NCBI RefSeq assembly: GCF_003626735.1
Contig: NZ_RBHX01000001.1
Location: 1,674,001 to 1,738,000 of the forward strand
Direction of reading: 5' to 3'
Length of the DNA: 64,000 bases
Origin: Microbacterium sp. CGR2
GTDB taxonomy: Bacteria; Actinomycetota; Actinomycetes; Actinomycetales; Microbacteriaceae
Translations under genes and position numbers: made by a program
Part shown: positions 1-64,000 of the stretch, one piece after another
How the letters are laid out: each line of letters opens with the position of its first letter
Numbering within the stretch: position 1 is the stretch's first letter
The notes under the pieces: model-generated
What the model was told of the DNA's origin: nothing
Seen by the model: the letters and a program-made list of their open reading frames with translations, nothing else
Databases searched by the model: none

Positions 1-936
1 ACGGCGAAGAAAGACACGAGCACGAACCGTCGCGAGCCGAAGAGAATCGGCCACCGCGCTCGCGCACAGCGCCGTGAAGCGATCGCCCTCGTGGTGCCGG
101 CGCTGCTGCCGATCATCATCTTCTCCCTCATCCCGCTCGTCAGCGGTGTGGCGCTCGGCTTCACCAACGCCACCCTCAAGCGCAACGCGGAGATCGAGTT
201 CATCGGGTTCGGCAACTTCATCGAGCTGCTCGGCGACGATCGGTTCTGGGGCTCGTTCGGCATCGGCATCGTCTGGGCGGCATCGGTCGCCCTGCTGACA
301 CTCGTCTGTGCGATAGGGCTCGCGCTGCTGCTCAACAGCGACCTGCGTCTGAAAGGCCTGACACGCGTTCTGGCGCTGATCCCGTGGGCGATGCCCCCGG
401 TGGTCATCGCGATCGTGTGGCGGATGATCTACAACCCGAACTCGGGCCCGCTCAACGGTGCGCTCGAAGCGGTCGGCATTCCCGGGGTCAACTGGCTCGG
501 CGACTTCTCGACGGCACTTCCCGCTGTCATCGTCGTCGGCGTCTGGGCCGGAATCCCTCAGACCACGGTTCTGCTGCTGGCCGGAATGCAGTCCATCTCG
601 CCGGAACAGCACGAGGCTGCTGCAGTCGACGGAGCCGGGGCGCTCCGCCGCTTCTGGCACATCACGCTGCCAGCGCTGAGGCCGGTCATCATCGCGGTCA
701 CGGCGCTCGACTTCATCTGGCAGTTCAACTCGTTCGGCCTCATCTACGTCCTCACCGAGGGCGGCCCGGGTGGGCGGACGATGATCCCCCCGCTGTTCAC
801 CTACCTCGAGGCGTTCCGCAACCGCGAGATCGGCTACGCCTCCGCGATGGGTGACGTGCTGGTGATCGCGATCATGCTGATCCTGTCGCTCTATCTCGTC
901 AATCAGTTCCGCCAGACGAAGGGGGCACGCTCATGA
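1..936 (+). CDS. Sugar ABC transporter permease, MalF-type (5' end outside window)
   Basis: Integral membrane permease of a carbohydrate ABC importer (MalF/UgpA family). The frame is open from base 1 and codes for a basic, Arg-rich leader before the first membrane helix, as in MalF relatives. The real start is therefore probably upstream of the window, and the GTG at 91 is only the first in-window start. About six hydrophobic helices are visible. The EAA loop that contacts the ATPase reads EAAAVDGAGALRRFWHITLP, at about residue 180 from the GTG. The gene overlaps the next permease by ATGA. No ATPase gene is in the operon, so a shared MsmK/UgpC-type ATPase elsewhere is likely. Family is certain; the substrate is unknown. 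Confidence 0.93.
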   Translation, partial: TAKKDTSTNRREPKRIGHRARAQRREAIALVVPALLPIIIFSLIPLVSGVALGFTNATLKRNAEIEFIGFGNFIELLGDDRFWGSFGIGIVWAASVALLTLVCAIGLALLLNSDLRLKGLTRVLALIPWAMPPVVIAIVWRMIYNPNSGPLNGALEAVGIPGVNWLGDFSTALPAVIVVGVWAGIPQTTVLLLAGMQSISPEQHEAAAVDGAGALRRFWHITLPALRPVIIAVTALDFIWQFNSFGLIYVLTEGGPGGRTMIPPLFTYLEAFRNREIGYASAMGDVLVIAIMLILSLYLVNQFRQTKGARS

Positions 937-1772
937 CCTCGAAGCGCCCCTGGTGGGGGACGCTGCTGATGTACGTGGCGCTGGCCGCGTTCCTGTTCTT
1001 CCTCGGATTCCCCCTGCTCTGGCTGCTGTCCGCATCGTTCAAGTCGACCAGCGAACTGAATTCGCTCGCGGTGAACCTGATTCCCGCGGACTGGGACTTC
1101 AGCAACTACACCACGGCGCTCGAACGGCAGAACCTCATCACCGCAGCGGGGAACTCACTGCTCGTCTCGATCGCGACGATGGTGATCACGGTGCTGCTGT
1201 CGATGCCGATGGCCTATGCGCTCGCGCGGCTCAAGGGTCGGCTCCGTGCGGCCGGCACGGTCTGGATTCTCACCAGCCAGGTGTTTCCTTCGATCCTGAT
1301 CATCATCCCGTTGTTCCTCGTCCTGCGCTCGATCAACCTGAACGACACCCTGTTCGGTCTGATCCTCGTCTACGTGACCTTCACCCTGCCGTTCACTCTG
1401 TGGATGCTGCAGGGCTATGTCGCCGCGATTCCGACGGAGTTGGAGGAGGCGGGCGAGATGGACGGCGCATCCCGCGTCACGATCTTGCGGACGATCATCC
1501 TTCCGCTGCTCGCGCCGGGACTCGTCGCCACCGCGATGTTCACGTTTGTGTCGGCATGGAACGAGTTCTTCCTCGCTCTGGTGCTGCTGCAGAGCCCCGA
1601 GCTGTACACCCTTCCGATCGCACTGCGGTCCTTCCTGGGCGCCGAAGGCCAGACCCAGCTCGGGCCGCTGGCAGCCGGAGCGATCCTCGCGACGATCCCG
1701 TCGCTCATCATCTTCAGCATTCTGCAGAAGAAGCTCACCGGCGGCATGCTCGCCGGCGCAGTCAAGGGCTGA
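933..1772 (+). CDS. Sugar ABC transporter permease, MalG-type
   Basis: Second permease of the same carbohydrate ABC importer (MalG/UgpE family), 279 residues with about six membrane helices. The EAA loop (EEAGEMDGASRVTILRTIIL, near residue 175) is intact. The start overlaps the preceding stop by ATGA, so the two are co-translated. A lipoprotein solute-binding gene follows 43 bases downstream. The pair would form the membrane channel; substrate specificity would come from the binding protein. Confidence 0.94.
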   Translation: MTSKRPWWGTLLMYVALAAFLFFLGFPLLWLLSASFKSTSELNSLAVNLIPADWDFSNYTTALERQNLITAAGNSLLVSIATMVITVLLSMPMAYALARLKGRLRAAGTVWILTSQVFPSILIIIPLFLVLRSINLNDTLFGLILVYVTFTLPFTLWMLQGYVAAIPTELEEAGEMDGASRVTILRTIILPLLAPGLVATAMFTFVSAWNEFFLALVLLQSPELYTLPIALRSFLGAEGQTQLGPLAAGAILATIPSLIIFSILQKKLTGGMLAGAVKG

Positions 1773-1815
1773 CCCGGCCCACCACGAGAACCACACAACG
1801 AGAAAGGCGAGCAAC

Positions 1816-3111
1816 ATGAACAGCATCCGAGGCATCGGCGCCATCGCTTTCGCGGGCGTCGCCGTCCTTGCCCTGAGCGGTTGTACGCAGGGCAGCGCGA
1901 ACAACGGATCGGGCGAGGGCGAGGGCGGAGCAGTCACCCTCCAGTTCCAGTCGCTCTCCGACCAGCCGGCGACGCAGGCCGCCGTGAAGTCCATCGTCGA
2001 CGAGTGGAACGCGGACAACGCCGACATCCAGGTCGAGATCATCCAGGCGGGATGGGACGGCGCGTTCGACAAGCTGATCACCCAGTTCACCGGCGGTACG
2101 GCACCCGACATCATCCACTTCGAGGCGAGCTCGATCGTCTCCTTCGCGGCAGACGGCTACCTCGCCGACCTGACGGACCTCGTCGACGAGGACCTCAAGT
2201 CGGACATCTCCGAGGGCATCTGGGAGTCCGTGACCCAGGAAGACCAGATCATCGCGTACCCCTCGACGCTGCAGTCGTACATGGCTTTCGCCAACGCGGA
2301 CCTGCTCGAAGCAGCAGGTGTCGAGATCCCGACCGGCGACACGATGACGTGGGATGAGCTGCAGGAGATCGCCAAGGCGACCACCACGGGCGACACCTAC
2401 GGACTGGGCTGGGGGCTCGCCTCGCCCACAGCGACCGTGATGAGCCTCGCGCTCGGCTTCGACGGCGGCTTCTTCTCCGGCGAGGGGGCTGACGCGTCGA
2501 TCGAGGTGGGTGAGAACGAACTCGCAGTCCCGGAGCGCATCCACGAGATGGCCTACACCGACAAGTCGATCCAGCCCACGTCGCTCACCCAGTCCGGTTC
2601 CGACGTGCTCGCCTCGTTCTACGGTGGCAAGGTCGCGATGACGGTGCAGGGGTCCTTCCAGGCGACGAACATCGCGAACGACGCCCCCGAGGGATTCAAC
2701 TGGGTCGCTCTCCCGCCGCTCGAAGGCTCGGAAGGCGCCGTTCAGGCCGCAAACCCGCAGACCTACTCGGTGAACGTCGATTCCGAGTACGTGGAGGAGT
2801 CCGCCGAGTTCCTCAACTTCTTCATGAGCGGCGACAACCTGGCGCAGATCGCCTACGCCGATGCACTGATCCCGTCTTCGGAGTCGGCTCGCACCGAGGT
2901 CGAGAAGCTCGCGGCGGACAACCCCGCCTGGACCCAGGTGCTGGCGTCCGGCGAAGGACTCGTCGGACCGCCGTTCCTCAAGGTGGAGAAGTACACCGAA
3001 TGGAAGGACACGATCGCCACACCGGCCTTCCAGCAGTACCTGGCGGATCAGATCACCAGCGAGGAGCTGGCGGCGCAGCTGTCCGACGGCTGGGCAGACA
3101 TCGCCGGCTGA
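1816..3111 (+). CDS. Sugar ABC transporter solute-binding lipoprotein
   Basis: Extracytoplasmic binding protein (family 1, MalE/UgpB-like), 431 residues. The N-terminus is a lipoprotein signal: a short charged start, a hydrophobic stretch and lipobox ALSGC with Cys23 as the acylated residue. The frame is open further upstream, but ATG 1816 follows AGAAAGGCGAG and begins the signal peptide, so it is the start. A fold-typical segment reads FTGGTAPDIIHFEAS. It captures the substrate outside the cell for the two permeases just upstream. The enzymes downstream suggest a glycosylated or ribosylated ligand; that is inference. Confidence 0.94.
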   Translation: MNSIRGIGAIAFAGVAVLALSGCTQGSANNGSGEGEGGAVTLQFQSLSDQPATQAAVKSIVDEWNADNADIQVEIIQAGWDGAFDKLITQFTGGTAPDIIHFEASSIVSFAADGYLADLTDLVDEDLKSDISEGIWESVTQEDQIIAYPSTLQSYMAFANADLLEAAGVEIPTGDTMTWDELQEIAKATTTGDTYGLGWGLASPTATVMSLALGFDGGFFSGEGADASIEVGENELAVPERIHEMAYTDKSIQPTSLTQSGSDVLASFYGGKVAMTVQGSFQATNIANDAPEGFNWVALPPLEGSEGAVQAANPQTYSVNVDSEYVEESAEFLNFFMSGDNLAQIAYADALIPSSESARTEVEKLAADNPAWTQVLASGEGLVGPPFLKVEKYTEWKDTIATPAFQQYLADQITSEELAAQLSDGWADIAG

Positions 3112-3117
3112 TGACCT

Positions 3118-3149
3118 GAGCGGGGGCGGGCGACCGTCCGCCCCCGCTC
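3118..3149 (+). terminator. Strong intra-operon hairpin after binding-protein gene
   Basis: A perfect 12-bp GC stem, GAGCGGGGGCGG (3118-3129) with CCGCCCCCGCTC (3138-3149), lies just after the binding-protein stop. There is no T run, and the next gene is 32 bases further. It is better read as an mRNA-stabilising or partial-termination hairpin that raises binding-protein level over the enzymes. Confidence 0.65.
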
Positions 3150-3181
3150 GTCACCGACGACCAAGGCAAGAAGGAGTGGGA

Positions 3182-4351
3182 ATGTTCGTGTTGCAGGACC
3201 GAGTGGCCGGAGTGCTCGCAGGCGCCGCAGTAGGAGACGCGTTGGGAGGGGCGACCGAGGGGTGGACACCCGAGCAGATCGAGGAACGCCACGGCGGTCG
3301 CGTCGAGGGCATCGTCGGTCCGTTCCTCGCGGACTGGAAGACCGCTCGCCCGATCGCGCCGTACCACAAGGGCGACGGCCACGTCACGGACGACACCCTG
3401 ATGACGCACGCGCTCGTCGAGGTGTACGCGAAGCGCCGGCGCCATCTCGACGCCTACGACGTCGCCGGCGATCTCGTCCCGCTCATGATCGGCGAACGGC
3501 GCTGGATCCCCGAACTGGAAGACGACGCGCTGATCCTGCAGCGCGTCTTCCTGGCGGAGAAGTGGATCGTGGCGAAGCTGCACTACGGACACGCTGACCC
3601 CCGCGAGGCAGGGGTCGGCAACATCGTCAACTGCGGAGCCACGATGTACATGGCGCCCGTCGGTCTCGTGCACATCGGCGATCCCCGCGGAGGGTACGCC
3701 GAGGCGATCGACATCGCCGGCGCCCACCAGTCGTCGTACGGGCGGGAGGCGGCCGGCGTCTTCGCGGCAGCTGTGGCGGCATCCGCTGCCCCCGGTGCCA
3801 CCGTCGCCGACGTGCGCACCGCTGTGCTCGACGTCGCACATGACGGCACTGCGGCGGCGATCCGCGCGGTCTTCGATGCGGTCGACGCCTACACCGCGAG
3901 CGGCGGATCGGACGATCCCCGCGACCTTGCTCGTGTCGTCCGCGCCGCCGTCGCCCCCTTCGACACGGTGGGGGAGCAGTACCGGGCGCCGGCCATGGAT
4001 GCGCGTCTGCCCTCGCGCACGAAATCCATTGAAGAGCTTCCTGCTGCGCTCGGCTTCGTCGTGGCTCGAGACGGCGATCTGCGTGCCGCGGTTCTCGACG
4101 CCGTCAACTACGGCAGAGATTCCGACTCGATCGCGACGATGGCCGGCGCGATCTGCGGTGGTCTGCACGGTGCCGATGCTGTGCCGAAGGAATGGGTGAC
4201 GGGCGTCACCACGGCCAGTCGACTCGACCTCGACGGGGTCGTCGCCGCGATGACCGAGGTCGTCGAGGACATCGCTCGCGCTGACGCCGACCGGGCTTCT
4301 CGGCGTGCGGCCACCCTCGCCGGCTTGCTCGGCCAGGGGGACGCCGGATGA
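3182..4351 (+). CDS. ADP-ribosylglycohydrolase family protein (first of two)
   Basis: 389-residue member of the DraG/ARH family, Mg-dependent hydrolases that cleave N- or O-ribosyl bonds. Visible motifs are GAAVGDALGG near the N-terminus, the metal site TDDTLM at about residue 70, and the C-terminal metal motif GRDSDSIATMAGAI at about residue 312. The metal-binding residues look complete, so it should be active. ATG 3182 is preferred over GTG 3176 because the GTG lies inside the AAGGAG ribosome-binding site. It is translationally coupled (ATGA) to a second, divergent family member. In a sugar-import operon the substrate is more likely a small ribosyl compound than a protein; that is inference. 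Confidence 0.88.
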   Translation: MFVLQDRVAGVLAGAAVGDALGGATEGWTPEQIEERHGGRVEGIVGPFLADWKTARPIAPYHKGDGHVTDDTLMTHALVEVYAKRRRHLDAYDVAGDLVPLMIGERRWIPELEDDALILQRVFLAEKWIVAKLHYGHADPREAGVGNIVNCGATMYMAPVGLVHIGDPRGGYAEAIDIAGAHQSSYGREAAGVFAAAVAASAAPGATVADVRTAVLDVAHDGTAAAIRAVFDAVDAYTASGGSDDPRDLARVVRAAVAPFDTVGEQYRAPAMDARLPSRTKSIEELPAALGFVVARDGDLRAAVLDAVNYGRDSDSIATMAGAICGGLHGADAVPKEWVTGVTTASRLDLDGVVAAMTEVVEDIARADADRASRRAATLAGLLGQGDAG

Positions 4352-5712
4352 GGCTGACATGGGCGCAGCCGGAGGATCTGGTCCCCGCCGAATTCGCGGC
4401 GCTGCGGGAGCAGGGCGTCGCGGAGGACGCGCTCGCCGCAATCGAGCGGGAGTGGGCGGATGCCGGAGGACCGACGGTACTCGCGCCATCCGGGGCGAGT
4501 GCCACACCGGTCTCGGCAGAGGTTCGAGCGCTCGCGCGACTCGTCCTCGACGAACTGGCGAGGCTGCAGACGCCGAGCGCCGAAGAACCGGACGACTGGG
4601 ATGAGATCGTCGCTCTCCTTCCGACGGTGGAGGCCGCTCCGACGCGTGCCGCGTTCGACCGCGTCCACGGTGCCTGGCTCGGACGTGCTGCCGGATGTCT
4701 TCTGGGCAAGCCCGTCGAGAAGATTCCGCGAGAGGGCATCGAGGAGATAGCCCGCGCCACGGGGAACTGGCCGATCGAGCGGTACTTCACCGCTGTCGCG
4801 CTGCCGTCCGACATCGCGGAGCGCTGGCCGTGGAATCGCCGTTCGGCGCCGACCTCGCTGCGGGAGAACATCGACGGGATGCCGGAGGACGACGACCTCA
4901 ACTTCCCGATACTCGCGCTCGACCTGCTCGAGACCCACGGCGACGACTTGACCACCGATGACGTCGCTCAGGCCTGGCTCGCCGCGCTGCCGGCGGGAAG
5001 AGTGTTCACCGCCGAACGTGCGGCGTACCGGAACATCCTCGACGCCCGGCCCGTGCCCGAGACGGCCACCCATCTGAACCCGTTCCGCGAGTGGATCGGT
5101 GCGATGATCCGTGCCGATGTGCACGGATGGGCGCACCCCGGCGATGCCCGCGCTGCCGCGGCCTCGGCATGGACCGACGCCCGGCTCAGCCATACGCGCA
5201 ACGGAATCTACGGCGAGATGTGGGCTGCCGCGCTCTGCTCGGCATCGATCGTCGTGACCTCGATCGACGAGGTGCTGGATGCGGCCGACGGTGTCGTGCC
5301 GCCGGCATCCCGTCTCGCCTCCGCTGTTCGGCTCGGACGCGATCTCGGACGGTCGCTGGCCGAGGGCGCGCTCACAGCCGACGCTGCGCTCGATCGACTG
5401 CACACGGAGTTCGCCGGCATGCACTGGGTGCACACGCTCAACAACGCCGCTCTGACCGCGTGCGCGCTGCAGGCCCACGGCGACGACTTCGGATCCGCGA
5501 TCGCTCTCGCCGTCGCCGGCGGGTGGGACACCGACTCCGTCGGAGCGACGGTCGGTTCGGTCGTCGGCGGGCTCCTCGGGGCGGACGGGATCGACGAGAC
5601 ATGGACATCGCCGCTGCGGGACCGCATCGCGACGTCGATGCCCGGCGGACCGGAGCGATCCATCCGTGAGCTCGCAGAGCGCACGCTGCGACTGTCGACG
5701 GCGACGCCATGA
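4348..5712 (+). CDS. ADP-ribosylglycohydrolase family protein (second of two)
   Basis: 454 residues, longer than its upstream neighbour by an N-terminal extension of about 100 residues. The hydrolase fold then starts at AWLGRAAGCLLGKP (about residue 109). Metal-site motifs are EDDDLNF (about 178) and GGWDTDSVGATVGSVVGG (about 390), which match the DraG-type pattern. It overlaps the genes on both sides by ATGA. Two paralogous but dissimilar ribosyl hydrolases in tandem suggest sequential cleavage of one compound, or different linkages or anomers. The exact reaction is unknown. Confidence 0.87.
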   Translation: MRLTWAQPEDLVPAEFAALREQGVAEDALAAIEREWADAGGPTVLAPSGASATPVSAEVRALARLVLDELARLQTPSAEEPDDWDEIVALLPTVEAAPTRAAFDRVHGAWLGRAAGCLLGKPVEKIPREGIEEIARATGNWPIERYFTAVALPSDIAERWPWNRRSAPTSLRENIDGMPEDDDLNFPILALDLLETHGDDLTTDDVAQAWLAALPAGRVFTAERAAYRNILDARPVPETATHLNPFREWIGAMIRADVHGWAHPGDARAAAASAWTDARLSHTRNGIYGEMWAAALCSASIVVTSIDEVLDAADGVVPPASRLASAVRLGRDLGRSLAEGALTADAALDRLHTEFAGMHWVHTLNNAALTACALQAHGDDFGSAIALAVAGGWDTDSVGATVGSVVGGLLGADGIDETWTSPLRDRIATSMPGGPERSIRELAERTLRLSTATP

Positions 5713-6641
5713 CCGTCGTCATCGTCGGCAGCATCAATCAGGACATCGTCGCGCAAGTCGAGCGCATCCCCGCGCCGGGTGAGACCGTGCTCGCCACGAC
5801 GCTGCTGCGCACCGGAGGAGGCAAGGGAGCGAATCAGGCCGTCGCCGCACGGCGGGCGGGTGGAGCGAGGGTCGCTTTCGTCGGTGCTGTCGGTACTGAC
5901 GCCGACGGAGAATCACTCCGCTCCGCGCTCATCGCCGACGAGATCGACGTCTCCGGTCTCTCCCAGATCGACGGTCCCAGTGGCATCGCGCTGATCGCCG
6001 TGGATGCCGCCGCCGAGAACACCATCGTGGTCGTCCCGGGAGCGAATGCGGCGATTCCCGCACTCACCGAGATGCAGAGTGCGGTGGTCGCCGGCGCGAG
6101 CGTGCTTCTCACGCAACTCGAGATCCCGATCTCGCTCGTCCAGGAGGCAGCGGCGGCGCGATCGGCGACCGCGTGGCATCTGTTGAACGCAGCGCCGTCC
6201 GCGCCGTTCATCGCCGCCGGAGCCGCTCTCCTCGCCGCGGTGGACGTGCTGATCGTCAACGAGCACGAGGCGCTCGACATCGCCGAGGTCGCCGAGGTCG
6301 ACGAGGCCATCGACGTCCTCGCATCCCGTGTGGGAGCACTCGTCATCACACTCGGACAGAGCGGGTCTCTCGTCATCTGCCGCGGCGAGCGCGCGCACGT
6401 TCCGGCGTTCGCGGCGGACGCCATCGACACGACGGGCGCCGGGGACACGTTCTGCGGCATGTTCGCCGCGACCCTCGCGGCATCCGGCCGCACTCCCGAC
6501 ACCGCCGACGTGACGCTTCTGGCCGGGGCCGCCCGCGCCGGCGCGGCTGCCGCTGCGCTCGCAGTCACACGACAGGGAGCGCAGGCGGCCGTGCCCGCGC
6601 AGACCGAGGTCGCGGCACTCCTCGAAAGGGGCGACGTATGA
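5709..6641 (+). CDS. PfkB/ribokinase-family carbohydrate kinase
   Basis: 310-residue sugar or nucleoside kinase. The PfkB signatures are present: N-terminal GSINQDIVAQVERIPAPGE, the substrate-site GGKGANQAVAARR (about residue 39), and the C-terminal DTTGAGDTFCGMFAA (about 240) with the catalytic Asp. The GGKGANQA form is typical of ribokinase, so free ribose from the two upstream hydrolases is a natural substrate. It is ATGA-coupled to both neighbours. An alternative is a nucleoside or deoxyribose kinase. Confidence 0.9.
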   Translation: MTVVIVGSINQDIVAQVERIPAPGETVLATTLLRTGGGKGANQAVAARRAGGARVAFVGAVGTDADGESLRSALIADEIDVSGLSQIDGPSGIALIAVDAAAENTIVVVPGANAAIPALTEMQSAVVAGASVLLTQLEIPISLVQEAAAARSATAWHLLNAAPSAPFIAAGAALLAAVDVLIVNEHEALDIAEVAEVDEAIDVLASRVGALVITLGQSGSLVICRGERAHVPAFAADAIDTTGAGDTFCGMFAATLAASGRTPDTADVTLLAGAARAGAAAAALAVTRQGAQAAVPAQTEVAALLERGDV

Positions 6642-8575
6642 GCGGCGGTTTCGATCCCCTGCACCCGCGCGAACTGGACCTGCCGACGCTCGTCCCTCTC
6701 GACGTCGATGTGGCGGAGGGAGACGCGGCACTCATGCTCGACGATGCCAAGATCTTCGCCGCACCCGCCGACGCCGCCGACGTGCCCACCTGGCGGGAGC
6801 AGCTGACGGCCTGGCGCGAAGGAGCCCGTCAGCGGCATGGGGCGCCCGTGCGGTACGACGAGCCTGCGTCGCGCTGGGCGAGCCGGTGCTTCACGGTCGC
6901 GCAGGTCTGGCTGTGGGATGAGCTCTTCTTCGACTTCGACGCCCAGCGATTCACGCCGCACCGCTTCCTCGCCGACGCGCGCGAGCGCTTCGGCGGGCTC
7001 GACGGGGTGGTGCTCTGGCACGCCTACCCGGTGATCGGCATCGATGACCGCAACCAGTGGGACTTCTACGATGTGCCCGGCCTCGCCGAGGCCGCCTCGG
7101 AGCTGCGGGTCGCCGGGGTCGCGGTATTCCTCGACTACAACCCGTGGGACACGGGGACGCGGCGCGCCGGGGCCGACAAGGATGAACTCGCCGTGACGAT
7201 GCGTCGGCTCGGGGCGGACGGCGTCTTTCTCGACACTCTCAAGAAAGCGGACCCCGAGCTGGTCGCCGCGCTCGACGAGGCGCGCCCCGGCGTCGGCCTC
7301 GAGGGTGAGTCCAAACTCGCCACCGAGCGCATCGCCGACCACACCCTCTCGTGGGCGCAGTGGTTCGCGGACTCGGAGACTCCGGGGGTTCTCCGGGCTC
7401 GCTGGTTCGAACGCCGCCACATGCAGCACCACATCCGCCGCTGGCATCGCGATCACGCAGCCGAACTCCGCTCCGCCTGGCTCAACGGCGTGGGCATCAT
7501 GGTGTGGGAGGTGGTCTTCGGCGCCTGGGTCGGGTGGAACGATCGCGACGCGGCAACACTGCGACGCATGCTTCCGGTGCAGCGCGGATTCCATCGGTGG
7601 CTCGTCGACGGGGAGTGGACGCCGCTGACGGTTCTCGACGGACCTCTCGTCGGGTCGGCGTTCGACCTCGACGGAGTCACCCTTCTGCTGCTCGCCAACA
7701 CCTCCGACGAAGAGATCGTGTACCGTCCGTCGGGCGCAGGATGGTCGGCTCTGCACGCGGGGGATGCGGCGGAGGCGATCACGGTGCCCGCGGGTGGGAT
7801 CGCCGGAGCGGTCCGCGTCGCAGACGGGGTCGACACCCCGGACGAACTCGTTGTGGTGCGGGAGGCCCTCGCCGATGAGGTCGTCGTGCGGGATGCCTCA
7901 TTCCCGCACCGCCGAGCCGCGCGTCTGGCCGCGCCGCGCTGGGACGGCCCTCTTGCGCCGACCGCCCCGGCATCCGATCCGGCGGTCGTCGTGCCCGCAG
8001 GCGATCACACGCTCACGGTGCGGTTCCGCATGCGGGAGACCGGGATGTATGACGGAGCGCCCTACGTCGATGAGTGGAAGCCGCTCCCTCCGCGCTTGCA
8101 CGACCAGCGCACGCTGGAGCGCTCGGTGACACTTCCGAGGCCGGTGCGCGTCGCCGTCGCGGAGGTCAGCGAGGCGGAATACGCCCGATTCCTGGAGGCG
8201 ATCGGGGAGGTCGCGGTCTCTCGTGACCCGGAACGGCCGGCCACCGGCGTGACCTTCGCTCGTGCGCGTGAGTACGCCGCCTGGGCGGGAGGCCGACTGC
8301 CGACCGAAGACGAGTGGCAACTCGCCGCCGCGCAGCCAGGCTTCGTCCGGCGCACCCCCGAGGTCTGGAACTGGACCGACTCAGAGCATTCGGACGGGCG
8401 TACGCGATTCGTCATGCTCAAGGGAGGCAGTGCACACCGGAGCGAGGGGTCCGACTGGTACTTCGACGGAGGGGCGAAGCCCGCAGACTTCACGGCCAAG
8501 CTGCTTCTTCCCGGGCTCGGCCAGGATGCCTCCCCGTCGATCGGATTTCGGATCTGCCGGGAGGACACCGAATGA
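6638..8575 (+). CDS. Glycosidase-like protein with formylglycine-enzyme-like C-terminal domain
   Basis: 645 residues. ATG 6638 overlaps the kinase stop by 4 bases and is the start, although the frame is open upstream. Residues of about 100-320 resemble a (beta/alpha)8 glycoside hydrolase: VVLWHAYPVIGIDDRNQWDF, FLDYNPWDTG, DGVFLDTLKK, GLEGESK and the WEVVFGAWVGW block. A beta-rich region follows. The last 180 residues look like the FGE-sulfatase/SUMF1 fold (YAAWAGGRLPTEDEWQLAA, MLKGGSAHRSEG, and the closing IGFRICRE). I see no FGE copper-site Cys pair, so this part is probably a binding module. The specific substrate is unknown. Confidence 0.72.
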   Translation: MSGGFDPLHPRELDLPTLVPLDVDVAEGDAALMLDDAKIFAAPADAADVPTWREQLTAWREGARQRHGAPVRYDEPASRWASRCFTVAQVWLWDELFFDFDAQRFTPHRFLADARERFGGLDGVVLWHAYPVIGIDDRNQWDFYDVPGLAEAASELRVAGVAVFLDYNPWDTGTRRAGADKDELAVTMRRLGADGVFLDTLKKADPELVAALDEARPGVGLEGESKLATERIADHTLSWAQWFADSETPGVLRARWFERRHMQHHIRRWHRDHAAELRSAWLNGVGIMVWEVVFGAWVGWNDRDAATLRRMLPVQRGFHRWLVDGEWTPLTVLDGPLVGSAFDLDGVTLLLLANTSDEEIVYRPSGAGWSALHAGDAAEAITVPAGGIAGAVRVADGVDTPDELVVVREALADEVVVRDASFPHRRAARLAAPRWDGPLAPTAPASDPAVVVPAGDHTLTVRFRMRETGMYDGAPYVDEWKPLPPRLHDQRTLERSVTLPRPVRVAVAEVSEAEYARFLEAIGEVAVSRDPERPATGVTFARAREYAAWAGGRLPTEDEWQLAAAQPGFVRRTPEVWNWTDSEHSDGRTRFVMLKGGSAHRSEGSDWYFDGGAKPADFTAKLLLPGLGQDASPSIGFRICREDTE

Positions 8576-9759
8576 GCGCGCTCGAGGGACTGCGGGTGGT
8601 GGACGCGTCGACGTTGTTCGCCGGGCCCATGGCTGCGATGCATCTGGGGGACATGGGTGCCGAGGTCGTCAAGGTGGAGCATCCGCGTCGGCCGGATCCT
8701 GCGCGCGGGCACGGTCCGAGCAAGGACGGTCAGAATCTCTGGTGGAAGACGCTGGGGCGCAACAAGCGCACGGTGGCTGTCGACCTCCACACGGAGGGCG
8801 GGCGCGACGCGTTTCTCCGTCTTGCCCGTACGGCGGATGTCGTGATCGAGAACTTCCGGCCAGGGACCCTCGAGCGCTGGGGGTTGGACTACGCCGCCTT
8901 GTCGGAGGAGAATCCGGGGTTGATTCTCGCGCGGGTGACCGGATTCGGGCAGATCGGGCCGTACCGGCGTCGGCCGGGTTTCGGCACCCTTGCGGAGGCG
9001 ATGAGCGGATTCGCGTCGTCGACGGGCGAACCTGATCGGCCGCCGACTCTCCCGCCGTTCGGGCTCGCAGACGGCGTCGCCTCACTCGCGACGGCGTACG
9101 CGATCATGGTCGCGCTGCATTCACGCGACCGGGACGGCAAGGGCCAGGAGGTGGATGTCGCGATCATCGAGCCGATCCTCGCAATGCTGGGCCCGCAGAT
9201 CACTCGCTGGGATCAGCTCGGAACGGTGCAGCCTCGGACGGGCAATCGCTCGGTGAACAACGCTCCTCGCAATGCGTACCGGACAGCGGACGGCTCCTGG
9301 GTCGCCGTGTCGACGAGCGCGCAGTCCATCGCCGAGCGCGTCGTGACCCTCGTCGGCAGGCCGGAGCTCGCTGACCAGGCCTGGTTCGCCACGGGGGCAG
9401 GTCGAGCCGAGCACGCGGATCTCCTCGATGACGCCGTCGGCGGCTGGATCAGTCGGCACTCCCGCGAGGAGGTCGTCGATGCGTTCGAGAAGGCCGAGGC
9501 TGCGGTCGCGCCGATCTACGATGCGTCCGACATCGTCGCGGACCCGCAGTTCAACGCACTCGGCACCATCCACCGGATCCACGATGAAGATCTCGGCGAC
9601 ATGGCCATGCAAGGACCGCTGTTCCGATTGTCGCGCGATGATGCGACGATCGCTTTCACCGGGCGGGCGCACGGTGCCGACACCGATGCGGTCCTCGGTG
9701 AACTGGGCTACTCGGCGGCGGAACTCACCGCGCTGCGCGAAGAGGGGAGTATCGGATGA
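8572..9759 (+). CDS. CaiB/BaiF family CoA-transferase
   Basis: 395-residue class III CoA-transferase, which moves CoA between carboxylic acids through a catalytic Asp. The start is GLRVVDASTLFAGPMAAMHL, followed by DMGAEVVKVEHPRRPDP. The catalytic Asp is probably in KGQEVDVAIIEPI (about residue 195). ATG 8572 gives an ATGA overlap with the preceding gene. Next to a CitE-like lyase, it would activate a hydroxy-acid such as malate, citramalate or a related 3-hydroxy dicarboxylate for cleavage. Family is sure; the acid is inferred from the neighbour. Confidence 0.9.
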   Translation: MSALEGLRVVDASTLFAGPMAAMHLGDMGAEVVKVEHPRRPDPARGHGPSKDGQNLWWKTLGRNKRTVAVDLHTEGGRDAFLRLARTADVVIENFRPGTLERWGLDYAALSEENPGLILARVTGFGQIGPYRRRPGFGTLAEAMSGFASSTGEPDRPPTLPPFGLADGVASLATAYAIMVALHSRDRDGKGQEVDVAIIEPILAMLGPQITRWDQLGTVQPRTGNRSVNNAPRNAYRTADGSWVAVSTSAQSIAERVVTLVGRPELADQAWFATGAGRAEHADLLDDAVGGWISRHSREEVVDAFEKAEAAVAPIYDASDIVADPQFNALGTIHRIHDEDLGDMAMQGPLFRLSRDDATIAFTGRAHGADTDAVLGELGYSAAELTALREEGSIG

Positions 9760-10601
9760 ACCGGTCGACCATCGTCGCCGTGTACGCGCCGGCCGACCGT
9801 CCCGAGCGTTTCGAGAAGGCGCTGGATGCCGGGGCGGATGCCGTCATCGTTGATCTCGAAGACGCGGTCACGGCATCGCGGAAGGATGATGCTCGCGCAG
9901 CGCTCGTGGATTTCGCCGCGGCGTGGGCGGACCGCGGGCAGAGCGCACCGAGCGTGCAGGTGCGTGTCAACACGATCGGTTCGCGGTGGCACGACGCCGA
10001 CGTCGAAGCCGTTGCCGACCTCCCCGCCGAGTTCGGCCTCCGTCTGCCGAAGACGCAGTCGCCGGAGCATGTCGCCGGCGTCCGCGCGGGCGTCCCGGGC
10101 CGCCCCGTGCATGCTCTTCTCGAGTCGGCGCTGTCGATAGAGCGTGCGTTCGAGATCGCCTGTTCCGGTGTCTCTTCGATCGCGACGGGTGAAGCCGACC
10201 TGAGGGCGGAACTCGGCGTACCCGCCGGACCGGGCGGCGAACCGGGGCTGGCATGGTCGCGCAGCCGCATCGTGAACGCCGCGGCGGCCGCCGCACTTCC
10301 GGCCCCGCTGATGGCGGTGTATGCGGATGTCGCCGATCTCGATGGGCTGGAGGCAAGCTGCCGAGCAGGGCGGGCACTCGGGTTCGGAGGCCGCACGGCG
10401 GTGCATCCCCGTCAGATCGACACGATTCGCCGGGCATTCACTCCGGATGCGGCGGAGATCGCCCGGGCGCAGAGCATCATCGATCGCGTGCGCTCTGCTG
10501 CCGCGGACGGCACCGGGGCGTTCGTCCTCGAAGACGGCACGTTCATCGACGTCGCGATGGTGCGTGCGGCCGAACGGATCGTCGCCGCCGCCGGAGGGTG
10601 A
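9756..10601 (+). CDS. CitE/HpcH-type CoA-ester lyase
   Basis: 281-residue aldolase or lyase of the HpcH/HpaI-CitE family, which splits beta-hydroxyacyl-CoA such as malyl- or citramalyl-CoA into acetyl-CoA and an oxo acid. Motifs are DAVIVDLEDAV (about residue 28), QVRVNTIGSRWHD, LLESALSIERAFEI with a metal-ligand Glu, SIATGEADLRAELG with a metal-ligand Asp, and AVHPRQI. It is the last operon gene, ATGA-coupled to the CoA-transferase. The CoA-transferase plus lyase pair mirrors known itaconate and citramalate degradation modules, without the hydratase. Confidence 0.87.
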   Translation: MNRSTIVAVYAPADRPERFEKALDAGADAVIVDLEDAVTASRKDDARAALVDFAAAWADRGQSAPSVQVRVNTIGSRWHDADVEAVADLPAEFGLRLPKTQSPEHVAGVRAGVPGRPVHALLESALSIERAFEIACSGVSSIATGEADLRAELGVPAGPGGEPGLAWSRSRIVNAAAAAALPAPLMAVYADVADLDGLEASCRAGRALGFGGRTAVHPRQIDTIRRAFTPDAAEIARAQSIIDRVRSAAADGTGAFVLEDGTFIDVAMVRAAERIVAAAGG

Positions 10602-10606
10602 GGGTC

Positions 10607-10762
10607 GCCGCCTCGCCCGCGTCGGAGCCGTTCCGGTCGCAGTTGGTGCCGCCTCGCCCGCGTCGGAGCCGTTCCGGTCGCAGTTGGTGCCGCCTCCGCG
10701 CACTCCAAGCGGCCCGAACTGCGACCGGAACGAAAGGGAGCCACCGGAACTGCGACCGGAAC
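10607..10762. repeat. 41-bp tandem repeat plus inverted 15-bp motif cluster
   Basis: Two perfect head-to-tail copies of a 41-bp unit (10607-10647 and 10648-10688) are followed by the first 8 bases of a third. Each unit holds GTTCCGGTCGCAGTT (10630-10644, 10671-10685). The same 15-mer occurs inverted twice downstream (10717-10731, 10748-10762), so the array can fold into long hairpins. It lies between the convergent lyase and arr genes and may serve as a two-way terminator. It resembles REP/BIME-type intergenic repeats. Confidence 0.9.
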
Positions 10763-10784
10763 TGCGAGCATCTTCGAAGCGGCC

Positions 10785-11195
10785 TCAGTTGATGATCTCG
10801 CCACCCTCGTCGGCGCGGATTGCGGCCAGCCGCTGCCGCCACGTCGCCAGCGCTTCGGGCGTCAGCCGCGTCCAGTCGACGACCTCCCCGACGACACGGA
10901 TCGGATCGCTGCTGCGGTACGACCGGGTGGGATTGCCGGGGAACTTCTTGTCGGTGACGTTCGGGTCGTTCTCGAACGTGCCGATGGGCTCCACGAGGTA
11001 GACCCGGGGCTCGCCGTCGCCGGCTGCGAGTTCGGCGGCGAGGCCGGCACCGTCTCGCAGGGCGGTGAAGTAGATGTGATTCATGACGATCTCCGGGCGG
11101 TAATTCGACCGGAACCCTGCGGTGAGAAGATCCCCGACCTGAAGATCGGCCTTGGTGCCGTGGAAGAACGGACCGTCATCGGGTGCTTCGCTCAT
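10785..11195 (-). CDS. arr: NAD+-rifampin ADP-ribosyltransferase (Arr)
   Basis: 136 residues, the usual Arr length. The enzyme transfers ADP-ribose from NAD to a hydroxyl on the rifamycin ansa chain, which inactivates the drug in the cytoplasm. Family segments are FFHGTKADLQVGDLL (His of the NAD site), EIVMNHIYFTALRDGAG (Tyr) and NDPNVTDKKFPGNPTRSYRS (Asp). The gene is a single transcription unit, convergent with the lyase operon, and composition matches the chromosome, so it is probably intrinsic. Arr enzymes often confer intermediate to high rifampin resistance; whether it does here is not shown by sequence. Confidence 0.95.
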   Translation of the reverse strand: MSEAPDDGPFFHGTKADLQVGDLLTAGFRSNYRPEIVMNHIYFTALRDGAGLAAELAAGDGEPRVYLVEPIGTFENDPNVTDKKFPGNPTRSYRSSDPIRVVGEVVDWTRLTPEALATWRQRLAAIRADEGGEIIN

Positions 11196-11233
11196 CGCGC
11201 CAGCCTAAGCCGACGCGATGAGCGGAGCGAGTG

Positions 11234-12019
11234 TCAGACGATCGTCGGCAGCACGCCGCCGTCCGCGCGGAGCGCGGCTCCGTTGGTCGCGGACGACAGC
11301 GGGCTGGCGAGGTAGGTCACGAGGTTCGCGATCTCGGTGGGTTCGAGGAAGCGCTGCACCAGCGAGGTCGGGCGCACGAGGGCGGACTTCATCTGATCGG
11401 TTGTGATCGACTGCGCCGCGGCGATCTGCTCGACGACGTTCGCGACCCCGTCGGAGTAGGTCGGCCCGCCGAGGACCGTGTTCACAGTGACGCCCGTGCC
11501 GCGTGTGAGCTTGGCGAGGCCGTTGCTCACGGCGAGGGATGCCGCCTTCGTCGCACCGTAGGGGATCATGTTGCCCGGCACGTCGACGGCGGATTCCGTG
11601 CCGACGAAGATGATCCGACCCCAGCCGCTCTCGATCATCGAGGGGAGGAAGCGGCGCGACAGCCGCACGCCCGCCATGACGTTGACCTGGAAGTACCGCA
11701 GCCACTCGTCATCCGTCGTCTCAGGGAACTCTGCGACGTCGAAGGTGCCGACATTGTTCACGAGGACGTCGACCGCTCCGATCTCGCCGAGCAGGGCGTC
11801 GATGCCGGTGGCGTCGGAGAAGTCCGCGGCCACTCCGAAGACGCTCCCGCCGGGGACGGCGCCACGCAGCTTCTCGACTGCCGAGTCGACCCGTTCGGCG
11901 GTGCGTCCGTTCACGATCACCTCGGCGCCCTCCGCGAGGCACGAGGCGGCGACGGCATAGCCGATCCCTTGCGTCGAGCCGCTGATCAAGACGCGCTTTC
12001 CTGCGAGCTTCAGGTCCAT
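11234..12019 (-). CDS. SDR family NAD(P)-dependent oxidoreductase
   Basis: 261-residue classical short-chain dehydrogenase. The cofactor motif is SGSTQGIGYAVA (residues about 12-20), then NNVG, and the catalytic pair is in YGATKAASLAV. The frame runs on upstream, but ATG 12019 has a strong AGGAGG box 7 bases before it and starts with the family-typical MDLKLAGKRVLISG. It is divergent from a MarR regulator across 105 bases with two operator-like sites, so it is very likely the regulator's target. Substrate unknown. Confidence 0.92.
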   Translation of the reverse strand: MDLKLAGKRVLISGSTQGIGYAVAASCLAEGAEVIVNGRTAERVDSAVEKLRGAVPGGSVFGVAADFSDATGIDALLGEIGAVDVLVNNVGTFDVAEFPETTDDEWLRYFQVNVMAGVRLSRRFLPSMIESGWGRIIFVGTESAVDVPGNMIPYGATKAASLAVSNGLAKLTRGTGVTVNTVLGGPTYSDGVANVVEQIAAAQSITTDQMKSALVRPTSLVQRFLEPTEIANLVTYLASPLSSATNGAALRADGGVLPTIV

Positions 12020-12056
12020 GGTCAGTCCTCCTTCTGCTGCCTCTCCGACAGCATTT

Positions 12057-12105
12057 ACTTTCTTAGTCAAGTGAACCCTACGTTGATTCACTTTCCTGAG
12101 CAAGT
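12057..12105. promoter_or_regulatory. Pair of MarR-type operator candidates
   Basis: Two similar 16-bp sites, ACTTTCTTAGTCAAGT (12057-12072) and ACTTTCCTGAGCAAGT (12090-12105), both have the form ACTT-N8-AAGT. Their starts are 33 bp apart, three helical turns, and they lie between the divergent SDR and MarR genes. The placement and form fit autoregulation and repression of the SDR gene. Confidence 0.6.
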
Positions 12106-12124
12106 TTGCGGCTACGATGTGGGG

Positions 12125-12613
12125 ATGGCTGATGCAGGCGATTCGCGCGGGTGGAACCCGGAGGAACTGGAGACCTGGTCGGCGGTGGCGACTCTGCTCG
12201 AGTGGCTCCCGGCTGTTCTGGACACCCAGCTGCGACAGGACTCCGAGATGAGTCACTTCGAATTCGGCATCCTGTTCGCCCTCGATCAGGCGGAGGGCAA
12301 CACGCTCACCATGAGTGAGCTCGCGGGATACGCGAACAGCTCCCTCTCGCGGCTGTCTCGTGCGGTCGCGCGACTGGAGAAGAACGGATGGGCGGCGCGT
12401 CGACCCAAGCCGGACGACGGCCGCATCACCCTCGCCACCCTGACGGACGAGGGGGCGGCAGCAGTTCGCGCGGCCCTCCTGGGACACACCGCGCTCGTGC
12501 GCCGAATCGTCTTCGGCTCGTTGACCGACGCCCAGTCCCGCCAGCTCGGGGCGATCGCGCGCAGGATCACGACCGCGATCGACTCCCAGGACGCGTGGGC
12601 TCCGCCGCGCTGA
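12125..12613 (+). CDS. MarR family transcriptional regulator
   Basis: 162-residue winged-helix regulator. The recognition region is TMSELAGYANSSLSRLSRAVARLEKNGWAARR (residues about 60-92), followed by the wing DDGRITLATLTDEG. The start ATG 12125 follows GTGGGG with short spacing. It most likely represses the divergent SDR gene and itself through the two paired sites between them, with release by a small aromatic or electrophilic ligand, as is usual for MarR. The ligand is not identifiable. Confidence 0.9.
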   Translation: MADAGDSRGWNPEELETWSAVATLLEWLPAVLDTQLRQDSEMSHFEFGILFALDQAEGNTLTMSELAGYANSSLSRLSRAVARLEKNGWAARRPKPDDGRITLATLTDEGAAAVRAALLGHTALVRRIVFGSLTDAQSRQLGAIARRITTAIDSQDAWAPPR

Positions 12614-12641
12614 ACGACGCCGCCTCTCGCCCCGCCCGGTC

Positions 12642-13427
12642 TCAGAGGACGATGTCTCCGAACGAGGCGAGCGACCGCCTGCCCGCCGGCCGCACCGTCG
12701 GGTCGTTCAGCACGTCGGCGTCGCGGAGGACGTCGACCGCGATGCCCGCGGCATCCGCGATGTCGGTGATCGGGGCCTGGAACGTCCGGAACGCGCCGAG
12801 TGGGGGATGCGCCAGCAGCCCGTCGCGGGTATCGACCAGCTCGCTCTGATCCAGGAGGAACCCGGCGGCCCGGAGACCGTCCGGGCTCTGCCAGGCGGCG
12901 ATCTTCCAGAAGAGCAGCGGAACACGGATGCCGCGGTACGGCGGGTCGTCATCGGCGAGCACCGGGGCGGTGAACACACTCACGCGCTGATCGGTCGTCT
13001 CCGCGTACGCGAGCACGTGGTCTTCGAGGCCGAGCCAGAGCTCCTTCGACTGATTGAACCCGGCGGCTTGAGGGGCCGCATTCGGGTAGAAGAACGTCGC
13101 CTCCATCGCGTCGCGTGCTTCTTCCGTGTCTCCCCAACCCGGATCGCGTCGACGCACGAGGTGGCCGCGATCGAGGTCGTTCCGCGCATACACATCGGGC
13201 CCCGTCTGCTCGCCGGCATCCGCTCTCGGGTCGAGTCGCCAGTCGCCGTCCCGGGGGAGGTCGCGGAGCGAAGCCCCGTCGATGTTCACACCGGTGACCG
13301 ACGCGAGCCGCCGTTCCGGGTCGAGGAGCACCGTGAATCGCGGATAGGGGAGTGTCCGGACCTCTCCCCCCGGTTGTGGAAGCATCAGTTCGGTGGCGAG
13401 GAACCTGGAGTCGTAGCCGTCGGTCAT
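12642..13427 (-). CDS. DNA/RNA non-specific endonuclease
   Basis: 261-residue nuclease of the NucA/EndoG (beta-beta-alpha-metal) family. The catalytic signature is NDLDRGHLVRRRDPGWG (about residue 90), with the DRGH His as general base. Downstream are FYPNAAPQAAGFNQ, with the metal-ligand Asn, and WLGLEDHVL. ATG 13427 is the first Met of the fold; the upstream in-frame extension lacks family features. No signal peptide is visible, unlike secreted NucA types. It is convergent with the MarR gene. Role could be nucleotide salvage or defence; not resolved. Confidence 0.88.
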   Translation of the reverse strand: MTDGYDSRFLATELMLPQPGGEVRTLPYPRFTVLLDPERRLASVTGVNIDGASLRDLPRDGDWRLDPRADAGEQTGPDVYARNDLDRGHLVRRRDPGWGDTEEARDAMEATFFYPNAAPQAAGFNQSKELWLGLEDHVLAYAETTDQRVSVFTAPVLADDDPPYRGIRVPLLFWKIAAWQSPDGLRAAGFLLDQSELVDTRDGLLAHPPLGAFRTFQAPITDIADAAGIAVDVLRDADVLNDPTVRPAGRRSLASFGDIVL

Positions 13428-13568
13428 GGCTCCTATCGTGCCGGACTCGTGGCAAGCGCGAAGGCTCCCACGGCGTGGCGGCCGCCGCGCGCCTCCGCGT
13501 GACGATGTTCTGCTGCGGATGCGGTGGCGGTCGCATGGCAGGATCGTGAGCGGAAGGGGGTGCGCGCG

Positions 13569-13883
13569 ATGATCGTACGCGGCCGCATCATCGACGCGAT
13601 GACGAGGTGCGTGCACTACGGAACCGCCGTCGACATCGTCGCGATCCGGTTCGCGTGCTGCGGCGAGTACTACCCCTGCCATCTCTGTCACGAGGAGACG
13701 GCGGGTCACCCGGCGCAACAGTGGGGCTTGCACGAGCGCGAGACCAAGGCTGTGCTGTGCGGAGCATGCAGGACGGAGTTGTCGATCGGTGAGTACCTCC
13801 CGGTCTCGGAGTGCCCGCACTGTCGATCGCGGTTCAACGAGGGGTGCGCGCTGCACGCCCACCTCTACTTCGAGATCGCGTAG
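13569..13883 (+). CDS. CHY zinc finger protein
   Basis: 104 residues. The whole protein is a CHY-type zinc-binding domain: CVHY, RFACCGEYYPCHLCHEE, LCGACR, and ECPHCRSRFNEGCALHAHLYFE supply about nine Cys and several His for three zinc ions. The start ATG 13569 follows a GGAAGGGGG box. Bacterial stand-alone CHY proteins have no firmly known role; some sit with thiol or metal stress genes, which fits the arsenic genes next door. Confidence 0.9.
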   Translation: MIVRGRIIDAMTRCVHYGTAVDIVAIRFACCGEYYPCHLCHEETAGHPAQQWGLHERETKAVLCGACRTELSIGEYLPVSECPHCRSRFNEGCALHAHLYFEIA

Positions 13884-13893
13884 CCCGCAGTGG

Positions 13894-14235
13894 TCACGCA
13901 GTGCGCAGGGCGTCGGCAGCCGCATCGAGCGCCGTGCCGTTGAGGGCGAAGTAGGCCCACTTGCCGCGCTGCTCGCGGGTGACGAGACCGGCATCGGTGA
14001 GCAGTTTCATGTGGTGCGACACCGTGCCCTGGGAGAGGCCGACCGGCTCGGTGAGGTCGCAGATGCAGGCCTCGCCCCCTTCTCCCGCGGCGATGAGTGA
14101 CAGCAGGCGCACACGGGTCGGATCGCCGAGAGCCTTGAATACGCGCGCTGAGCGTTCGGCGTCTTCGACGGACAGCGCCGAGGTGACGCGCGGGACGCAG
14201 CAGGCGGTGGCGTCGATGGTCAGGGGCAGGCTCAC
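13894..14235 (-). CDS. arsR: ArsR family arsenic-responsive repressor
   Basis: 113-residue winged-helix repressor. The metalloid site is probably the Cys pair in GEACICDLTEPVG at the start of the DNA-binding helix, plus the N-terminal ACC pair. The recognition helix is SQGTVSHHMKLL. The only usable start is GTG 14235; there is no clear ribosome-binding site, so it may be leaderless. It is divergent from an ArsO-like flavoprotein across two ArsR-type boxes and should derepress both genes on As(III). Confidence 0.9.
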   Translation of the reverse strand: MSLPLTIDATACCVPRVTSALSVEDAERSARVFKALGDPTRVRLLSLIAAGEGGEACICDLTEPVGLSQGTVSHHMKLLTDAGLVTREQRGKWAYFALNGTALDAAADALRTA

Positions 14236-14253
14236 GGGTACAGTCTCACATGT

Positions 14254-14306
14254 ATTGACATTCTTCGATAGATGCGCGAGCCTCAATCGTATTGAAGAAC
14301 TTCGAT
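14254..14306. promoter_or_regulatory. Two ArsR boxes in divergent promoter
   Basis: Site A (14254-14269) read on the minus strand is ATCGAAGAATGTCAAT. Site B (14291-14306) is ATTGAAGAACTTCGAT. Both fit ATYGAAGAANNTCRAT and are imperfect palindromes of the kind bound by ArsR/SmtB dimers. A third related copy sits upstream of acr3 at 22011. Confidence 0.7.
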
Positions 14307-14319
14307 TTGAGGAGATGCG

Positions 14320-15627
14320 ATGTCCGAGCTTCCGTTCGTCATCATCGGTGCAGGCCCGCAAGGGCTGGCCGCCGCCGCCCATCTGGTCGAGCGGGGCCAG
14401 GATGTGGTGGTGCTCGAGAAGGGCGCCACCGCCGCATCCGCCGTGTCCGAGTGGGGTCATGTGCGCCTCTTCTCCTCCTGGCCCGAGCTCACCGACGCGG
14501 CTGCGCGTCGGCTGCTCGAGCCTTCGGGGTGGGTTGCTCCGACCAGCGGGTACCCGACGGGCGCGGAATGGGTGAGCGGGTATCTGGCTCCACTCGCCGC
14601 GGCGCTGGGCGACCGGGTTCGGTACGGCACGACGGTGACCGGGGTCGCGCGGCAGGGCCGCGACAAGGTGGTCGACGGAGGGCGCAGAAGCCAACCGTTC
14701 GTGCTGCACGCGACGGATGCTGACGGCGAAGAACGGCGATTCCTTGCACGAACGGTCGTCGATGCGAGCGGCACGTGGGAGCTCCCGAACCCGGCAGGGG
14801 CGGACGGCTACCCCGCGCAGGGCGAGACTGCTGCGACGGAGCACATGTCGTACCGCATCCCTGACGATGTGTCGGGATTCGCCGGAGCGCACGTCGTCGT
14901 GGTCGGCGCCGGGCATTCGGCGACGCACACGGTCCTGCGCCTGAGCGAACTCGCTCGGCGTTCACCCGGCACCCGCGTCACGTGGCTGCTCCGCCGGGGG
15001 AGCGCGAACCAAGTCTTCGGCGGCGGTGCGGGCGATGAGCTCCCCGAACGTGCGGCGCTCGGCTCCCGTGCGCAGAAGGTGATCGAATCCGGGGTCGTCG
15101 AGTTGATCACCGGCTTCCGTGTCTCGGAGTTCCGGCGCGACGGCGACGGTCTGACCGTCCTGTCCGAAGACGGGCGCGAGGTCACCGGCGCCGCCCACGT
15201 CTTCGCGCTCACGGGGTTCCGGCCGGACACGCGCATCCTGCGCGAACTCCGCACCGACCTGGATGCCTCGCTCGAAGCGGTCGCCGGGATCGCCGCGGAG
15301 ATCGACCCGAACATCCACTCGTGTGGTTCGGTGTCGGCGACGGGAGCGCGCCAGCTCGCCCAGCCCGAACAGGGGCTCTTCATCGTCGGCGCGAAGTCCT
15401 ATGGGCGGGCGCCGACGTTCCTCGCGCTCACCGGGTTCGAGCAGGTGCGCAGTGTCGCCGCGCACCTGGTGGGCGATCATGAAGCGGCGGCGCGCACGGA
15501 GTTGGCTCTGTCGGAAACGGACGTCTGCGGCGGCGCCGGCGACTTCGACGCGTCAGGCGGCGGATGCTGCGCAGCACCGGCGGTGTTGCAGATCGGCCTG
15601 CAACCGGTCGGTGGCGGGCGGCCCTAG
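14320..15627 (+). CDS. FAD-dependent NAD(P)-binding oxidoreductase, ArsO-like
   Basis: 435-residue two-dinucleotide-domain flavoprotein. The FAD motif is VIIGAGPQGLAAAAH (residues 7-21), the second Rossmann motif VVVVGAGHSATHTVL (about 190), and an ATG-like ALTGFRPDTRIL segment is near 305. In arsenic loci such proteins (ArsO, flavin monooxygenases) are common; their substrate is unsettled. The C-terminus carries extra Cys (ETDVCGG and GGGCCAAPA) that could bind As(III) or another soft metal. It starts 13 bases after the second ArsR box and is divergent from arsR, so it should be arsenic-induced. Confidence 0.82.
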   Translation: MSELPFVIIGAGPQGLAAAAHLVERGQDVVVLEKGATAASAVSEWGHVRLFSSWPELTDAAARRLLEPSGWVAPTSGYPTGAEWVSGYLAPLAAALGDRVRYGTTVTGVARQGRDKVVDGGRRSQPFVLHATDADGEERRFLARTVVDASGTWELPNPAGADGYPAQGETAATEHMSYRIPDDVSGFAGAHVVVVGAGHSATHTVLRLSELARRSPGTRVTWLLRRGSANQVFGGGAGDELPERAALGSRAQKVIESGVVELITGFRVSEFRRDGDGLTVLSEDGREVTGAAHVFALTGFRPDTRILRELRTDLDASLEAVAGIAAEIDPNIHSCGSVSATGARQLAQPEQGLFIVGAKSYGRAPTFLALTGFEQVRSVAAHLVGDHEAAARTELALSETDVCGGAGDFDASGGGCCAAPAVLQIGLQPVGGGRP

Positions 15628-17294
15628 CCGCGCGTGCGGTCGGGGACCGAGCTGAATTCCTTCGCCGACGGCGCCCCGGGCGTCTTCAGCTCGACGACTC
15701 GGTCAGCCGCGGCGATAGTCGCCGGCCGATGTGCGACCAGCAGCACCGCCCGGTCGTCCATGGTGTTCACCACTTCCATCATCGCTGCGTCGGCCTCGGG
15801 GTCGAGCGAGGCCGTCGCCTCGTCGAGCACCAGGACCTGCGGATCACGCAGGAGTGCTCTGGCGATCGCCACCCGGGCGCGTTGCCCTCCGGAGAGCCCG
15901 GAGCCATGCTCTCCGACGGGCGTGTCCAGTCCGAGCGGAAGTGCACTCTCGGGGCGAAGGAGGCCGGCTGCGTGCGCGGCGGTGTCGACCATGTCTGCGG
16001 TCGCGCCGGGATCGCCGAGGATGATGTTGGAGCGGATCGTCCCACGCAGGAGAGGGGACGACTGTGGGACGACCGCGATGCGCACACGGAGTTCATCGTC
16101 GGTGAGGTCGCGCAGATCGGTCCCGTCGACCCGGACGCTGCCGGCATCCGGGTCCCACAGTCGCTGGGCGAGGCGAGCAGTCGTCGTCTTGCCCACACCG
16201 GATGGACCGGTCAGCGCCACGATCTCGCCGGGACGGATGTGCAGACTCATGTCGGCGAGCACCGGTCGCTCGCCGTCGTACGAGAACGTGATCCGATCGA
16301 AGACGAGACCCGACTCCGGCCAGGCGGGGTGGTGGTCCCTGCGGTCGGTGATGGCGGGCGGCGTCGCGAGCACACCGACGATGCGATCGGCCGCGGCGCG
16401 CAAAGTGCCGGTGTTGCGCAGCAGGTCCGCGATCTGCGCCGCGGGCGCGAGGCCGGCCACGGCTACGGTCAGTGCCAAGGGGATATCGACGGGCATGATC
16501 GCCGACGGAGTGAAGACGACGATGAGGATCGTGCCGATCGTGGCCAGTGCCAGCGAAACGTCGGCGATGCCCCGCTCCGCTCCGAGACGGCCCGCTTCCC
16601 GCACCTGGGTGCGGGCGAGCATCTCGGTGTCCTGGGCAAGACGACCCACCTGACCTCCGAGCGCGTCGGCGCTGATCAGCTCTCGAAGACCACGCACGGT
16701 GTCGAGAAGCTCGGCCCGCAGTGCCGCCGACCCGGCGGCGAGCCGGTCGCTGTCTCGATGAGCGCGACGAGCGGTGATCAGGGGCACGACCACGCCCACG
16801 GCGAGCAAGGGAAGCCAGATGAGCAGCAGCAACGGGCTGATCGTGGCCGACACGGCGATGCTGGTCGCGAGAACGAGGACCGCGCTGAGCAGCTGCGCGG
16901 CGGTGTGGGCATACAGCCACTCGAGGGTCTCGATGTCGGCCATCACGGTGGTGGCGAGGTCTCCGCTGCGGCGGTGCCCGACGCGCGCCGGAAGCGCACG
17001 ACGAAGGGCATCGAACACCCGCGTCCTCAGATCGCCGATTATCCCGTAGGCGAGGTCATGCGAGACCCAGGACTCACGCCACGCCGTCAGCGAAGCGACC
17101 ACGCCGAGCCCGATCAACCCCGCGAAGGCACTGTGCGGAACGGGTTCTCCGGTGAGCGACCGCCCGACCACGATGGCAAGGCCCAACGCGATGGTGAGCA
17201 CTGCTGCCTGCGTGACCACGCTCCACAGGACCGTCTCGATGAAAAGCCCACGGCGTGTCGCGACGATGGGAAGGAGACGGAGAACGGATCTCAT
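15624..17294 (-). CDS. ABC exporter, fused membrane and ATPase domains (CydC/IrtB-like half)
   Basis: 556 residues with six membrane helices (about 1-290) and then a nucleotide-binding domain. Walker A is GPSGVGKTTTARL, the signature LSGGQRARV, Walker B VLVLDEATASLD, and the switch His is in VLLVAHRP. The frame is open far upstream, but ATG 17294 overlaps the partner's stop by ATGA and starts the membrane domain. It forms a heterodimer with the next gene. Similar pairs export thiols (CydDC) or import ferric siderophores (IrtAB, YbtPQ). The FecB/C/E genes behind it favour metallophore transport. Confidence 0.88.
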   Translation of the reverse strand: MRSVLRLLPIVATRRGLFIETVLWSVVTQAAVLTIALGLAIVVGRSLTGEPVPHSAFAGLIGLGVVASLTAWRESWVSHDLAYGIIGDLRTRVFDALRRALPARVGHRRSGDLATTVMADIETLEWLYAHTAAQLLSAVLVLATSIAVSATISPLLLLIWLPLLAVGVVVPLITARRAHRDSDRLAAGSAALRAELLDTVRGLRELISADALGGQVGRLAQDTEMLARTQVREAGRLGAERGIADVSLALATIGTILIVVFTPSAIMPVDIPLALTVAVAGLAPAAQIADLLRNTGTLRAAADRIVGVLATPPAITDRRDHHPAWPESGLVFDRITFSYDGERPVLADMSLHIRPGEIVALTGPSGVGKTTTARLAQRLWDPDAGSVRVDGTDLRDLTDDELRVRIAVVPQSSPLLRGTIRSNIILGDPGATADMVDTAAHAAGLLRPESALPLGLDTPVGEHGSGLSGGQRARVAIARALLRDPQVLVLDEATASLDPEADAAMMEVVNTMDDRAVLLVAHRPATIAAADRVVELKTPGAPSAKEFSSVPDRTRG

Positions 17295-18970
17295 CGCCCG
17301 CCCTGCCGTGCAAGTGCGCCGACCGGCGGGGGTCCGCTTCCGGAATCCGACAGTCGCCCGTCCTCCAGCGCGATCCAGCGTGTGGCATGCGCGCATGCGC
17401 TTTCGCGATGCGCGATGAAGACGATCGTGCGGTCCTGTGCTGCTGCCGCGACGCCATCCATCACGCGGCGCTCGGTGTCGGTGTCGAGAGCGGAGGTCAC
17501 TTCGTCGAGCACGAGGAGCCGTGCGGGCGACAGCAGCGCCCTGGCGATCGCGAGGCGCTGCCGTTGCCCGCCGGAAAGCTGCTCGCCGTTCTCCGCGAGG
17601 AGAGTGTCGTAGCCGTTTGGCAGCGCCGAGACGACCGCGTGGACGTCTGCTGCTTGGGCCGCCGCCACGATCTCGGCATCGTCCGCGTCCGGTCGGAAGA
17701 GGCGGAGATTGTCCCGCACCGACCACGCGAACAGTACGGGATCCTGCGGGACGACGACCACGCTGCGGCTGCGGGCTCGGGCAGTGAACCGGCGCAGATC
17801 GACGCCATCGAGGCAGATGCTCCCGGCGCTGGGATCCATCTCGCGTTCGAGCAGCCGGGCGAGGGTGCTCTTGCCCGATCCGGATGCGCCCAGGACTGCC
17901 ACTCTCTCTCCGTCGGCGATGCGAAGTTCGATGCCGCGGACGCCGCTTCCGGTGCGGGGGTAGCGGTAGGAGGCTTCCATGATGTGCAGGTCTCCGGTCT
18001 GAGCGGGGTGATCCTGTGTGCCGTGCTCCGGGACCGCGGGGGTGAGGGACAGGAGACGATCGAGGCCGTCGACGGCGTTCAATCCGAGGTAGCCGGCGTG
18101 CCAGTGGACTCCGAGGTCCTGCACCGGACGGAAGCACTCTCGGGCGAGGAGGAGGACGGTGACCACCGTCGCAGCAGACGCGTCGCCCGCGAACGTTGTG
18201 GAGGCCGCGGCGAGAACGGCGAGGATGACGCCCAGGTGCATCGCGAGGGCGCTGACAGCGGTCTCGACGAGCGAAAGACGCAGTTGCGACATGGTCGAGC
18301 GTCGAAGGACCTCCGCCTCGAGTGCGAGCTGGGTTGCGGTGCGTCCTGAGGCGCCGAATCCGCGCAGCAAAGGGATGTTCTGCAACGCCTCGATGTACGC
18401 GGAGGTCAGCCGGGCGAACCGGTCCCACCGGGTTCTTCCGTTCTTCAGAAGCAGGGAATCCCATGCACGGGGGGCGAGCACGGCGATGGCGGCCGCACCG
18501 GCGAGAGCGATGCCGGCCGCCGGTGACAGGGCGGTCGCGATGATGACGATGGTGGCCGGCACGACCAGGACGATGAGGAGCTGCGGCAGGTAGCGCGTGT
18601 AGTACGCGTCGAGACCGTCGACGCCGTCGATCACCGTCGCCGACAGAGCCCCGGAGTCGCGCTCTGCGGCGGGCACCAATGCCAGTCGGTCCAGCAGTCG
18701 CCGACGCAGCGCGATGCGTACCGATGCACCGATCCGTACGGCGAGGGGTTCTCGGGCCCAGATCACAGCGCCCCGCAGGATCGTCAGGGCCGCCAGCAAC
18801 CCGAGGGGGAGCAGCACGTCACCCTCCCCGCGCGTCAACGTCACGATCACCGTCGACAGACTGAGCGCGAACGCGACCTGCAGCGTGGAGATGAGCAGGC
18901 CGACGATGGCGAGTGCGAGAACCGCGCCGGGGACCGCACCGGCCAACTGCAGCAGTCGTCGGTGGATCAT
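17291..18970 (-). CDS. ABC exporter, fused membrane and ATPase domains (CydD/IrtA-like half)
   Basis: 559 residues, six membrane helices then the ATPase with GASGSGKSTLARL, LSGGQRQRL, LLVLDEVTSALD and a switch His in VFIAHRE. It is ATGA-coupled to the partner downstream and lies 3 bases after the binding-protein stop, so it is in the same minus-strand operon as the FecB/E/C genes. IrtA proteins normally carry an N-terminal siderophore-reductase domain; none is present here. The pair may instead export an apo-metallophore or move a loaded one. Confidence 0.88.
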   Translation of the reverse strand: MIHRRLLQLAGAVPGAVLALAIVGLLISTLQVAFALSLSTVIVTLTRGEGDVLLPLGLLAALTILRGAVIWAREPLAVRIGASVRIALRRRLLDRLALVPAAERDSGALSATVIDGVDGLDAYYTRYLPQLLIVLVVPATIVIIATALSPAAGIALAGAAAIAVLAPRAWDSLLLKNGRTRWDRFARLTSAYIEALQNIPLLRGFGASGRTATQLALEAEVLRRSTMSQLRLSLVETAVSALAMHLGVILAVLAAASTTFAGDASAATVVTVLLLARECFRPVQDLGVHWHAGYLGLNAVDGLDRLLSLTPAVPEHGTQDHPAQTGDLHIMEASYRYPRTGSGVRGIELRIADGERVAVLGASGSGKSTLARLLEREMDPSAGSICLDGVDLRRFTARARSRSVVVVPQDPVLFAWSVRDNLRLFRPDADDAEIVAAAQAADVHAVVSALPNGYDTLLAENGEQLSGGQRQRLAIARALLSPARLLVLDEVTSALDTDTERRVMDGVAAAAQDRTIVFIAHRESACAHATRWIALEDGRLSDSGSGPPPVGALARQGGR

Positions 18971-18973
18971 CGT

Positions 18974-19984
18974 TCAGAAGGCGTCGGGGTAGAGCGCCTC
19001 GGCGATCTGCCGCACGGCACCGACGTTGCCCAGGGTCCCGGGGAACACATCGGCGCTCGACACCGCGATCAGGCGGTCGTCGCGGACAGCAGGCATGTCG
19101 GGAAAGGTCGAGGTGAGGTATTCACGAGTAGCCGCTTCGTGAGCTTCGTCGTACACGGAGAACACCAGCGCTTCCGGTTGCTCGGCGGCGAGGGACTCCG
19201 GGGAGATGGTGGCGGCGAAGAACCCGGCGAAGGCCGGCTGCTCCGGGGTGAAGACGTTGTCGGCTCCCGCGGATCGGAGGATGTCGTACTCGATGCCCGC
19301 CCCGATTCCCTGCAGCGTGGCGCCCTCGACGTACACCTGCGCCACCCGCAGGTTCTCGACGTCGGCCACCGCGTCGGCGACCTCCGCCAGATCGGCCTCG
19401 CTCTCGGCGACGAGCTCAGCCGCGGCATCCTCGACGTCGAAGATCTTGCCGAGGTTGTCGAGATCGATGAACAGGTCGCTCACCTCTCCGCTCATGCGCC
19501 GCTCTTCACATCCGCCCGCGGCGACGTAGACCGCGGCACCTGCCTGTTCGAGCTGCTCGATGCTCGCGGATCCCTGCTCGGCGGTGAACTCGTACGTGGT
19601 CGGTGAGTAGACGAAGTCCGGTTCCACCGACAGGAGGTCCTCCCGGCTGGGCGGCATGGCATCGCCGATCACCGGGACGGACTCGGCGAGCCCGGCCACG
19701 TCGGTGGGGAGGGCCTGCGCCGTGGACTGCGCCTGTCCCGCCAGGCGATCGGCGAGACCCAGACGGAGAAGCAGTTCCGTCTGCGCCGGGTGCATGCCGA
19801 CGACCGCCTCCGGGATGGCGTCGAGCACGATCTCCCGTCCGCAGTTCTCCACCGTGACCGCGGCCTGGTCGGCTCCGTTGTCGGCGGCCGGGGTCACCGA
19901 GGTGCCGCAACCGGTCAAGAGCAGCGTCCCGGTGGTGACCGCGATGACGGCGGTGCGCGTGCGAACGCGAAGGGTGAGAGTCAT
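18974..19984 (-). CDS. FecB/FhuD-type metallophore-binding lipoprotein
   Basis: 336-residue periplasmic-binding-protein-like II (cluster A, FecB) lipoprotein. Signal peptide and lipobox LLTGC give acylated Cys26. The body shows VENCGREIVLDAIPEAVVG, LADRLAGQA, EDLLSVEPDFVYSP and a C-terminal LGNVGAVRQIAEALYP, as in Fe-siderophore, haem or cobalamin binders. It follows the ATPase gene with an ATGA overlap. It should deliver a ferric siderophore or related metal complex to the FecC-type permease. No ligand can be named. Confidence 0.9.
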   Translation of the reverse strand: MTLTLRVRTRTAVIAVTTGTLLLTGCGTSVTPAADNGADQAAVTVENCGREIVLDAIPEAVVGMHPAQTELLLRLGLADRLAGQAQSTAQALPTDVAGLAESVPVIGDAMPPSREDLLSVEPDFVYSPTTYEFTAEQGSASIEQLEQAGAAVYVAAGGCEERRMSGEVSDLFIDLDNLGKIFDVEDAAAELVAESEADLAEVADAVADVENLRVAQVYVEGATLQGIGAGIEYDILRSAGADNVFTPEQPAFAGFFAATISPESLAAEQPEALVFSVYDEAHEAATREYLTSTFPDMPAVRDDRLIAVSSADVFPGTLGNVGAVRQIAEALYPDAF

Positions 19985-20814
19985 GAGTGGATGCTGCTTT
20001 CTGTTCGGGTCGGTAGGGGCGGAAGCGCCTCGGGGGTGCCGTCGGAGGGGGAGTCGTCCATGCGACGGAAGGCGAAGACCGGCGCGTCGCCATCCCGGAG
20101 GACACGGACGTCGACGCCGAAGACGCTGCGGATCAGGTCGGGGGTGAGCACGTCGGAGGGAGTGCCCGCCGCCACGATGCGACCGCGGTGGAGCACGATC
20201 ACCCGGTCGCAGTATTGGCTCGCGAGGTTGAGGTCGTGGAGGGCGGCGATCACGGTGCGGCCGAGATTTCGCACAGTGCTCATGAGGTCGTGCTGGTGGC
20301 TGATGTCGAGGTGATTGCTCGGTTCATCCAGGACGAGCACCGGGCTCTCCTGGGCCAGAGCCCGTGCGAGCATGACGCGTTGCCGTTGGCCACCGGAGAG
20401 GGTCGCCACCATGCGGTCGGCGAGGTCCGTGATCTCGGCGCGCCGCATCGCGTCCGCGACGATGCGCAGGTCGTCGGCGGTGTCGCGGCCGAAAGAGGCG
20501 TGATGCGGCGCTCTGCCCAACAGGACGGTCTCCTCGACGCTCAGATCGAAGTCGGTGGGGGGATCCTGAAGCATGACAGCGACGGCTCTGGCGCTCTGTC
20601 TTCCGGTGAGGCTCGTCAGGTCTTCGCCGTCGAGGCGCACACGGCCGCTTCGCGGCTTGACCGCGCGATAGAGGGTGCGCAGCAGTGAGGACTTCCCGCT
20701 GCCGTTCGGCCCGAGAAGACCCACCACCTCTCCCGAATGCACCGTCAGTGACGCTTCGCTGACGACGTCGTGGCCGCCGAGACGAACGGTGATGCCATCG
20801 ATTTCGACCTTCAA
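19981..20814 (-). CDS. FecE/FepC-type ABC ATPase
   Basis: 277-residue ATP-binding protein of a siderophore or B12-type importer. Walker A is GPNGSGKSSLLRTL, the signature LSGGQRQRVMLARAL, Walker B VLVLDEPSNHLD. The C-terminal tail (GTPSDVLTPDLIRSVFGVDV) is typical of FecE/FepC. It is coupled by ATGA to the permease upstream and to the binding protein downstream. Confidence 0.94.
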   Translation of the reverse strand: MKVEIDGITVRLGGHDVVSEASLTVHSGEVVGLLGPNGSGKSSLLRTLYRAVKPRSGRVRLDGEDLTSLTGRQSARAVAVMLQDPPTDFDLSVEETVLLGRAPHHASFGRDTADDLRIVADAMRRAEITDLADRMVATLSGGQRQRVMLARALAQESPVLVLDEPSNHLDISHQHDLMSTVRNLGRTVIAALHDLNLASQYCDRVIVLHRGRIVAAGTPSDVLTPDLIRSVFGVDVRVLRDGDAPVFAFRRMDDSPSDGTPEALPPLPTRTESSIHS

Positions 20815-21935
20815 CGCCCGAACCCCGCCCGCTCGGCACCACTGCGCCTCATCAACCAGAGGAAGAACGGTGCGCCGACGAAAGCGGTGAGGATCCCGAG
20901 GGGGATCTCTGTCGGCGTGGCGACGGTACGTGCGAGCAGATCCGCGACCATCAGGAAGACAGCGCCACCCAGCACGGTCACGGGCAACAAGCGGCGGTGA
21001 TCTGCACCGACCGCGATTCGTGCGACGTGCGGAATGACGAGGCCGACGAAACCGATCCCGCCGGCGACCGATACGACGGCTCCGGTCAGCAGGGAGGCGA
21101 TCACGAGCATCAGGCCCCGCAGTCGCCCGGCATCGATTCCGAGTGATGCAGCTGATTCGTCACCGGTCATCAACGCATTGAGCGATCGCGCCAACAGCGC
21201 GGCGACGGTTCCTGAGATGACCAGTGCGACAGCCGGACCGATCAGGCTCGACATCGTCGCTGCGGAGACGCTGCCGAGCAGGAAGAAGAGAACGCTCACG
21301 ACGTTCTGCGCGTCCGTGGAGATGGTCAGGTAGCTCGTGACCGCGCTCAACAGCGTGCCGAGTGCGACACCCGAGAGGATCATGCGAGTCGGAGACAGTG
21401 CGCCATCCTTTCGCGCCAGGGCCCAGACGCAGGCACAGGCGACAAGGGCGCCGGCGAACGCAGCGACGTTCATCGACAGCCCGCCCAATGCGGCGGATCC
21501 GAGCACGATCACAAGCACTGCGCCGACACTGGCACCGGAGGAGACGCCGAGGATGTACGGCTCCGCAAGCGGATTTCGCACGGTCACCTGCATCAACGCA
21601 CCCGCCAGCGCGAGCCCCGCACCGGCGAGTGCCGCCAGAAGCGTTCTCGGGAGTCGGAACTGCCAGACGGCCTGATCCTGCAAGACGGTCACAGACCCGT
21701 CGGCCATCCACGGCATGCCAGGAATCAGGTGCCCGATGACGATCTGCGCGGCTTCGACCGGTTGCACCTGCACTGATCCGATCGCACCGGAGATCACGAT
21801 CAGACCGAGGATCGCAGCTGTCAGGGCGACGCACAGCCAGGCCGCACGCCGCGGCAGCCGACGTCGATGCGCCGCCTCGGGCGCCTCGTCACGCCGTTGC
21901 GCGCCGGTGGCGCGAGAGATGAGGGACACGATCAC
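20811..21935 (-). CDS. FecCD-family metallophore permease
   Basis: 374-residue permease with about nine or ten helices. Family motifs are GAGLALAGALMQVTVRNPLAEPYILGVSSGA and, near the end, VGLVIPHVARIAVGADHRRLLPVTVL and EIPLGILTAFVGAPFFLWLMRR. Start GTG 21935 (or in-frame GTG 21929) lacks a ribosome-binding site and lies 5 bases from a Fur/Zur-like box, so the mRNA may be leaderless. This is the first gene of a five-gene minus-strand operon (permease, ATPase, binding protein, two exporter halves). Confidence 0.92.
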   Translation of the reverse strand: MIVSLISRATGAQRRDEAPEAAHRRRLPRRAAWLCVALTAAILGLIVISGAIGSVQVQPVEAAQIVIGHLIPGMPWMADGSVTVLQDQAVWQFRLPRTLLAALAGAGLALAGALMQVTVRNPLAEPYILGVSSGASVGAVLVIVLGSAALGGLSMNVAAFAGALVACACVWALARKDGALSPTRMILSGVALGTLLSAVTSYLTISTDAQNVVSVLFFLLGSVSAATMSSLIGPAVALVISGTVAALLARSLNALMTGDESAASLGIDAGRLRGLMLVIASLLTGAVVSVAGGIGFVGLVIPHVARIAVGADHRRLLPVTVLGGAVFLMVADLLARTVATPTEIPLGILTAFVGAPFFLWLMRRSGAERAGFGR

Positions 21936-21940
21936 AGGTT

Positions 21941-21959
21941 ATTGATAATGATTCTCAAT
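21941..21959. promoter_or_regulatory. Fur/Zur-family box upstream of metallophore operon
   Basis: ATTGATAATGATTCTCAAT is a 19-bp near-perfect palindrome, with one symmetric mismatch pair and an odd centre. It matches the Fur superfamily consensus (GATAATGAT and inverted). It ends 5 bases before the operon's first start codon, so a bound repressor would block transcription directly. Actinobacteria usually control iron through DtxR/IdeR, whose box differs, so zinc (Zur) control is a real alternative. Confidence 0.72.
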
Positions 21960-22010
21960 CGCAAACTGAGGAGTGCAGGGCAATTCGCTTCGCCGCGGGT
22001 TGTGGACCGC

Positions 22011-22042
22011 ATCGATGAGTGTCAATATAGATGCATGTCGAT
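22011..22042. promoter_or_regulatory. ArsR box upstream of acr3
   Basis: ATCGATGAGTGTCAAT (22011-22026) matches 14 of 16 bases of the ArsR site at 14254, and an inverted half ATGTCGAT follows at 22035-22042. This is an SmtB/ArsR-type operator covering the acr3 promoter. It links the two separated halves of the arsenic locus into one regulon. Confidence 0.68.
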
Positions 22043-22057
22043 ACAGCGAGACGTTCC

Positions 22058-23155
22058 GTGAGTACTGCCACCGCGCCGACTCCGGTCGCGACGACACGTC
22101 GACTCTCCGCGCTCGACCGCTGGCTCCCGTTGTGGATCGGCCTCGCCATGATCGGCGGTGTCCTCCTGGGCCGCTTCCTCCCCGGTGTATCCGAAGTCCT
22201 CGCCGATTTCGAGGTCAGGGGCATCTCCATCCCGATCGCGCTCGGCCTGCTCGTGATGATGTATCCGGTGCTGGCGAAGGTCCGCTACGACAAGGTCGCA
22301 GCCGTCACCGGGGACAAGAAGCTCCTGGTCTCCTCTCTGCTGCTGAACTGGGTCGCCGGCCCGGCGCTGATGTTCGCCCTCGCGTGGATGTTCCTTCCCG
22401 ACCTGCCGGAGTACCGCACGGGGCTGATCATCGTCGGCCTCGCGCGGTGCATCGCCATGGTCGTCATCTGGAACGACCTCGCCTGCGGTGACCGTGAGGC
22501 GGCCGCGGTCCTCGTGGCGATCAACTCCGTCTTCCAGGTCGTCGCCTTCGCGCTCCTCGGCTGGTTCTACCTCACCGTTCTGCCCGGGTGGCTGGGGCTC
22601 GACACCGCTGGCCTGGAGATTTCCGTGGGCGAGATCGCACTGAACGTGCTGATCTTCCTCGGCATTCCGTTGGCCGCAGGCTTCGCGTCGCGATTCCTCG
22701 GAGAGCGGCGCAAGGGACGCGAATGGTACGAGGAGCAGTTCCTGCCGCGCATCGGTCCGTGGGCGCTGTACGGGTTGCTGTTCACCATCGTGCTGCTCTT
22801 CGCCCTGCAGGGCGAGCAGGTCACATCGCACCCATGGGACGTCGCGCGCATCGCCGTGCCGCTCCTGGTCTACTTCGCGGTCATGTGGTTCGCCGGGCTG
22901 CTCACCGGCAAGGCGCTCGGTCTCGGTTACGCCCGCTCGTCGACCCTGGCGTTCACGGCGGCCGGCAACAACTTCGAGCTGGCCATAGCCGTCGCGATCG
23001 GCACCTTCGGGGCGACCTCCGGACAGGCCCTGGCCGGCGTCGTCGGGCCGCTCATCGAGGTGCCCGTTCTCGTCGGGCTCGTCTACGTCTCGCTGTGGGC
23101 GGCCCGTCACTGGTTCCACACTGATCCGTACACCGCGGAGAGGATGCCGTCATGA
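22058..23155 (+). CDS. acr3: Arsenite efflux transporter Acr3
   Basis: 365 residues, ten membrane helices, Acr3 family (bile/arsenite/riboflavin transporter superfamily). It expels As(OH)3 as arsenite using the proton gradient. Conserved GLARCIAMVVIWNDLACGD holds the essential Cys, and TAAGNNFELAIAVAIGTFG the essential Glu. GTG 22058 fits the family N-terminus (MSTATAPTPVATTRRLSALDR); the ATG at 22031 lies inside the operator. It overlaps the arsR-arsC fusion by ATGA. Confidence 0.95.
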   Translation: MSTATAPTPVATTRRLSALDRWLPLWIGLAMIGGVLLGRFLPGVSEVLADFEVRGISIPIALGLLVMMYPVLAKVRYDKVAAVTGDKKLLVSSLLLNWVAGPALMFALAWMFLPDLPEYRTGLIIVGLARCIAMVVIWNDLACGDREAAAVLVAINSVFQVVAFALLGWFYLTVLPGWLGLDTAGLEISVGEIALNVLIFLGIPLAAGFASRFLGERRKGREWYEEQFLPRIGPWALYGLLFTIVLLFALQGEQVTSHPWDVARIAVPLLVYFAVMWFAGLLTGKALGLGYARSSTLAFTAAGNNFELAIAVAIGTFGATSGQALAGVVGPLIEVPVLVGLVYVSLWAARHWFHTDPYTAERMPS

Positions 23156-24144
23156 CCGTCACCGTGACGTCCGGCGAGACCTGCAGCCCCGTCGCCACCC
23201 ATGCCATCGGGCAGGCGGCAGCGGTTTCGGTGGCGACGACGCTGAAGGCGCTGTCCGACCCTCTGCGTCTGCGGATGCTGTCGGCCATCGCGTCCGATCC
23301 CCGCGGGGAATCGTGCGTCTGCGACCTCGCGGAACTCGCCGAGGTGTCGCAGCCCACGGTGTCTCACCACCTCAAGGTGCTCAAGGACGTCGATGTCCTC
23401 GTCTCGGAGCGTCGGGGCACGTGGGTCTGGTATCGGATCAACCCCCGTCGCCGCAGCGCCGTGACCGCACTCCTGGATTCGTTCGCGCCGGCCACGGTGG
23501 ACGCGCCGTGGAGTATCGAAGCAGACGTGGAGGACCGCCGGCCGGACTTCGACGCCCGCGTGACGCGTCTCGCCGAAGAGCTGGCGGAGGAAGTGACGGA
23601 GCTCGACGCCGGCACGGTCTTGTCGGTGGTGCGCGAGTCGTACACTTCGCTCGCGCGCACCGCCCGCGTTTCGTCGGCTCTGGTCCCGCTCACCGAGCGC
23701 TTCGCCCGGCAGCGTCTGAGCGATCTCACCCGCGATCGCCGCGCGGGCCTCCCGCAGGTTCTTTTCGTCTGCGTCGCCAACGCCGGTCGTTCGCAACTGG
23801 CGGCCGCGCTCGTCAACCAGCTCGCGCAGGGCAGAGTGGTCGCTCGTTCGGCAGGCTCCAGTCCCGCCGATGTCATCCACCCCCATGTCCGTTCGCTCCT
23901 CGCGGAGATCGAGGGCGATGTCGCGGACGAGCGCTTCCCCAAACCGCTCACCGACGACGCCGTCCGCGCAGCCGATGTCGTCGTCACGATGGGCTGCGGT
24001 GATGTCTGCCCGATCATCCCCGGCATCCGCTACGACGACTGGGCGGTGGGAGACCCCGCGCTCGCATCGCGGGAAGGCGTGGAAGCCATCCGCGACGACA
24101 TCGCGGACCGGGTGCGCATCCTTCTCGACGACCTTCTCTCTTGA
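23152..24144 (+). CDS. ArsR-ArsC fusion protein
   Basis: 330 residues in three parts. Residues 25-110 are an ArsR winged helix with the As-site motif GESCVCDLAELAEVSQPTVSHHLKVL. Residues 120-190 are a helical linker domain. Residues 200-330 are a low-molecular-weight-phosphatase-type arsenate reductase (FVCVANAGRSQLAAALV, the CX5R loop; then TMGCGDVCPIIPG). The second Cys of the reductase relay is in GCGDVCP. It is ATGA-coupled to acr3. It could sense As(III) and reduce As(V) in one chain, or the reductase domain could be regulatory. The linker resembles the small helical domain seen in other actinobacterial ArsC fusions. Confidence 0.9.
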   Translation: MTVTVTSGETCSPVATHAIGQAAAVSVATTLKALSDPLRLRMLSAIASDPRGESCVCDLAELAEVSQPTVSHHLKVLKDVDVLVSERRGTWVWYRINPRRRSAVTALLDSFAPATVDAPWSIEADVEDRRPDFDARVTRLAEELAEEVTELDAGTVLSVVRESYTSLARTARVSSALVPLTERFARQRLSDLTRDRRAGLPQVLFVCVANAGRSQLAAALVNQLAQGRVVARSAGSSPADVIHPHVRSLLAEIEGDVADERFPKPLTDDAVRAADVVVTMGCGDVCPIIPGIRYDDWAVGDPALASREGVEAIRDDIADRVRILLDDLLS

Positions 24145-24170
24145 TCACCCCTTCACTCCCAGGAGTCAGC

Positions 24171-24578
24171 ATGACCGACACAGCATCCAAGCCGTCCGTC
24201 CTCTTCGTCTGCGTGCACAACGCCGGTCGCTCGCAGATGGCCGCGGGGTTCCTCCGTGACATCGCCGGCGACCGCGTGGAGGTGCGCTCCGCCGGATCCA
24301 TGCCCGCCGATCAGATCAACCCGATCGCCGTCGACGCGATGGCCGAGCTCGGCATCGACATCACCGCCGAGCAGCCGAAGGTGCTCACGACCGAAGCGGT
24401 GCAGGCATCCGACGTCGTGATCACGATGGGCTGCGGCGACGCCTGCCCGTTCTTCCCCGGCAAGCGGTACGAGGACTGGAAGCTCGACGACCCCGCAGGT
24501 CAGGGCATCGAGTCGGTCCGTCCCATCCGCGACGACATCCGCCGCCGAATCGAGCACCTGGTGAGCGAGCTGGTCTGA
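24171..24578 (+). CDS. arsC: Arsenate reductase ArsC (LMW-PTP fold)
   Basis: 135 residues, the size of a stand-alone actinobacterial ArsC. The active loop is FVCVHNAGRSQMAAGFL (CX5R) and the second Cys pair is in MGCGDACPFFPGKRYEDW. Such enzymes use mycothiol/mycoredoxin or thioredoxin to turn arsenate into arsenite for Acr3. ATG 24171 follows AGGAG at 24161; the longer frame adds residues with no family match. Third gene of the acr3 operon, 26 bases after the fusion gene. Confidence 0.94.
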   Translation: MTDTASKPSVLFVCVHNAGRSQMAAGFLRDIAGDRVEVRSAGSMPADQINPIAVDAMAELGIDITAEQPKVLTTEAVQASDVVITMGCGDACPFFPGKRYEDWKLDDPAGQGIESVRPIRDDIRRRIEHLVSELV

Positions 24579-24631
24579 CCTGTGCCGGGGTTGTCGGCGG
24601 ATGTTCAGGAACGGACGGACGCCGCCTTCTA

Positions 24632-24757
24632 ACCTGGAAGTCCCAAGGGGAGTACTCCGATACGGTCGGGTCGTCATTACGGATGCACGTCGCATCCCGG
24701 GCCACCGGTTCCTGATCTCAGGAATGGAGAAGACTTTGGCGGTGCTTCGGCACCCCG
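24632..24757 (+). ncRNA. Probable yybP-ykoY (Mn2+) riboswitch upstream of terC
   Basis: The 194-base leader of the TerC gene carries the conserved loop AAGGGGAGTA (24645-24654), a GGAGAAGACTTTGG segment that closes back on CCAAG (about 24643), a CACCGGTTCCTGATCTCAGG part, and a GGTGC-TTCG-GCACC hairpin (24741-24754). This pattern and the TerC partner fit the manganese-sensing yybP-ykoY class. High Mn should turn on the exporter. The boundaries are approximate. Confidence 0.72.
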
Positions 24758-24772
24758 AGTCGGGAGTCTCTG

Positions 24773-25789
24773 TTGGAAATCACCCCACTGATCTGGGTCA
24801 TCACGATCGCGGTCACGATCGCCTTCTTCGTCTACGAGTTCTTCGCGCACGTGCGCACGCCACACGAACCGTCGATCGGCGAATCCGCACGATGGTCGGC
24901 GTTCTACATCGGCCTCGCGCTGCTGTTCGGTGTCGGCATCGGCGTGGTCTCCGGTTGGACGTTCGGCGGCGAGTACTTCGCCGGGTACCTCACCGAGAAG
25001 GCACTGTCGATCGACAACCTGTTCGTCTTCCTCATCGTGATGACCGGCTTCGCGGTGCCGAAGATCTACCAGCAGCGGGTGCTGATGATCGGCATCGTGA
25101 TCGCCTTGATCCTGCGTGGTGCGTTCATCGCGGTCGGCGCCACCCTGATCGAGAACTTCTCCTGGATCTTCTACCTGTTCGGGGCGCTGCTGCTGTTCCT
25201 CGCCTACCGTCAAGCGACGGGCAGCCACGAGAGCGACCCGGCCAACGGGCGGTTCATGACCTTCGTCCGTCGGCATCTTCCCGTCACGAACGAGTTCCAC
25301 GAGGCCAAGCTCACGGTCGTCAAGGACGGCACGCGGTTCGTCACGCCGATGCTGCTCACGATCGTGACGATCGGGTTCGTCGATCTCATCTTCGCCGTCG
25401 ACTCGATCCCGGCCATCTACGGACTCACCAATGAGGCGTACATCGTCTTCACGGCGAACGCCTTCGCTCTGATGGGGCTCCGTCAGCTGTACTTCCTGAT
25501 CGGCGGGCTGCTCGAGCGCCTCGTCTACCTCGCGCAGGGGCTCGCCGTCATCCTCGCGTTCATCGGTGTCAAGCTCGTGCTGCACGCGCTGCACGTGAAC
25601 GAGCTTCCGTTCGTGAACGGCGGTCAGGCCGTCGAGTGGGCGCCCGAGATCCCCATCTGGTTCTCCCTGCTGTTCATCGGGGCGACGATCGCCGTCGCGA
25701 CGGTGGCCAGCCTCATCAAGACGCGGGTCGACCGCGGGACAGCCACGGTCGAGTCGGACGACGCGGTGCCGGAGCGGGAACTCTCCTGA
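24773..25789 (+). CDS. TerC-family membrane protein (Alx/MeeY-like Mn exporter)
   Basis: 338 residues, eight or nine membrane helices. Conserved acidic motifs are LTEKALSIDNLFVFLIVM (about residue 75) and VDLIFAVDSIPAIYGLTNEAYIVF (about 205). TerC/Alx proteins export Mn2+ and some metallate other exported proteins. TTG 24773 follows GGGAG and is the only start that keeps the first helix (MEITPLIWVITIAVTIAFF). The riboswitch-like leader upstream supports Mn control. It is convergent with the ureohydrolase gene, with a hairpin between them. Confidence 0.9.
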   Translation: MEITPLIWVITIAVTIAFFVYEFFAHVRTPHEPSIGESARWSAFYIGLALLFGVGIGVVSGWTFGGEYFAGYLTEKALSIDNLFVFLIVMTGFAVPKIYQQRVLMIGIVIALILRGAFIAVGATLIENFSWIFYLFGALLLFLAYRQATGSHESDPANGRFMTFVRRHLPVTNEFHEAKLTVVKDGTRFVTPMLLTIVTIGFVDLIFAVDSIPAIYGLTNEAYIVFTANAFALMGLRQLYFLIGGLLERLVYLAQGLAVILAFIGVKLVLHALHVNELPFVNGGQAVEWAPEIPIWFSLLFIGATIAVATVASLIKTRVDRGTATVESDDAVPERELS

Positions 25790-25794
25790 CCGAG

Positions 25795-25811
25795 GGCGTC
25801 ACGCTGACGCC
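25795..25811. terminator. Hairpin between convergent terC and ureohydrolase genes
   Basis: GGCGTCA-CGC-TGACGCC is a perfect 7-bp stem with a 3-base loop between convergent genes. It lacks a T run on either strand, so it may be a weak bidirectional terminator. Confidence 0.45.
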
Positions 25812-25822
25812 TGTGGTGGGAT

Positions 25823-26728
25823 TCAGCGCACCAGCGCTGTGCCCAGCGTGCTGAGGCCGTCGTCGAGAACGTCCACCAACAGGCGGGCGTATCGACCATC
25901 GGGGTCGAGGTCGGGATCGAACACGGTCACGCTCGCTCCGACCGCCCGGGGCGCGAGTACCCGCAGCAGATCGGTGAGTTCGGCTGCGGTGATCCCGCCG
26001 GGGTCGGGGCTGTCGACGGCCGGCATGACAGACGGGTCGAGCACGTCGACGTCGACCTGAAGCCAGTAACCGTCTGGGCCCGCGACCTCGGCCGATGCGG
26101 CGGCGACAGCGGCGGCACCTCTCGCGACGACCTCGGCCGCCGACGTCACGCGACCGAGCAGTGCGCGCGCTTCGTCCTGTTCCGCGTCGTCAGGGCGATG
26201 ACCGATGTGCGCTGTGCGCGCGGGGGAGAAGTAGGGCGCGAGTCCGTCGATGTCGGTGATCGCGGGCCAGTGCATTCCGACTGAAGCGGCGAGGTCTTCC
26301 CCGGCGACACTCGCGCAGTCGTCGCTGTTGCCCGGATGCCGGAAATCGGTGTGCCCGTCGACATGAACCAGACCGATGCGCCCCCGTCTGGCGGACGCGA
26401 CGCCGGCACCGAGGAGAATCGAGCAGTCGCCGCCGATCACCAGAGGGGCATTCCCGGCATCCAGTACCTCGCCGATGCGTGTTGCGAGACGCCGCGCGTG
26501 CTCGACGAGCGCTGCTTCATTGCGCACCCGCCCCGGCAGTCGCGCCTCATCGTCGTCGATGTACCGGCCGGGGAGGACGACGCCCCCGTCTGCTGCGCCT
26601 TTCGCGGCGAAGCGGGCATGGAGCCCGGCTTCGCGGAGTGATTCGGGGGCCTTCGCCGTGCCGGGCACGCTCCCTCGCTGCGGCGGCCGGAGGCCGAGGT
26701 TGCTCGGAGCCGACAGCAGAGTGATCAT
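25823..26728 (-). CDS. Ureohydrolase (arginase/agmatinase/formimidoylglutamase family)
   Basis: 301-residue binuclear Mn hydrolase. The metal motifs are GGDCSILLGAG, GLVHVDGHTDFRHP and WLQVDVDVLDPSVMPAVDSPDPGG. The family removes urea or similar groups from guanidino compounds. The substrate loop does not let me choose arginase or agmatinase. It overlaps the upstream SDR gene by ATGA, so the two are one transcript. It needs Mn, which matches its Mn-exporter neighbour only loosely. Confidence 0.87.
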   Translation of the reverse strand: MITLLSAPSNLGLRPPQRGSVPGTAKAPESLREAGLHARFAAKGAADGGVVLPGRYIDDDEARLPGRVRNEAALVEHARRLATRIGEVLDAGNAPLVIGGDCSILLGAGVASARRGRIGLVHVDGHTDFRHPGNSDDCASVAGEDLAASVGMHWPAITDIDGLAPYFSPARTAHIGHRPDDAEQDEARALLGRVTSAAEVVARGAAAVAAASAEVAGPDGYWLQVDVDVLDPSVMPAVDSPDPGGITAAELTDLLRVLAPRAVGASVTVFDPDLDPDGRYARLLVDVLDDGLSTLGTALVR

Positions 26729-27666
26729 GAACCCAGTGTCGTCGGGGCGTCGGACATCCCGTCAAGTGGGAAGCGCACGCCGGTGAGCTGTTCCGCCGCC
26801 GGCCACAACGCGGCGCCGGTGTCCGCCGAGCGGACCTCAGCGGAGACCGCGACACGGGCCGGAGTGCCGCGGAACTCCAGCTTCCCGCTCGGACCCCAGT
26901 AGTCGCCGCTCTGCACGCCGGCAGCGGTGGCGGCGTGGATCACGGGCGCGGCACCGTCATCCTTTCCCTGCACGAAAGGGCGACTCAGCGCGGCCAGTCG
27001 ACGGAGCGCGGCGGACACCTCGACGCTCCCGGGACGTGGTGCCGTCAGCGGGTCGACCGCGTATCCCGGGTGTGCGCAGACCGCCGACCGTCCTGTCCCC
27101 GACCACCGTCGGTCCAGCTCGAACACGAAGGCCATGAGTGCGGCTTTGGATCGGCCGTACCGCCGGAGCGAGCTCCCTTTCCATGGCCGGGACAGCTCGC
27201 CGGGGTCGATGCGGGCGAATCGGTGCGCGAGTGAGCCGACTGCCACCACGCGAGCGTCATCGGCGAGAAGAGGCTCGAGCCGGGCGACGAGCGCGAAGTG
27301 GCCGAGGAAGTTCGTCCCCATCATCAGGTCGAGACCGTCGCTGGTCTTCGCGTCGCGCCGTGCCGACTTCACACCGGCGTTGCAGATGACGGCGTCGAGG
27401 CGTTCGCCGATCTCTGCGGCTGCTCGTCTCACGCTGTCGAGCGAACCCAGGTCGAGGCCGACGACCCCAAGGTCCGCGTCGGGCACGTGTAGCCGGATCG
27501 CGTCGACCGCCGTGGCTGCCCGTTCGGCCGAACGACATCCGAGGAGAACTCGCGCTCCGCGTGCGGCCAGTGATTCGGCGCACCAGTAGCCGATGCCCGT
27601 GTTTGCTCCGGTGATCAGGATCGTCCGGCCGTCGAGGTCTTGCGGCTTCGTGGCGGGAGCATCCAT
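26725..27666 (-). CDS. SDR family oxidoreductase (WWOX/retinol-dehydrogenase-like)
   Basis: 313-residue SDR of the longer subfamily related to retinol dehydrogenases and protochlorophyllide reductase. The cofactor motif is ITGANTGIGYWCAESLA (about residue 17), then ICNAGVKSA and the catalytic YGRSKAALMAFVFELDRR. It is first in a two-gene minus-strand unit with the ureohydrolase. Substrate unknown. Confidence 0.88.
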   Translation of the reverse strand: MDAPATKPQDLDGRTILITGANTGIGYWCAESLAARGARVLLGCRSAERAATAVDAIRLHVPDADLGVVGLDLGSLDSVRRAAAEIGERLDAVICNAGVKSARRDAKTSDGLDLMMGTNFLGHFALVARLEPLLADDARVVAVGSLAHRFARIDPGELSRPWKGSSLRRYGRSKAALMAFVFELDRRWSGTGRSAVCAHPGYAVDPLTAPRPGSVEVSAALRRLAALSRPFVQGKDDGAAPVIHAATAAGVQSGDYWGPSGKLEFRGTPARVAVSAEVRSADTGAALWPAAEQLTGVRFPLDGMSDAPTTLGS

Positions 27667-27692
27667 TGATCCAACCTACGGGCAGGCGGTGC

Positions 27693-27881
27693 TCACGATC
27701 TTGTGTGCGTTATATGTCTCTTCGCCTTGCGTGCGCTAGCGATCAGCGTCTCAGGTGTCTCATTCCAGGGGAACACGCCGTCGCGGAACCGGTAGACGTG
27801 CACGATGCCGTTGTCGCTGCGCACCAGCATCGCATCGTCTATGAGGCGAGGATCGCGCGTCGTGAATGTCTCGACGACCAC
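27693..27881 (-). CDS. Small hypothetical protein, possibly a gene remnant
   Basis: 62 residues from GTG 27881, with even composition (ETFTTRDPRLIDDAMLVRS, HVYRFRDGVFPWNETPE). I do not recognise it. The frame is open for about 40 more codons upstream but has no start codon there, so it may be the tail of a decayed gene. The flanking sequence from 27882 to 28004 shows nothing else. This 338-base gap between the SDR and CDF genes has lower GC than its surroundings. Confidence 0.35.
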   Translation of the reverse strand: MVVETFTTRDPRLIDDAMLVRSDNGIVHVYRFRDGVFPWNETPETLIASARKAKRHITHTRS

Positions 27882-28004
27882 GGAGTGAGCGATCGCGCTG
27901 GAGACCGGCTCAGCCTCGCGGCTGCGCAGGAAATCGCGTCGACGTGAGGGGAGACGAGCGCCGATGTGGGCAACAGCGGGCGCCGATACCCGTGTCTCAC
28001 GATT

Positions 28005-28664
28005 TCAGTCGTGCGACTGGTCGTGTTCGTCTTCGAGGATCATCCCCACAGAGGTGGCGCAGGCGTCGCCCTTCCACGCTTCGATGCCCTCGCGCACGGC
28101 GAAGGCGCTGATCACGAGTCCTGCGACGGCATCCGCCCACCACCACCCGAACAGCGAGTTGGCGAGGAGCCCGACCAGGACCGCGGCCGAGAGGTAGGTG
28201 CAGATGAGCGTCTGCTTCGAGTCCGCCACGGCGGTGGCGGACCCGATCTCGTGGCCGGCTCGTCGCTCCGCGAAGGAGAGGAAGGGCATGACCACGACGC
28301 TGACCGCGGTGAGAACGATGCCGATCGTGCTGTGGTCGGGCCGCTCGGCCGACACGAGCGCCAAGATCGAGGATGCGGCCACGTAGATCGCGAGGGCGAA
28401 GAAGGCGACAGCGATCACCCGCAGCGTCGGCTTCTCCCAGCGTTCGGGATCGCGGCGGGTGAACTGCCACGCGACGGCCGCCGCAGAGAGCACTTCGATC
28501 GTCGAATCGAGGCCGAATCCGATCAACGCCGCCGACGACGCCAGAGCCCCCGCGGTGATCGCGACGACAGCCTCGATCAGGTTGTAGCCGATCGTGAGCG
28601 CGACGATGAGGCGGATGCGGCGGTGCAGGGTCTCGCGTCGCTGGGACGTTCCGGTGATCGCCAT
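28005..28664 (-). CDS. CDF-family divalent cation transporter
   Basis: 219 residues, about six helices, cation diffusion facilitator type. Membrane metal-site-like motifs are SAALIGFGLDSTIEVLSA (about residue 45) and GWWWADAVAGLVISAF (about 175). It ends with a short acidic His tail (EDEHDQSHD) and has no large cytosolic domain, so it is a short CDF. It likely exports Cd, Zn or Pb. ATG 28664 overlaps the stop of the CmtR-like regulator gene (TGATG), so regulator and pump are co-translated. Confidence 0.88.
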   Translation of the reverse strand: MAITGTSQRRETLHRRIRLIVALTIGYNLIEAVVAITAGALASSAALIGFGLDSTIEVLSAAAVAWQFTRRDPERWEKPTLRVIAVAFFALAIYVAASSILALVSAERPDHSTIGIVLTAVSVVVMPFLSFAERRAGHEIGSATAVADSKQTLICTYLSAAVLVGLLANSLFGWWWADAVAGLVISAFAVREGIEAWKGDACATSVGMILEDEHDQSHD

Positions 28665-29008
28665 CAGCAGGTGCACCCTTCGCCGCTGCAGCAGTCCGGT
28701 TCGACGACCAGCGTGACCCGCATGAGTTCGTCGAGAGTCGGAGCGATGTGAGGATCCGCCAGGCGGTAGCTGCTGCGGCGCCCTTCCGGGGTGCTCTCGA
28801 CGAGGCCGCACCCGCGGAGGCACGCCAGATGGTTCGACATCGCCTGGCGTGAGACATCCAGGGCTTCAGCGAGTTCCGCGGGGTACTGGGCGGATTCACG
28901 GAGGGCGAGGAGGATGCCCGCCCGCGTCGGATCGGAAAGTGCGTGCCCCAGGCGGGCCACCGCCGCGACATGGGTGAGGGAGGCTGTTCTGGAGCTCATG
29001 ACATTCAT
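28664..29008 (-). CDS. CmtR-like ArsR-family metal sensor (Cd/Pb)
   Basis: 114 residues, similar in layout to mycobacterial CmtR. The helix-4 site NHLACLRGCGLVESTPEGRR holds the CmtR-type CxxxC pair. The C-terminus DCCSGEGCTC is Cys-rich and probably supplies the remaining ligands; M. tuberculosis CmtR uses Cys102. It should repress its own operon and the CDF pump until Cd or Pb binds. Start ATG 29008 or 28999; neither has a ribosome-binding site, so it may be leaderless. The palindrome ATTCATGAAT (29026-29035) just upstream is a possible operator. Confidence 0.88.
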   Translation of the reverse strand: MNVMSSRTASLTHVAAVARLGHALSDPTRAGILLALRESAQYPAELAEALDVSRQAMSNHLACLRGCGLVESTPEGRRSSYRLADPHIAPTLDELMRVTLVVEPDCCSGEGCTC

Positions 29009-29068
29009 AATACAGAAGAGCGTGAATTCATGAATCCCTGAACGCCTCCCTCGAAGGTCCGACCGGAC

Positions 29069-29614
29069 TCAGGCGACGGCGTTGACCGCCGTCGTGATGA
29101 TCACAGTGAAGACAGTGGTCCATGCGATGATCGCGAGTCCCTGCCAGAACAGGATGCGGGCCTTGCCGACCCCGGCTGCGGCCAGCATGGTGGCCGTGAA
29201 CTGCGTCGGCAGCAGGAGCGGACCGAGAAGGCTGACGCCGGGAACTCCGTAACGCTCGAAGGCCCGCTGGAACTTCCCGCGGCGGGCGGCTTTGCGGTCA
29301 TTCTCGATGTCAGCGGCATCCACCGGCTGTGTCGTCGTTCCGCCACCGGCGAGTACCGGCTCGTTGGCCCGCGTACGGGTCACGATGGCTTTTCGCGCAC
29401 CAGAGCTGGCGAGCACCAGCACCGCGACGCATACGAAGTTTCCGATGATGGCGGCGATGGCGGCGATCACCGGTGGGATGCCGCCGATGATGCCGATCGT
29501 GGCTGCACCCTCTCCTTCGATGAAGGGGACGGCACCGGCGAGAGCGACGATGAGCGGCTGCACGAGGTCGGGGACCTGGGCGACCCAGTTCTGGAAGGTT
29601 TCGATGAGGTTCAT
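29069..29614 (-). CDS. Small-multidrug-export-like membrane protein
   Basis: 181 residues with about four helices. GAVPFIEGEGAATIGIIGG near the N-terminus and SLLGPLLLPTQFTATMLAAAG near residue 135 match the Sm_multidrug_ex family found in actinobacteria and archaea. ATG 29614 is chosen; the longer frame adds a polar, non-family N-terminus. The function is poorly known; drug export is only a family label. Monocistronic. Confidence 0.75.
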   Translation of the reverse strand: MNLIETFQNWVAQVPDLVQPLIVALAGAVPFIEGEGAATIGIIGGIPPVIAAIAAIIGNFVCVAVLVLASSGARKAIVTRTRANEPVLAGGGTTTQPVDAADIENDRKAARRGKFQRAFERYGVPGVSLLGPLLLPTQFTATMLAAAGVGKARILFWQGLAIIAWTTVFTVIITTAVNAVA

Positions 29615-29714
29615 GAGTACATTCCATCGCTCGTCCGTCGCGAGCGACAGTGCCGGACCGTCACCGTTATCCGGGTGTATCGCCCTCTGACTCCATGACA
29701 ACTGTCACGCCCGT

Positions 29715-30926
29715 ATGGTGGTGGTCGTGAGCAGCTCCGCACCGCATGTCGCCTCCGCCGAACCGAGCCCCGGAGCGCAGCATCTCGCACGCGGCGTCAC
29801 CGCCACCTGGTGGTACACGGTCACTGCGGTCGTCTTCCTCCAACTGGTTCTCGTCGGTGTGTGGACGGGCATCGTCGCGGCCACCGACACGCGCGGCGCC
29901 GTCATCGCCGTCGTGGGCATCGGTGGATTGCTGTGGTGTGCATCGACTCTTCTGCTGCTGTTCGACTATCGCCACCGCGTCGACGCCGGACCGGGTGTCC
30001 CCTGGAACCGGTTGGCTGTCCCGCTGCTCGTCGCCGTCGCCTTCGGTGTCACCGCCGGACTTGTCGGCGGCAGTTGGCAACTGGCGGCCATGCCGCTCAT
30101 GCAGTCCGTCGTGCTGTTGAACTGGCCACGCGGAGTTCGTTACCGCGTGGTCATCGCGGCGACCCTCGTCCTGGTGATCCTGGGGTTCGTCGACTCCGCC
30201 ACGCAGGCCGTCGACGCCGTCGTCCCCACCTTCCTCCCGGTGATCTACACCGCGCTGCTGCCGGGGATGACCGTGACCTCCCTGTGGTGGTGGGATGTGC
30301 TGATCACCCTCGACCGGGCCAGAGCGTCTGAGAGTCGACTCGCAGCGACGCAGGAGCGGCTGCGCGTCGCCACCGACGTGCATGACCTGCAGGGCCACCA
30401 CCTGCAGGTCATCGCCCTCCAGCTCGAGTTGGCGGATCGCCTGCTCCCCGCCGATCCCGATGCCGGTATGGAACAGCTTCGCGCAGCGCGCGTGAGCGTC
30501 GACGAGGCGCGTCAGGGCACCCGCGACCTCGCCCTGCAGTTCAGGTCCGTGCCGCTGAGCGACGAGCTCGCCAATGCCCGCGATCTTCTCCGCGCCGCCG
30601 GTCTCGAGGTCGACGCGCTCATCGACGCAGATGCCGCGGCGGCGCCGGGATCGGCCCTGGGGCCGGTGATCCGGGAGACGACGACGAATGTGCTGCGGCA
30701 CGGCGGCGGACGCCACGCCCGCCTGTCTCTCACCAGAACAGCGGATGCGTGGCGCTACGAGATCACGAACGATGTGCCGCCGGGCGCGGAGGTCGCCCCC
30801 GACGGGTCGGGGCTGGACGGCATGCGACGGCGCATCGACGACGCGCATGGCACACTCGAAGTGCGGGCTCAGAAAGACGAGTTCGCCGTGTTCGTGACCG
30901 TGCCGGTGGGGGAGACGAGCCGATGA
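29715..30926 (+). CDS. Sensor histidine kinase, NarL/DesK type
   Basis: 403 residues. Residues 30-200 hold five or six membrane helices. A dimerisation/phosphoacceptor domain follows with VATDVHDLQGHHLQVIALQLELA (His near residue 220). The ATPase domain shows IRETTTNVLRHGGGRHA (N box) and GSGLDGMRRRI (G box). It acts with the response regulator whose ATG overlaps its stop (ATGA). The signal is unknown. With a DesK-like membrane sensor and the erm gene 0.8 kb downstream, a membrane- or antibiotic-stress role is possible but only inferred. Confidence 0.92.
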   Translation: MVVVVSSSAPHVASAEPSPGAQHLARGVTATWWYTVTAVVFLQLVLVGVWTGIVAATDTRGAVIAVVGIGGLLWCASTLLLLFDYRHRVDAGPGVPWNRLAVPLLVAVAFGVTAGLVGGSWQLAAMPLMQSVVLLNWPRGVRYRVVIAATLVLVILGFVDSATQAVDAVVPTFLPVIYTALLPGMTVTSLWWWDVLITLDRARASESRLAATQERLRVATDVHDLQGHHLQVIALQLELADRLLPADPDAGMEQLRAARVSVDEARQGTRDLALQFRSVPLSDELANARDLLRAAGLEVDALIDADAAAAPGSALGPVIRETTTNVLRHGGGRHARLSLTRTADAWRYEITNDVPPGAEVAPDGSGLDGMRRRIDDAHGTLEVRAQKDEFAVFVTVPVGETSR

Positions 30927-31525
30927 TCCGTGTGCTGCTGGCCGACGATGAGGGGATGATCCGCTCCGCGCTCGCCGCTCTGTTGCGACTCGAAGAGGAC
31001 ATCGATGTGGTGGCCGAGTGCGCGGACGGCGAGCAGGCCCTGGCCGAAGCTCTGCGACTGCAGCCGGACGTGTGCCTTCTCGACCTCGAGATGCCCGGTC
31101 TCGACGGGGTCGAGGTGGCCGAGCGTCTGAACCGGGCGATCGTCACCCGCTGCGTGGTGGTCACCCGCCATGCTCGCCCCGGCGTGCTGCGTCGAGCACT
31201 CGCGTCCGGGGTCGCAGGGTTCCTGCCGAAATCTCGCGGTGCCGGTGAGGTCGCGGAAGTCATCCGCCGGGTCGCTGCGGGAGCGCGCTACGTCGACCCG
31301 GAGATCGCGGCGGATGCCCTGAGCGACGAGCGCTCACCCCTCACCGATCGTGAACTCGATGTGCTCCGCGCCGGACGTCGGGGGCAGACGACGGGACAGA
31401 TCGCGCGCACCCTGTCGCTCGCGCCAGGGACGGTCCGCAATCACATCTCGGTGATCCTGGGCAAACTGTCGGTCGGCACGCGGCAGCAGGCCGTGCTGAT
31501 CGCCGAGGAACGTGGCTGGATCTGA
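30923..31525 (+). CDS. LuxR/NarL-family response regulator
   Basis: 200 residues. The receiver domain carries the phosphoacceptor Asp in VCLLDLEMPGLDGVE (about residue 54) and the Lys in GFLPKSRGAGEV (about 104). A LuxR-type HTH is at the C-terminus (LTDRELDVLRAGRRGQTTGQIARTLSLAPGTVRNHISVIL). ATG 30923 overlaps the kinase stop by ATGA. Partner of the kinase just upstream. Confidence 0.94.
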   Translation: MIRVLLADDEGMIRSALAALLRLEEDIDVVAECADGEQALAEALRLQPDVCLLDLEMPGLDGVEVAERLNRAIVTRCVVVTRHARPGVLRRALASGVAGFLPKSRGAGEVAEVIRRVAAGARYVDPEIAADALSDERSPLTDRELDVLRAGRRGQTTGQIARTLSLAPGTVRNHISVILGKLSVGTRQQAVLIAEERGWI

Positions 31526-31539
31526 GCGCGTTCGCTAGC

Positions 31540-31614
31540 ATGTTGCCCATGGGAACAATATGCGCCGCGCCCGTGATGGGGCGCACCCTCGTGTTCCGCG
31601 ACCGCCGCGCCTGA
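31540..31614 (+). CDS. erm leader peptide
   Basis: 24-codon ORF (or 21 codons from the in-frame ATG 31549) ending FRDRRA, 143 bases before erm. It contains Arg-Asp-Arg, the (+)X(+) motif known to stall macrolide-bound ribosomes in other erm leaders (as in the MRLR-type leaders). Its 3' part overlaps the first arm of the hairpin set. The classical model is that drug-stalled ribosomes change the downstream folding and open the erm start. Confidence 0.7.
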   Translation: MLPMGTICAAPVMGRTLVFRDRRA

Positions 31615-31730
31615 CGGCGCGCTCGCTTCTCGCACGCATCTGCGCGCCGTCCACCGAGATGTCATCGCACCTCGGGACGGGCAGTCCGAACTGACGCATC
31701 TTCGCGTCCTCCTCCCTCCCTCCGAGGTGC
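31606..31730 (+). promoter_or_regulatory. Competing-hairpin attenuator upstream of erm
   Basis: Mutually exclusive stems are visible. CGCGCC (31606-31611) pairs with GGCGCG (31616-31621), while GGCGCGC (31616-31622) also pairs perfectly with GCGCGCC (31642-31648). CCGAG (31654-31658) pairs with CTCGG (31671-31675), while GCACCTCGG (31667-31675) pairs perfectly with CCGAGGTGC (31722-31730), 15 bases before the erm ribosome-binding site GGAG (31746-31749). The arms overlap as in translational or transcriptional attenuators of erm genes. Confidence 0.72.
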
Positions 31731-31756
31731 TCCGAATCTTTCTCTGGAGCGCACTC

Positions 31757-32524
31757 ATGCCTCGTTCAACCCATGGCGGCCGTCACGAACTCGGCCAGAA
31801 CTTTCTCACTCACACCCCGACGCGGGACCGGATCGCGACACTCGTCCGGCAGACATCGGGACCGATCCTCGAACTCGGATCCGGCGACGGCGCACTCACA
31901 CGCCCCCTTGCCGGCCTCGGCCGGCCCCTCACCGCGATCGACGTCGACGAACACAGAGTGCGGCGGCTGCGCAGTGCTCTGCCCGGTGTGCGCGTCGAGA
32001 CGGCCGACGCGATGAGCTTTCCGCTCACCGCGGAGGTCGTCGTCGGCAACATCCCCTTCCACCTGACCACACCCATCCTTCGCCGCCTTCTGAGCGCACG
32101 GCGATGGCAGAACGCGATCCTGCTGACGCAGTGGGAGGTCGCCCGCAAACGGGCGGGGGTCGGCGGGGGCACGATGATGACCGCGCAGTCAGCGCCCTGG
32201 TTCGAGTTCGGGCTGGAGGGGCGTGTTCCGGCGTGGGGTTTCTCCCCGCAGCCCAGTGTCGACGGTGGTCTGCTGTCGATCACACGGCGCGGCTCACCGC
32301 TCGTCTCACCGTCGGACCGCGGCGCGTACGAGGCTTTCATCCGGGCGATGTTCACCGCTCGCGGGGGAACGCTGGATGCCGTCACCGCGACGGCATCGCG
32401 CGTCCCACGGCCGCGAGCGCGCCGCGCACTGGCCGCCGTCGGGGCAGCCACCACTCGGCTGCCGCGCGACCTGACTCCGTCTCAATGGGCAGGTCTGTGG
32501 CAGCATCTCAGCCCGACCCGCTGA
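31757..32524 (+). CDS. erm: 23S rRNA (adenine-N6)-methyltransferase Erm
   Basis: 255-residue Rossmann methyltransferase that methylates A2058 of 23S rRNA and blocks macrolides, lincosamides and streptogramin B. Motifs are GRHELGQNFLTHTPTRDRI, ILELGSGDGALTRPL (SAM site), AIDVDEHRV, the catalytic-region VVVGNIPFHLTTPILRRLL and KRAGVGGGTMMTAQSAPWFEF. It resembles actinobacterial ErmE-like enzymes. ATG 31757 follows GGAG with 7-base spacing. It lies behind a leader peptide and hairpins, so it should be drug-inducible. Composition matches the neighbours, so it may be intrinsic. Confidence 0.93.
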   Translation: MPRSTHGGRHELGQNFLTHTPTRDRIATLVRQTSGPILELGSGDGALTRPLAGLGRPLTAIDVDEHRVRRLRSALPGVRVETADAMSFPLTAEVVVGNIPFHLTTPILRRLLSARRWQNAILLTQWEVARKRAGVGGGTMMTAQSAPWFEFGLEGRVPAWGFSPQPSVDGGLLSITRRGSPLVSPSDRGAYEAFIRAMFTARGGTLDAVTATASRVPRPRARRALAAVGAATTRLPRDLTPSQWAGLWQHLSPTR

Positions 32525-32530
32525 CGCGGG

Positions 32531-32559
32531 GAAGGACGGCATCCGTCATGCCGTCCTTC
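32531..32559 (+). terminator. Terminator after erm
   Basis: GAAGGACGGCAT (32531-32542) and ATGCCGTCCTTC (32548-32559) form a perfect 12-bp stem with a 5-base loop, 6 bases after the erm stop and followed by TCTCTG. It separates erm from thrC. Confidence 0.75.
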
Positions 32560-32614
32560 TCTGCCGTCACGGCCTGAGAGAATGAGGTGCCGAGTCCCGA
32601 TCTGAGGAGCCACC

Positions 32615-34018
32615 GTGCCGTTCATCTCCACCCGTGGCGGAATGCAGCCGCAGTCGTTCAGCGAGACGCTGCTGGAGGGGCTCGCGCCCGATGGGGGGCT
32701 GGCGGTCCCCGAAGTCCTGCCGACGGTGGATGGGAAGACGCTCGAACGCTGGCGGGCGCTCACCTACCCGCAGCTCGCGACCGAGGTGCTGGGGCTCTTC
32801 GCTACCGACATCCCCCGCAAGGACCTCGCTCGCATGACGGCCGACGCCTATGCGGACTTCCCGGCGAGTGTCGTGCCGCTGCGGCCGATCGACGACGACC
32901 TCACCCTGGTGGGTCTGTCGGAAGGGCCGACGCTGGCGTTCAAGGACATGGCGATGCAGTTTCTCGGCCAGGCCCTCGAGTACACCTTGGAGCGCAAGGA
33001 CGCCGTGCTCAACATCCTCGGTGCGACGTCGGGTGACACCGGCTCTGCTGCCGAGCATGCGCTCCGCGGCAAGGATCGCGTCGCCGTCTTCATGCTCTCG
33101 CCGCAGGGACGGATGAGCCCCTTCCAGCGCGCGCAGATGTTCTCTCTCGACGACGCGAACGTGCACAACATCGCCGTCGAGGGTGTCTTCGACGACTGCC
33201 AGAACCTCGTCAAGCACCTCGCCGGTGACCTGGTCTTCAAGCGGGCGCAGAACCTCGGCGCGGTGAACTCCATCAACCTGGCGCGCATCACGGCGCAGGT
33301 GGTCTATTACTTCTGGGCCTGGCTTCGGGCAACGGATGCCGGTGGCTGGACCGAACTCTCCTTCACCGTGCCATCGGGCAACTTCGGCAACATCCTCTCC
33401 GGTTTCTACGCGAAGCAGATGGGGCTGCCGATCCGCCGGCTCGTGCTCGCCGCGAACGAGAACAACGTGCTGGACGAGTTCTTCCGGACCGGGATCTACC
33501 GTCCCCGCAGCGCCGCACAGACCCTGGCGACGTCCAGCCCGTCGATGGATATCTCGAAGGCCTCGAACCTCGAGCGCTTCATCTTCGAGCTCGTGGGTCG
33601 CGACGCGACGCGCGTCACCGCCGCCTGGCGTGACCTCGCCGAGCAGGGCTTCTTCGACTTCGCGTCCGAGCAGTCGCGTTTCGTCGAGGAGTTCGGCATC
33701 GTGAGCGGCACGTCGACCCACGCAGACCGGATCGCCACCATCCGCGACGTGTACGAGACGACGGGGGAGATCATCGACCCGCACACGGCGGACGGCGTCA
33801 AGGTCGCCCGCGAGTACGTCGAACCGGGCGTGCCGATGCTCGTGCTCGAAACGGCGAAGCCCGAGAAGTTCGCGGAGACGATCCGCGAGGCGATCGGTGT
33901 GGAGCTGGCCTACTCGCCGGAACTTCGCGAGATGCTCGACGCCCCGCAACACGTGACCGAGATGGCGGACGACGAGCACGCCCTCCGTGCCTTCATCGAG
34001 GCGAACGCGCTGCGCTGA
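32615..34018 (+). CDS. thrC: Threonine synthase
   Basis: 467 residues, PLP enzyme that makes threonine from phosphohomoserine. N-terminal FISTRGGMQPQSFSETLLEGLAPDGGL is typical of the longer (class II) ThrC. The PLP Lys is in PTLAFKDMAMQFLGQ (about residue 112), and the phosphate-binding SGDTGSAAEHAL follows. GTG 32615 has TGAGGAG at 7-base spacing. Stand-alone housekeeping gene. Confidence 0.95.
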   Translation: MPFISTRGGMQPQSFSETLLEGLAPDGGLAVPEVLPTVDGKTLERWRALTYPQLATEVLGLFATDIPRKDLARMTADAYADFPASVVPLRPIDDDLTLVGLSEGPTLAFKDMAMQFLGQALEYTLERKDAVLNILGATSGDTGSAAEHALRGKDRVAVFMLSPQGRMSPFQRAQMFSLDDANVHNIAVEGVFDDCQNLVKHLAGDLVFKRAQNLGAVNSINLARITAQVVYYFWAWLRATDAGGWTELSFTVPSGNFGNILSGFYAKQMGLPIRRLVLAANENNVLDEFFRTGIYRPRSAAQTLATSSPSMDISKASNLERFIFELVGRDATRVTAAWRDLAEQGFFDFASEQSRFVEEFGIVSGTSTHADRIATIRDVYETTGEIIDPHTADGVKVAREYVEPGVPMLVLETAKPEKFAETIREAIGVELAYSPELREMLDAPQHVTEMADDEHALRAFIEANALR

Positions 34019-34033
34019 GCCGCGCGGCTCAGC

Positions 34034-34444
34034 TCACTCCGGGTCGCCGTGCAGCATCCAGGCGATCCCGAAACGATCGACCAGCATGCCGAACGTTCCA
34101 CCCCACGGGGGGACGTCCAGCGGCATGGTGATCGTCGCGCCGTCCGACAGCTTGTCCCACACCTGCTGCGTGACTTCCTGCGTGTTGCCGCTGAGTGAGA
34201 CCGAGATGCCCTGAGGCTTCTCGTACGTCATGCCGTCGGGAGTGTCCGACGCCATCAGCACGAGACCATCCGGGGTGTTCAGCTGGCCGTGCATGACGAG
34301 GTCCTGCTGGCTCGGGTCCTGCACCATGTCCGGGAAGTCGCCGAACACGCTGATGTCGAGTTCACCGCCGAGCACGCTCTGGTAGAACTCCAGCGCCTGT
34401 CGCGCGTCGGTGCGGAATGAGAGGTACGGGTTGAGGTCAGGCAT
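34034..34444 (-). CDS. VOC family protein, PhnB-like
   Basis: 136 residues, PhnB/3-demethylubiquinone-like vicinal-oxygen-chelate fold: LNPYLSFRTDARQALEFYQSVLGGELD and GGTFGMLVDRFGIAWMLHG. No substrate or metal set can be assigned. Common in actinobacterial chromosomes, function usually unknown. It is convergent with thrC. Confidence 0.85.
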   Translation of the reverse strand: MPDLNPYLSFRTDARQALEFYQSVLGGELDISVFGDFPDMVQDPSQQDLVMHGQLNTPDGLVLMASDTPDGMTYEKPQGISVSLSGNTQEVTQQVWDKLSDGATITMPLDVPPWGGTFGMLVDRFGIAWMLHGDPE

Positions 34445-34492
34445 GAACGGCTCCAGGGTGTGAGGGACGAGCTCGGCCGGGCTTCTGCACGC

Positions 34493-34801
34493 TCAGTCTG
34501 CGCTCGGCGCTGTGCTCTCCGCAAGGGTGGCTGTGTCAGGAGGAAGGGCGCGCACGGCTGCCGTCAGCACTTGCGGCACGGTGGGGACTCCCTCGGCGCG
34601 GAACACCTCGGTGCCGGAATCGTCACGGATGATGACGGTGGGGGTGAAGCGGATGTCCAGGTCTTCCGCGGCGTCCGGCTCGGCAGCGATGTCGATCTCG
34701 GTCACGGTCGCGTCCGGCAGAAACCGCACCGCGTCGGCGAGCACCGAGCGCGTGCGCGAACAGGCGCCACAGAAGGACGAAGAGACGAGCGTCAGCTCCA
34801 T
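34493..34801 (-). CDS. Thioredoxin-like thiol protein
   Basis: 102 residues of thioredoxin fold with active-site motif SSSFCGACSRTRSVL (CGAC, residues about 10-13), DIAAEPDAAEDLDIRFTPTVII with the cis-Pro, and a Pro/Ala/Thr-rich tail. ATG 34801 follows a perfect AGGAGG box; the in-frame upstream extension is rejected. It probably reduces a disulfide in the cytosol; the partner is unknown. Confidence 0.82.
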   Translation of the reverse strand: MELTLVSSSFCGACSRTRSVLADAVRFLPDATVTEIDIAAEPDAAEDLDIRFTPTVIIRDDSGTEVFRAEGVPTVPQVLTAAVRALPPDTATLAESTAPSAD

Positions 34802-34925
34802 CGGTACCTCCTCGGTCGCGTCACGTGCCCGTTGATGCAACCGTCGGCGCCTGCCCGGTGTTCCCGGTCAGGTCACTGAGCGGTGATCTCTTGGCTGGGG
34901 GATCGCCATGGCCGGGGCGTCGACC

Positions 34926-35324
34926 TCAGAATTCCGTCCGCTTGACCAGACCGCGGTTCGTGCGGATGCGCTCGTAGTCCCACTGGATCGTGCGGGACTC
35001 AGCCAGCCATTCGGACAAGGCTTCGGTGTCGATCTCGGCGACGTCGTGGAAGCGCGCCTCTGCTGCCTGGAACGTGCCCGTCGGGGCGAGACCCGCCGCG
35101 TCGAACGACTGACCACTCCAGAACATCAGCCGCACGGCATCCTTCAGGCGGTCGTAGCCGACGATCGGATTGCCGTCGAGGAACCAGACCGGATGCGCGT
35201 GCCAGACCTTGCTCGTCGCTTCCGGGAGTGCGCGTTCGATCTCCGCCGCGAGCGCGTCGCAGATCTCGCGGTCCTCGGGCGAGAGCCGGGCGTGGTACGC
35301 GTCGATCTCCGCGGGGCGCGTCAT
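34926..35324 (-). CDS. DUF1801 family protein
   Basis: 132 residues. The pattern RLSPEDREICDALAAEIERALPEATSKVWHAHPVWFLDGNPIVGY, then AVRLMFWSGQSF, fits the YdhG/DUF1801 family, whose function is unknown and whose members may act in stress or frataxin-like roles. It lies 4 bases from a small coiled-coil membrane protein on the same strand. The 124 bases between it and the thioredoxin-like gene show nothing notable. Confidence 0.8.
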   Translation of the reverse strand: MTRPAEIDAYHARLSPEDREICDALAAEIERALPEATSKVWHAHPVWFLDGNPIVGYDRLKDAVRLMFWSGQSFDAAGLAPTGTFQAAEARFHDVAEIDTEALSEWLAESRTIQWDYERIRTNRGLVKRTEF

Positions 35325-35328
35325 GACG

Positions 35329-35580
35329 CTACTCCCGGTCCAGACCGAAGGTGCGCTTCACGAGGGCCTGCACATCGCGGTCGAGCCCGTCGATGCGCGT
35401 GTCGACGGCATCGAAGCGAGCAGTCAGTTCGCCTCGCAGACCGCCGATCTCCGCGCGCATCACCCGTGTCGAGACGGCGGTGAGCATGCCGAACATCAGG
35501 GCGATGAAAGCCCAGATGGTGGTCCAGATCTGCGGTTCGGTCAAAGCGGGCACGCTCCTATTCTCGTCGGTGAGTTCCAT
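35329..35580 (-). CDS. Small membrane-anchored coiled-coil protein
   Basis: 83 residues: one hydrophobic helix (IWTTIWAFIALMFGMLTAV) followed by an amphipathic coiled coil with heptad-like RAEIGGLRGELTARFDAVDTRIDGLD. The start is uncertain; ATG 35580 or GTG 35553, both with poor spacing. Function unknown. Followed 4 bases later by the DUF1801 gene. Confidence 0.65.
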   Translation of the reverse strand: MELTDENRSVPALTEPQIWTTIWAFIALMFGMLTAVSTRVMRAEIGGLRGELTARFDAVDTRIDGLDRDVQALVKRTFGLDRE

Positions 35581-35684
35581 CCTGCCAAGCATCCGCAAAC
35601 GCGGGCACGAGATGGGGAGAAGTTCGCTGCGGCGCCCGGTGTGGAGGAGAGCCGGCGGAGAACTGGCGGTGAGGGGGGCGCGGC

Positions 35685-36695
35685 TCAGGCAGGTTTCGCC
35701 CCGCGCCGCGGATGCAGGAGCCCGGATGCCGCGCCCAGCATCGCGCCGACGAGCGTGTCGACGATGCGTTCCCACGCCACGTCCATCGAGCCGATAGAAC
35801 CGGTCGCCGCGCCGGTGAGCAGGAGGACGAGCGGGGTGATGAACACCAGGGCGAGCGCGTAATGACGCACGACGACCAACTCGATCGTGAACTGCAGGGC
35901 GCCGAGCAGCACGGCGAGCCAGATACCGGACGGATGCAACAGTGCGAGCAATGCGTACACGCCGACGCCCACGACGGTGCCCAGCATTCGGTGCAGACCT
36001 CGCTCGAAGGCCGCGCGCCGCGCCGCGGCGACACCGATCACGGCGACGGCCGAACCGACGATCCAATAGGTCCGCGTCGGATCGATCACGAGACCGAGGA
36101 GCACCCCCGATACAGCCACGACGGCAACGCGCAACAGCAGCACGCGTGAGTCGGCGTCCAGCGACGGGCCGGGGAGTATCTCCTTCAGTGGGCGTGGGTG
36201 CACCGCTCGCGCCCGCGGAAGAAGCAGCGGCGTCATCGCGACCAGCAGCGAGAACCCGCAGCCCGCAGCGAGCGCGGCGATGTAGACCAGCGGATCAACC
36301 GAGGAGGCGGCGACCACGTGCCCCGACAGCCCGAAGATCAGCACGAAGAACAACGGCCCAGGAGGGCCGAGGCGGAAGCCGAATGCCAGCGCTGCGGACC
36401 CGACCGCCACGATCACCACCCCGATGCCCACCCACCAGGCGTTGCCTGCCGCGATCACGCCGAGCGTGGCGCTGAGCACAAGGCCGGCGGCGACCAGAGG
36501 CAGCACGCGGACGCGGTCGATGACGGGAGCCGACCCGAGAAAGAGCACCGTGAAGGCGCCGCTCGCGGCGATATACCCGAGAGCCGGGGCGCCCGCGATC
36601 GTCATGACCGCGATCGGAACGCTGATCCCCAACGCCGCCTGGATGGCCAGCGGCCACCGGGGGCCTCGCGAGGGCGCCAGAGCGAAAAGAGTCAC
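35685..36695 (-). CDS. FUSC/aromatic-acid-exporter-family membrane protein
   Basis: 336 residues with about ten helices and a central Pro/Arg-rich cytosolic loop (RARAVHPRPLKEILPG). The second half (RTYWIVGSAVAVIGVAAARRAAFERGLHRMLGTVVGVG) is the FUSC_2-type signature. Such proteins are thought to export aromatic acids or similar, often without proof. Monocistronic on the minus strand. Confidence 0.82.
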   Translation of the reverse strand: MTLFALAPSRGPRWPLAIQAALGISVPIAVMTIAGAPALGYIAASGAFTVLFLGSAPVIDRVRVLPLVAAGLVLSATLGVIAAGNAWWVGIGVVIVAVGSAALAFGFRLGPPGPLFFVLIFGLSGHVVAASSVDPLVYIAALAAGCGFSLLVAMTPLLLPRARAVHPRPLKEILPGPSLDADSRVLLLRVAVVAVSGVLLGLVIDPTRTYWIVGSAVAVIGVAAARRAAFERGLHRMLGTVVGVGVYALLALLHPSGIWLAVLLGALQFTIELVVVRHYALALVFITPLVLLLTGAATGSIGSMDVAWERIVDTLVGAMLGAASGLLHPRRGAKPA

Positions 36696-36767
36696 ACCTC
36701 TATTCTCGTCCTCGTCAGGACGGCGTTCGACCCGGCGAACTCCGACGCCCGTCGCCTGTGCCGACAG

Positions 36768-37172
36768 TCATGCCTCGCGCGGCGGGTTGTACATGAACTC
36801 GATGCGGATGCCGTCGTCATCCTCGACGAACGAGGCGTAGTAGCGGTCGGTGTAACGGGGATAGTGCTTGGGATGGCGGACGGCGGTCCAACCGGCATCC
36901 AGCGCGACGGCGTGCAGTCGATCGACCTCGTCGCGAGAGGCCGCCGCGAACGCCAGATGCTGCCACCTCACGCGGCCATGGTGGTGCGGGGCTGTGCCGT
37001 CTTCGCGCGCCGAGTACAGGATCATCTCTGTCTCGCCGCCGTTGTTCCAGGAGATCGAGTGATCGTTCTCGTAGCCGCTCTCGTAGCCGAGGGCCGTGAG
37101 CACGGGATGGAACTGCGCCCGTCCCCGCTCGAGGTCGTCAACGGTGATGCCCAGGTGGTCGAGGAGTGCCAT
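36768..37172 (-). CDS. VOC family protein (glyoxalase-like)
   Basis: 134 residues, MALLDHLGITVDDLERGRAQF at the start and YYASFVEDDDGIRIEFMYNPP at the end, with metal-ligand-like His and Glu. Typical of glyoxalase/bleomycin-resistance-fold lactoylglutathione-lyase-like proteins of unknown substrate. Start ATG 37172 fits the fold. The frame is open for 42 more codons up to the phage junction, which is odd. Last recognisably chromosomal gene before the phage genes. Confidence 0.82.
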   Translation of the reverse strand: MALLDHLGITVDDLERGRAQFHPVLTALGYESGYENDHSISWNNGGETEMILYSAREDGTAPHHHGRVRWQHLAFAAASRDEVDRLHAVALDAGWTAVRHPKHYPRYTDRYYASFVEDDDGIRIEFMYNPPREA

Positions 37173-37310
37173 GCACCCAGTCTGGCTCCCCCTTCGCAGA
37201 AAGCCCAGACAGCTGACTGTCGCTGTGCCGCTCAGTGCGGAGCGTGGTACTCGGCTTCCACGGAATAACTCAATGGGCATGTTGTTGATCCGCGACAACT
37301 CTCCCGGAAT

Positions 37311-37763
37311 CTAGCAGCTGTGGAAGCAGTCGAGCGGGCGGGGCGTGCCTTCCGGGCGGCAGGCGCAACGGCCGCGGCCTCGCCGGCCGCCGGGGGAGAT
37401 GATCAGGAAGGAGTCGCTGGCGGCGGCATTCTCGCCTGCCGTGGCTTCGTCGAAGAACGACTGCGCGACCTTGAGAAGCGTATCGCCGCGTCCGATCGTG
37501 TTGATGGCCAGGTCGTCGGTCTTGATTGAGCGCTGGCTCTGCGCGTACTCGGCGGCGAGCTGCAGATAGAGATGGCCTGCGGCGCGGAGCACGTTGCCCG
37601 CCTGGGGGATCAGGACCGCCTCGAGGGCTGCGTCTGACCAAACGTAGTAGTCGCCCTGCCCATCGACGGGCGGGGCGAGCGGCTCGAACTGGGTATCGCC
37701 GACGAGGGCTCGGAGCTGGCCGACCGCAGTGTTCGGATCGAGCGGAGCGATTCCTGGGTTCAC
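37311..37763 (-). CDS. Head-tail connector protein
   Basis: 150 residues. GIAPLDPNTAVGQLRALVGD at the start and the helical AAGHLYLQLAAEYAQSQRSIKTDDLAINT fit phage head-tail connectors (gp6/HK97-like). The C-terminus is unusual: Arg/Cys-rich (SPGGRRGRGRCACRPEG, ending DCFHSC). Either the end is natural or the frame runs into foreign sequence at the junction. GTG start 37763 follows GAGGAGGA. Last phage gene before the chromosome. Confidence 0.72.
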   Translation of the reverse strand: MNPGIAPLDPNTAVGQLRALVGDTQFEPLAPPVDGQGDYYVWSDAALEAVLIPQAGNVLRAAGHLYLQLAAEYAQSQRSIKTDDLAINTIGRGDTLLKVAQSFFDEATAGENAAASDSFLIISPGGRRGRGRCACRPEGTPRPLDCFHSC

Positions 37764-37781
37764 GAGTCCTCCTCGATTGGA

Positions 37782-37820
37782 CCAGCCCGCCCCGAGGGCG
37801 AATCACCCGGAGCGGGCTGG
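37782..37820 (-). terminator. Hairpin upstream of connector gene
   Basis: CCAGCCCGC (37782-37790) and GCGGGCTGG (37812-37820) form a perfect 9-bp stem with a 21-base GC-rich loop, between the 57-residue protein gene and the connector gene. No T run follows. It could be a weak terminator or a processing or stabilising hairpin. Confidence 0.5.
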
Positions 37821-37834
37821 ATTAGGGGCTTGTT

Positions 37835-38008
37835 TTACGGCGTGGGTGGAACCACGGTGACCCACTGGACGACGCCGTTGACGTGCTGCAGCGTCTGGGT
37901 CTCGGTGGCGTCGTACCCCGGCGCCACGACCGCGAAGGGCTGCGGGTCGTTCAGGACGTGGTTGGCGGGAACGTCGCCGGTGAGGGTGATCGGCTTGGGA
38001 TTGGCCAT
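37835..38008 (-). CDS. Small structural-module protein of unknown function
   Basis: 57 residues (starts MANPKPITLTGDVPANHVLN, ends VQWVTVVPPTP). Start ATG 38008 has AGGAG at 6-base spacing. It lies between the major capsid and connector genes on the same strand, framed by two hairpins. Beta-rich and Pro-rich; it may be a minor head or decoration protein. I do not recognise a family. Confidence 0.72.
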   Translation of the reverse strand: MANPKPITLTGDVPANHVLNDPQPFAVVAPGYDATETQTLQHVNGVVQWVTVVPPTP

Positions 38009-38024
38009 GCTGGACTCCTATTCT

Positions 38025-38064
38025 AGAAGAGCCGCTCCGGCGGTGGGGCTAGGGCGGCTCTTCT
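38025..38064 (-). terminator. Perfect 11-bp hairpin after major capsid gene
   Basis: AGAAGAGCCGC (38025-38035) pairs exactly with GCGGCTCTTCT (38054-38064), with an 18-base loop, 11 bases after the capsid stop. It is a likely partial terminator or 3' stabiliser that sets capsid mRNA far above the connector message. Confidence 0.65.
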
Positions 38065-38075
38065 TACGAGGCGGG

Positions 38076-39227
38076 TTACGCCGGGTTGACCTTCAGGACG
38101 TACTTGTCGTCCCAGAGAACCGCACCGGTGAAGAGGCGCAGGCGGAACGAGGAGGTGTCTCCGTCGAAGCCACCCTCCCAGACGCCGACCTTGCCACCGC
38201 CGGGGAGGTAGCCCTGGTCGGAGCGCACGCGGATCTCGGGAGTCGTGTACCCCTTGAGGTTCAGACGGTCGAGGACCGGACGGGCGGTCGTGCCGGGGGC
38301 CGGGAACATGCGCCACTGGTTGCCCGAGAGGCGCGGGTGCTCCTTGATCGTCACGTTCGGGAAGAGGGCCTTGAGATCGGCATCGGGGGCGAGCGTGAGC
38401 GCGCCGTTCTGCACGGCGATGATGCGGCCGAGCTGATTGATGTCGTACTCGAGGAACCGCTTCTTGCCCGGCGCTACCAGAACGATGTAGCGAGAGATCT
38501 CGCCAATCGGGTTCTTGTTGACCAGGCGAGCTTCGATCTCCGCGGCACCCGCGATCAGGGCGTGAGCCGAGACCGGAGCGTTTGCTGCGACCGGCGTGCC
38601 GTCGATCAGCGAGGTGGCGGTGAGACCGAGAGACGCGGACTCGAGGGCCTCGAAGACCTCGGCGATGTGCGTCTTCTTCACCGTGGTCAGGAACTGATCA
38701 GGCAGTTCCTGGATCTCGCCCAGGTCGTCGTTGATGACGGCCTCGAAGGTGACGTCCGCACGGAAACCGCGCTTGCGAAGGCGGCTGTAGTAGCTCTCTT
38801 CGTCCGACGTGATCGTGACGTGCGGGTACGGCGTACCCTCGGGGACGACCGCGGCAGCGCCGTGCTCGTCGAGCCCGCCGCCGTCTTCACCCTCGGGGTC
38901 GTCGCCCGAGATGAGACCGCGCAGGACGACCGGGCGGAAGTCCTTGACGGTGCGCTGGCCAGCGATCTCGCCGATCTCCTCGAGGGCGTCGGGGAGCTGC
39001 GGGATCATGTTGACCGAGAGGACGTGCGCGATCGAGTGGCCCACGTCGGTCGACGTGAGCAGCTCGGCGAGCTGCGCCTCTGCGACGCGGCTGGTGGAGG
39101 CTGCATCGAGCAGCTCCATCGCGGCCTGCGCCTTTTCCTCGGTGACGCCCGGCTGGGGCTTGATCTGGTTGTCCAGCGTGAACTGGTCCTCGTACTGCTC
39201 GAGCAGCGTCTTGATGTCTGTAGCCAT
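38076..39227 (-). CDS. Major capsid protein
   Basis: 383 residues in the usual position after protease/scaffold and decoration genes. HK97-like features: N-terminal helical KTLLEQYEDQFTLDNQ, a spine region RSDQGYLPGGGKVGVWEGG, and the terminal RLFTGAVLWDDKYVLKVNPA. The loop GDDPEGEDGGGLDEHGAAA (about 108-126) is likely the flexible E-loop region. It should build the head shell. Start ATG 39227 abuts the decoration gene. Confidence 0.85.
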   Translation of the reverse strand: MATDIKTLLEQYEDQFTLDNQIKPQPGVTEEKAQAAMELLDAASTSRVAEAQLAELLTSTDVGHSIAHVLSVNMIPQLPDALEEIGEIAGQRTVKDFRPVVLRGLISGDDPEGEDGGGLDEHGAAAVVPEGTPYPHVTITSDEESYYSRLRKRGFRADVTFEAVINDDLGEIQELPDQFLTTVKKTHIAEVFEALESASLGLTATSLIDGTPVAANAPVSAHALIAGAAEIEARLVNKNPIGEISRYIVLVAPGKKRFLEYDINQLGRIIAVQNGALTLAPDADLKALFPNVTIKEHPRLSGNQWRMFPAPGTTARPVLDRLNLKGYTTPEIRVRSDQGYLPGGGKVGVWEGGFDGDTSSFRLRLFTGAVLWDDKYVLKVNPA

Positions 39228-39230
39228 TGC

Positions 39231-39689
39231 TCAGAGTCCGATCGCGATGGGCAGCTTTCCGGCTGCCTTCTGGTAGGTGGCGGAGTAGTTCACGACGCCC
39301 ACGCGGGTGTTGCTCGTCGAGACGAGCGTCAGCGCGCCGCCAGCCGTGAGGAACACCGGGGTGCCCTGCGGGGTGGAAGTCGGGACGGGGGTCGTGCCCG
39401 TGGAGACGATGTCGCGGAACGTGAAGGTTCCGTCGATGGCAACGCCTGCGGCGTACTGTCCGATCGATGTGGCCTTGTCGTTGCCGACGCCGGCTTCGGT
39501 GGGCTCGGAGATCTCGTACGGCCCGATCTCCGTCACCTTGCGGGCGGTGATGCCCGTGGTGTTGGTGAGCGAGACGCCGACGACGCCGTTCTGGACCGCG
39601 AGCGTCCCCTTCGGAGTCGGCGCAGCGAAGTTCCAGATCTTGACGAGGGCGTCAGTGTGCGAAAACACCGATGCGGTTGCGATAGCCAT
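39231..39689 (-). CDS. Head decoration/capsid-stabilising protein
   Basis: 152 residues, beta-rich and Thr/Val/Gly-rich, no membrane segments (VQNGVVGVSLTNTTGITARKV, AAGVAIDGTFTFRDIV). Size and place between scaffold and major capsid fit a DUF2190-type or gpD-like decoration protein. It overlaps the protease stop (TGATG) and sits 3 bases ahead of the capsid gene. Confidence 0.72.
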   Translation of the reverse strand: MAIATASVFSHTDALVKIWNFAAPTPKGTLAVQNGVVGVSLTNTTGITARKVTEIGPYEISEPTEAGVGNDKATSIGQYAAGVAIDGTFTFRDIVSTGTTPVPTSTPQGTPVFLTAGGALTLVSTSNTRVGVVNYSATYQKAAGKLPIAIGL

Positions 39690-40105
39690 CAGCGACGGCC
39701 TCCCTTCAGGGCGAAGCCCTGCTTGGTGCCGGCGGGCTTGCGTGCCGACTCGATGACGTGGGCGCCGGGCTTGGCGCCGGGCTCCTGGGACTCGGCCACT
39801 GCGTCAGCGACCTCTTTCGCGGCGGCGATCTTCTCCGTGACGTCCTTGCCCTCGAGTACCTCGGCCTTGAGGGCCTCGGCGATCTTCTCGGGCAGCTTGG
39901 CGTCGTCGATAGCCTTGAGGCTGGCGGCGGCGTCCTTTGCACCCTCGGCGCGAGCGGAATCCAGAGCCTCGGCGGTGGCCTCAGTCTTGGACTCGTCGGC
40001 CGGCTTGGCGGACTCGGTCACGAAGTCGAACACCGGCTTGAGGGACTCGGTCATCGCTGCCGCGGTTGCGGTTGCGATAGCCGTGATGTCCTTCTCATCC
40101 AGCAT
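39689..40105 (-). CDS. Nested scaffolding protein (internal in-frame start)
   Basis: 138 residues read in the same frame as the protease, from ATG 40105, which has AAGGAG 5 bases upstream, a better site than most starts here. It begins MLDEKDITAIATATAAAM and contains only the helical scaffold part. It follows the lambda C/Nu3 pattern, where one gene yields protease-scaffold and free scaffold. Inference from sequence only. Confidence 0.7.
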   Translation of the reverse strand: MLDEKDITAIATATAAAMTESLKPVFDFVTESAKPADESKTEATAEALDSARAEGAKDAAASLKAIDDAKLPEKIAEALKAEVLEGKDVTEKIAAAKEVADAVAESQEPGAKPGAHVIESARKPAGTKQGFALKGGRR

Positions 40106-40684
40106 GTGTTCTCCTTCTCTCTCCTCCGCCGAGGCTTCGGCAGCAGGTGTTTCACCCTCGGGGAGCCCAAGGGAAGATTCGATGGCGCGGAGGGATTCCT
40201 CCGCGCGCTTGATGCGCCCACCGCGGCCTGCGGCGACCACGACATCGACAGAGCGATACGGATCCTCGGCGTCGAACTCTCGGACGTTGAGCCGGCCATC
40301 CTGCAGAGTTTCGCCCTCGGCGCCGCAGAAGATAGACAGGCCGACGATGTCGCCGAACTCCTCGAGGAACTCGACGTACTCCTTGCGCGGCTTGTAAGCA
40401 GCGAGCAGTGCCCGCTTGCCTTTGTCCTCGCCCACGGACACATTCACAATGCGACCGGCGATGGATTCGACCGGGCGAAGGTGTGGCTTCTGCGGGTCGA
40501 TGGGATGATTGAGGAAGGAGGCGACGTTCTCAAAGACGTGCTCGCTGGCCCCCTCTTCGAAAAGGTGGGGACCATAGCTGCCTGACGATCCTTCACCCTC
40601 CGTGATGATCACGATCGGGTAGGTGCCGTCGCTCTTCTTCGGCGCGAGCTTCGCGGCCTCCTGAATGAACAGACGCTTTCCCAT
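39689..40684 (-). CDS. Capsid maturation protease with C-terminal scaffold domain
   Basis: 331 residues. The N-terminal half resembles phage prohead serine proteases, with likely catalytic His in VASFLNHPID (about residue 59) and Ser in GDIVGLSIFCGAEG (about 116). The C-terminal 140 residues are Ala/Glu/Lys-rich and helical like scaffolds (SKTEATAEALDSARAEGAKDAAASLKAI). An in-frame ATG with a strong ribosome-binding site at 40105 would also make the scaffold alone. It sits between portal and decoration genes. Confidence 0.8.
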   Translation of the reverse strand: MGKRLFIQEAAKLAPKKSDGTYPIVIITEGEGSSGSYGPHLFEEGASEHVFENVASFLNHPIDPQKPHLRPVESIAGRIVNVSVGEDKGKRALLAAYKPRKEYVEFLEEFGDIVGLSIFCGAEGETLQDGRLNVREFDAEDPYRSVDVVVAAGRGGRIKRAEESLRAIESSLGLPEGETPAAEASAEEREGEHMLDEKDITAIATATAAAMTESLKPVFDFVTESAKPADESKTEATAEALDSARAEGAKDAAASLKAIDDAKLPEKIAEALKAEVLEGKDVTEKIAAAKEVADAVAESQEPGAKPGAHVIESARKPAGTKQGFALKGGRR

Positions 40685-40688
40685 GAGA

Positions 40689-40723
40689 TCAACGCTAGAC
40701 GCGAATTTGGCCCTTAATTCTGG
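40689..40723. repeat. Intergenic element copy B (protease start/portal end)
   Basis: 35 bp that match 30 of 35 positions with the copy at 42262-42296; it begins TCAACGCTAG and ends CCCTTAATTCTGG. It covers the portal stop and lies just upstream of the protease start on the minus strand, so it is probably a regulatory or start-associated repeat. Confidence 0.8.
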
Positions 40724-42258
40724 ATGTCGTTGCGAGTGTCCGTCGGTCGGCCGTCATCGCCGCCAGCGCCCTGACTGCGACCCTGAGTCGGCGAGGCCGC
40801 CTGCGCGCCACCGGAAGGCGCGCCGCCCCCGCTGCCTGAAGAATCCGCGTCGATGTCACGGCGGTTCAGGGAGTTCTTGTTGTTCGGGATGAGGACGCCG
40901 TCGGGGATCTCGTAGCCGCCGGGGACGCCGAAGATGTCGTCGATCTGTTCGGCCGCGTCCTCGGGGGTCATCAGGCCCTGCTGCCACTTCAGAACGACGG
41001 CCTGCACCTTGCGGTATAGCTCCGCGGCGTCGGCGAGCGTGCGGAAGTAGACCTTGATCTTCTTGGCGGCGTCGCCTTTGCCTGCCATCCAGCGCAGCAC
41101 GCGCATGTCCAGCTCGACGTGCTCCTCGCGCCGGGATTCGACGGCGAGGCGGGTGGGCTCATCCAGCGTGGCGGCGCTGCCGTAGCTCGAGCCGGCGTCG
41201 CCAGGGTTGGAGGTGAGTGCGATGTTGGAGACGTCGAGGTTGGAGGCGATGACCGCGATCACTTCGCGGATGCTGCTGAAGTCGTAACCCTTGCCGGCGG
41301 TGCTCATCGCTGAGAGCGCGTTCCCGCCGCCGATGCTCGCCATCGAGCCGGCGCCGTTGGGTGTGGCGTAGGCGTTCTGCTGGTTCTTCGCGCCGGCGGC
41401 GCTCGTGCCGGTCGCCGCGTACAGGATGGTGGCCATGGCTTCCGAGACGTCGAGGCCGTCCATGTACATCTGCTTGGCGTAGTTGTTCCAGATCCACGCG
41501 CCGAGAGCATCGGGGAAGCCGAACTTCCATCCTTCGACCGTGTTGGCGTGCATGTCGAACGCGGTCCAACCCTCGGCGACTTCCTCGTCCTTGCCGTCAG
41601 TCTTGACCGTGGGCAGTTGCTCGCTCTTGTAGGTGTCGACGAAGTACCAGCGGACCTGGTCCGCATACTTGCCGTCGGACTGCCGCTGGCTCCATGCGCG
41701 GCGGTAGGCCCAGATGATGGACTCGTCGTCAGGGTCGCTCATCGTGTCAGTGATCTGCGAAAGGGGGACGCTGTGGAGAATCTTCGTGGAGTCCTCGCCC
41801 ACCCACAGCGCGAGACCTTCGGAGTAGAGGCGCTTCTCGCGGCGCGTTCGCGCCTGGGGAGCGAAGAATGCGCGCTGATTGATCGGGTTGTCGATCAGCT
41901 CCTGGACGTTCGTTCCCTTGCCGCGGCCCTCAGTGGGGATGTCGTCGTACTGGATCTTGCCCTGCCAGACGTAGGTCGAGCGGAGACTGAAGCCCTTCTT
42001 CATCCAACCGACCATGGAGGACTCGAGGATGCGCTCCGCCCATCGCTGCAGGTCGGAGAGTTCGAGCCCTTCGGTCGGTCGGGCGTTGCCGCCGCGGAAG
42101 ATGTCCCACCCCTTGTCATCCAGCGCGAGCTGGGCGCGGACGTTGTCCAGGCCCTCCTTGATGATCGCCTGCGCTCCCGCCGCTCCGGCCGTCTCCGTCG
42201 TCTGGGCGGCCGTGAGGACATTGAGCATATCTTCGATGATGCGGTTTTCGCGGGGCAT
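40714..42258 (-). CDS. Portal protein
   Basis: 514 residues in the expected position between terminase and protease. Typical portal stretches are NPINQRAFFAPQARTRREKRLYSEGLALWVG, IREVIAVIASNLDVSNIALT and a disordered Gly/Ser/Gln-rich tail (GSGGGAPSGGAQAASPTQG). It forms the dodecameric ring through which DNA enters the head. ATG 42258 follows the repeat element at 42262. Confidence 0.87.
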   Translation of the reverse strand: MPRENRIIEDMLNVLTAAQTTETAGAAGAQAIIKEGLDNVRAQLALDDKGWDIFRGGNARPTEGLELSDLQRWAERILESSMVGWMKKGFSLRSTYVWQGKIQYDDIPTEGRGKGTNVQELIDNPINQRAFFAPQARTRREKRLYSEGLALWVGEDSTKILHSVPLSQITDTMSDPDDESIIWAYRRAWSQRQSDGKYADQVRWYFVDTYKSEQLPTVKTDGKDEEVAEGWTAFDMHANTVEGWKFGFPDALGAWIWNNYAKQMYMDGLDVSEAMATILYAATGTSAAGAKNQQNAYATPNGAGSMASIGGGNALSAMSTAGKGYDFSSIREVIAVIASNLDVSNIALTSNPGDAGSSYGSAATLDEPTRLAVESRREEHVELDMRVLRWMAGKGDAAKKIKVYFRTLADAAELYRKVQAVVLKWQQGLMTPEDAAEQIDDIFGVPGGYEIPDGVLIPNNKNSLNRRDIDADSSGSGGGAPSGGAQAASPTQGRSQGAGGDDGRPTDTRNDIQN

Positions 42259-42261
42259 AGC

Positions 42262-42296
42262 TCAACGTTAGGCGCGGATTAGGCGCTTAATTCTGG
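42262..42296. repeat. Intergenic element copy A (portal start)
   Basis: 35 bp, starting TCAACGTTAGG and ending GCTTAATTCTGG, 30/35 identical to the copy at 40689. It fills the gap between terminase stop and portal start. Shorter, looser relatives occur at 37819, 45083, 46701, 54995, 55172 and, on the other strand, 58721. Confidence 0.8.
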
Positions 42297-42298
42297 TC

Positions 42299-43999
42299 CT
42301 ATACGGGCTGAACGCGCCGCGCGCGTCGCTGCTGGGTGAGTTCTCGGCCGAATTCACGAGCCGGCACCGCCTTGGAGTCAGCCTCTTCTTCGGGGATCAG
42401 CACCCGCAGCGAGGCGTACATGGCGGCGTCCGCCCGGTCTGGGGAGCCGCCCATCATGGTCTTCATTTTGTCCTTGGGGTCGATCTTGATCGCCCCGCTC
42501 ACCAGCTTGTAGGTGATGAGCATCAGTTCGTCCCGGAGGAGGTTGTCCGCAGAATCGATGTCGAGGAGGCCGTCGCGCATGAGGTCGGCGAAGTGGTCGT
42601 GGATCTCGTCGCGCCAGATGCGCCAGCGAGAGATGTCACTCGAGGATCTGGAGCCGATGACGCGGATGACTTCGTACTTCCGATCGGCGAACTCCGGAGA
42701 CCGCATGAGGTCAGTGGCTACGCCGGAGCCGACGGCGTTGCCGTCGATGCGGACTTCGGTGGCGCCGAGGTGCTTGGCGATCGCGTGGATCCGCCGCGCG
42801 TTCGTCAGCGTGTCCTCCTTCGACCAGACGCCGGTGGTCTCACGGGTCTCGGCGCCATCCTGGTACAGGATCGTGTCGGCGAAGAGGCGGAGGTGGCCGC
42901 CGCGGTTGACGTAGACGACGGACTCGTCATCACCGGTGGTCGCGATGTCGCAGCCGAGGATAACTGGCGTCTCGGGCTCGTACTCGATCTCCGTCTCGCG
43001 GGCCTTCGTGATGTGGTCCTCGGCGAAGAACGTGTTGTCGGCGTCGCCGGGGAACTCGCCCATCACCTTGGCGAGGAAGCGGCCGTTGGGTGTGCCACCC
43101 TCGCGCCGCATGTACTGGTCGTCGTCCGGGTGCTCCTCGTCAGGGATCAGGTCGCCGCCGACCTTCCACGCCCGCTCCTTGTGCGCGATCCAGAGCTTGC
43201 TCGTGAGGCCGGAGAGCATTCCCGCTTGCTTCGCTGGGTCGTCGGGGTAGACGATCTCCCCGGTCATCGTCGGCAGCTCGTAGGCGGTGATCGTGTGCAG
43301 GTTCCAGTCGGCGCCGGCGTCGGTGTTGAAGAGGTTGTAGAACGGGGTCGCGCGGTGGTCGGGGTTCCCGATACCAAGGATTCGAGAGTCGAGTCCTGTC
43401 ATCACGGCCTCGGCCGCGGTGAACAGATCCTCCGGGAGGCCGCCCATCTCATCGAGCCCGACCAGCGTGCGGTACTTTCGCGTTCCCTGGAACGCGGAGA
43501 CGATGTCGGTGTCGGCGGGGCGCTTGCCGATCGCGATCGCCTCCTTACCTGAACCGTCAGGCTTCTGGTAGTTCCATTCGAGTTGTTCGCTGATCCAGCC
43601 GATCGGGCGCTGCCCACCGCTCTCTTTCGCCTGGGTTGCCATGTAGCCGTAGGCGTCTTTCAGGTACTTGAAGATGACGGACTTGATCTGGTCGCGGCCG
43701 TTCGCTGAGAACAGCGCGAGGGACTCCTCGGGCGGGAAGGCAGTGACCCACCAAACGCCGAGGTCCGAGACGGCGAAAGACTTCCCGCAACCGTTGGCGC
43801 TCTTGATCGCGTTGCGGATCTTGCCGTTGGTCGGCGTCGCACACTCGACCATGATCCCGGCCATCTTCTCGTAATAGCGGCGTCCGAGAACGTCGGACGC
43901 CCATGCGAGATAGTCGTGCTGGTAGATGCGCTTCTTCGACTTCTGGACGAGTTCCTCCATCGCCAGGTCAAAGGAACGCGCGCTGATCGCAGAGGTCAC
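42299..43999 (-). CDS. Terminase large subunit
   Basis: 566 residues. ATPase motifs are KSANGCGKSFAVSDLGVWW (Walker A) and YRTLVGLDEMGGL (Walker B). Nuclease-domain acidic motifs are VILGCDIATTGDDESVV, VRIDGNAVGSGVATDLM and DRADAAMYASL. It cuts and pumps DNA into the head. GTG 43999 overlaps the upstream HNH gene by GTGA, which sets the start; the longer frame is a shadow. Confidence 0.92.
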   Translation of the reverse strand: MTSAISARSFDLAMEELVQKSKKRIYQHDYLAWASDVLGRRYYEKMAGIMVECATPTNGKIRNAIKSANGCGKSFAVSDLGVWWVTAFPPEESLALFSANGRDQIKSVIFKYLKDAYGYMATQAKESGGQRPIGWISEQLEWNYQKPDGSGKEAIAIGKRPADTDIVSAFQGTRKYRTLVGLDEMGGLPEDLFTAAEAVMTGLDSRILGIGNPDHRATPFYNLFNTDAGADWNLHTITAYELPTMTGEIVYPDDPAKQAGMLSGLTSKLWIAHKERAWKVGGDLIPDEEHPDDDQYMRREGGTPNGRFLAKVMGEFPGDADNTFFAEDHITKARETEIEYEPETPVILGCDIATTGDDESVVYVNRGGHLRLFADTILYQDGAETRETTGVWSKEDTLTNARRIHAIAKHLGATEVRIDGNAVGSGVATDLMRSPEFADRKYEVIRVIGSRSSSDISRWRIWRDEIHDHFADLMRDGLLDIDSADNLLRDELMLITYKLVSGAIKIDPKDKMKTMMGGSPDRADAAMYASLRVLIPEEEADSKAVPAREFGRELTQQRRARRVQPV

Positions 44000-44580
44000 G
44001 ATGCGTTCTCCAGATAGGTGATCGCTGCGCGCAGAGTGTCGATGTCGTCCCCGAAGGCGCCGAGGCCCATGTTGCACGAGGTGCAGAGCACGCCTCGAAC
44101 GCACTGTCCGCAGGCTGGTGAGACAGGGCAGCAGGCGTGGTCGTGGTCGATGGCGAAGTCCAAGCCTCCCGGCTCGTCACTCCCGCAGATGTCGCAGGTT
44201 ACATCCGCCAGCAGCTCGACCAGGCGCTCATCGGAGATCCCGTACCGCATGGCGCGGCGGTGATGCTTAGCGCAGACGGTGCGGCCCCGTGCGCCGCGCT
44301 GACAGCGCGGCATTGCGCACGGGACGGTCACCTCGATTGCTTGCGGTGAGAGACCCCGCTTGGTCTGGTAGTAGTGCGTCGCGCAGAGGTCTGTGCTGTA
44401 GTGCGCACGGTCACAGCCCTCGAACGAGCAAGTTGCGCCAGACGGGCGCCGCGCGCGAATGTCACGGGTCTCGCCGTACAGCCGGAGATGTCGCAGGTGG
44501 GAGTGGCAAAAGCCGCTCCCCTTGCAGAAGCGCCCGCACGAGACGTGTGAGCAGACCGCGTCAGCGATGACCTGGCTCAA
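43996..44580 (-). CDS. Endonuclease VII-like HNH nuclease
   Basis: 194 residues. The C-terminal 70 residues match recombination endonuclease VII: CDICGSDEPGG, FAIDHDHACCP and VRGVLCTSCNMGLGAFGDD, with the zinc Cys and the catalytic IDHDH. The N-terminal half has two extra Cys/His clusters (CSHVSCGRFCKGSGFCHSH, CSFEGCDRAHYSTDLCATH). TTG 44580 is set by the TTGA overlap with the small-terminase stop. HNH nucleases next to terminases often assist DNA packaging cuts. Confidence 0.85.
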   Translation of the reverse strand: MSQVIADAVCSHVSCGRFCKGSGFCHSHLRHLRLYGETRDIRARRPSGATCSFEGCDRAHYSTDLCATHYYQTKRGLSPQAIEVTVPCAMPRCQRGARGRTVCAKHHRRAMRYGISDERLVELLADVTCDICGSDEPGGLDFAIDHDHACCPVSPACGQCVRGVLCTSCNMGLGAFGDDIDTLRAAITYLENAS

Positions 44581-45074
44581 TCCTCCACCGCTTTCTGTTC
44601 GATCACGGTCTGCGCGTGCCGCATCGCCTCGATGACGAGCTGGTCCCACAGGTCTGGGTCGACTTCCGAGCGCAGCGCGCCCTTCATGTAGGAGAGGCTT
44701 TGGTCGACGACCTGCCCGAGGACGCGCGCGACGTTCAAGTCGTACGTCTCGAGGTCAATCTTCGTGGCCTCGCGGCGCTTGTCGAGGCGAGCGCCGATCT
44801 CCTTGAGGAAGCGCAGCTGCACGAGTGCGTTGTCCAGGTCGAGGTACTTCTCTTCGAGTTGGGCGAGGATGTTGCGCAGCCGGTAGAGGACCAGCTCGTC
44901 CTGTTCGGCAGCATCAACCCACCGCTTCGAGGTGAGAAGCACCGTCTTCTGGGCTGCGACTCGTTCGGGAGTGATGACGCCGCCGAGCCGGCGGGAGATC
45001 TCCTCGGCGGATTCGGAATCGCAGTACCGGAGGATCGTCTGGTCGATCTTGCTCAGCACGACATCAGTGGACAT
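44577..45074 (-). CDS. Terminase small subunit (probable)
   Basis: 165 residues, all helical. The N-terminus has an HTH-like segment (ILRYCDSESAEEISRRLGGVITPERV) for binding the packaging site, and a long central helix (LRNILAQLEEKYLDLDNALVQLRFL) for oligomers. Position ahead of HNH and large terminase supports the call; no family signature is decisive. The DNA just upstream (45075-45231) is a candidate cos/pac site. Confidence 0.72.
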   Translation of the reverse strand: MSTDVVLSKIDQTILRYCDSESAEEISRRLGGVITPERVAAQKTVLLTSKRWVDAAEQDELVLYRLRNILAQLEEKYLDLDNALVQLRFLKEIGARLDKRREATKIDLETYDLNVARVLGQVVDQSLSYMKGALRSEVDPDLWDQLVIEAMRHAQTVIEQKAVED

Positions 45075-45162
45075 CCCCCAAGTCTAGGGCGAATTACGTG
45101 CGTAAAGCGTGAACATCGTGTTATGCTCTACTCGTGTGATGGTGTGTCCCCGCCGGTGAACT

Positions 45163-45218
45163 GAAGGCCCCACCCCCATGATGCCGGATTGTTAACCCGG
45201 CGGAGGGGTGGGGCCTTC
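45163..45218 (+). terminator. Strong 14-bp terminator hairpin with nested loop
   Basis: GAAGGCCCCACCCC (45163-45176) and GGGGTGGGGCCTTC (45205-45218) pair perfectly and are followed by TGTTTGT on the plus strand. Inside is a second stem GCCGG/CCGGC (45183-45187/45197-45201) whose loop ATTGTTAAC contains TTGTTAA, the same seven bases as a tRNA-Asn anticodon loop. A plus-strand transcript from the TATGCT at 45122 would be a roughly 90-base RNA ending here. It also ends the convergent minus-strand DGQHR gene. Confidence 0.75.
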
Positions 45219-45231
45219 TGTTTGTCTCGGA

Positions 45232-46665
45232 CTATTTCGTCTTGCCAGCCTTCGGCATTGAGGCCTCGAACTCGGCGTTCGCCGCCAGCAGTTGCTCCAA
45301 CGCAGGATCGGCGAGGAGATCCGCATCGAGCGACTCTTGCTCGGCGGTCGGCGGCGCGGGGGGCGCATCCTTCGGTTCGGCCCACAGCCACGGTGCGCCC
45401 TTCTTGCCAAGGATCGCGGCGTCGACCAGCGTCTTGACGATCCCGCGGATGTCCTGGCCGCGCCCGTTCGGCGAGAAGGCGTTCACGCTGAATGCCTCGT
45501 TGGGCATGTTGTTGATCCAGATGGAGTTGAGGTGCGCGCCACCCAAGAGGTGAGGCTCGATCACCTTGAAGAAGTCCTTCACCTGCTCGCGGGTCCACTG
45601 GTGCTTCTCGCTCATCAGGTCGTGGTAGACGCCGGCGAGAACGCGCAGCATGGCGGGGGAGCCCAGGAGAGTGGTCGACCGCAGTGTCTCGACCGAGACT
45701 TGGCCGATCTTCATCGCCTCAAGCTGCGGGAACGTCTCGGACACGAGGTCGAGGAACGAGCGCGCATCCTCGGCGACCTTCTGATCACCGAGGATTCGCT
45801 CCTGCACCTTGCCGATTCGGCCTTCAAGCCCCACCTGCACGGCGCGGATGATGTCGGCGACGTGGCGTGCGGTGGCGTAGTCACTGCTGTTGCGCTTCAG
45901 GCGATCGTTTTCGAGGTCAACGCGCTTGTCGAGAAGGGGGTGCTCGAGCACGGTGGGCAGCGCACGGTTGACGACCTTGAAGCTGTCGAAGCGTGAGCGC
46001 ACGGAGGCGGTGATGCCGAGCGCATTGTCTGCGATGTCGAAGAACATCTGACGGTACTCACGGGTGTCGTCGGTCACCTGTAGTTCGACGGAGACGCGCT
46101 CTGAGCTGAAGCGATCCTCGAGTGATCGGGCGGCGCGCAGGGCGGCCTCGGCTTCGCGGACGGCCGACGAGGTCTTGTCTCCGTGCTCGGCGCGCATGGC
46201 CCGTGCTCGGAAGTCCTGCGCCTTCTCGATTTGCTGGGCGATCAGCTGTAGTGCGATATGGAAGCCGAGGATACGGTGTTGGCCGTCAAGGATCTGAATC
46301 TTTGAGGCGGAGCGCTTCGGGTAGGACATGACGCCCCACTGCGCGAAGCCGTCCGAGGGCTCCATCTCGGAATCGAACTTGAAGATGGAGGGTGCCCGCA
46401 GGATGATGCCGGGAATGACCCAGCTCTCGCGCGAGAGGTAGTAGTCGGCGAAGGCCTTCGCGTGGTTCTCCCGGATGGCGCGGTTGCCAGGGTTCGGGAC
46501 GCTCGGATCCGGGCGCGGAACCATGTTGACGATCTGTGCGGGGGACAGCGAAAGCCCGAAGACCGTGCGCCCACCCTGCTTATAGCGGGTCGCGTACGTC
46601 TGCTCTTCGGTCGCGATCCCAGCGACAACGCGGTCGCGTGTCGGTTCAGTAACGGTTTTGGCCAC
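45232..46665 (-). CDS. DGQHR-domain protein, DndB-like
   Basis: 477 residues with the hallmark KIQILDGQHRILGFHIALQL near residue 125, preceded by YYLSRESWVIPGIIL and followed by VSVELQVTDDTREYRQMFFDIADNALG. This is the DndB/DGQHR architecture (ParB/sulfiredoxin-like nucleotide-binding fold). DndB proteins repress and modulate DNA phosphorothioation; DGQHR proteins are also tied to other DNA-modification systems. No dndA/C/D/E genes are nearby. GTG 46665 has AAGGGGA upstream. It sits between nucleotide-metabolism genes and the terminase block. Confidence 0.82.
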   Translation of the reverse strand: MAKTVTEPTRDRVVAGIATEEQTYATRYKQGGRTVFGLSLSPAQIVNMVPRPDPSVPNPGNRAIRENHAKAFADYYLSRESWVIPGIILRAPSIFKFDSEMEPSDGFAQWGVMSYPKRSASKIQILDGQHRILGFHIALQLIAQQIEKAQDFRARAMRAEHGDKTSSAVREAEAALRAARSLEDRFSSERVSVELQVTDDTREYRQMFFDIADNALGITASVRSRFDSFKVVNRALPTVLEHPLLDKRVDLENDRLKRNSSDYATARHVADIIRAVQVGLEGRIGKVQERILGDQKVAEDARSFLDLVSETFPQLEAMKIGQVSVETLRSTTLLGSPAMLRVLAGVYHDLMSEKHQWTREQVKDFFKVIEPHLLGGAHLNSIWINNMPNEAFSVNAFSPNGRGQDIRGIVKTLVDAAILGKKGAPWLWAEPKDAPPAPPTAEQESLDADLLADPALEQLLAANAEFEASMPKAGKTK

Positions 46666-46829
46666 GAGAGGTCCCCTTCAATAGTGACGTGAATATGTAC
46701 TTTACGCTCTAATTTGGGGGCGGCGCAACAACGCGCGGGGGAGAGCTGACTTCAATGTCGGAGGGCTCCGCCTATGCTTCTGAGCATTCGAAGAAATGTT
46801 CTAATGAGGACCGACGGAGGGGTTGGCCA

Positions 46830-47033
46830 GTGAAGACCGAGACAGTCAAATTCAAAGAGTTCGATGGAGGAAGGTCCGTGGAGATGCAGAGCGCCCCCGA
46901 CTTCGTGTTCGTCGAAGCCGGGGGCCACTGCTACGCGTTCGATCGCGCACTGTTCCTACATGGAGTGTCGAAGCTCCTCGGGATCTCCGTCATCCTCGAA
47001 CGCGACGTCGAAGGGGACTTTGCGCTCCCCTGA
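46830..47033 (+). CDS. Small plus-strand protein inside minus-strand block
   Basis: 67 residues from GTG 46830, which has GGAGGGG 8 bases upstream; ATG 46755 in frame is possible, but the added codons have AT-rich third positions. It reads EMQSAPDFVFVEAGGHCYAFDRALFLHG and I do not recognise it. It is transcribed against its neighbours, divergent from the DGQHR gene, and its last 78 bases overlap the dNMP kinase 3' end antisense. Confidence 0.5.
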   Translation: MKTETVKFKEFDGGRSVEMQSAPDFVFVEAGGHCYAFDRALFLHGVSKLLGISVILERDVEGDFALP

Positions 47034-47627
47034 CCGGTGACCGGCGATGACGTCCGCCTTCGCCTCCAGCTCGGCCAGCGTGCCGTCATTCAGGAGGGTC
47101 GAGTGGAAGTCGTCCGCCGACACTGAGTTCTCGCTGGCGTGCGCCGCGGTTCCAGCTGTGGGGGCATGGACACCTGGACGCTCGATCCAGAGGGCCTGAC
47201 CACCGAGCTGCGCGATCATCCTGACTTCGTTGGGGAAGCGGATGCCGGTCACCACGACAGGGTGGCCGGCGGCGCGGTGATCGTCGATCTTCCGGGCCAT
47301 GATCTGCACCCAGACGTTCTCGCCGATCATGTTGCGGCCGACCTCCGTCCCGAGCTGCTGCAGCAAGCGCCGCACCTCGGGAATCTTCTTCGCCTCTACG
47401 TACCCGACCTCCGCGATCAGCTCGGAGTATCTAGCGAATTCCACCTCGGTGTCGTAAACGTTCCCGTAAGCCTCGACGATCGGGTCGATCGCGAGCATGG
47501 CCTCGTGGAGTGCGTCCGACATCCCGAGCTTGACGTATCCGTGCTTGTCGACCAGGCGATCGGCGAATGCGTCCTTGCCGGAGCGGAGGCGACCGCCGAG
47601 ACCAATGAGGGGTTGCGAGAGGTTCAT
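46956..47627 (-). CDS. Deoxynucleoside monophosphate kinase
   Basis: 223 residues, P-loop kinase of the phage dNMP-kinase family (T4 gp1-like). The P-loop is IGLGGRLRSGKDAFADRLV (residues 8-26); later ELIAEVGYVEAKKIPEVRRLLQQLGTEVGRNM and VVTGIRFPNEVRMIAQLGG are typical. It supplies dNDPs for phage DNA. ATG 47627 overlaps the upstream nucleotidase stop by ATGA. Confidence 0.88.
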   Translation of the reverse strand: MNLSQPLIGLGGRLRSGKDAFADRLVDKHGYVKLGMSDALHEAMLAIDPIVEAYGNVYDTEVEFARYSELIAEVGYVEAKKIPEVRRLLQQLGTEVGRNMIGENVWVQIMARKIDDHRAAGHPVVVTGIRFPNEVRMIAQLGGQALWIERPGVHAPTAGTAAHASENSVSADDFHSTLLNDGTLAELEAKADVIAGHRSGERKVPFDVAFEDDGDPEELRHSM

Positions 47628-48187
47628 GCGGGCACCCCCAGCCCGTCGATGAGGAGGGGCATCTCCGCCCAGTCGTGGAGCCGTGCGCGATCGGTGACGT
47701 GCCTGTTGTAGGCATAGTCGCCGAAGACGATGTGCTTCCAGGTCGGCTCCATCGAGCCACTGATCTTGGGCTTGTCGTCGATGAGGAAGTCGCCGTGCAC
47801 GATCGTCTTGTCGTTGGTCAGCACGAGGCGGGAGGCCCAGTGCGAGCCGTAGTGGCGCATGATCCACGCGAGCTTGTCGCTCGCGCACGTCGGGTTCGAG
47901 ATGTACGGGCTCGAGACGATCCGCACGTCGTGGCCGGCCTTGACGGCAGCCTTCAGCGCCTCTCGGGCGCCGGGGATCGGCTCCAGCCGGCTATAGAAGC
48001 CCGGCTTGGTCATGATCTGTTCGATGAGCACCTTCTCGGCATCAGTGCGGCCGAAAGTGAGATCCCACTGCGCCTGGAAGGCGGTTCGCGGGATGTTTGC
48101 TGCGGCGTCGCCGGCCAGATCGAGGCAGCGGTCGAACTCGTCACCCCAGTGGGCGATGACCGCGTCCATGTCGACGAGAATGCGCAT
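47624..48187 (-). CDS. 5'(3')-deoxyribonucleotidase-like HAD phosphatase
   Basis: 187 residues. The HAD nucleophile motif is MRILVDMDAVIAHWGDEF (residues 1-18), then PGAREALKAAVKAGHDVRIVSSP, DKTIVHGDFLIDDKP as motifs III/IV. This is the NT5C-type (cytosolic deoxyribonucleotidase) found in many phages. It may balance dNMP pools next to the dNMP kinase. ATG 48187 overlaps the upstream stop (TGATG). Confidence 0.88.
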   Translation of the reverse strand: MRILVDMDAVIAHWGDEFDRCLDLAGDAAANIPRTAFQAQWDLTFGRTDAEKVLIEQIMTKPGFYSRLEPIPGAREALKAAVKAGHDVRIVSSPYISNPTCASDKLAWIMRHYGSHWASRLVLTNDKTIVHGDFLIDDKPKISGSMEPTWKHIVFGDYAYNRHVTDRARLHDWAEMPLLIDGLGVPA

Positions 48188-48783
48188 CAGAACTCCCGTC
48201 CGTAGTCGATGCCAGTGACGCGGAGCTTCTTGCCCAACAGCCACGACCGGGCCTCGGGAATTCCCGCGTAGCTCGCGACCTCTGGGCGCAGGTAGGCGAG
48301 CGTCAGGTGCGGCTTGTACTCGGCGAACGAATCGACGTGCGGCAGGATGCTGAGCGCCGCGTTCATCTCTGCCAGCTCGTCACCGCCGAGGCGTGCCACG
48401 AGGCAGCCGTAGGGGAGGTCGGCGTAGGGGGACTCGAAAACCTCGATATCGACAACCTCGACCGACACCTCACGCGGCCATCCGATCAGCTCGTTGATGA
48501 CGTCCTTGCGCTGATGCGATGGCGTAAGCAGTCCGTACTTTGCGGTGACGTGAGCGCTGGCCTCGGCCACGGGGCCCTGGACCCAGTGTCGCCAGTCGCC
48601 GTCCGGCGCGTAGACATAGTCGCTCTCAATGATCCGTACACCCCAGGACTGCCTATCGAGCTGCTCGCGAACGTCGAGCGGATCGAACGTCAGTCCAACG
48701 AATCCGAGCCGCTTCATCTCGACGCCGGCGGCGTCGAGAATGTCATCGCGTCCGATGAACTGGTTCTTGTCTGCGGCAGCCAT
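48187..48783 (-). CDS. 2H phosphoesterase (2'-5' RNA ligase family)
   Basis: 198 residues with two H-x-T-type motifs, SAHVTAKYG (about residue 77) and PHLTLAYLRP (about 160), the paired His of the 2H (LigT/AKAP18-like) fold. In phages such enzymes can cleave 2',3'- or 2',5'-linked signals or repair RNA; some act against host cyclic-nucleotide defence. Role here is unproved. It is coupled to the nucleotidase and dNMP kinase genes. Confidence 0.83.
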   Translation of the reverse strand: MAAADKNQFIGRDDILDAAGVEMKRLGFVGLTFDPLDVREQLDRQSWGVRIIESDYVYAPDGDWRHWVQGPVAEASAHVTAKYGLLTPSHQRKDVINELIGWPREVSVEVVDIEVFESPYADLPYGCLVARLGGDELAEMNAALSILPHVDSFAEYKPHLTLAYLRPEVASYAGIPEARSWLLGKKLRVTGIDYGREF

Positions 48784-48947
48784 CAGCTCGCCTTCCTGAG
48801 CGCGACCGGATCCACGATGCGGGTGTCGAGCCCAACCTGGATGATGGCCTGGCTCGCGGCCAGGCCATTCGGGGCGCCGAGGTACTTCACGAAGGTGGCG
48901 CGAGTGGGGCCGGCGAAGACGGTGTCTCCGGGCTTGAAGTCGTTCAT
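48783..48947 (-). CDS. Small KOW-like beta protein
   Basis: 54 residues, MNDFKPGDTVFAGPTRATFVKYLG at the start. The GDTVFAGP motif also occurs in the gene at 49165 (GDTVFVGP), so the two may be paralogues of a small beta-barrel. ATG 48947 has AAGGAG. Function unknown. Confidence 0.72.
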   Translation of the reverse strand: MNDFKPGDTVFAGPTRATFVKYLGAPNGLAASQAIIQVGLDTRIVDPVALRKAS

Positions 48948-49168
48948 GAGTTTCTCCTTATCGAAGTTGAGGTGCTGTCGTCGGGGGCGCCGGTGATGGT
49001 TGCGGCCTCGACGGCCTCGAGCACGATCGTCCGGCCGTCGTCGAGGCGGTACGCGCGCCATTCGACGTTCGGGTCGCGGTCGATGAGCTTCCCGAGTGGG
49101 AACCGCCAGCGCTCGTCCGGCTTGACGAGACCGACGTGGCTGCCGGGGTTGAGGGCGACGGTGGTCAT
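48944..49168 (-). CDS. Hypothetical phage protein
   Basis: 74 residues, MTTVALNPGSHVGLVKPDER at the start and VEWRAYRLDDGRTIVLEAV in the middle. ATGA overlap with the next gene. No family recognised. Confidence 0.7.
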   Translation of the reverse strand: MTTVALNPGSHVGLVKPDERWRFPLGKLIDRDPNVEWRAYRLDDGRTIVLEAVEAATITGAPDDSTSTSIRRNS

Positions 49169-49395
49169 GCCGGCTCCATCACTCGCTCGACGGGCATGAA
49201 TGCCGTCAGCTTCTCGACAGGGAACGTGCGGATCATCCCGGTGAGCCCGGAGGTGACGGTGGCGTACGCGACGTCGTCCGCGGCCTGCTGGAAGCTCAGG
49301 ATCTTCCAGGTCGTCTTCTGCGTGAGATCCGCGGCCGGGCCGACGAACACGGTGTCGCCGACCCGGTGTCCATGCGAGATGGCGATCGCGCTCAT
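49165..49395 (-). CDS. Small KOW-like beta protein (paralogue of 48783)
   Basis: 76 residues with HRVGDTVFVGPAADLTQKTTW, sharing GDTVFxGP with the protein at 48783. ATG 49395 gives an ATGA overlap with the upstream gene; the longer frame is a shadow. Function unknown. Confidence 0.7.
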   Translation of the reverse strand: MSAIAISHGHRVGDTVFVGPAADLTQKTTWKILSFQQAADDVAYATVTSGLTGMIRTFPVEKLTAFMPVERVMEPA

Positions 49396-49709
49396 TCGGT
49401 GCGCTCCCAGATCTTCGGCCATTCGAAGCGGTGCGAGCGCAGGCCCCGGTCGGTGCCGAGGATGCGCGCGATGCCCGGCCGGCGGATCTCGACCGACGCG
49501 ACCTTGTCGATGTCATGGCCGAGCGCCTCGATTAGCGCCTTAATCCGCTCGCCGGGCGTGGCCTCCTCGATGATCGCATCGGCGATCTCGACCGCGCCGG
49601 GCTCGATCGAGACGGGGGGCGCAGCCTCGCCGACGGGCACCGCGGGCTCGGTAAGCACCGCGAGCAGCGCTTCGTCGGCTTGCGGCTTGGTGTTCTTGGC
49701 GGATGCCAT
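49392..49709 (-). CDS. Hypothetical phage protein
   Basis: 105 residues, Ala/Pro-rich N-terminus, then acidic helix VEIADAIIEEATPGERIKALIEAL and a C-terminal IRRPGIARILGTDRGLRSHRF. Not recognised. The ATG overlaps the glutaredoxin stop (TGATG). Confidence 0.7.
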   Translation of the reverse strand: MASAKNTKPQADEALLAVLTEPAVPVGEAAPPVSIEPGAVEIADAIIEEATPGERIKALIEALGHDIDKVASVEIRRPGIARILGTDRGLRSHRFEWPKIWERTE

Positions 49710-49978
49710 CAGTTCTCCTCGTTGTTGAGCGCGGCCTGCTCGGCCGCGAGTTCGCGTTGGATGGTGGGGAATTCGGCGATCGTGCGGAGCTTGCCCTTCC
49801 AGCCGAAGACTGGCGCCCGCTCCATGCCGGCGTCCTTCAAGCGCTGCGCAGCCGCCTCGTCCTCCTCGACGTTCACCACGGTGTACGGAAGGGCGGCGGC
49901 GTCGAGGCGCTTCATCACCGTGTTGCAGGTGGCGCAGATCGTGGTCTTGTAGATCTTGAGCTTGTTCGCCACAGTCAC
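49709..49978 (-). CDS. Glutaredoxin-like (NrdH-type) protein
   Basis: 89 residues, thioredoxin fold with active site YKTTICATCNTVMKRLD (CATC, residues 15-18) and the cis-Pro in RAPVFGWKGK. Phage NrdH-like glutaredoxins reduce ribonucleotide reductase or similar enzymes. No reductase gene is in this window. ATGA overlap with the upstream gene. Confidence 0.85.
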   Translation of the reverse strand: MTVANKLKIYKTTICATCNTVMKRLDAAALPYTVVNVEEDEAAAQRLKDAGMERAPVFGWKGKLRTIAEFPTIQRELAAEQAALNNEEN

Positions 49979-50259
49979 AGCTCCAGGCCAGACGGTCGCG
50001 TGGGCAGCTCCAGGGTCTGCGCGGTAGAGCCGAAGCGTGCCTCAAGCTCCAGCACCTTCGCGCTCACTTCCCGCAGAACCTTCACGAGATCCGCGAGGCG
50101 GAACATCCCGAGCACGCGCTCCTCGCCGTCCTCGGGGTCGATGTACTGCAGCTGCACCTCGACGATGTCCCTGTTGCCGGGGCGGGGCTCGGCAAAGAGC
50201 ACGCGCCTGTCCTCGGGGAGGAAATCGTCTTGGCCGGTGGCCTCGAGCTTGATGGTCAT
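49975..50259 (-). CDS. Hypothetical phage protein
   Basis: 94 residues, MTIKLEATGQDDFLPEDRR at the start, then IVEVQLQYIDPEDGEERVLGMF and a helical LADLVKVLREVSAKVLELEARF. Not recognised. ATGA overlaps on both sides. Confidence 0.7.
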   Translation of the reverse strand: MTIKLEATGQDDFLPEDRRVLFAEPRPGNRDIVEVQLQYIDPEDGEERVLGMFRLADLVKVLREVSAKVLELEARFGSTAQTLELPTRPSGLEL

Positions 50260-50525
50260 TTGTGGTCTCGCTTTCTGCGCCAGAGGGGGCGCCGTGTGGC
50301 TTGGATCGCGGCGTGCTGCGCCGCAGGGAGTGGGGGAGTGAGCGCGGCGGCGATGTCTCGGCCGTCGAACTCGCCGAGCGTCACCCAGCGATCGTCCTCG
50401 CCGTCGAAGTCATCGGTGTAGGTGTGGCTGATGCGGACGGTGCTCGTGTGAGCGCTGAACGCGATGGCTAGGGAGTTGCGGCCATCGCGCGACTCGAGCG
50501 TCAGTGTCTGTTCGAGCGCGGTCAT
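50256..50525 (-). CDS. Hypothetical phage protein
   Basis: 89 residues with beta-strand pattern (EQTLTLESRDGRNSLAIAF, then VRISHTYTDDFDGEDDRW) and a basic tail (RRPLWRRKRDHK). Not recognised. ATGA overlap with the next gene. Confidence 0.7.
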   Translation of the reverse strand: MTALEQTLTLESRDGRNSLAIAFSAHTSTVRISHTYTDDFDGEDDRWVTLGEFDGRDIAAALTPPLPAAQHAAIQATRRPLWRRKRDHK

Positions 50526-50722
50526 GCAAACGCTCCCGGCGTCGGGCCGTTGTGGTGGCTGATGAACGCCAGCACACCGAAGAGGACGAACAGGGCAACA
50601 AGCGTCCAGTAGGTCACCGCATGGATGCCGGAGAACGGCAGCCGCATGATCGCGCCGAGTGCAGCCTGCCCGAGCGCCATCAGGCCCACGGTGAAGCTGG
50701 CGAGGATCAGCACGCCGGTCAC
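50522..50722 (-). CDS. Small two-helix membrane protein
   Basis: 66 residues with two hydrophobic helices (VLILASFTVGLMALGQAA, VTYWTLVALFVLFGVLAF). GTG 50722 overlaps the exonuclease stop by GTGA, which fixes the start. Holin-like size, but no lysis gene is beside it. Confidence 0.7.
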   Translation of the reverse strand: MTGVLILASFTVGLMALGQAALGAIMRLPFSGIHAVTYWTLVALFVLFGVLAFISHHNGPTPGAFA

Positions 50723-51288
50723 AGCGAGGCCGCCATCACGAGTCGGAAGTTCCGCGCGTACTGGATCGACCACTCGATGTCGGATGCCGCGCGGTGCGCC
50801 TGGTCCGTGTCCGGTACGTCGAAACGGGCGACCTGCTCGGGGACCAGCGGCAGCGACGCCACCGTCTCCTGCAGCGTCCGCACGTCGAAGTTCCGGTAGT
50901 GGACCATGTCGTCGACCTGTGACGTCTTGCGAGCGAGCATCCGGCGGTCAAACTCGACGCTGCTCCCGAAGAGGTAGGGTTTCTCGCCGAGCGGAACGCG
51001 GTTGTTGACTGCGATCTGCATGTCGGCGACTACCGAATGGAGCGAGCGGCGGGGCCCGCCGGGTCGGATGGCGTCGAGGAGCAGCCCGTTCTGCTCGTGC
51101 ATCTCGTATGCGAAAGGGCTCCGCTCGAGCAGCGCGATGACGTCATCTCTCTTGTTCGCGATGACGGCCGACTGGATCGGCACGATCTCCTCGAGATCGG
51201 GGCCGAGCAGACCCCACGCCACCTCGAGGATCAGATCATCATCGATGAGCCCGGTGGTCTCGATGTCTACAGGCAGGAAGTAGGTCAT
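50719..51288 (-). CDS. 3'-5' exonuclease, DEDDh (DnaQ/oligoribonuclease-like)
   Basis: 189 residues. Exo I LPVDIETTGLIDDDLILEVAW (residues 5-25), Exo II LFGSSVEFDRRML, Exo III His-Asp in DQAHRAASDIEWSI: all four acidic residues and the His are present. It resembles oligoribonuclease/DnaQ-type exonucleases and may degrade RNA or DNA ends or proofread. ATG 51288 overlaps the upstream stop (TAATG). Confidence 0.85.
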   Translation of the reverse strand: MTYFLPVDIETTGLIDDDLILEVAWGLLGPDLEEIVPIQSAVIANKRDDVIALLERSPFAYEMHEQNGLLLDAIRPGGPRRSLHSVVADMQIAVNNRVPLGEKPYLFGSSVEFDRRMLARKTSQVDDMVHYRNFDVRTLQETVASLPLVPEQVARFDVPDTDQAHRAASDIEWSIQYARNFRLVMAASL

Positions 51289-51497
51289 TAGCTCGTCCTC
51301 TCAAAGGCTTCCGGGTCGACGATGGGCGGCGGTGGCCACGCGCCTTCCGTGGCGACGCCACCGTTCCACCAGCGTGACTTCATCTCCTGACCTGCGGGCG
51401 TGATCGGGAGGTCGTTGAAGATCGGGCCGACGTAGTGGGGGATCCGGCTGAAAGCCAGCCCCGTGAGGATGCCGGCGATGAACGCGAGGGTCTTCAT
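51288..51497 (-). CDS. Small secreted or membrane-anchored hypothetical protein
   Basis: 69 residues with an N-terminal hydrophobic segment (MKTLAFIAGILTGLAFSRIP) and a Trp/Pro-rich tail (KSRWWNGGVATEGAWPPPP). Not recognised. Confidence 0.65.
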   Translation of the reverse strand: MKTLAFIAGILTGLAFSRIPHYVGPIFNDLPITPAGQEMKSRWWNGGVATEGAWPPPPIVDPEAFERTS

Positions 51498-51814
51498 TCG
51501 TCGCCCTCCTTCACGAAATCCGGGTGCGTCGGGCACTCAGGGGTGCACGTCGCGTGTATCGGGGCGTCGATGTCGACCGAGTACAGCCAGTCGAGAAACT
51601 TGCCGCGCAGCTGTGCCTCGTTCAGGCGGCTCGCCTGGGTGGTGAGCGCCTCGGCATTCTCGGAACGCTGGATGCCGATGTCGGGCCTGGTGTTGTTCGG
51701 CCAGCGACGCAGGAAGTCTTCCTCGTCGGGCACCCACTTGCCGTGCTCGTCCTGCTTCACGGCACGCTTGGTGGCGTTCAGGATGAACATGGTCGGTGCG
51801 GTTGCGGTGGTCAT
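51494..51814 (-). CDS. Hypothetical phage protein
   Basis: 106 residues, with EHGKWVPDEEDFLRRWPNN, RLNEAQLRGKFLDWLYSVD and a Cys/His C-terminus (ATCTPECPTHPDF) that could bind zinc. ATG 51814 overlaps the upstream stop. Not recognised. Confidence 0.7.
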   Translation of the reverse strand: MTTATAPTMFILNATKRAVKQDEHGKWVPDEEDFLRRWPNNTRPDIGIQRSENAEALTTQASRLNEAQLRGKFLDWLYSVDIDAPIHATCTPECPTHPDFVKEGDE

Positions 51815-52059
51815 GCCGATACCTCCGGTTCGATCTCGATGGCGGGAAGGATGGCGTCCGGCTCCGAGATCTCGGCCTCCAGGACGGGGATGAACTGGTC
51901 GAAGATCGCCATGGGGATCTTCAGGTTCACCTTGACGGCGATCTGGCCGGACTCGAGCGCCGGCTTCCTGACCTTCATGGCGGCCACGCGGGGTGGCTTC
52001 CACGTATGCGAGTGCGGCTCGAGGATGAGGTAGACGGAGGTGGTGCGAGTGTCTCTCAT
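51811..52059 (-). CDS. Hypothetical phage protein
   Basis: 82 residues, MRDTRTTSVYLILEPHSHTW at the start and VLEAEISEPDAILPAIEIEP near the acidic end. ATGA overlaps on both sides. Not recognised. Confidence 0.68.
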   Translation of the reverse strand: MRDTRTTSVYLILEPHSHTWKPPRVAAMKVRKPALESGQIAVKVNLKIPMAIFDQFIPVLEAEISEPDAILPAIEIEPEVSA

Positions 52060-52304
52060 CGCGTGCCCCTCTCCCGGATGGTCCAGCCGTTCTCCGCGAT
52101 CGCGGCCTCGAGGGCTGCCACGGCGGTCGCAAATGTGGCGCCGTGACGGGTCATCTCCACGCGCTCACCGGTGGAGAGGTAGCCGTCCAGGGTCGCGGTC
52201 CACTGGTACGTGACCATAGGCTCTGCGCTGGAGAGGCCCGTCTCCTCATCCAGCACGTCCTCGGTCGCGTTGATCGAGCGGCGAGTGACGTACGGAGCGG
52301 TCAT
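52056..52304 (-). CDS. Hypothetical phage protein
   Basis: 82 residues, ending in an amphipathic AVAALEAAIAENGWTIRE; an earlier segment reads TYQWTATLDGYLSTGERVEM. ATGA overlaps on both sides. Not recognised. Confidence 0.68.
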   Translation of the reverse strand: MTAPYVTRRSINATEDVLDEETGLSSAEPMVTYQWTATLDGYLSTGERVEMTRHGATFATAVAALEAAIAENGWTIRERGTR

Positions 52305-52504
52305 GCTCGGTACCCCCGCGAGTCAGTCTCGCCCGGAGCGGTCGCTCGAATGGTGATCCAGCTGCCCCAGAGAGGGCCCTGGCTGGCTACGTACGCCTCG
52401 GCGTCATCCACGGACGCGAACGGGCCGATGTAGCGCGGCAGCTGGTCGCTGTGGCCGGAGTCCCGACCCAGCTCGGCCTCGATGAAGAACGGCTTGTCGG
52501 TCAT
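52301..52504 (-). CDS. Hypothetical phage protein
   Basis: 67 residues, with RYIGPFASVDDAEAYVASQG and a C-terminal GSWITIRATAPGETDSRGY. Alternating alpha/beta pattern. ATG 52504 overlaps the next gene by ATGA. Not recognised. Confidence 0.68.
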   Translation of the reverse strand: MTDKPFFIEAELGRDSGHSDQLPRYIGPFASVDDAEAYVASQGPLWGSWITIRATAPGETDSRGYRA

Positions 52505-52761
52505 TTCGATCCCCTGCCGAAGATGACGCTCAGGATCAGGAGTGTCGGCAGGATGAGCCCGAGGACGTTGGACAGCGTCGCCGGGTGACCGTTCGCCAGT
52601 TCCACGATGCTCGAGGCGAGCCAGACGAGCGCCACGAGAGCGCAGAGCCCAGCCGCGAGAGCGAGGGCCACGATCACTGCCCCCAGGCCGACGAGCGACC
52701 AGTCGAAGGGCCGGCGGCGCGTCTGCCTGGACGCGAGCCGCTGTGCAACGGTGGGACTCAT
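52501..52761 (-). CDS. Two-helix membrane protein
   Basis: 86 residues with basic N-terminus (RLASRQTRRRPFDW) and two hydrophobic helices (VGLGAVIVALALAAGLCALVAL region and LGLILPTLLILSVIF). Holin-like layout, but no endolysin nearby. ATGA overlaps. Confidence 0.72.
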   Translation of the reverse strand: MSPTVAQRLASRQTRRRPFDWSLVGLGAVIVALALAAGLCALVALVWLASSIVELANGHPATLSNVLGLILPTLLILSVIFGRGSK

Positions 52762-53048
52762 CGCGCCACCGGGCCGCGCTGGGCGTTCGGCATCTGCGGG
52801 CCGCCGGTCTTGGCGACTCGCGCCGTGTGGCCGGTTTGCATGTGCGTGAGGCGCGGCGCGTCGAAGACGGCCTCGATGACCTGCTTGCGCTCGGTGTCAT
52901 ACGTCTCGAGGCAGACCCGCTCGCAGGCGTGCTGGAAGAACGACACCGAGGTGGCGACACCTTCGAAGCCGGTCTGCTTGTCGATGTAGCGCTCGCCCGT
53001 GATGATGTCGCTCTCGTAGGCGTGCTTCCTGCGTGCTCCGATGGTCAT
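52758..53048 (-). CDS. Hypothetical phage protein
   Basis: 96 residues, with KHAYESDIITGERYIDKQTG, a Cys pair in QHACERVCLETYDTERK and a tail of THMQTGHTARVAKTGG. Possible KOW/Tudor-like domain. ATGA overlaps. Not recognised. Confidence 0.7.
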   Translation of the reverse strand: MTIGARRKHAYESDIITGERYIDKQTGFEGVATSVSFFQHACERVCLETYDTERKQVIEAVFDAPRLTHMQTGHTARVAKTGGPQMPNAQRGPVAR

Positions 53049-53350
53049 ACTGCGCTCTCCTCTGCTTCTGCGCTCAGGAGCGCGGTGATGGTGGTGGGGT
53101 CTTCGGTGACGGCGGACAGGAGTTCGATCAGGTCGCCGAGGAAGGCCCCGATCCCGTCGTTCGGCGCGGCGTTGCTCAGTGTGACGCTGACCTCCACCTC
53201 GGTCTCCGCCTCGTTCATGTCGATGTCGATCAGGATCCGCATGGGGCCGGTCGGGCCGAAAGCGACCGTGCGCAGCTCGCCGGTGGAGCCGCCTGGCGGG
53301 AAGTTCTTGATCTGGATGTTGACGGCATCCGGGCTGGTCTCATCGGTCAC
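53045..53350 (-). CDS. Hypothetical phage protein
   Basis: 101 residues, acidic; ILIDIDMNEAETEVEVSVTL and LGDLIELLSAVTEDPTTITA. ATGA overlaps. Not recognised. Confidence 0.7.
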   Translation of the reverse strand: MTDETSPDAVNIQIKNFPPGGSTGELRTVAFGPTGPMRILIDIDMNEAETEVEVSVTLSNAAPNDGIGAFLGDLIELLSAVTEDPTTITALLSAEAEESAV

Positions 53351-54072
53351 TTCTTGCCCTCCGACTTCTTCTTGGCGGGCTTCTTCGGGACTGGCTCCGG
53401 GGTCGTCCCCTTGATGTCGTCGATGCGGATGCGACCATCGTCGAAGATGCTCGCGAAGACGGCGGCGCCTCCGGCCGCCGGGTCGAAGCCGATGCGCGGG
53501 TAGTAGAACGAGAGCTGCTGCGCCGGGGCGAGCCCGGCGACCTTCTTCTCGGTGGCCTCTCGCTCGTCGGCTGCCTTCTTCTCTGCGCGGACCTCGAGCG
53601 CGGTCTGGATGTCGGCCCAGAAGCGGTCGGTGTCGTGACCCAGCGTGACCTGTTCGATGTCGCCGCGCTTCGTGACCTTGGGGTAGCCGTGACGCTCGTA
53701 CCCCTTGATCTCGAGGGCGTTGAGCAGGGCGGCGATCGTGTTGCGGCGGGCCAGATCTGCGGCGGTGCGCAGTTCTGCAGCCCAGCGCTCGGCGTCCGTG
53801 CTCGAAGCGTCCTTCGGGGCGGTCCAGTACGTCGTGAGCAGGGGGCCATGCGTGCCAACAGATGCGGGACCGGGGCTGGAGGTGAAGCCGGCCTTCCGAA
53901 GAGTGGTCTCCGCACGCTGCTTATCCCACTCGAGCTGTTCGATGCGGTCGCGCTGCTGCTCGACGCGGACTTCGTGGGATGAGACGCGCGATTCCGCGGC
54001 TTCGCGGTCGCTCTCCGAGCGCTCCAGCGCCTCGCGGAGCTGGCGGCGCGTCCTGGGGGTGGGGGTCGCCAT
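53347..54072 (-). CDS. Coiled-coil phage protein
   Basis: 241 residues. Residues 1-55 form a coiled coil (LREALERSESDREAAESRV, EVRVEQQRDRIEQLEWDKQRA), a central alpha/beta part follows (TYWTAPKDASSTDAERWAAELRTAADLARRNTI), and the C-terminus is Lys-rich (KKPAKKKSEGKK). Function unknown; could be a nucleic-acid-binding scaffold. ATG 54072 overlaps the MazG-like gene stop by one base. Confidence 0.72.
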   Translation of the reverse strand: MATPTPRTRRQLREALERSESDREAAESRVSSHEVRVEQQRDRIEQLEWDKQRAETTLRKAGFTSSPGPASVGTHGPLLTTYWTAPKDASSTDAERWAAELRTAADLARRNTIAALLNALEIKGYERHGYPKVTKRGDIEQVTLGHDTDRFWADIQTALEVRAEKKAADEREATEKKVAGLAPAQQLSFYYPRIGFDPAAGGAAVFASIFDDGRIRIDDIKGTTPEPVPKKPAKKKSEGKK

Positions 54073-54659
54073 CAGAACTTCCTTCCGTGCTTGTGGGCAC
54101 GCGTGGCGTTGTACGCGAGCTTCTCGAAGATGATCGAGGCTAGGTCGAAGCCCGCCTCGTGGGCGAAGTCGAAGGAGCGGATCACGATGTCGGCGATCTC
54201 GGAGGGGACGCCCTCCGGCTTGCCGATCGCGTCGTCCAGGACGTCGGGCTTCTCGCCGGCTGCCCAGGCGTAGGTGTCGCCGTTGACCTTCGCGGAGTAC
54301 CAGGTCTCGTCGGAGCGGCGGCCGTTGCGGAGCTCCTCGATCGCTTCGGCAGCCTCGGTGACGATGAGGGCGAGGCGGGCGGTCTGGTAGTTGCGGAGGA
54401 TCGCCTCCCAGTTCTCCTCTGGATCAGGCTTGCCATCCGGGCCCTCGGACAGACCGCCCGCGCGGTTGATGGAGCGGACGGCGTCGAGCTGGTCGCGGAT
54501 CTTCAGACCCTCCTCGTGGAAGCCCTTGGCGGCGTTCGCTTCGCCGATGCGCTTCTGGATGTCGCGGAGTACGTTCTGCACGAGGTCCGGCGGGAAGTGA
54601 AACTCGCGCTTGTGGACGATGCCGGCGGGGTCATAGCCCACCCCAGTGAAGCCGCTCAC
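54072..54659 (-). CDS. MazG-like nucleotide pyrophosphohydrolase
   Basis: 195 residues. The metal motifs are ALIVTEAAEAIEELRNG (EAAEA) and PSEIADIVIRSFDFAHEAG (EIAD), with a C-terminal helix IIFEKLAYNATRAHKHGRK. MazG-type enzymes hydrolyse dNTPs or ppGpp; phage versions can tune host starvation signals or clear modified nucleotides. Residues 1-90 form an extra N-terminal region of unknown use. ATGA overlap with the upstream gene. Confidence 0.82.
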   Translation of the reverse strand: MSGFTGVGYDPAGIVHKREFHFPPDLVQNVLRDIQKRIGEANAAKGFHEEGLKIRDQLDAVRSINRAGGLSEGPDGKPDPEENWEAILRNYQTARLALIVTEAAEAIEELRNGRRSDETWYSAKVNGDTYAWAAGEKPDVLDDAIGKPEGVPSEIADIVIRSFDFAHEAGFDLASIIFEKLAYNATRAHKHGRKF

Positions 54660-54949
54660 GCGGGGGCCTCCGTCGGGATCTCGACCTTGCTGAGGACGGG
54701 GAGGGCGCCGAGGTGAAGGAGCACCGTCCGCTCGACGTACTCGCCGATGGTCTTGGCGTACTGGGCGGGGTCGGCACCGTGCGGGTGGTCGAGCTTCGAC
54801 CCGTAGGTGACGTCCTTCTCGCCTTCGGTCTCGAAGTCGAGTCGGATGCTCGTCGACCTCTTGGGCGGTTCGACCGGTGCCGGCGGCGTCTCGGGCGTGA
54901 TCTCCGTGCCGTCGGCGAGATCGGGCTGGGTGAGCGTGGGGTCAGTCAT
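54656..54949 (-). CDS. Hypothetical phage protein, Pro-rich N-terminus
   Basis: 97 residues. The first 35 are Thr/Pro-rich (ETPPAPVEPPKRS), then STSIRLDFETEGEKDVTYG and YAKTIGEYVERTVLLHLGAL. Not recognised. First gene of a long minus-strand run of overlapping genes; ATG 54949 follows GGGAG. Confidence 0.7.
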   Translation of the reverse strand: MTDPTLTQPDLADGTEITPETPPAPVEPPKRSTSIRLDFETEGEKDVTYGSKLDHPHGADPAQYAKTIGEYVERTVLLHLGALPVLSKVEIPTEAPA

Positions 54950-55031
54950 GAATGGTGCTCCCTTGTCTGTGCGTGGGTGTGGTCTGCGCCAAAACTTAGG
55001 CGTGTAATTCACCATACATGATGTTTAAGGG

Positions 55032-55049
55032 CGTGGGAAGAGTCCCACG
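55032..55049. promoter_or_regulatory. Palindrome CGTGGGA-N4-TCCCACG
   Basis: An 18-bp perfect palindrome in the gap between the HTH gene (55204) and the 54656 gene. A second copy of the core GTGGGA-N4-TCCCAC sits at 55873-55888. Likely operators of a phage regulator. Confidence 0.65.
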
Positions 55050-55203
55050 AAAAGTTCCTCAGAGACGCGAGATGCCCCTCGGGCGGGAGGGGCGCCGAGG
55101 GGCTCGAGCGGACCACTCGCTCGCTGTCCTTTGTTGCCGAGGGGCGTTGGGACACGTCCAGCCTACGGGTGGATCTGGGCCTTAATTTGGGCGGGGGAGC
55201 CGC

Positions 55204-55404
55204 TCACTCGGCCGGTGCGTCGGTGCGGTACATCCGCGAGGCGGCGGTGGCCATGATGCCGAGGGCGTCGCCGATCTCGGCCCACGTCATGCCGGCCTGG
55301 CGGGCGGCGTGGATCGCTGCCCAGCGGGTGCGCCGGTAGTTCTCGGCGCGGAGCGCGATCAGGCGCTGCTCGGCGGCGGCTCGGGACGGGCTCTCGTTGG
55401 ACAT
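55204..55404 (-). CDS. Small HTH DNA-binding protein
   Basis: 66 residues. A helix-turn-helix is plain: YRRTRWAAIHAARQAGMTWA then EIGDALGIMATAASRMYRT, like AsnC/sigma-type tri-helical recognition units. ATG 55404 chosen; 55416 is possible. It lies between two copies of a palindromic operator-like motif (55033 and 55873), so it could be an early regulator. 55050-55203 is non-coding. Confidence 0.75.
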   Translation of the reverse strand: MSNESPSRAAAEQRLIALRAENYRRTRWAAIHAARQAGMTWAEIGDALGIMATAASRMYRTDAPAE

Positions 55405-55451
55405 GATGTTCATCATAGGGTGAAACGGGCGGCCTGGGAAAGCCCGATGCG

Positions 55452-55748
55452 TCAGCCGCGGAACGACAAGGGCTGTGCGTCGCGGCGTGCGCGGTCCCGC
55501 TCGCGTGATGCGTGAACCTCGAGCGCGTCGAACGTCCGGCTGCCGACCTCCTTGGCGTGCAACGACAGCAGCCAAGCGGTGAGGGCGAGGCTGATGAGTC
55601 CGGCGCCGATCGAAAGCCCGAGGATGTTGGCGGCGGCCGTCTGCGACGTTTCGAGGAAGGATCCGCGCGGCCAGCTGAGCGCGGAGACGAGGAGGAAGAC
55701 CAGGCCGAGCAGGAGCGAGGTCAGCGAGACGATGGCGAGCGGCTTCAT
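55452..55748 (-). CDS. Two-helix membrane protein
   Basis: 98 residues with two hydrophobic helices (IVSLTSLLLGLVFLLVSAL and ILGLSIGAGLISLALTAWLL) and a basic, cytosolic tail (SRERDRARRDAQPL). First minus-strand gene after the central control region. Superinfection-exclusion or holin-like; no family recognised. Confidence 0.68.
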   Translation of the reverse strand: MKPLAIVSLTSLLLGLVFLLVSALSWPRGSFLETSQTAAANILGLSIGAGLISLALTAWLLSLHAKEVGSRTFDALEVHASRERDRARRDAQPLSFRG

Positions 55749-56273
55749 GGGCCCGAGTGTAGCGGTCGACCGGCATCCTGCGCGCCCGGCGGTCGATAAC
55801 CTTATCGCCGGCGCCGCAGCTCCGCCAGTTCCGCCGCTGATGGAAGGCAAAAATTTCTGGAACGCAGTGAAAGTGGGACGTTTCCCACCAGGAAACGGCT
55901 GAACAGCACCAAATTTGTACGGTGGCAGCCCAACCCAGGTCACGCGCCCCGCCCGCTGCACAATCCGTCACCTTTGCCGCGTGCTTCCAATGCGTCGCGC
56001 CGCCCGTTCACCCGCGACGCGGCCCCGCGCCCCGCTGTGCGCGCCGTTGCGCCCCGCCTTGGGCTATCGCATGCCCTAGGTGTGCGGGTGTGTTGTGCGT
56101 GGCGTGGAGCGCGTGCCCTGCCCTGGCATGGGGGATGGGTGCCCCTGCCTACTGGCCTCGCATGCGCCAATGTAACGGATGGGTAACGGTCTCGTTTTTA
56201 GGTCTTTATCGCGATTAACGTAATGTTCAACACCTTGGTACGGATGCCGGGGTTGGACGAATGGGATCGCATC
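55749..56273. other. Non-coding divergent region between minus and plus gene blocks
   Basis: About 525 bases without a convincing gene. It holds the palindromes at 55873-55897, an inverted CGATAA-CC-TTATCG (55794-55807), a low-GC tail (56180-56230) with promoter-like sequence, and one GTTCAACA motif (56225-56232). It is the place where the two transcription blocks diverge. Confidence 0.7.
55873..55897. promoter_or_regulatory. Overlapping palindromes GTGGGA-N4-TCCCAC and CGTTTCC-N5-GGAAACG
   Basis: Two overlapping inverted repeats (55873-55888 and 55879-55897). The first repeats the 55033 motif exactly in its arms. Probably operator sites; the second arm pair could also form a 7-bp hairpin. 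Confidence 0.6.
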
Positions 56274-56507
56274 ATGGCTAACACCTTCACCCTTACCGAT
56301 ACTGAACTCGCATGCGGCGTCACTCTCGGCGCCGTGCACGCGGCGCGGGACCGTGGCCTAGTGCGGGATGAGCGTTCTGTCTTCGTCGCAGAGCGCCACC
56401 AGGCTCCCGCTGTGGCAGGTGCAGCCGCACGCATGGCCCTTGGTGGCCCTGTGGAGTTTTCACACCTGGCCTACGGATGCCCGGTCTACCGTCTGGTGCG
56501 TGCCTGA
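56274..56507 (+). CDS. Small HTH-like hypothetical protein
   Basis: 77 residues from ATG 56274 (starts further up at 56223 and 56244 are possible). TDTELACGVTLGAVHAARDRG may be a helix-turn-helix. Not recognised. First plus-strand gene after the divergence; its stop overlaps the next start (TGATG). Confidence 0.55.
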   Translation: MANTFTLTDTELACGVTLGAVHAARDRGLVRDERSVFVAERHQAPAVAGAAARMALGGPVEFSHLAYGCPVYRLVRA

Positions 56508-56656
56508 TGCGCCGCTACGCGGTGCGCGTGCTGTCCTATGGCCGATGGGGATGGGAGCAGGGACCGGCGCTCACGCTGACAGAGGCTGCAGCACAGGCCG
56601 CGCGCTTGCTCGCCCTCCCGCATGTGACCGCTACCAAGGTCGAATCGATCTACTAG
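56507..56656 (+). CDS. Very small protein, MRxY...GWE type (first copy)
   Basis: 49 residues: MRRYAVRVLSYGRWGWEQG then an Ala-rich helix. It overlaps the previous stop (TGATG). The N-terminal MR-Y-[IV]-V and GWE pattern recurs in the next gene, so the two are probably paralogues. Function unknown. Confidence 0.6.
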   Translation: MRRYAVRVLSYGRWGWEQGPALTLTEAAAQAARLLALPHVTATKVESIY

Positions 56657-56662
56657 CCCGCC

Positions 56663-56827
56663 ATGCGCTACCGCATCGAAGTCCACTTCGGGCGGGGCTG
56701 GGAGTGGTACGGCTCCGACGATCAGCAACTCAGGGCCTGCCGCGTGGCTAAGGGGATAGCCGAGTCAGGCTTCCCCGCCCGTGTCCTCGACACCCACGAT
56801 TCCGACCGCATTATCTACGCACGATAG
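56663..56827 (+). CDS. Very small protein, MRxY...GWE type (second copy)
   Basis: 54 residues, MRYRIEVHFGRGWEWYGSD at the start and RVLDTHDSDRIIYAR at the end. Related in layout to the 49-residue protein just upstream. Function unknown. Confidence 0.6.
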   Translation: MRYRIEVHFGRGWEWYGSDDQQLRACRVAKGIAESGFPARVLDTHDSDRIIYAR

Positions 56828-56933
56828 CGCGCCATTGTCCCGCCTGCCGGATACTCACGGCAACCACACCGGGCACCCGGCAGGCGGGGCTGTAGTTCGC
56901 AGTACACACATGTTCACAACCATTGGAGACACC

Positions 56934-57359
56934 ATGAGCACCTTCGAATTCGACTCCACCTATTCTGCGCTCACCGGCGAGAACGTCGGCGGCGTCTACA
57001 TTCCCACCGTTGAGCACAGCGACACCGCAGACATTCTCATCGACGGCGTCGGCCTGGTAGACGGCCCCGGCCCGCTGGGAGAGTGGAGCGCCCTCACCGG
57101 CTACACCGGCCAGCATGGCTACCGCGGCGCTGTGATGCACCCCTCAGAGACCGCCGACGATGACACGATCCGGGAATGGGTACGTGACGCCGGGGGGGAC
57201 GTGTTCGCGATTGTGGAGGTCCGCGAGGACGACGGCTCGTTCCCGGACGGTGACCCCATCGGATGGGCGATCATCTACTGCGTCGCCGACCCCCACACCG
57301 ACCCCGCGCACCCGCGATGCTCATTCGACTGCCCCGCGCCCATGATGGTCCCGGCATGA
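56934..57359 (+). CDS. Hypothetical phage protein
   Basis: 141 residues, acidic, with EFDSTYSALTGENVGGVYIP and repeated Gly/Asp loops, and a C-terminal Cys/His group (HPRCSFDCPAP). ATG 56934 follows GGAG. Not recognised; the next gene overlaps by ATGA. Confidence 0.7.
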   Translation: MSTFEFDSTYSALTGENVGGVYIPTVEHSDTADILIDGVGLVDGPGPLGEWSALTGYTGQHGYRGAVMHPSETADDDTIREWVRDAGGDVFAIVEVREDDGSFPDGDPIGWAIIYCVADPHTDPAHPRCSFDCPAPMMVPA

Positions 57360-57484
57360 CCCCTCAGACCCGCCTACGCCCCCGCTGGCCGGACATCGCC
57401 GCCGCGCTCGCTGTCGCCGCGTTCGCCGTCGCCCTGCCCCTCACCCTCCTCACACTCGCCGCCGCCGAAAGGATCGCCCCATGA
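57356..57484 (+). CDS. Single-helix membrane peptide
   Basis: 42 residues: basic start (QTRLRPRW) and one hydrophobic helix of Ala/Val/Leu to residue 38. ATGA overlaps on both sides. Function unknown. Confidence 0.6.
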   Translation: MTPQTRLRPRWPDIAAALAVAAFAVALPLTLLTLAAAERIAP

Positions 57485-58017
57485 GCACCAACAGCCTCAC
57501 CTACGCACAAGCCACCGGCATCACGTCCGACGCACAGCGCAACCGGATCGCCGCCGACCACGCCCGCTATCAGCAGGCCTTGAAGGCGGCGTCGCGGGCC
57601 GTTCTCGACGGGTATGACGCCCTGGCCGTTCTCGACGGGTATGACGCCCTGGCCGCTCACGCCTATGAATCGGCGCGCAGGGTCGCTCACGTCGCCTCGA
57701 CGCACGGCAACCCCGGCCCACTGATCGACCAACTCGAACGGGCCTACGCCGACGACAGCGAGGACGAGGGCGCGCTCATGGCTGTCTGGGCTCGCGTGCG
57801 TCGCCGCCTACCTGGCAGTGACGGCGCTCCGCGCCTGGCTGATGCTGTGAGCCTCACTGCCGAAGATCACAGATCTAAAGCGGGGGAGTCAGACCGTCGA
57901 GCGCTGCGCGCGCACTCACCCGCCGAAAGTCGTGCACTGCGACGGGAAGCACGCGAACACCGTCTGTCGGCTCTGCTGGCTGAGTATCACCTGTCAGACA
58001 GCCCGACCCGAGTTTAA
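57481..58017 (+). CDS. Hypothetical helical protein with internal repeat
   Basis: 178 residues, helical and charged. It contains a perfect tandem duplication of 9 residues (AVLDGYDAL twice, residues 40-57) from a 27-bp DNA repeat, which suggests recent slippage. The C-terminus is Arg/Ser-rich (RALRREAREHRLSALLAEYH). Not recognised. Confidence 0.65.
   Translation: MSTNSLTYAQATGITSDAQRNRIAADHARYQQALKAASRAVLDGYDALAVLDGYDALAAHAYESARRVAHVASTHGNPGPLIDQLERAYADDSEDEGALMAVWARVRRRLPGSDGAPRLADAVSLTAEDHRSKAGESDRRALRAHSPAESRALRREAREHRLSALLAEYHLSDSPTRV
57598..57651 (+). repeat. Perfect 27-bp in-frame tandem repeat
   Basis: Two exact copies (57598-57624, 57625-57651) inside the 57481 gene, each coding for AVLDGYDAL. 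In-frame length suggests selection or recent duplication. Confidence 0.95.
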
Positions 58018-58582
58018 GACGCAAATCTTGAGGTATCACACGCACGCACGTCGCGAGGTTGAGCGGACAGCCGCGAGCCACCTGGAGAGAGTTATCCACA
58101 GCCCTTTTCACACCGCCTTTCCCGCAAGTTTGCACACACCTCCCTAGACCCCTCTACATATCTACTCTTCAACAGTATGAATGTAGTAGTAGAGGTTTGT
58201 GTGTGTAGAGCGTTGAACCCCTCTCCCTTGAAACCATTGGGATCGCGAGGCTCTCAGGAACCTCCCAGCCTTACACATACCCGTTTTTTACACATTCACG
58301 CCTCAACATTCAACACGTAGTGCCGACACAGCCTATCTGCAAATTGTTGAGGCTAACAGTCCAAATGTAGAAATGGCGTGAAGCTCATGTGTAAGAAAAC
58401 GTGAATGTGTACTTCGGCGCGAATATGTAGCAGCATCTGGCGCGACATCGCCAGCCGACTTATCCACAGCCCTTCGTTACCCAACCGTGACCGAAAACAA
58501 GCGGCTAACTGTTGAACATCTAGTTCAACATCGCTACTGTTGAACTACTGGGCAACGAAGCCACCCCCACACGAAACGGAGA
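58018..58582. other. Non-coding AT-rich control region, candidate replication origin
   Basis: 565 bases with no gene, much richer in AT than the flanks. Two exact DnaA boxes TTATCCACA (58092-58100, 58460-58468) lie in a shared 15-mer ending GCCCTT. Iteron-like words are TTACACAT (58271) and TACACATTCACG (58289), with inverted copies at 58387 and 58400. TGTTGAAC/GTTCAACA occurs several times. GTAG/TGTG-rich tracts follow. It may be an origin of replication, an immunity control region, or both. Confidence 0.65.
58510..58545. promoter_or_regulatory. Operator-like palindrome TGTTGAAC-N5-GTTCAACA plus half site
   Basis: Inverted arms 58510-58517 and 58523-58530, and a third direct copy TGTTGAAC at 58538-58545, 28 bp from the first. 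It lies 40 bases before the first plus-strand gene (58583). It looks like a repressor operator set. Confidence 0.65.
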
Positions 58583-58711
58583 ATGACCATGGCACGACAG
58601 GACCCGAAGCGGACCGCGCAGAGCAAGCAGCAGACCATCGCCCGCCGTCAGGCTCGCGCCGTTCGTGAGCGCCAGACGTTCCGCACCACGGCCTCCGGCC
58701 GCGCTCGCTGA
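58583..58711 (+). CDS. Small basic protein
   Basis: 42 residues with 11 Arg and 3 Lys, no acidic cluster; starts MTMARQDPKRTAQSKQQTIA. CGGAG precedes the ATG at 5-base spacing. A highly basic nucleic-acid-binding peptide placed right after the control region; early regulator or DNA-condensing role possible. Confidence 0.65.
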   Translation: MTMARQDPKRTAQSKQQTIARRQARAVRERQTFRTTASGRAR

Positions 58712-58766
58712 TCCTCCCGGTTTAGCCCCTAAATTCTCTCCACCACCACACATCCTGGAGCACATC

Positions 58767-59327
58767 GTGACCACTCTCTCCGCAGAAACCGCCGACCGCT
58801 ACCACCGCTCAATCCTCGCCGCATGCGACGCTGATGCCCCGTTCGGATACGTCAACCGCCAGACCGACGAGCAGGCCCACGACTTCGACGAACTGGCACA
58901 GGCGCTCGACCTGGCGCCCCGCGTGCTGGATGACATGCTGACCATCGCCGACCGGATCGAGTCCGGCGAACTGCTGGAGGACGGTTCCGACTGGTACGAC
59001 GAGAACGGCGACGAGCGCACGCTGCCCGACGACGCCGAACCGCACCCGACCCGCGCCGAGATCCTGGGCGACTGGGAGCCCGCGAGCGCTCAGGACTACC
59101 TCCAGGACGCCCTGAGCATCCGCTACACGGCGAGCGGGCGCGGCGCGGATGACTACATGAGCGCGGATATCGCTATCGCGATCGGCGGACCCAACGTCTG
59201 GATTTCGACGGGCGATAAGACGCTGACCGTCTACTGGGGCGGCGAGCCGGAAACGCGCGGCCTCCCGTTCGAGTTCTGCGAGCAGCTGGACGAAGCGTGC
59301 GCCGAATACTGGGGGATGAGCGAGTGA
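58767..59327 (+). CDS. Hypothetical acidic phage protein
   Basis: 186 residues, strongly acidic (LLEDGSDWYDENGDERTLPDDAE, shown in parts), with GGPNVWISTGDKTLTVYWGG and a helical C-terminus (EQLDEACAEYWGM). GTG 58767 has TGGAG upstream. Acidic DNA-mimic behaviour is possible. Not recognised. Confidence 0.65.
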   Translation: MTTLSAETADRYHRSILAACDADAPFGYVNRQTDEQAHDFDELAQALDLAPRVLDDMLTIADRIESGELLEDGSDWYDENGDERTLPDDAEPHPTRAEILGDWEPASAQDYLQDALSIRYTASGRGADDYMSADIAIAIGGPNVWISTGDKTLTVYWGGEPETRGLPFEFCEQLDEACAEYWGMSE

Positions 59328-59617
59328 GCTACCGCGACACCGCCCGCGCATTCGCCACGGCCTCAGCGACGGAAGAGCGCTGGTCACCCCAGGCGCACTG
59401 GTTGGACTCGATCACGCGGGGCACCCCCTCACACGATGCAACCGGCTACGACCCGAACGCCACCGCGCGCGCATACGGTCGCCACGTCGAGAAGCTCGCC
59501 GCCGACCTGCGCGAGGCGCTGAGCGACGACGCACAAGAGAAGCCGCTCCGCGCCTACGCCGTCACGCTGGAGGACGCCGCCCGCGCCCTGCTCGCCGCTA
59601 TCGGAGAGGACGCCTGA
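59324..59617 (+). CDS. Hypothetical phage protein
   Basis: 97 residues, starts at GTG 59324 with a GTGA overlap. Helical, with YDPNATARAYGRHVEKLAADL and VTLEDAARALLAAIGEDA. Not recognised. Confidence 0.65.
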   Translation: MSYRDTARAFATASATEERWSPQAHWLDSITRGTPSHDATGYDPNATARAYGRHVEKLAADLREALSDDAQEKPLRAYAVTLEDAARALLAAIGEDA

Positions 59618-59865
59618 TGCCCCCGTACTGCGAAGAACACGCGATGTACCACGACGAGCCGGGAGAGTGCGATGCGATGCGCGCCGCCGACCGTTTGAAA
59701 GCCAAGATCGCCGCGCGCCGGAAGCGCGCCGAGCGGATCGCTCAGCGAGTAGCGACAGACCATTCCGTCAAAAACAACCCTTTCCCCGACTCCTGGGACG
59801 CGCTGGAAGAAATGCTCACCGCCGCCGCCCTGCAAGCCCTCACCGAAACGGAGAACACGAAATGA
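59617..59865 (+). CDS. Hypothetical phage protein
   Basis: 82 residues, with a possible metal-binding start (CEEHAMYHDEPGECDAM) and basic helix LKAKIAARRKRAERIAQRV. TGATG start overlap, ATGA overlap with the next gene. Not recognised. Confidence 0.68.
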   Translation: MPPYCEEHAMYHDEPGECDAMRAADRLKAKIAARRKRAERIAQRVATDHSVKNNPFPDSWDALEEMLTAAALQALTETENTK

Positions 59866-60584
59866 CCATGATCGACACCGCCCCCACCGCCCCCGACACC
59901 GCAGAGGCCCTGCTCCCGGTGCTGGAAATCCCGCTCTCGGTCGCGATCCAGTCCGCCGCCGCCATGCTCACCAGCGCAAGCAAGGATGACGTGACGCCAG
60001 TGCTCACCACGGCACATTTCGACGGGACTCACCTGAACGCAACCGACCGTTACAAGGTGGCCCGCTTCGAGATGCCGACCAAGCCGGCGAGCGAGGAAGG
60101 CAGGCTCACGCTGGGCGAGGCGTTCCTGATCCCTCGCGCCGCCCTCGAATGGGTGACCAAGATCACCGTCAAGTCGCTGCGGCAGAGCGGCATCCTGTCC
60201 GGCCTCTACACCATCCGCTACGAGCGCGAGTCGGACCCGCGCGGCGAGGGATACCAGAACGCCCCCGGCACCGTGACTGTCTCCGTCGTCGACCATGCGG
60301 GCAAGACGGAGCGCTCGCAGGCGTTCGACGGCGTGGTCGGCAACTTCCCGCCCGTCGCCCGCCTGTTCCCGGAGAACCCCGACGAGGAGGTGACCACCGG
60401 AACGCAGGCGTTCAACCCCGCCTACATGGGCGTGATCCTCGCCTACATCGCCAAGTACAGCGACCGGGGCGCACCGTTCCGCTTCCGAGTGGCACAGTCC
60501 AACGCGGGACACAAGCTCGCCCCCGCGCTCATCACCGGCGCGGGCGCATCGTTCCTGATCCAGCCCCACCTGATCCTCCGCTGA
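59862..60584 (+). CDS. DNA polymerase sliding-clamp-like (DnaN-like) protein
   Basis: 240 residues. The repeat pattern of DNA clamps is visible: LEIPLSVAIQSAAAMLTSASKDDVTPVLT, LNATDRYKVARFEMP, AFLIPRAALEWVTKITVKSL and the closing ALITGAGASFLIQPHLILR, which parallels the C-terminal end of beta clamps. It is about two-thirds of DnaN length, so it may have two domains. It would tether a polymerase. ATG 59862 overlaps the upstream stop (ATGA). Confidence 0.6.
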   Translation: MTMIDTAPTAPDTAEALLPVLEIPLSVAIQSAAAMLTSASKDDVTPVLTTAHFDGTHLNATDRYKVARFEMPTKPASEEGRLTLGEAFLIPRAALEWVTKITVKSLRQSGILSGLYTIRYERESDPRGEGYQNAPGTVTVSVVDHAGKTERSQAFDGVVGNFPPVARLFPENPDEEVTTGTQAFNPAYMGVILAYIAKYSDRGAPFRFRVAQSNAGHKLAPALITGAGASFLIQPHLILR

Positions 60585-60598
60585 GAAAGGCGCGCACG

Positions 60599-60943
60599 AT
60601 GAGCACCAACCGATACCCCGGCATCAGCGACGAGAACGCAGCCCGCATCGTTGCCCGCGAGCCTTTCGAGAGCGTGCAGAGCCGCGGATACGTCCGCAGT
60701 GACGGCGCGTACATCATCGGCAGTGGTCGCCTGATGAACGACGACAATAAAGCTCGCGACCTGCTCGCCGTCTACCCGGACGACCGGATCGAACCGCTCC
60801 GCATCACCGCGAACGCCGAGCCGATCGCCCGCATCCTGGCCGACGCTCGCGAAGAGAAGGAGCGCCACGCGACGTACGCCGACATGCTGGAGCGTGGCTA
60901 CAGCGACCATGAAGCTCGCGAGGAAGCATGGGGTCACGAATGA
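60599..60943 (+). CDS. Hypothetical phage protein
   Basis: 114 residues, acidic, helical C-terminus (AREEKERHATYADMLERGYSD). ATG 60599 has GAGAAAGG upstream. ATGA overlap with the next gene. Not recognised. Confidence 0.68.
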   Translation: MSTNRYPGISDENAARIVAREPFESVQSRGYVRSDGAYIIGSGRLMNDDNKARDLLAVYPDDRIEPLRITANAEPIARILADAREEKERHATYADMLERGYSDHEAREEAWGHE

Positions 60944-61236
60944 GCACCGCAACCGCCCTCGAAATCGGCGCATTTAACCGATCCGGCCTCGCGCAGATCA
61001 CCGACACCAACTGGGATTCGAACGGCACGCTGCGCGTCACCGTCCGCGAGATGATCGGCGGCTTCGACTGCTGGATCGGCGGCAAGAAGCGCGCGATCCG
61101 CGTCATGCGAGACCTGGCCCGCCGCGCGCTCCCCGAGTACCACGAGGGTCAGACGAAGGGCGCCCGCCTGGTGCGCACGTTCTACGCAGACGGCGGCCAC
61201 CACGCCACGTTCGCAGTGACGAGGGTCGCGCGATGA
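60940..61236 (+). CDS. Hypothetical phage protein
   Basis: 98 residues with TNWDSNGTLRVTVREMIGGF and VMRDLARRALPEYHEGQ. Not recognised. ATGA overlaps on both sides. Confidence 0.65.
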   Translation: MSTATALEIGAFNRSGLAQITDTNWDSNGTLRVTVREMIGGFDCWIGGKKRAIRVMRDLARRALPEYHEGQTKGARLVRTFYADGGHHATFAVTRVAR

Positions 61237-61403
61237 GGCAGCAGAGGCGACACCGACGGGTCTCGACCACCCGACTCCGTTTCGAGCCGTTCGGCGGGCG
61301 CAACGCCTACCGCACCAGCTACACCCGGTACGCCAACCACCGCCGCATCTACTCGGTGCCGTTCGGCGCCTACTGGATCGACCTGGAGGAAAGAGCAGCA
61401 TGA
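61233..61403 (+). CDS. Small basic protein
   Basis: 56 residues, Arg/Tyr-rich (MRQQRRHRRVSTTRLRFEPF, NHRRIYSVPFGAYWIDLEE). Basic, possibly nucleic-acid-binding. ATGA overlaps. Not recognised. Confidence 0.65.
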   Translation: MRQQRRHRRVSTTRLRFEPFGGRNAYRTSYTRYANHRRIYSVPFGAYWIDLEERAA

Positions 61404-61594
61404 GCGCCGCCCTCCGAGCCGCCTGGCTGGCCGACATGGCCCGCCTGGTCCCGCAGATCGAACCGCACCTGTTCGTCATCGACGGCCAGCCCTACATTGG
61501 GGACACCTGCCCGCCGCACCTGGCGGAGCTTCACACCAAGCTCGCGAGCATCGGCTACGCGAACGGCTTCTACGAGACAGAGAGCGCAGCATGA
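61400..61594 (+). CDS. Hypothetical phage protein
   Basis: 64 residues with LADMARLVPQIEPHLFVIDG and a C-terminal helix. Not recognised. ATGA overlaps. Confidence 0.65.
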   Translation: MSAALRAAWLADMARLVPQIEPHLFVIDGQPYIGDTCPPHLAELHTKLASIGYANGFYETESAA

Positions 61595-61920
61595 CCACCT
61601 TCCATCTGAGCATCACGCTCGACCCGGCCACCGTCCACTCGGGCGACGACGTGCAACGCGCGCTGGCCTTGACCGGCGCAGAGCTGGCGAACAAGTACGA
61701 CGGGCTGCACCTGCCCGACCACCTGACCGGCATCATCCGCGACGCGAACGGGAACGCGGTCGGGACGTGGAGCACGGGTACGCCGCCCGTCATCCTCACA
61801 GAATCCATCGCACTCGCAGCCGCCGAAGACTACAGCGCGGAAGGCTCCACCTCCGAGCAGAGCGTCGGCCGATGGGCGCGCGAGTTCGTGGAGCGCGCAC
61901 AGAACGGAGAATTCGCATGA
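61591..61920 (+). CDS. Hypothetical phage protein
   Basis: 109 residues, MTTFHLSITLDPATVHSGDD at the start and SVGRWAREFVERAQNGEF at the end. Not recognised. ATGA overlaps. Confidence 0.65.
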   Translation: MTTFHLSITLDPATVHSGDDVQRALALTGAELANKYDGLHLPDHLTGIIRDANGNAVGTWSTGTPPVILTESIALAAAEDYSAEGSTSEQSVGRWAREFVERAQNGEFA

Positions 61921-62210
61921 CCACCAAGACTCACACCAAGGAAGCCGCCGACGAGGCGATCATCGAGCGAGCGTTCGAGCAGATCGGCGCGGACAATCCG
62001 ATGTCATTCATCACCCGCGCCGACGTGCGCCAGTGGCTCGACCTGCTCCGCCCGCTCATCTCCGAGCGCCTGGTCGTATCGAGCGCCAGTGGCGACGTGC
62101 GCACCTGGATCGGCGGCGACACCGTGGCCGACCTGCTCGAAACCGTCAACGGCTACCTGGCAGACGGCTACAAGCCGGAAGAGCTCGTGATCGAAGGGCT
62201 GACGCGATGA
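61917..62210 (+). CDS. Hypothetical phage protein
   Basis: 97 residues, helical, with SFITRADVRQWLDLLRPL and DVRTWIGGDTVADLLETVNG. Not recognised. ATGA overlaps. Confidence 0.65.
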   Translation: MTTKTHTKEAADEAIIERAFEQIGADNPMSFITRADVRQWLDLLRPLISERLVVSSASGDVRTWIGGDTVADLLETVNGYLADGYKPEELVIEGLTR

Positions 62211-62353
62211 GATACCGCATCCACTACACGCTGGCCGACGGCTCCGAGGACAGCATCGTCTTGGCCGGCGACTCCATCGAGTCCATCCGAGAGCAAGCCG
62301 CCGAAGAACTCGCCAAGCGAGGCGGCACGAACCCCTGGTCGGAGGAAGCATGA
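62207..62353 (+). CDS. Very small hypothetical protein
   Basis: 48 residues, MRYRIHYTLADGSEDSIVLA then a helix. ATGA overlaps on both sides. Not recognised; the MRYRI start recalls the gene at 56663. Confidence 0.6.
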   Translation: MRYRIHYTLADGSEDSIVLAGDSIESIREQAAEELAKRGGTNPWSEEA

Positions 62354-62598
62354 GCACCAAGACCCCCGAGGCAGCCACAGACCACAGCGCCGAGGTGACG
62401 ATCACCCTCCCGAGCGGCCAGGAAATCACCGCCTGGATCGGAACGTCACTCGCCGACGGCTCCGCTCTGGTTCAGATCGACACGAACGGCACTCCTGGCA
62501 ACGTGCGCGTGTTCATCAACGACAGCGACCAGCCACTCCTGGACGAGAACCCGGAGACGGGCCAGTACGAGGACGTACTGGAAGGAGCGGGCGAATGA
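62350..62598 (+). CDS. Hypothetical phage protein
   Basis: 82 residues, beta-rich, with EVTITLPSGQEITAWIGTSL and an acidic end. Not recognised. ATGA overlaps. Confidence 0.65.
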   Translation: MSTKTPEAATDHSAEVTITLPSGQEITAWIGTSLADGSALVQIDTNGTPGNVRVFINDSDQPLLDENPETGQYEDVLEGAGE

Positions 62599-62888
62599 AG
62601 ACCGCAGAGCAGATCGCAGAACAGACCCTCGACCACTGGCTCACCAACCTAGCCGACACTCGATCCGTCACCCAGATCATCGCGCAGGCGATCGAGGCCG
62701 ACCGGGCGCAGCGCGCCGCCGATCTGCAAGTGCTGGCAAACGCCGCGAGCCACTGGGCAACCGAGCTGACCGAGTATGTCATCGACGGCTCACGCGAGGC
62801 GGGGGATGCCGAGAGCGCAGAGGCTCAGGAGGTCGAGCGCGACGCAATCCAGGCGGTGCTGGGCCGCTACCTCGGAGGTGTCGCATGA
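62595..62888 (+). CDS. Hypothetical helical phage protein
   Basis: 97 residues, mostly helical (TAEQIAEQTLDHWLTNLADT, IIAQAIEADRAQRAADLQV). Not recognised. ATGA overlaps. Confidence 0.65.
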   Translation: MKTAEQIAEQTLDHWLTNLADTRSVTQIIAQAIEADRAQRAADLQVLANAASHWATELTEYVIDGSREAGDAESAEAQEVERDAIQAVLGRYLGGVA

Positions 62889-63055
62889 CCCGCACAGAGT
62901 GGGACGACCAGCGCACCGCCCTGGCCGAGCGCATCGACCGCTTCCCCACCCGAAAGCACCCCGCGGTTAGGCCACTAATCCGCGAGCATGACCGGCTCAC
63001 CGAGTACGGCCTGCAGCACGAATTCATCAGTCCGGCCGAAGCCGCGCGAGCGTAA
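62885..63055 (+). CDS. Very small hypothetical protein
   Basis: 56 residues, MTRTEWDDQRTALAERIDRF then EYGLQHEFISPAEAARA. Not recognised. ATGA overlap with the previous gene. Confidence 0.6.
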   Translation: MTRTEWDDQRTALAERIDRFPTRKHPAVRPLIREHDRLTEYGLQHEFISPAEAARA

Positions 63056-63065
63056 GGAGCAGCAC

Positions 63066-63467
63066 ATGGGAATGCACTACAACATCACCTTCCACAACGC
63101 ACTCATCAAGCCCGAGAGCTACGCCGCCATGATCGGCTGGACACCCGAGGCTGCCGCCGCCGAGCCGGAAAGGGTCGCGGAGCTGGCCCTCGCGCACGTC
63201 ACCGAGTTGCTCGGAGAGTGGAGTGATCCCGTCCAGGACGAGGACGGCATTCTCATGGACGGTGACGGCTTCAACGACAGTGCGAGCTACGGCTACGGAG
63301 AGCAGTTGAGCGGCCTCCTGGCTCACTGCGAACCGGGTGCGTACATCCACGAGATCGACGACGAGGAGTCCAGCGGCGAGCAGTGGCGCATCCTCGTGAT
63401 GCCGGATCGCACGGTCAAGGTCATCCAGCCGGTCATTATCTGGCCGGGGATAGAGGGGGCAGCATGA
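63066..63467 (+). CDS. Hypothetical phage protein
   Basis: 133 residues, acidic, with MGMHYNITFHNALIKPES, a DEDGILMDGDGFND segment and a beta-rich end (WRILVMPDRTVKVIQPVII). ATG 63066 follows AAGGAG. Not recognised. Confidence 0.65.
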   Translation: MGMHYNITFHNALIKPESYAAMIGWTPEAAAAEPERVAELALAHVTELLGEWSDPVQDEDGILMDGDGFNDSASYGYGEQLSGLLAHCEPGAYIHEIDDEESSGEQWRILVMPDRTVKVIQPVIIWPGIEGAA

Positions 63468-63724
63468 GTACCGCACCCGAGCCTTACTTCCGCGGCATCA
63501 ACTCCGACGCCTCCGAGTGGCGCGACCGCGACGACCAGCACGCACTCCGCTACGAGGTGGTGGACCTGAACATCACCGCGACCCTGACCCGAGATGTCAT
63601 GTTCAACGGCACCGAGCGGGCCGAGCGCCTAGTGTCCGTCATCGAGTGCCGCGAATGCGGCGCGATCCTCCGCACAGCCAACCGACGTAAGCACGAACGA
63701 TTCCACGGAAGGGTGGGCAACTGA
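63464..63724 (+). CDS. Zinc-finger-like hypothetical protein
   Basis: 86 residues. The C-terminus IECRECGAILRTANRRKHERFHG is a CxxC...HxxxxH zinc finger, suggesting nucleic-acid binding. ATGA overlap with the previous gene, TGATG with the next. Confidence 0.68.
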   Translation: MSTAPEPYFRGINSDASEWRDRDDQHALRYEVVDLNITATLTRDVMFNGTERAERLVSVIECRECGAILRTANRRKHERFHGRVGN

Positions 63725-64000
63725 TGACCGAGAACATTCCCCAGACCAGCGCCAGCGAGCGCATCGAGCAGGCCCAGAAGGTGCTGGCCGAGTTCAGGAA
63801 TGCCACACCTGAGAATGGCAAGAACGACATCGACCGCTACCGCCTGGCCCTGGAGATGGCCGACCGGCTCGAAGCCCTCATCACTCCGCCTGGAGTGCAC
63901 GATAGCGAGCGAAGCCTTGCGCGAGACCTGATCACGAAGACCCCAGCACACGTCAGCGGTCAGGGTATCCGCTTCCAGTATGACGATCTGATGGAGATGC
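63724..64000 (+). CDS. Hypothetical phage protein (3' end outside window)
   Basis: 92 codons visible, cut by the window edge. Helical: RIEQAQKVLAEFRNATPENG, DRYRLALEMADRLEAL. Overlaps the previous stop (TGATG). Not recognised. Confidence 0.65.
   Translation, partial: MTENIPQTSASERIEQAQKVLAEFRNATPENGKNDIDRYRLALEMADRLEALITPPGVHDSERSLARDLITKTPAHVSGQGIRFQYDDLMEM

Follow-up and report, generated by a model that had tools for sequence, protein, structure and literature searches.

A LacI-controlled operon of Microbacterium that may degrade a ribosyl conjugate of a citrate-type acid

A 64-kb stretch of the genome of Microbacterium sp. CGR2 (the window) raises the question of which compound could call for a sugar importer, two ADP-ribosylglycohydrolase-fold (DraG) hydrolases, a sugar kinase, a CoA-transferase and an acyl-CoA lyase in one operon. 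The original prediction named nine genes and proposed import of a 3-hydroxy dicarboxylate linked to a ribosyl or glycosyl group, with use of both halves. In the reading preferred here, to which we give about an even chance, the genes form a catabolic unit under LacI control whose substrate joins a ribose-type (pentofuranose) sugar to a citrate- or citramalate-type 3-hydroxy acid, probably with a further alpha-glycosidic bond. Literature searches returned no paper describing the whole gene combination; they covered open-licence papers only, so that its absence is unproven.

Gene families were assigned by Pfam profiles with scores above the curated cut-offs. All nine genes were found among the open reading frames on the + strand and in the predicted order, but the extent had been set too small: a lacI gene precedes them and permease 1 begins 15 bases before the window. 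The result is a ten-gene unit, lacI–perm–perm–SBP–DraG1–DraG2–PfkB–GlyFGE–CaiB–CitE, that starts about 1.1 kb upstream of the window.

L004:12841-13989, outside the window: lacI-type regulator, first gene, overlapping permease 1
1..936, + strand: sugar ABC permease 1 (PF00528, 84.7 bits); true start at L004:13986
933..1772, + strand: sugar ABC permease 2 (PF00528, 79.2 bits)
1816..3111, + strand: extracellular solute-binding protein, SBP (PF01547, SBP_bac_1, 112.4 bits); start corrected to 1816
3176..4351, + strand: DraG1, ADP-ribosylglycohydrolase-fold hydrolase (PF03747, 154.5 bits)
4348..5712, + strand: DraG2, ADP-ribosylglycohydrolase-fold hydrolase (PF03747, 144.5 bits, residues 108-417)
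5709..6641, + strand: PfkB kinase, nearest to ribokinase (PF00294, 169.2 bits)
6638..8575, + strand: GlyFGE, predicted GH13/GH129-like barrel (about residues 27-401) plus FGE/SUMF1-like domain (41.8 bits)
8572..9759, + strand: CaiB-type (family III) CoA-transferase (PF02515, CoA_transf_3, 393.9 bits); start corrected to 8572
9756..10601, + strand: CitE-type acyl-CoA lyase (PF03328, HpcH_HpaI, 100.3 bits)

Six of the eight in-window junctions overlap by 4 bases (936/933, 4351/4348, 5712/5709, 6641/6638, 8575/8572 and 9759/9756), the original prediction having described the genes as mostly ATGA-coupled, and short gaps separate the genes at the remaining two (1772 to 1816 and 3111 to 3176). Purifying selection was found on all ten genes (pN/pS 0.08-0.39 in the aligned parts, each gene compared with three or four of the four relatives tried). 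A putative LacI-type operator lies upstream of lacI in 28 of 29 loci and, with up to one mismatch allowed, occurs once in the 3.97 Mb genome. It falls between 12841 and 12916, so the GTG at 12916 is the more likely start of lacI. Co-transcription of the genes, which the original prediction required, is made plausible by the position of the whole unit behind this one genome-unique predicted operator. A promoter scan gave no sigma-70-type promoter near either operon end and a terminator scan gave a single terminator-like site on the - strand (10757-10739); both results were taken as uninformative.

The gene order proposed as a check, DraG-DraG-PfkB-CaiB-CitE, recurs in actinobacteria. All nine non-kinase genes stand in identical order in 28 of 32 actinobacterial relatives, with PfkB in place in 20 and absent from eight of these 28 complete loci; the remaining four are truncated by contig ends. 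Chance grouping of the genes is excluded by the 28 loci of the same order, and pairwise identities of the other genes follow those of GlyFGE (rho 0.80-0.95). Flanking FdrA-like, DUF1116-like and NCS2-like genes (clusters 23, 35 and 36) were rejected as operon parts, being common only to L025 and L037.

The DraG family is known for erasers of ADP-ribosylation. Both window hydrolases pass PF03747 membership (cut-off 26.2 bits) and retain invariant motifs among 22 chosen sequences: T71-D72-D73-T74 and G313-R314-D315-x-D317 in DraG1, and D181-D182-D183 and G392, D394-T395-D396-S397 in DraG2, which we take to be the two metal-binding Asp clusters of the family. DraG2 carries an N-terminal extension of about 100 residues. 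Scores against the Tri1 and DraG NCBIfam equivalogs were 46.3 (cut-off 490) and 44 (cut-off 337.05) for DraG1, and 27.1 and 20.3 for DraG2, all below the cut-offs. Homologues stand beside ribokinase and/or nucleoside hydrolase or nucleoside-type importer genes in L097 (Pfam) and in L098 and L109 (partly by eye), and these neighbours favour catabolic ribosidases over protein de-ADP-ribosylation. Exclusive action on ADP-ribosyl-protein had been named as a result that would speak against the original prediction; relatives of the hydrolases occur in carbohydrate and nucleoside catabolic settings, which points the other way. Few plasmid records hold relatives (GlyFGE two, DraG2 six, DraG1 21; regions around 11 plasmid matches were inspected).

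The predicted glycosidase/FGE-like fusion was recovered in its FGE-like part, which belongs to family PF03781 (cut-off 23.3 bits; positions 25-140 of 255), a match that indicates family membership only. In the barrel half, no Pfam profile matched at E <= 0.001; its predicted fold is GH13/GH129-like. The predicted barrel has an Asp after strand 4 and a Glu after strand 5, both invariant in GlyFGE and candidates for the catalytic pair of GH13 and GH129 alpha-glycosidases; it differs from these enzymes in that identity to its fold relatives is 8-16% in fold searches (9-15% by VIA-align), that no Pfam GH profile matches and that a C-terminal FGE-like domain follows. Within the genus, 16 of 295 genomes contain GlyFGE, counting the own genome; it was found in one of 396 genomes sampled from the phylum (the own genome) and in one of 350 sampled Chloroflexota genomes (the starting genome). 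At E <= 1e-30 the family comprises 2,425 proteins among 8,000 candidates scored, some of which may match the FGE-like part alone, and nearly all of the 120 matches listed bear source names of the formylglycine-generating-enzyme or SUMF1 type. Of 23 non-actinobacterial GlyFGE loci, five (L041, L045, L055, L056 and L059) have a DraG gene in the examined stretch and the other 18 have none there; the chance expectation is estimated at about 0.01 per locus from one to six PF03747 matches per genome in 12 genomes searched. The L041 DraG is 6.6 kb from GlyFGE and just 26% identical to DraG1.

CaiB and CitE are members of their Pfam families (cut-offs 23.3 and 25 bits). The best NCBIfam match of CaiB was succinate-glutarate CoA-transferase (228.9 bits, cut-off 750), and those of CitE were RipC (141.3, cut-off 375) and citE (124.7, cut-off 443.4). 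CitE residues D33, E35, D36, R70, E123 and D148 are invariant in 11 chosen sequences and are presumably the conserved acidic and Arg residues with known roles in PF03328. The window PfkB scored 235.1 bits against ribokinase TIGR02152 (cut-off 299.65). None of the three window proteins PfkB, CaiB and CitE reaches the NCBIfam cut-off of a characterised enzyme. CitDEF, ATP-citrate lyase and RipC/Rv2498c-type enzymes activate a 3-hydroxy acid with CoA (or ACP) and then cleave it in a retro-Claisen reaction. The operon has the CitE family in common with them; it differs from CitDEF in a family III CoA-transferase in the place of CitF and in the lack of a visible CitD carrier gene, and from both CitDEF and RipC in a CitE below every equivalog cut-off.

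The identity of the acid is addressed by Chloroflexota relatives of the DraG/importer core, five loci of which adjoin unrelated citrate-cleaving systems in place of CaiB and CitE. Three hold ATP-citrate-lyase-like AclA-AclB pairs: L056/L067 (lacI-DraG1-SBP-perm-perm-DraG2-AclA-AclB-esterase, with GlyFGE divergent), L059 (DraG2-AclA-AclB-esterase-GlyFGE, on a contig that starts inside DraG2, leaving importer and DraG1 out of view) and L131 (lacI-DraG1-perm-perm-SBP-DraG2-AclA-AclB). The fourth, L091 (perm-perm-SBP-DraG2-AclA), is cut on both sides and ends inside the pair. All three AclB fusions exceed the cut-off of one or more 'citryl-CoA lyase' subfamilies. L132 alone has a CitDEF version (lacI-DraG1-perm-perm-SBP-DraG2-ribokinase-CitDE-CitF); its kinase exceeds the TIGR02152 cut-off (315.8 bits), and its CitF (486.3, cut-off 501.45), CitE part (264.3, cut-off 443.4) and CitD part (52.1, cut-off 63.5) fall below theirs. 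No GlyFGE match was found in the 19.9 kb read at L131 and L132, and the alpha-glycosidic step is therefore not universal. The replacement pattern occurs in just five Chloroflexota genomes, at least three of them MAGs. Where the Chloroflexota DraG2 is less closely related (35-38% by tblastn), eleven additional regions, from 11 of the 28 other genomes with a match, gave no AclA, AclB, CitE or CaiB match at E <= 1e-6, so the acid genes accompany the close DraG2 type.

Because the Chloroflexota cores adjoin citrate-cleaving systems, the riboside-acid idea is supported and sharpened to a citrate- or citramalate-type acid; the term 'dicarboxylate' is perhaps too narrow, citrate being a tricarboxylate. 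Free citrate could be burnt via the TCA cycle in aerobes, so that either an analogue such as citramalate is favoured or the need for a lyase is left unexplained. Malate or free citrate alone as the acid, although possible, was set aside on the same ground: a TCA-competent aerobe would not need a lyase. To our knowledge, there is no ribose-citrate natural product.

Relatives L099 and L101-L104 and the Chloroflexota locus L133 (importer and DraG pair, 45% and 37%) have no acid genes, so that acid conjugates are not the target of the DraG pair in every case. Such relatives point to a riboside core, with the acid genes as an addition to it. They include LacI-ABC-DraG-(DraG)-ribokinase operons of rhizobia, Deinococcus and Nonomuraea, which share regulator, importer and DraG types with the window (DraG1 63% and DraG2 52% identical in Nonomuraea) and, unlike it, have no GlyFGE, CaiB or CitE match; L099, L102 and L104 have ribokinase and at least two DraG genes. 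No description of such operons was found in the literature searched. E. coli yegTUV similarly combines a predicted DraG-type enzyme (YegU), a sugar kinase (YegV) and a transporter under one repressor with a single target, which is tied to glycogen accumulation, the gene functions being given as unknown (PMC10819704); it differs in its one DraG gene, MFS-type transporter (a nucleoside:H+ symporter), GntR-type regulator and lack of acid-cleaving genes.

These operons bear on a rather unlikely alternative, in which the acid half is no part of the imported compound: the sugar genes would serve glycan or nucleoside breakdown, and CaiB and CitE would dissimilate a separate co-occurring acid (itaconate, HMG or leucine products). 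DraG/ribokinase importer operons free of acid genes (L099, L100, L102 and L104) agree with it, as do GlyFGE genes in SusCD-type or glycanase surroundings with no CaiB or CitE match (L055, L044 and L040) and the CitE relative Rv2498c, which takes (S)-citramalyl-CoA and (R)-HMG-CoA and not citryl-CoA (PMC6689899). Against it, all 28 complete actinobacterial loci end with CaiB and CitE, and unrelated citrate-cleaving systems follow DraG2 (or DraG2 and ribokinase) in the five Chloroflexota loci.

It is unlikely that the substrate is instead a glycan fragment rich in pentofuranose or uronate (pectin- or arabinan-like) and carrying acyl decorations; the DraG enzymes would then act on a furanose other than ribose, and a PF00756-type esterase would release the acid, itself an ester decoration. 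Secreted-looking esterases do adjoin the module or GlyFGE in actinobacterial L020, L025, L029 and L037 and in Chloroflexota L050, L053, L059 and L067 (by PF00756 in L020, L053 and L059, by clustering in L025, L029, L037 and L050, and by weak NCBIfam matches in L067). Relatives of GlyFGE have GH28 (L105, where the match is partial, at 32%), GH51-like (L040), GH43/DUF4185/DUF2961 (L044) and SusCD (L055) genes nearby, and in Sphingopyxis the order is ribokinase, GlyFGE, GH127-like, CoA-transferase. Gene clustering placed no such esterase in the window operon or beside the remaining actinobacterial loci, and the ribokinase genes and nucleoside-hydrolase neighbours indicate ribose. A link to D-arabinan enzymes was dropped, as DUF4185 and DUF2961 lie near GlyFGE in one locus, L044, where DUF4185 is marginal (39.7 against 39.5).

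A regulatory role of the DraG proteins as protein or nucleic-acid ADP-ribosyl hydrolases, suggested by the family name and by DraG and ARH3 entries among the named PDB relatives of DraG1, is very improbable given that DraG relatives in several phyla lie among kinases, hydrolases and importers for sugars or nucleosides, that relatives in L055 and L097 have apparent signal sequences (by eye) and that the scores are far under the characterised NCBIfam cut-offs. No ADP-ribosyltransferase gene was noticed in the loci read.

The preferred riboside-acid pathway would begin with import by the SBP and two permeases, served by an ATPase encoded elsewhere. Sugar would be removed by the GH13-like GlyFGE and the two metal-dependent DraG hydrolases, and the pentose phosphorylated by a ribokinase-type enzyme, here PfkB and perhaps a host kinase where PfkB is missing. 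CaiB would charge the released acid with CoA, and CitE would split the 3-hydroxyacyl-CoA into acetyl-CoA and a keto acid (oxaloacetate from citrate, pyruvate from citramalate). Its direct basis is gene content and order, the single operator, catalytic motifs that are intact, the fold predicted for GlyFGE and the two other citrate-type systems; from these we infer the substrate, the bond types, the sequence of reactions and what each enzyme does.

A broader view is offered tentatively: ribosyl (or pentofuranosyl) conjugates of citrate-type acids may form a common, unnamed class of natural compounds, this DraG branch may consist of dedicated ribosidases, with at least three pathway versions in two phyla and DraG twins joined to different citrate-cleaving machines, and GlyFGE may found a new glycosidase family. 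The related set in distant bacteria with other citrate-splitting enzymes makes the substrate guess testable, and the presence of a single regulator, operator and binding protein makes the substrate directly screenable. If the preferred reading is true, it would give a role in carbon catabolism to DraG-fold enzymes labelled ADP-ribosylglycohydrolases in databases, a function to the large GlyFGE protein family and a pointer to an as yet unnamed environmental metabolite.

The operon lies at the left edge of the 64 kb window (C1:1674001-1738000 of a 3.97 Mb genome), and searches of an open-licence library yielded no account of it. All of the genes named in the original prediction were located in the window; the start of the unit lies outside the window, with a LacI-family gene placed first. 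The following features delimit the unit and its downstream flank (L004 being the region of the same genome that includes DNA upstream of the window).

L004:12841-13989, LacI-family regulator gene, overlapping the first permease gene
First permease gene, starting 15 bases upstream of window base 1
CitE-type lyase gene, ending at window position 10601, last gene of the unit
Window 11231-12613, plus strand, frame with a MarR-type domain near its end, overlapping the minus-strand frame 11234-12487
Window 11234-12487, minus strand, frame with an SDR domain, overlapping the plus-strand frame 11231-12613
Window 12642-13994, minus strand, 450-residue frame with a DNA/RNA non-specific endonuclease domain (PF01223, 137.4 bits)

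Four-base overlaps were present at six of the eight gene junctions within the window, and beyond the lyase gene the nearest frames of coding-like composition were on the opposite strand. The pN/pS ratio was 0.08–0.39 across all ten genes when compared with three or four relatives, and the frames are therefore genuine. Just 5' of the window (L004:5927-12719) a second sugar operon was observed on the same strand, encoding a solute-binding protein, two permeases and a GH31 alpha-xylosidase-like enzyme and preceded by an oppositely oriented LacI gene.

A near-palindromic site resembling TGGAAACGTTTACA was found directly 5' of lacI in 28 of 29 loci, including that of the window; under the criteria applied, no such site was detected before lacI in L033. 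Allowing at most one mismatch, TGKAAACGTTTMCA occurred in this genome at that site alone (the plus and minus rows of the scan representing one palindrome). This uniqueness, together with the placement before lacI, suggests that the regulator serves this operon alone, with the site as its putative operator.

Conservation was assessed by scanning one genome per species (84,980 genomes) with GlyFGE, the fusion of a predicted GH13/GH129-like barrel and an FGE/SUMF1-like domain. The scan yielded 32 loci in actinobacteria and 23 elsewhere (55 in all), the most similar of them in Microbacterium, Mycetocola and Arthrobacter. The nine non-kinase genes were in identical order in 28 of the 32 actinobacterial loci, the remaining four (L014, L023, L025 and L035) being interrupted by contig ends; the kinase was at its place in 20 of the 28 complete loci and missing from eight. 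Neighbouring genes were mostly unlike among loci, except in a few closely related genome pairs, and the unit thus behaves as a self-contained cassette. FdrA-like, DUF1116-like and NCS2-permease-like genes, identified by eye, adjoin the operon in L025 and L037 (from a Propionibacteriaceae MAG and Tessaracoccus antarcticus). The window GlyFGE shared 81% identity with its counterparts in Mycetocola and in two Arthrobacter, against 72% with that of Microbacterium Root166, which fits transfer between genera. Of the 295 genomes sampled from the genus, 16 carried GlyFGE, and of the 396 in the phylum sample one did, the source genome itself; the operon is an accessory trait.

The Asp motifs are intact in both DraG1 and DraG2, but the scores of both proteins fell well short of the cut-offs set for characterised ADP-ribosyl hydrolases. 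DraG relatives occur with a ribokinase-type kinase and a nucleoside hydrolase (Pfam) in L097 (Bacteroidota), with permeases and a ribokinase-like kinase in L098 (Occultella), where a nucleoside hydrolase and an adenosine deaminase were identified by eye, and beside genes that, by eye, look like a nucleoside ABC importer, a nucleoside hydrolase and a PfkB kinase in L109 (a haloarchaeal plasmid). In rhizobia and their relatives (L101-L103, L107), and likewise in Deinococcus (L104), Mycolicibacterium (L100) and Nonomuraea (L099), a LacI gene and an importer accompany between one and four DraG genes, and CaiB and CitE gave no match in any of these loci. A ribokinase was additionally present in L099, L100, L102 and L104; none was annotated there in L101, L103 or L107. 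The Nonomuraea locus apparently carries four DraG-type genes in a row (two by tblastn, two by eye) followed by the ribokinase (L099:5822-10404). In these catabolic settings the DraG and importer set is read as a putative riboside-catabolic core.

In the Chloroflexota regions L056/L067, L059 and L131, relatives of this core are followed by an ATP-citrate-lyase-like pair, made up of one subunit resembling SucC and a second, SucD-like one that carries a fused citrate-synthase-fold domain; in each of them the fusion passed the cut-off of one or more 'citryl-CoA lyase' subfamilies. The contig of L091 stops after the beginning of such a pair. In L132 the core relatives are followed by a ribokinase (above cut-off), a CitD-CitE fusion and CitF; since these Cit parts scored below their equivalog cut-offs (CitF by a narrow margin), a relative of citrate lyase, for instance citramalate lyase, would also fit. 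DraG1 of L131 and L132 was 59–66% identical to that of L056. No match to AclA or AclB (the ATP-citrate-lyase-like pair), CitE or CaiB was found in 11 other Chloroflexota regions with only more distant DraG2 relatives; one of these, L133, also has an importer and a DraG1 relative, so that a DraG pair by itself does not imply acid genes. That one importer/DraG core is accompanied by three unrelated routes for the activation and cleavage of a citrate-type acid is hard to explain unless the acid comes from the substrate. A looser parallel may be seen in Sphingopyxis, where the neighbours of GlyFGE (29% identical) include a ribokinase, a CoA-transferase (30% identical) and a GH127-like enzyme.

Rv2498c is described (PMC6689899) as cleaving (S)-citramalyl-CoA and (R)-HMG-CoA and not citryl-CoA, and its authors deem functional assignment in the CitE family by bioinformatics alone unreliable. 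As sequence does not reveal specificity in this family, the acid may be citrate, citramalate or HMG. Esterase genes adjoin eight loci (L020, L025, L029, L037, L050, L053, L059 and L067), which suggests an ester bond in some substrates; the enzymes are secreted-looking, lie beside the operon module or GlyFGE and in some cases have beta-propeller-like repeats (those of L020, L053 and L059, the ones compared with PF00756, matched it). A rival explanation is that the acid is an acyl decoration on a plant or microbial glycan. The original observation of the gene set is borne out and enlarged. The originally predicted import of a glycoside or ribosyl conjugate of a hydroxy acid is partly supported, and is narrowed to a putative pairing of a ribose-type sugar with a citrate- or citramalate-type acid, for which acid half the acid-cleaving neighbours in Chloroflexota constitute the key new evidence.
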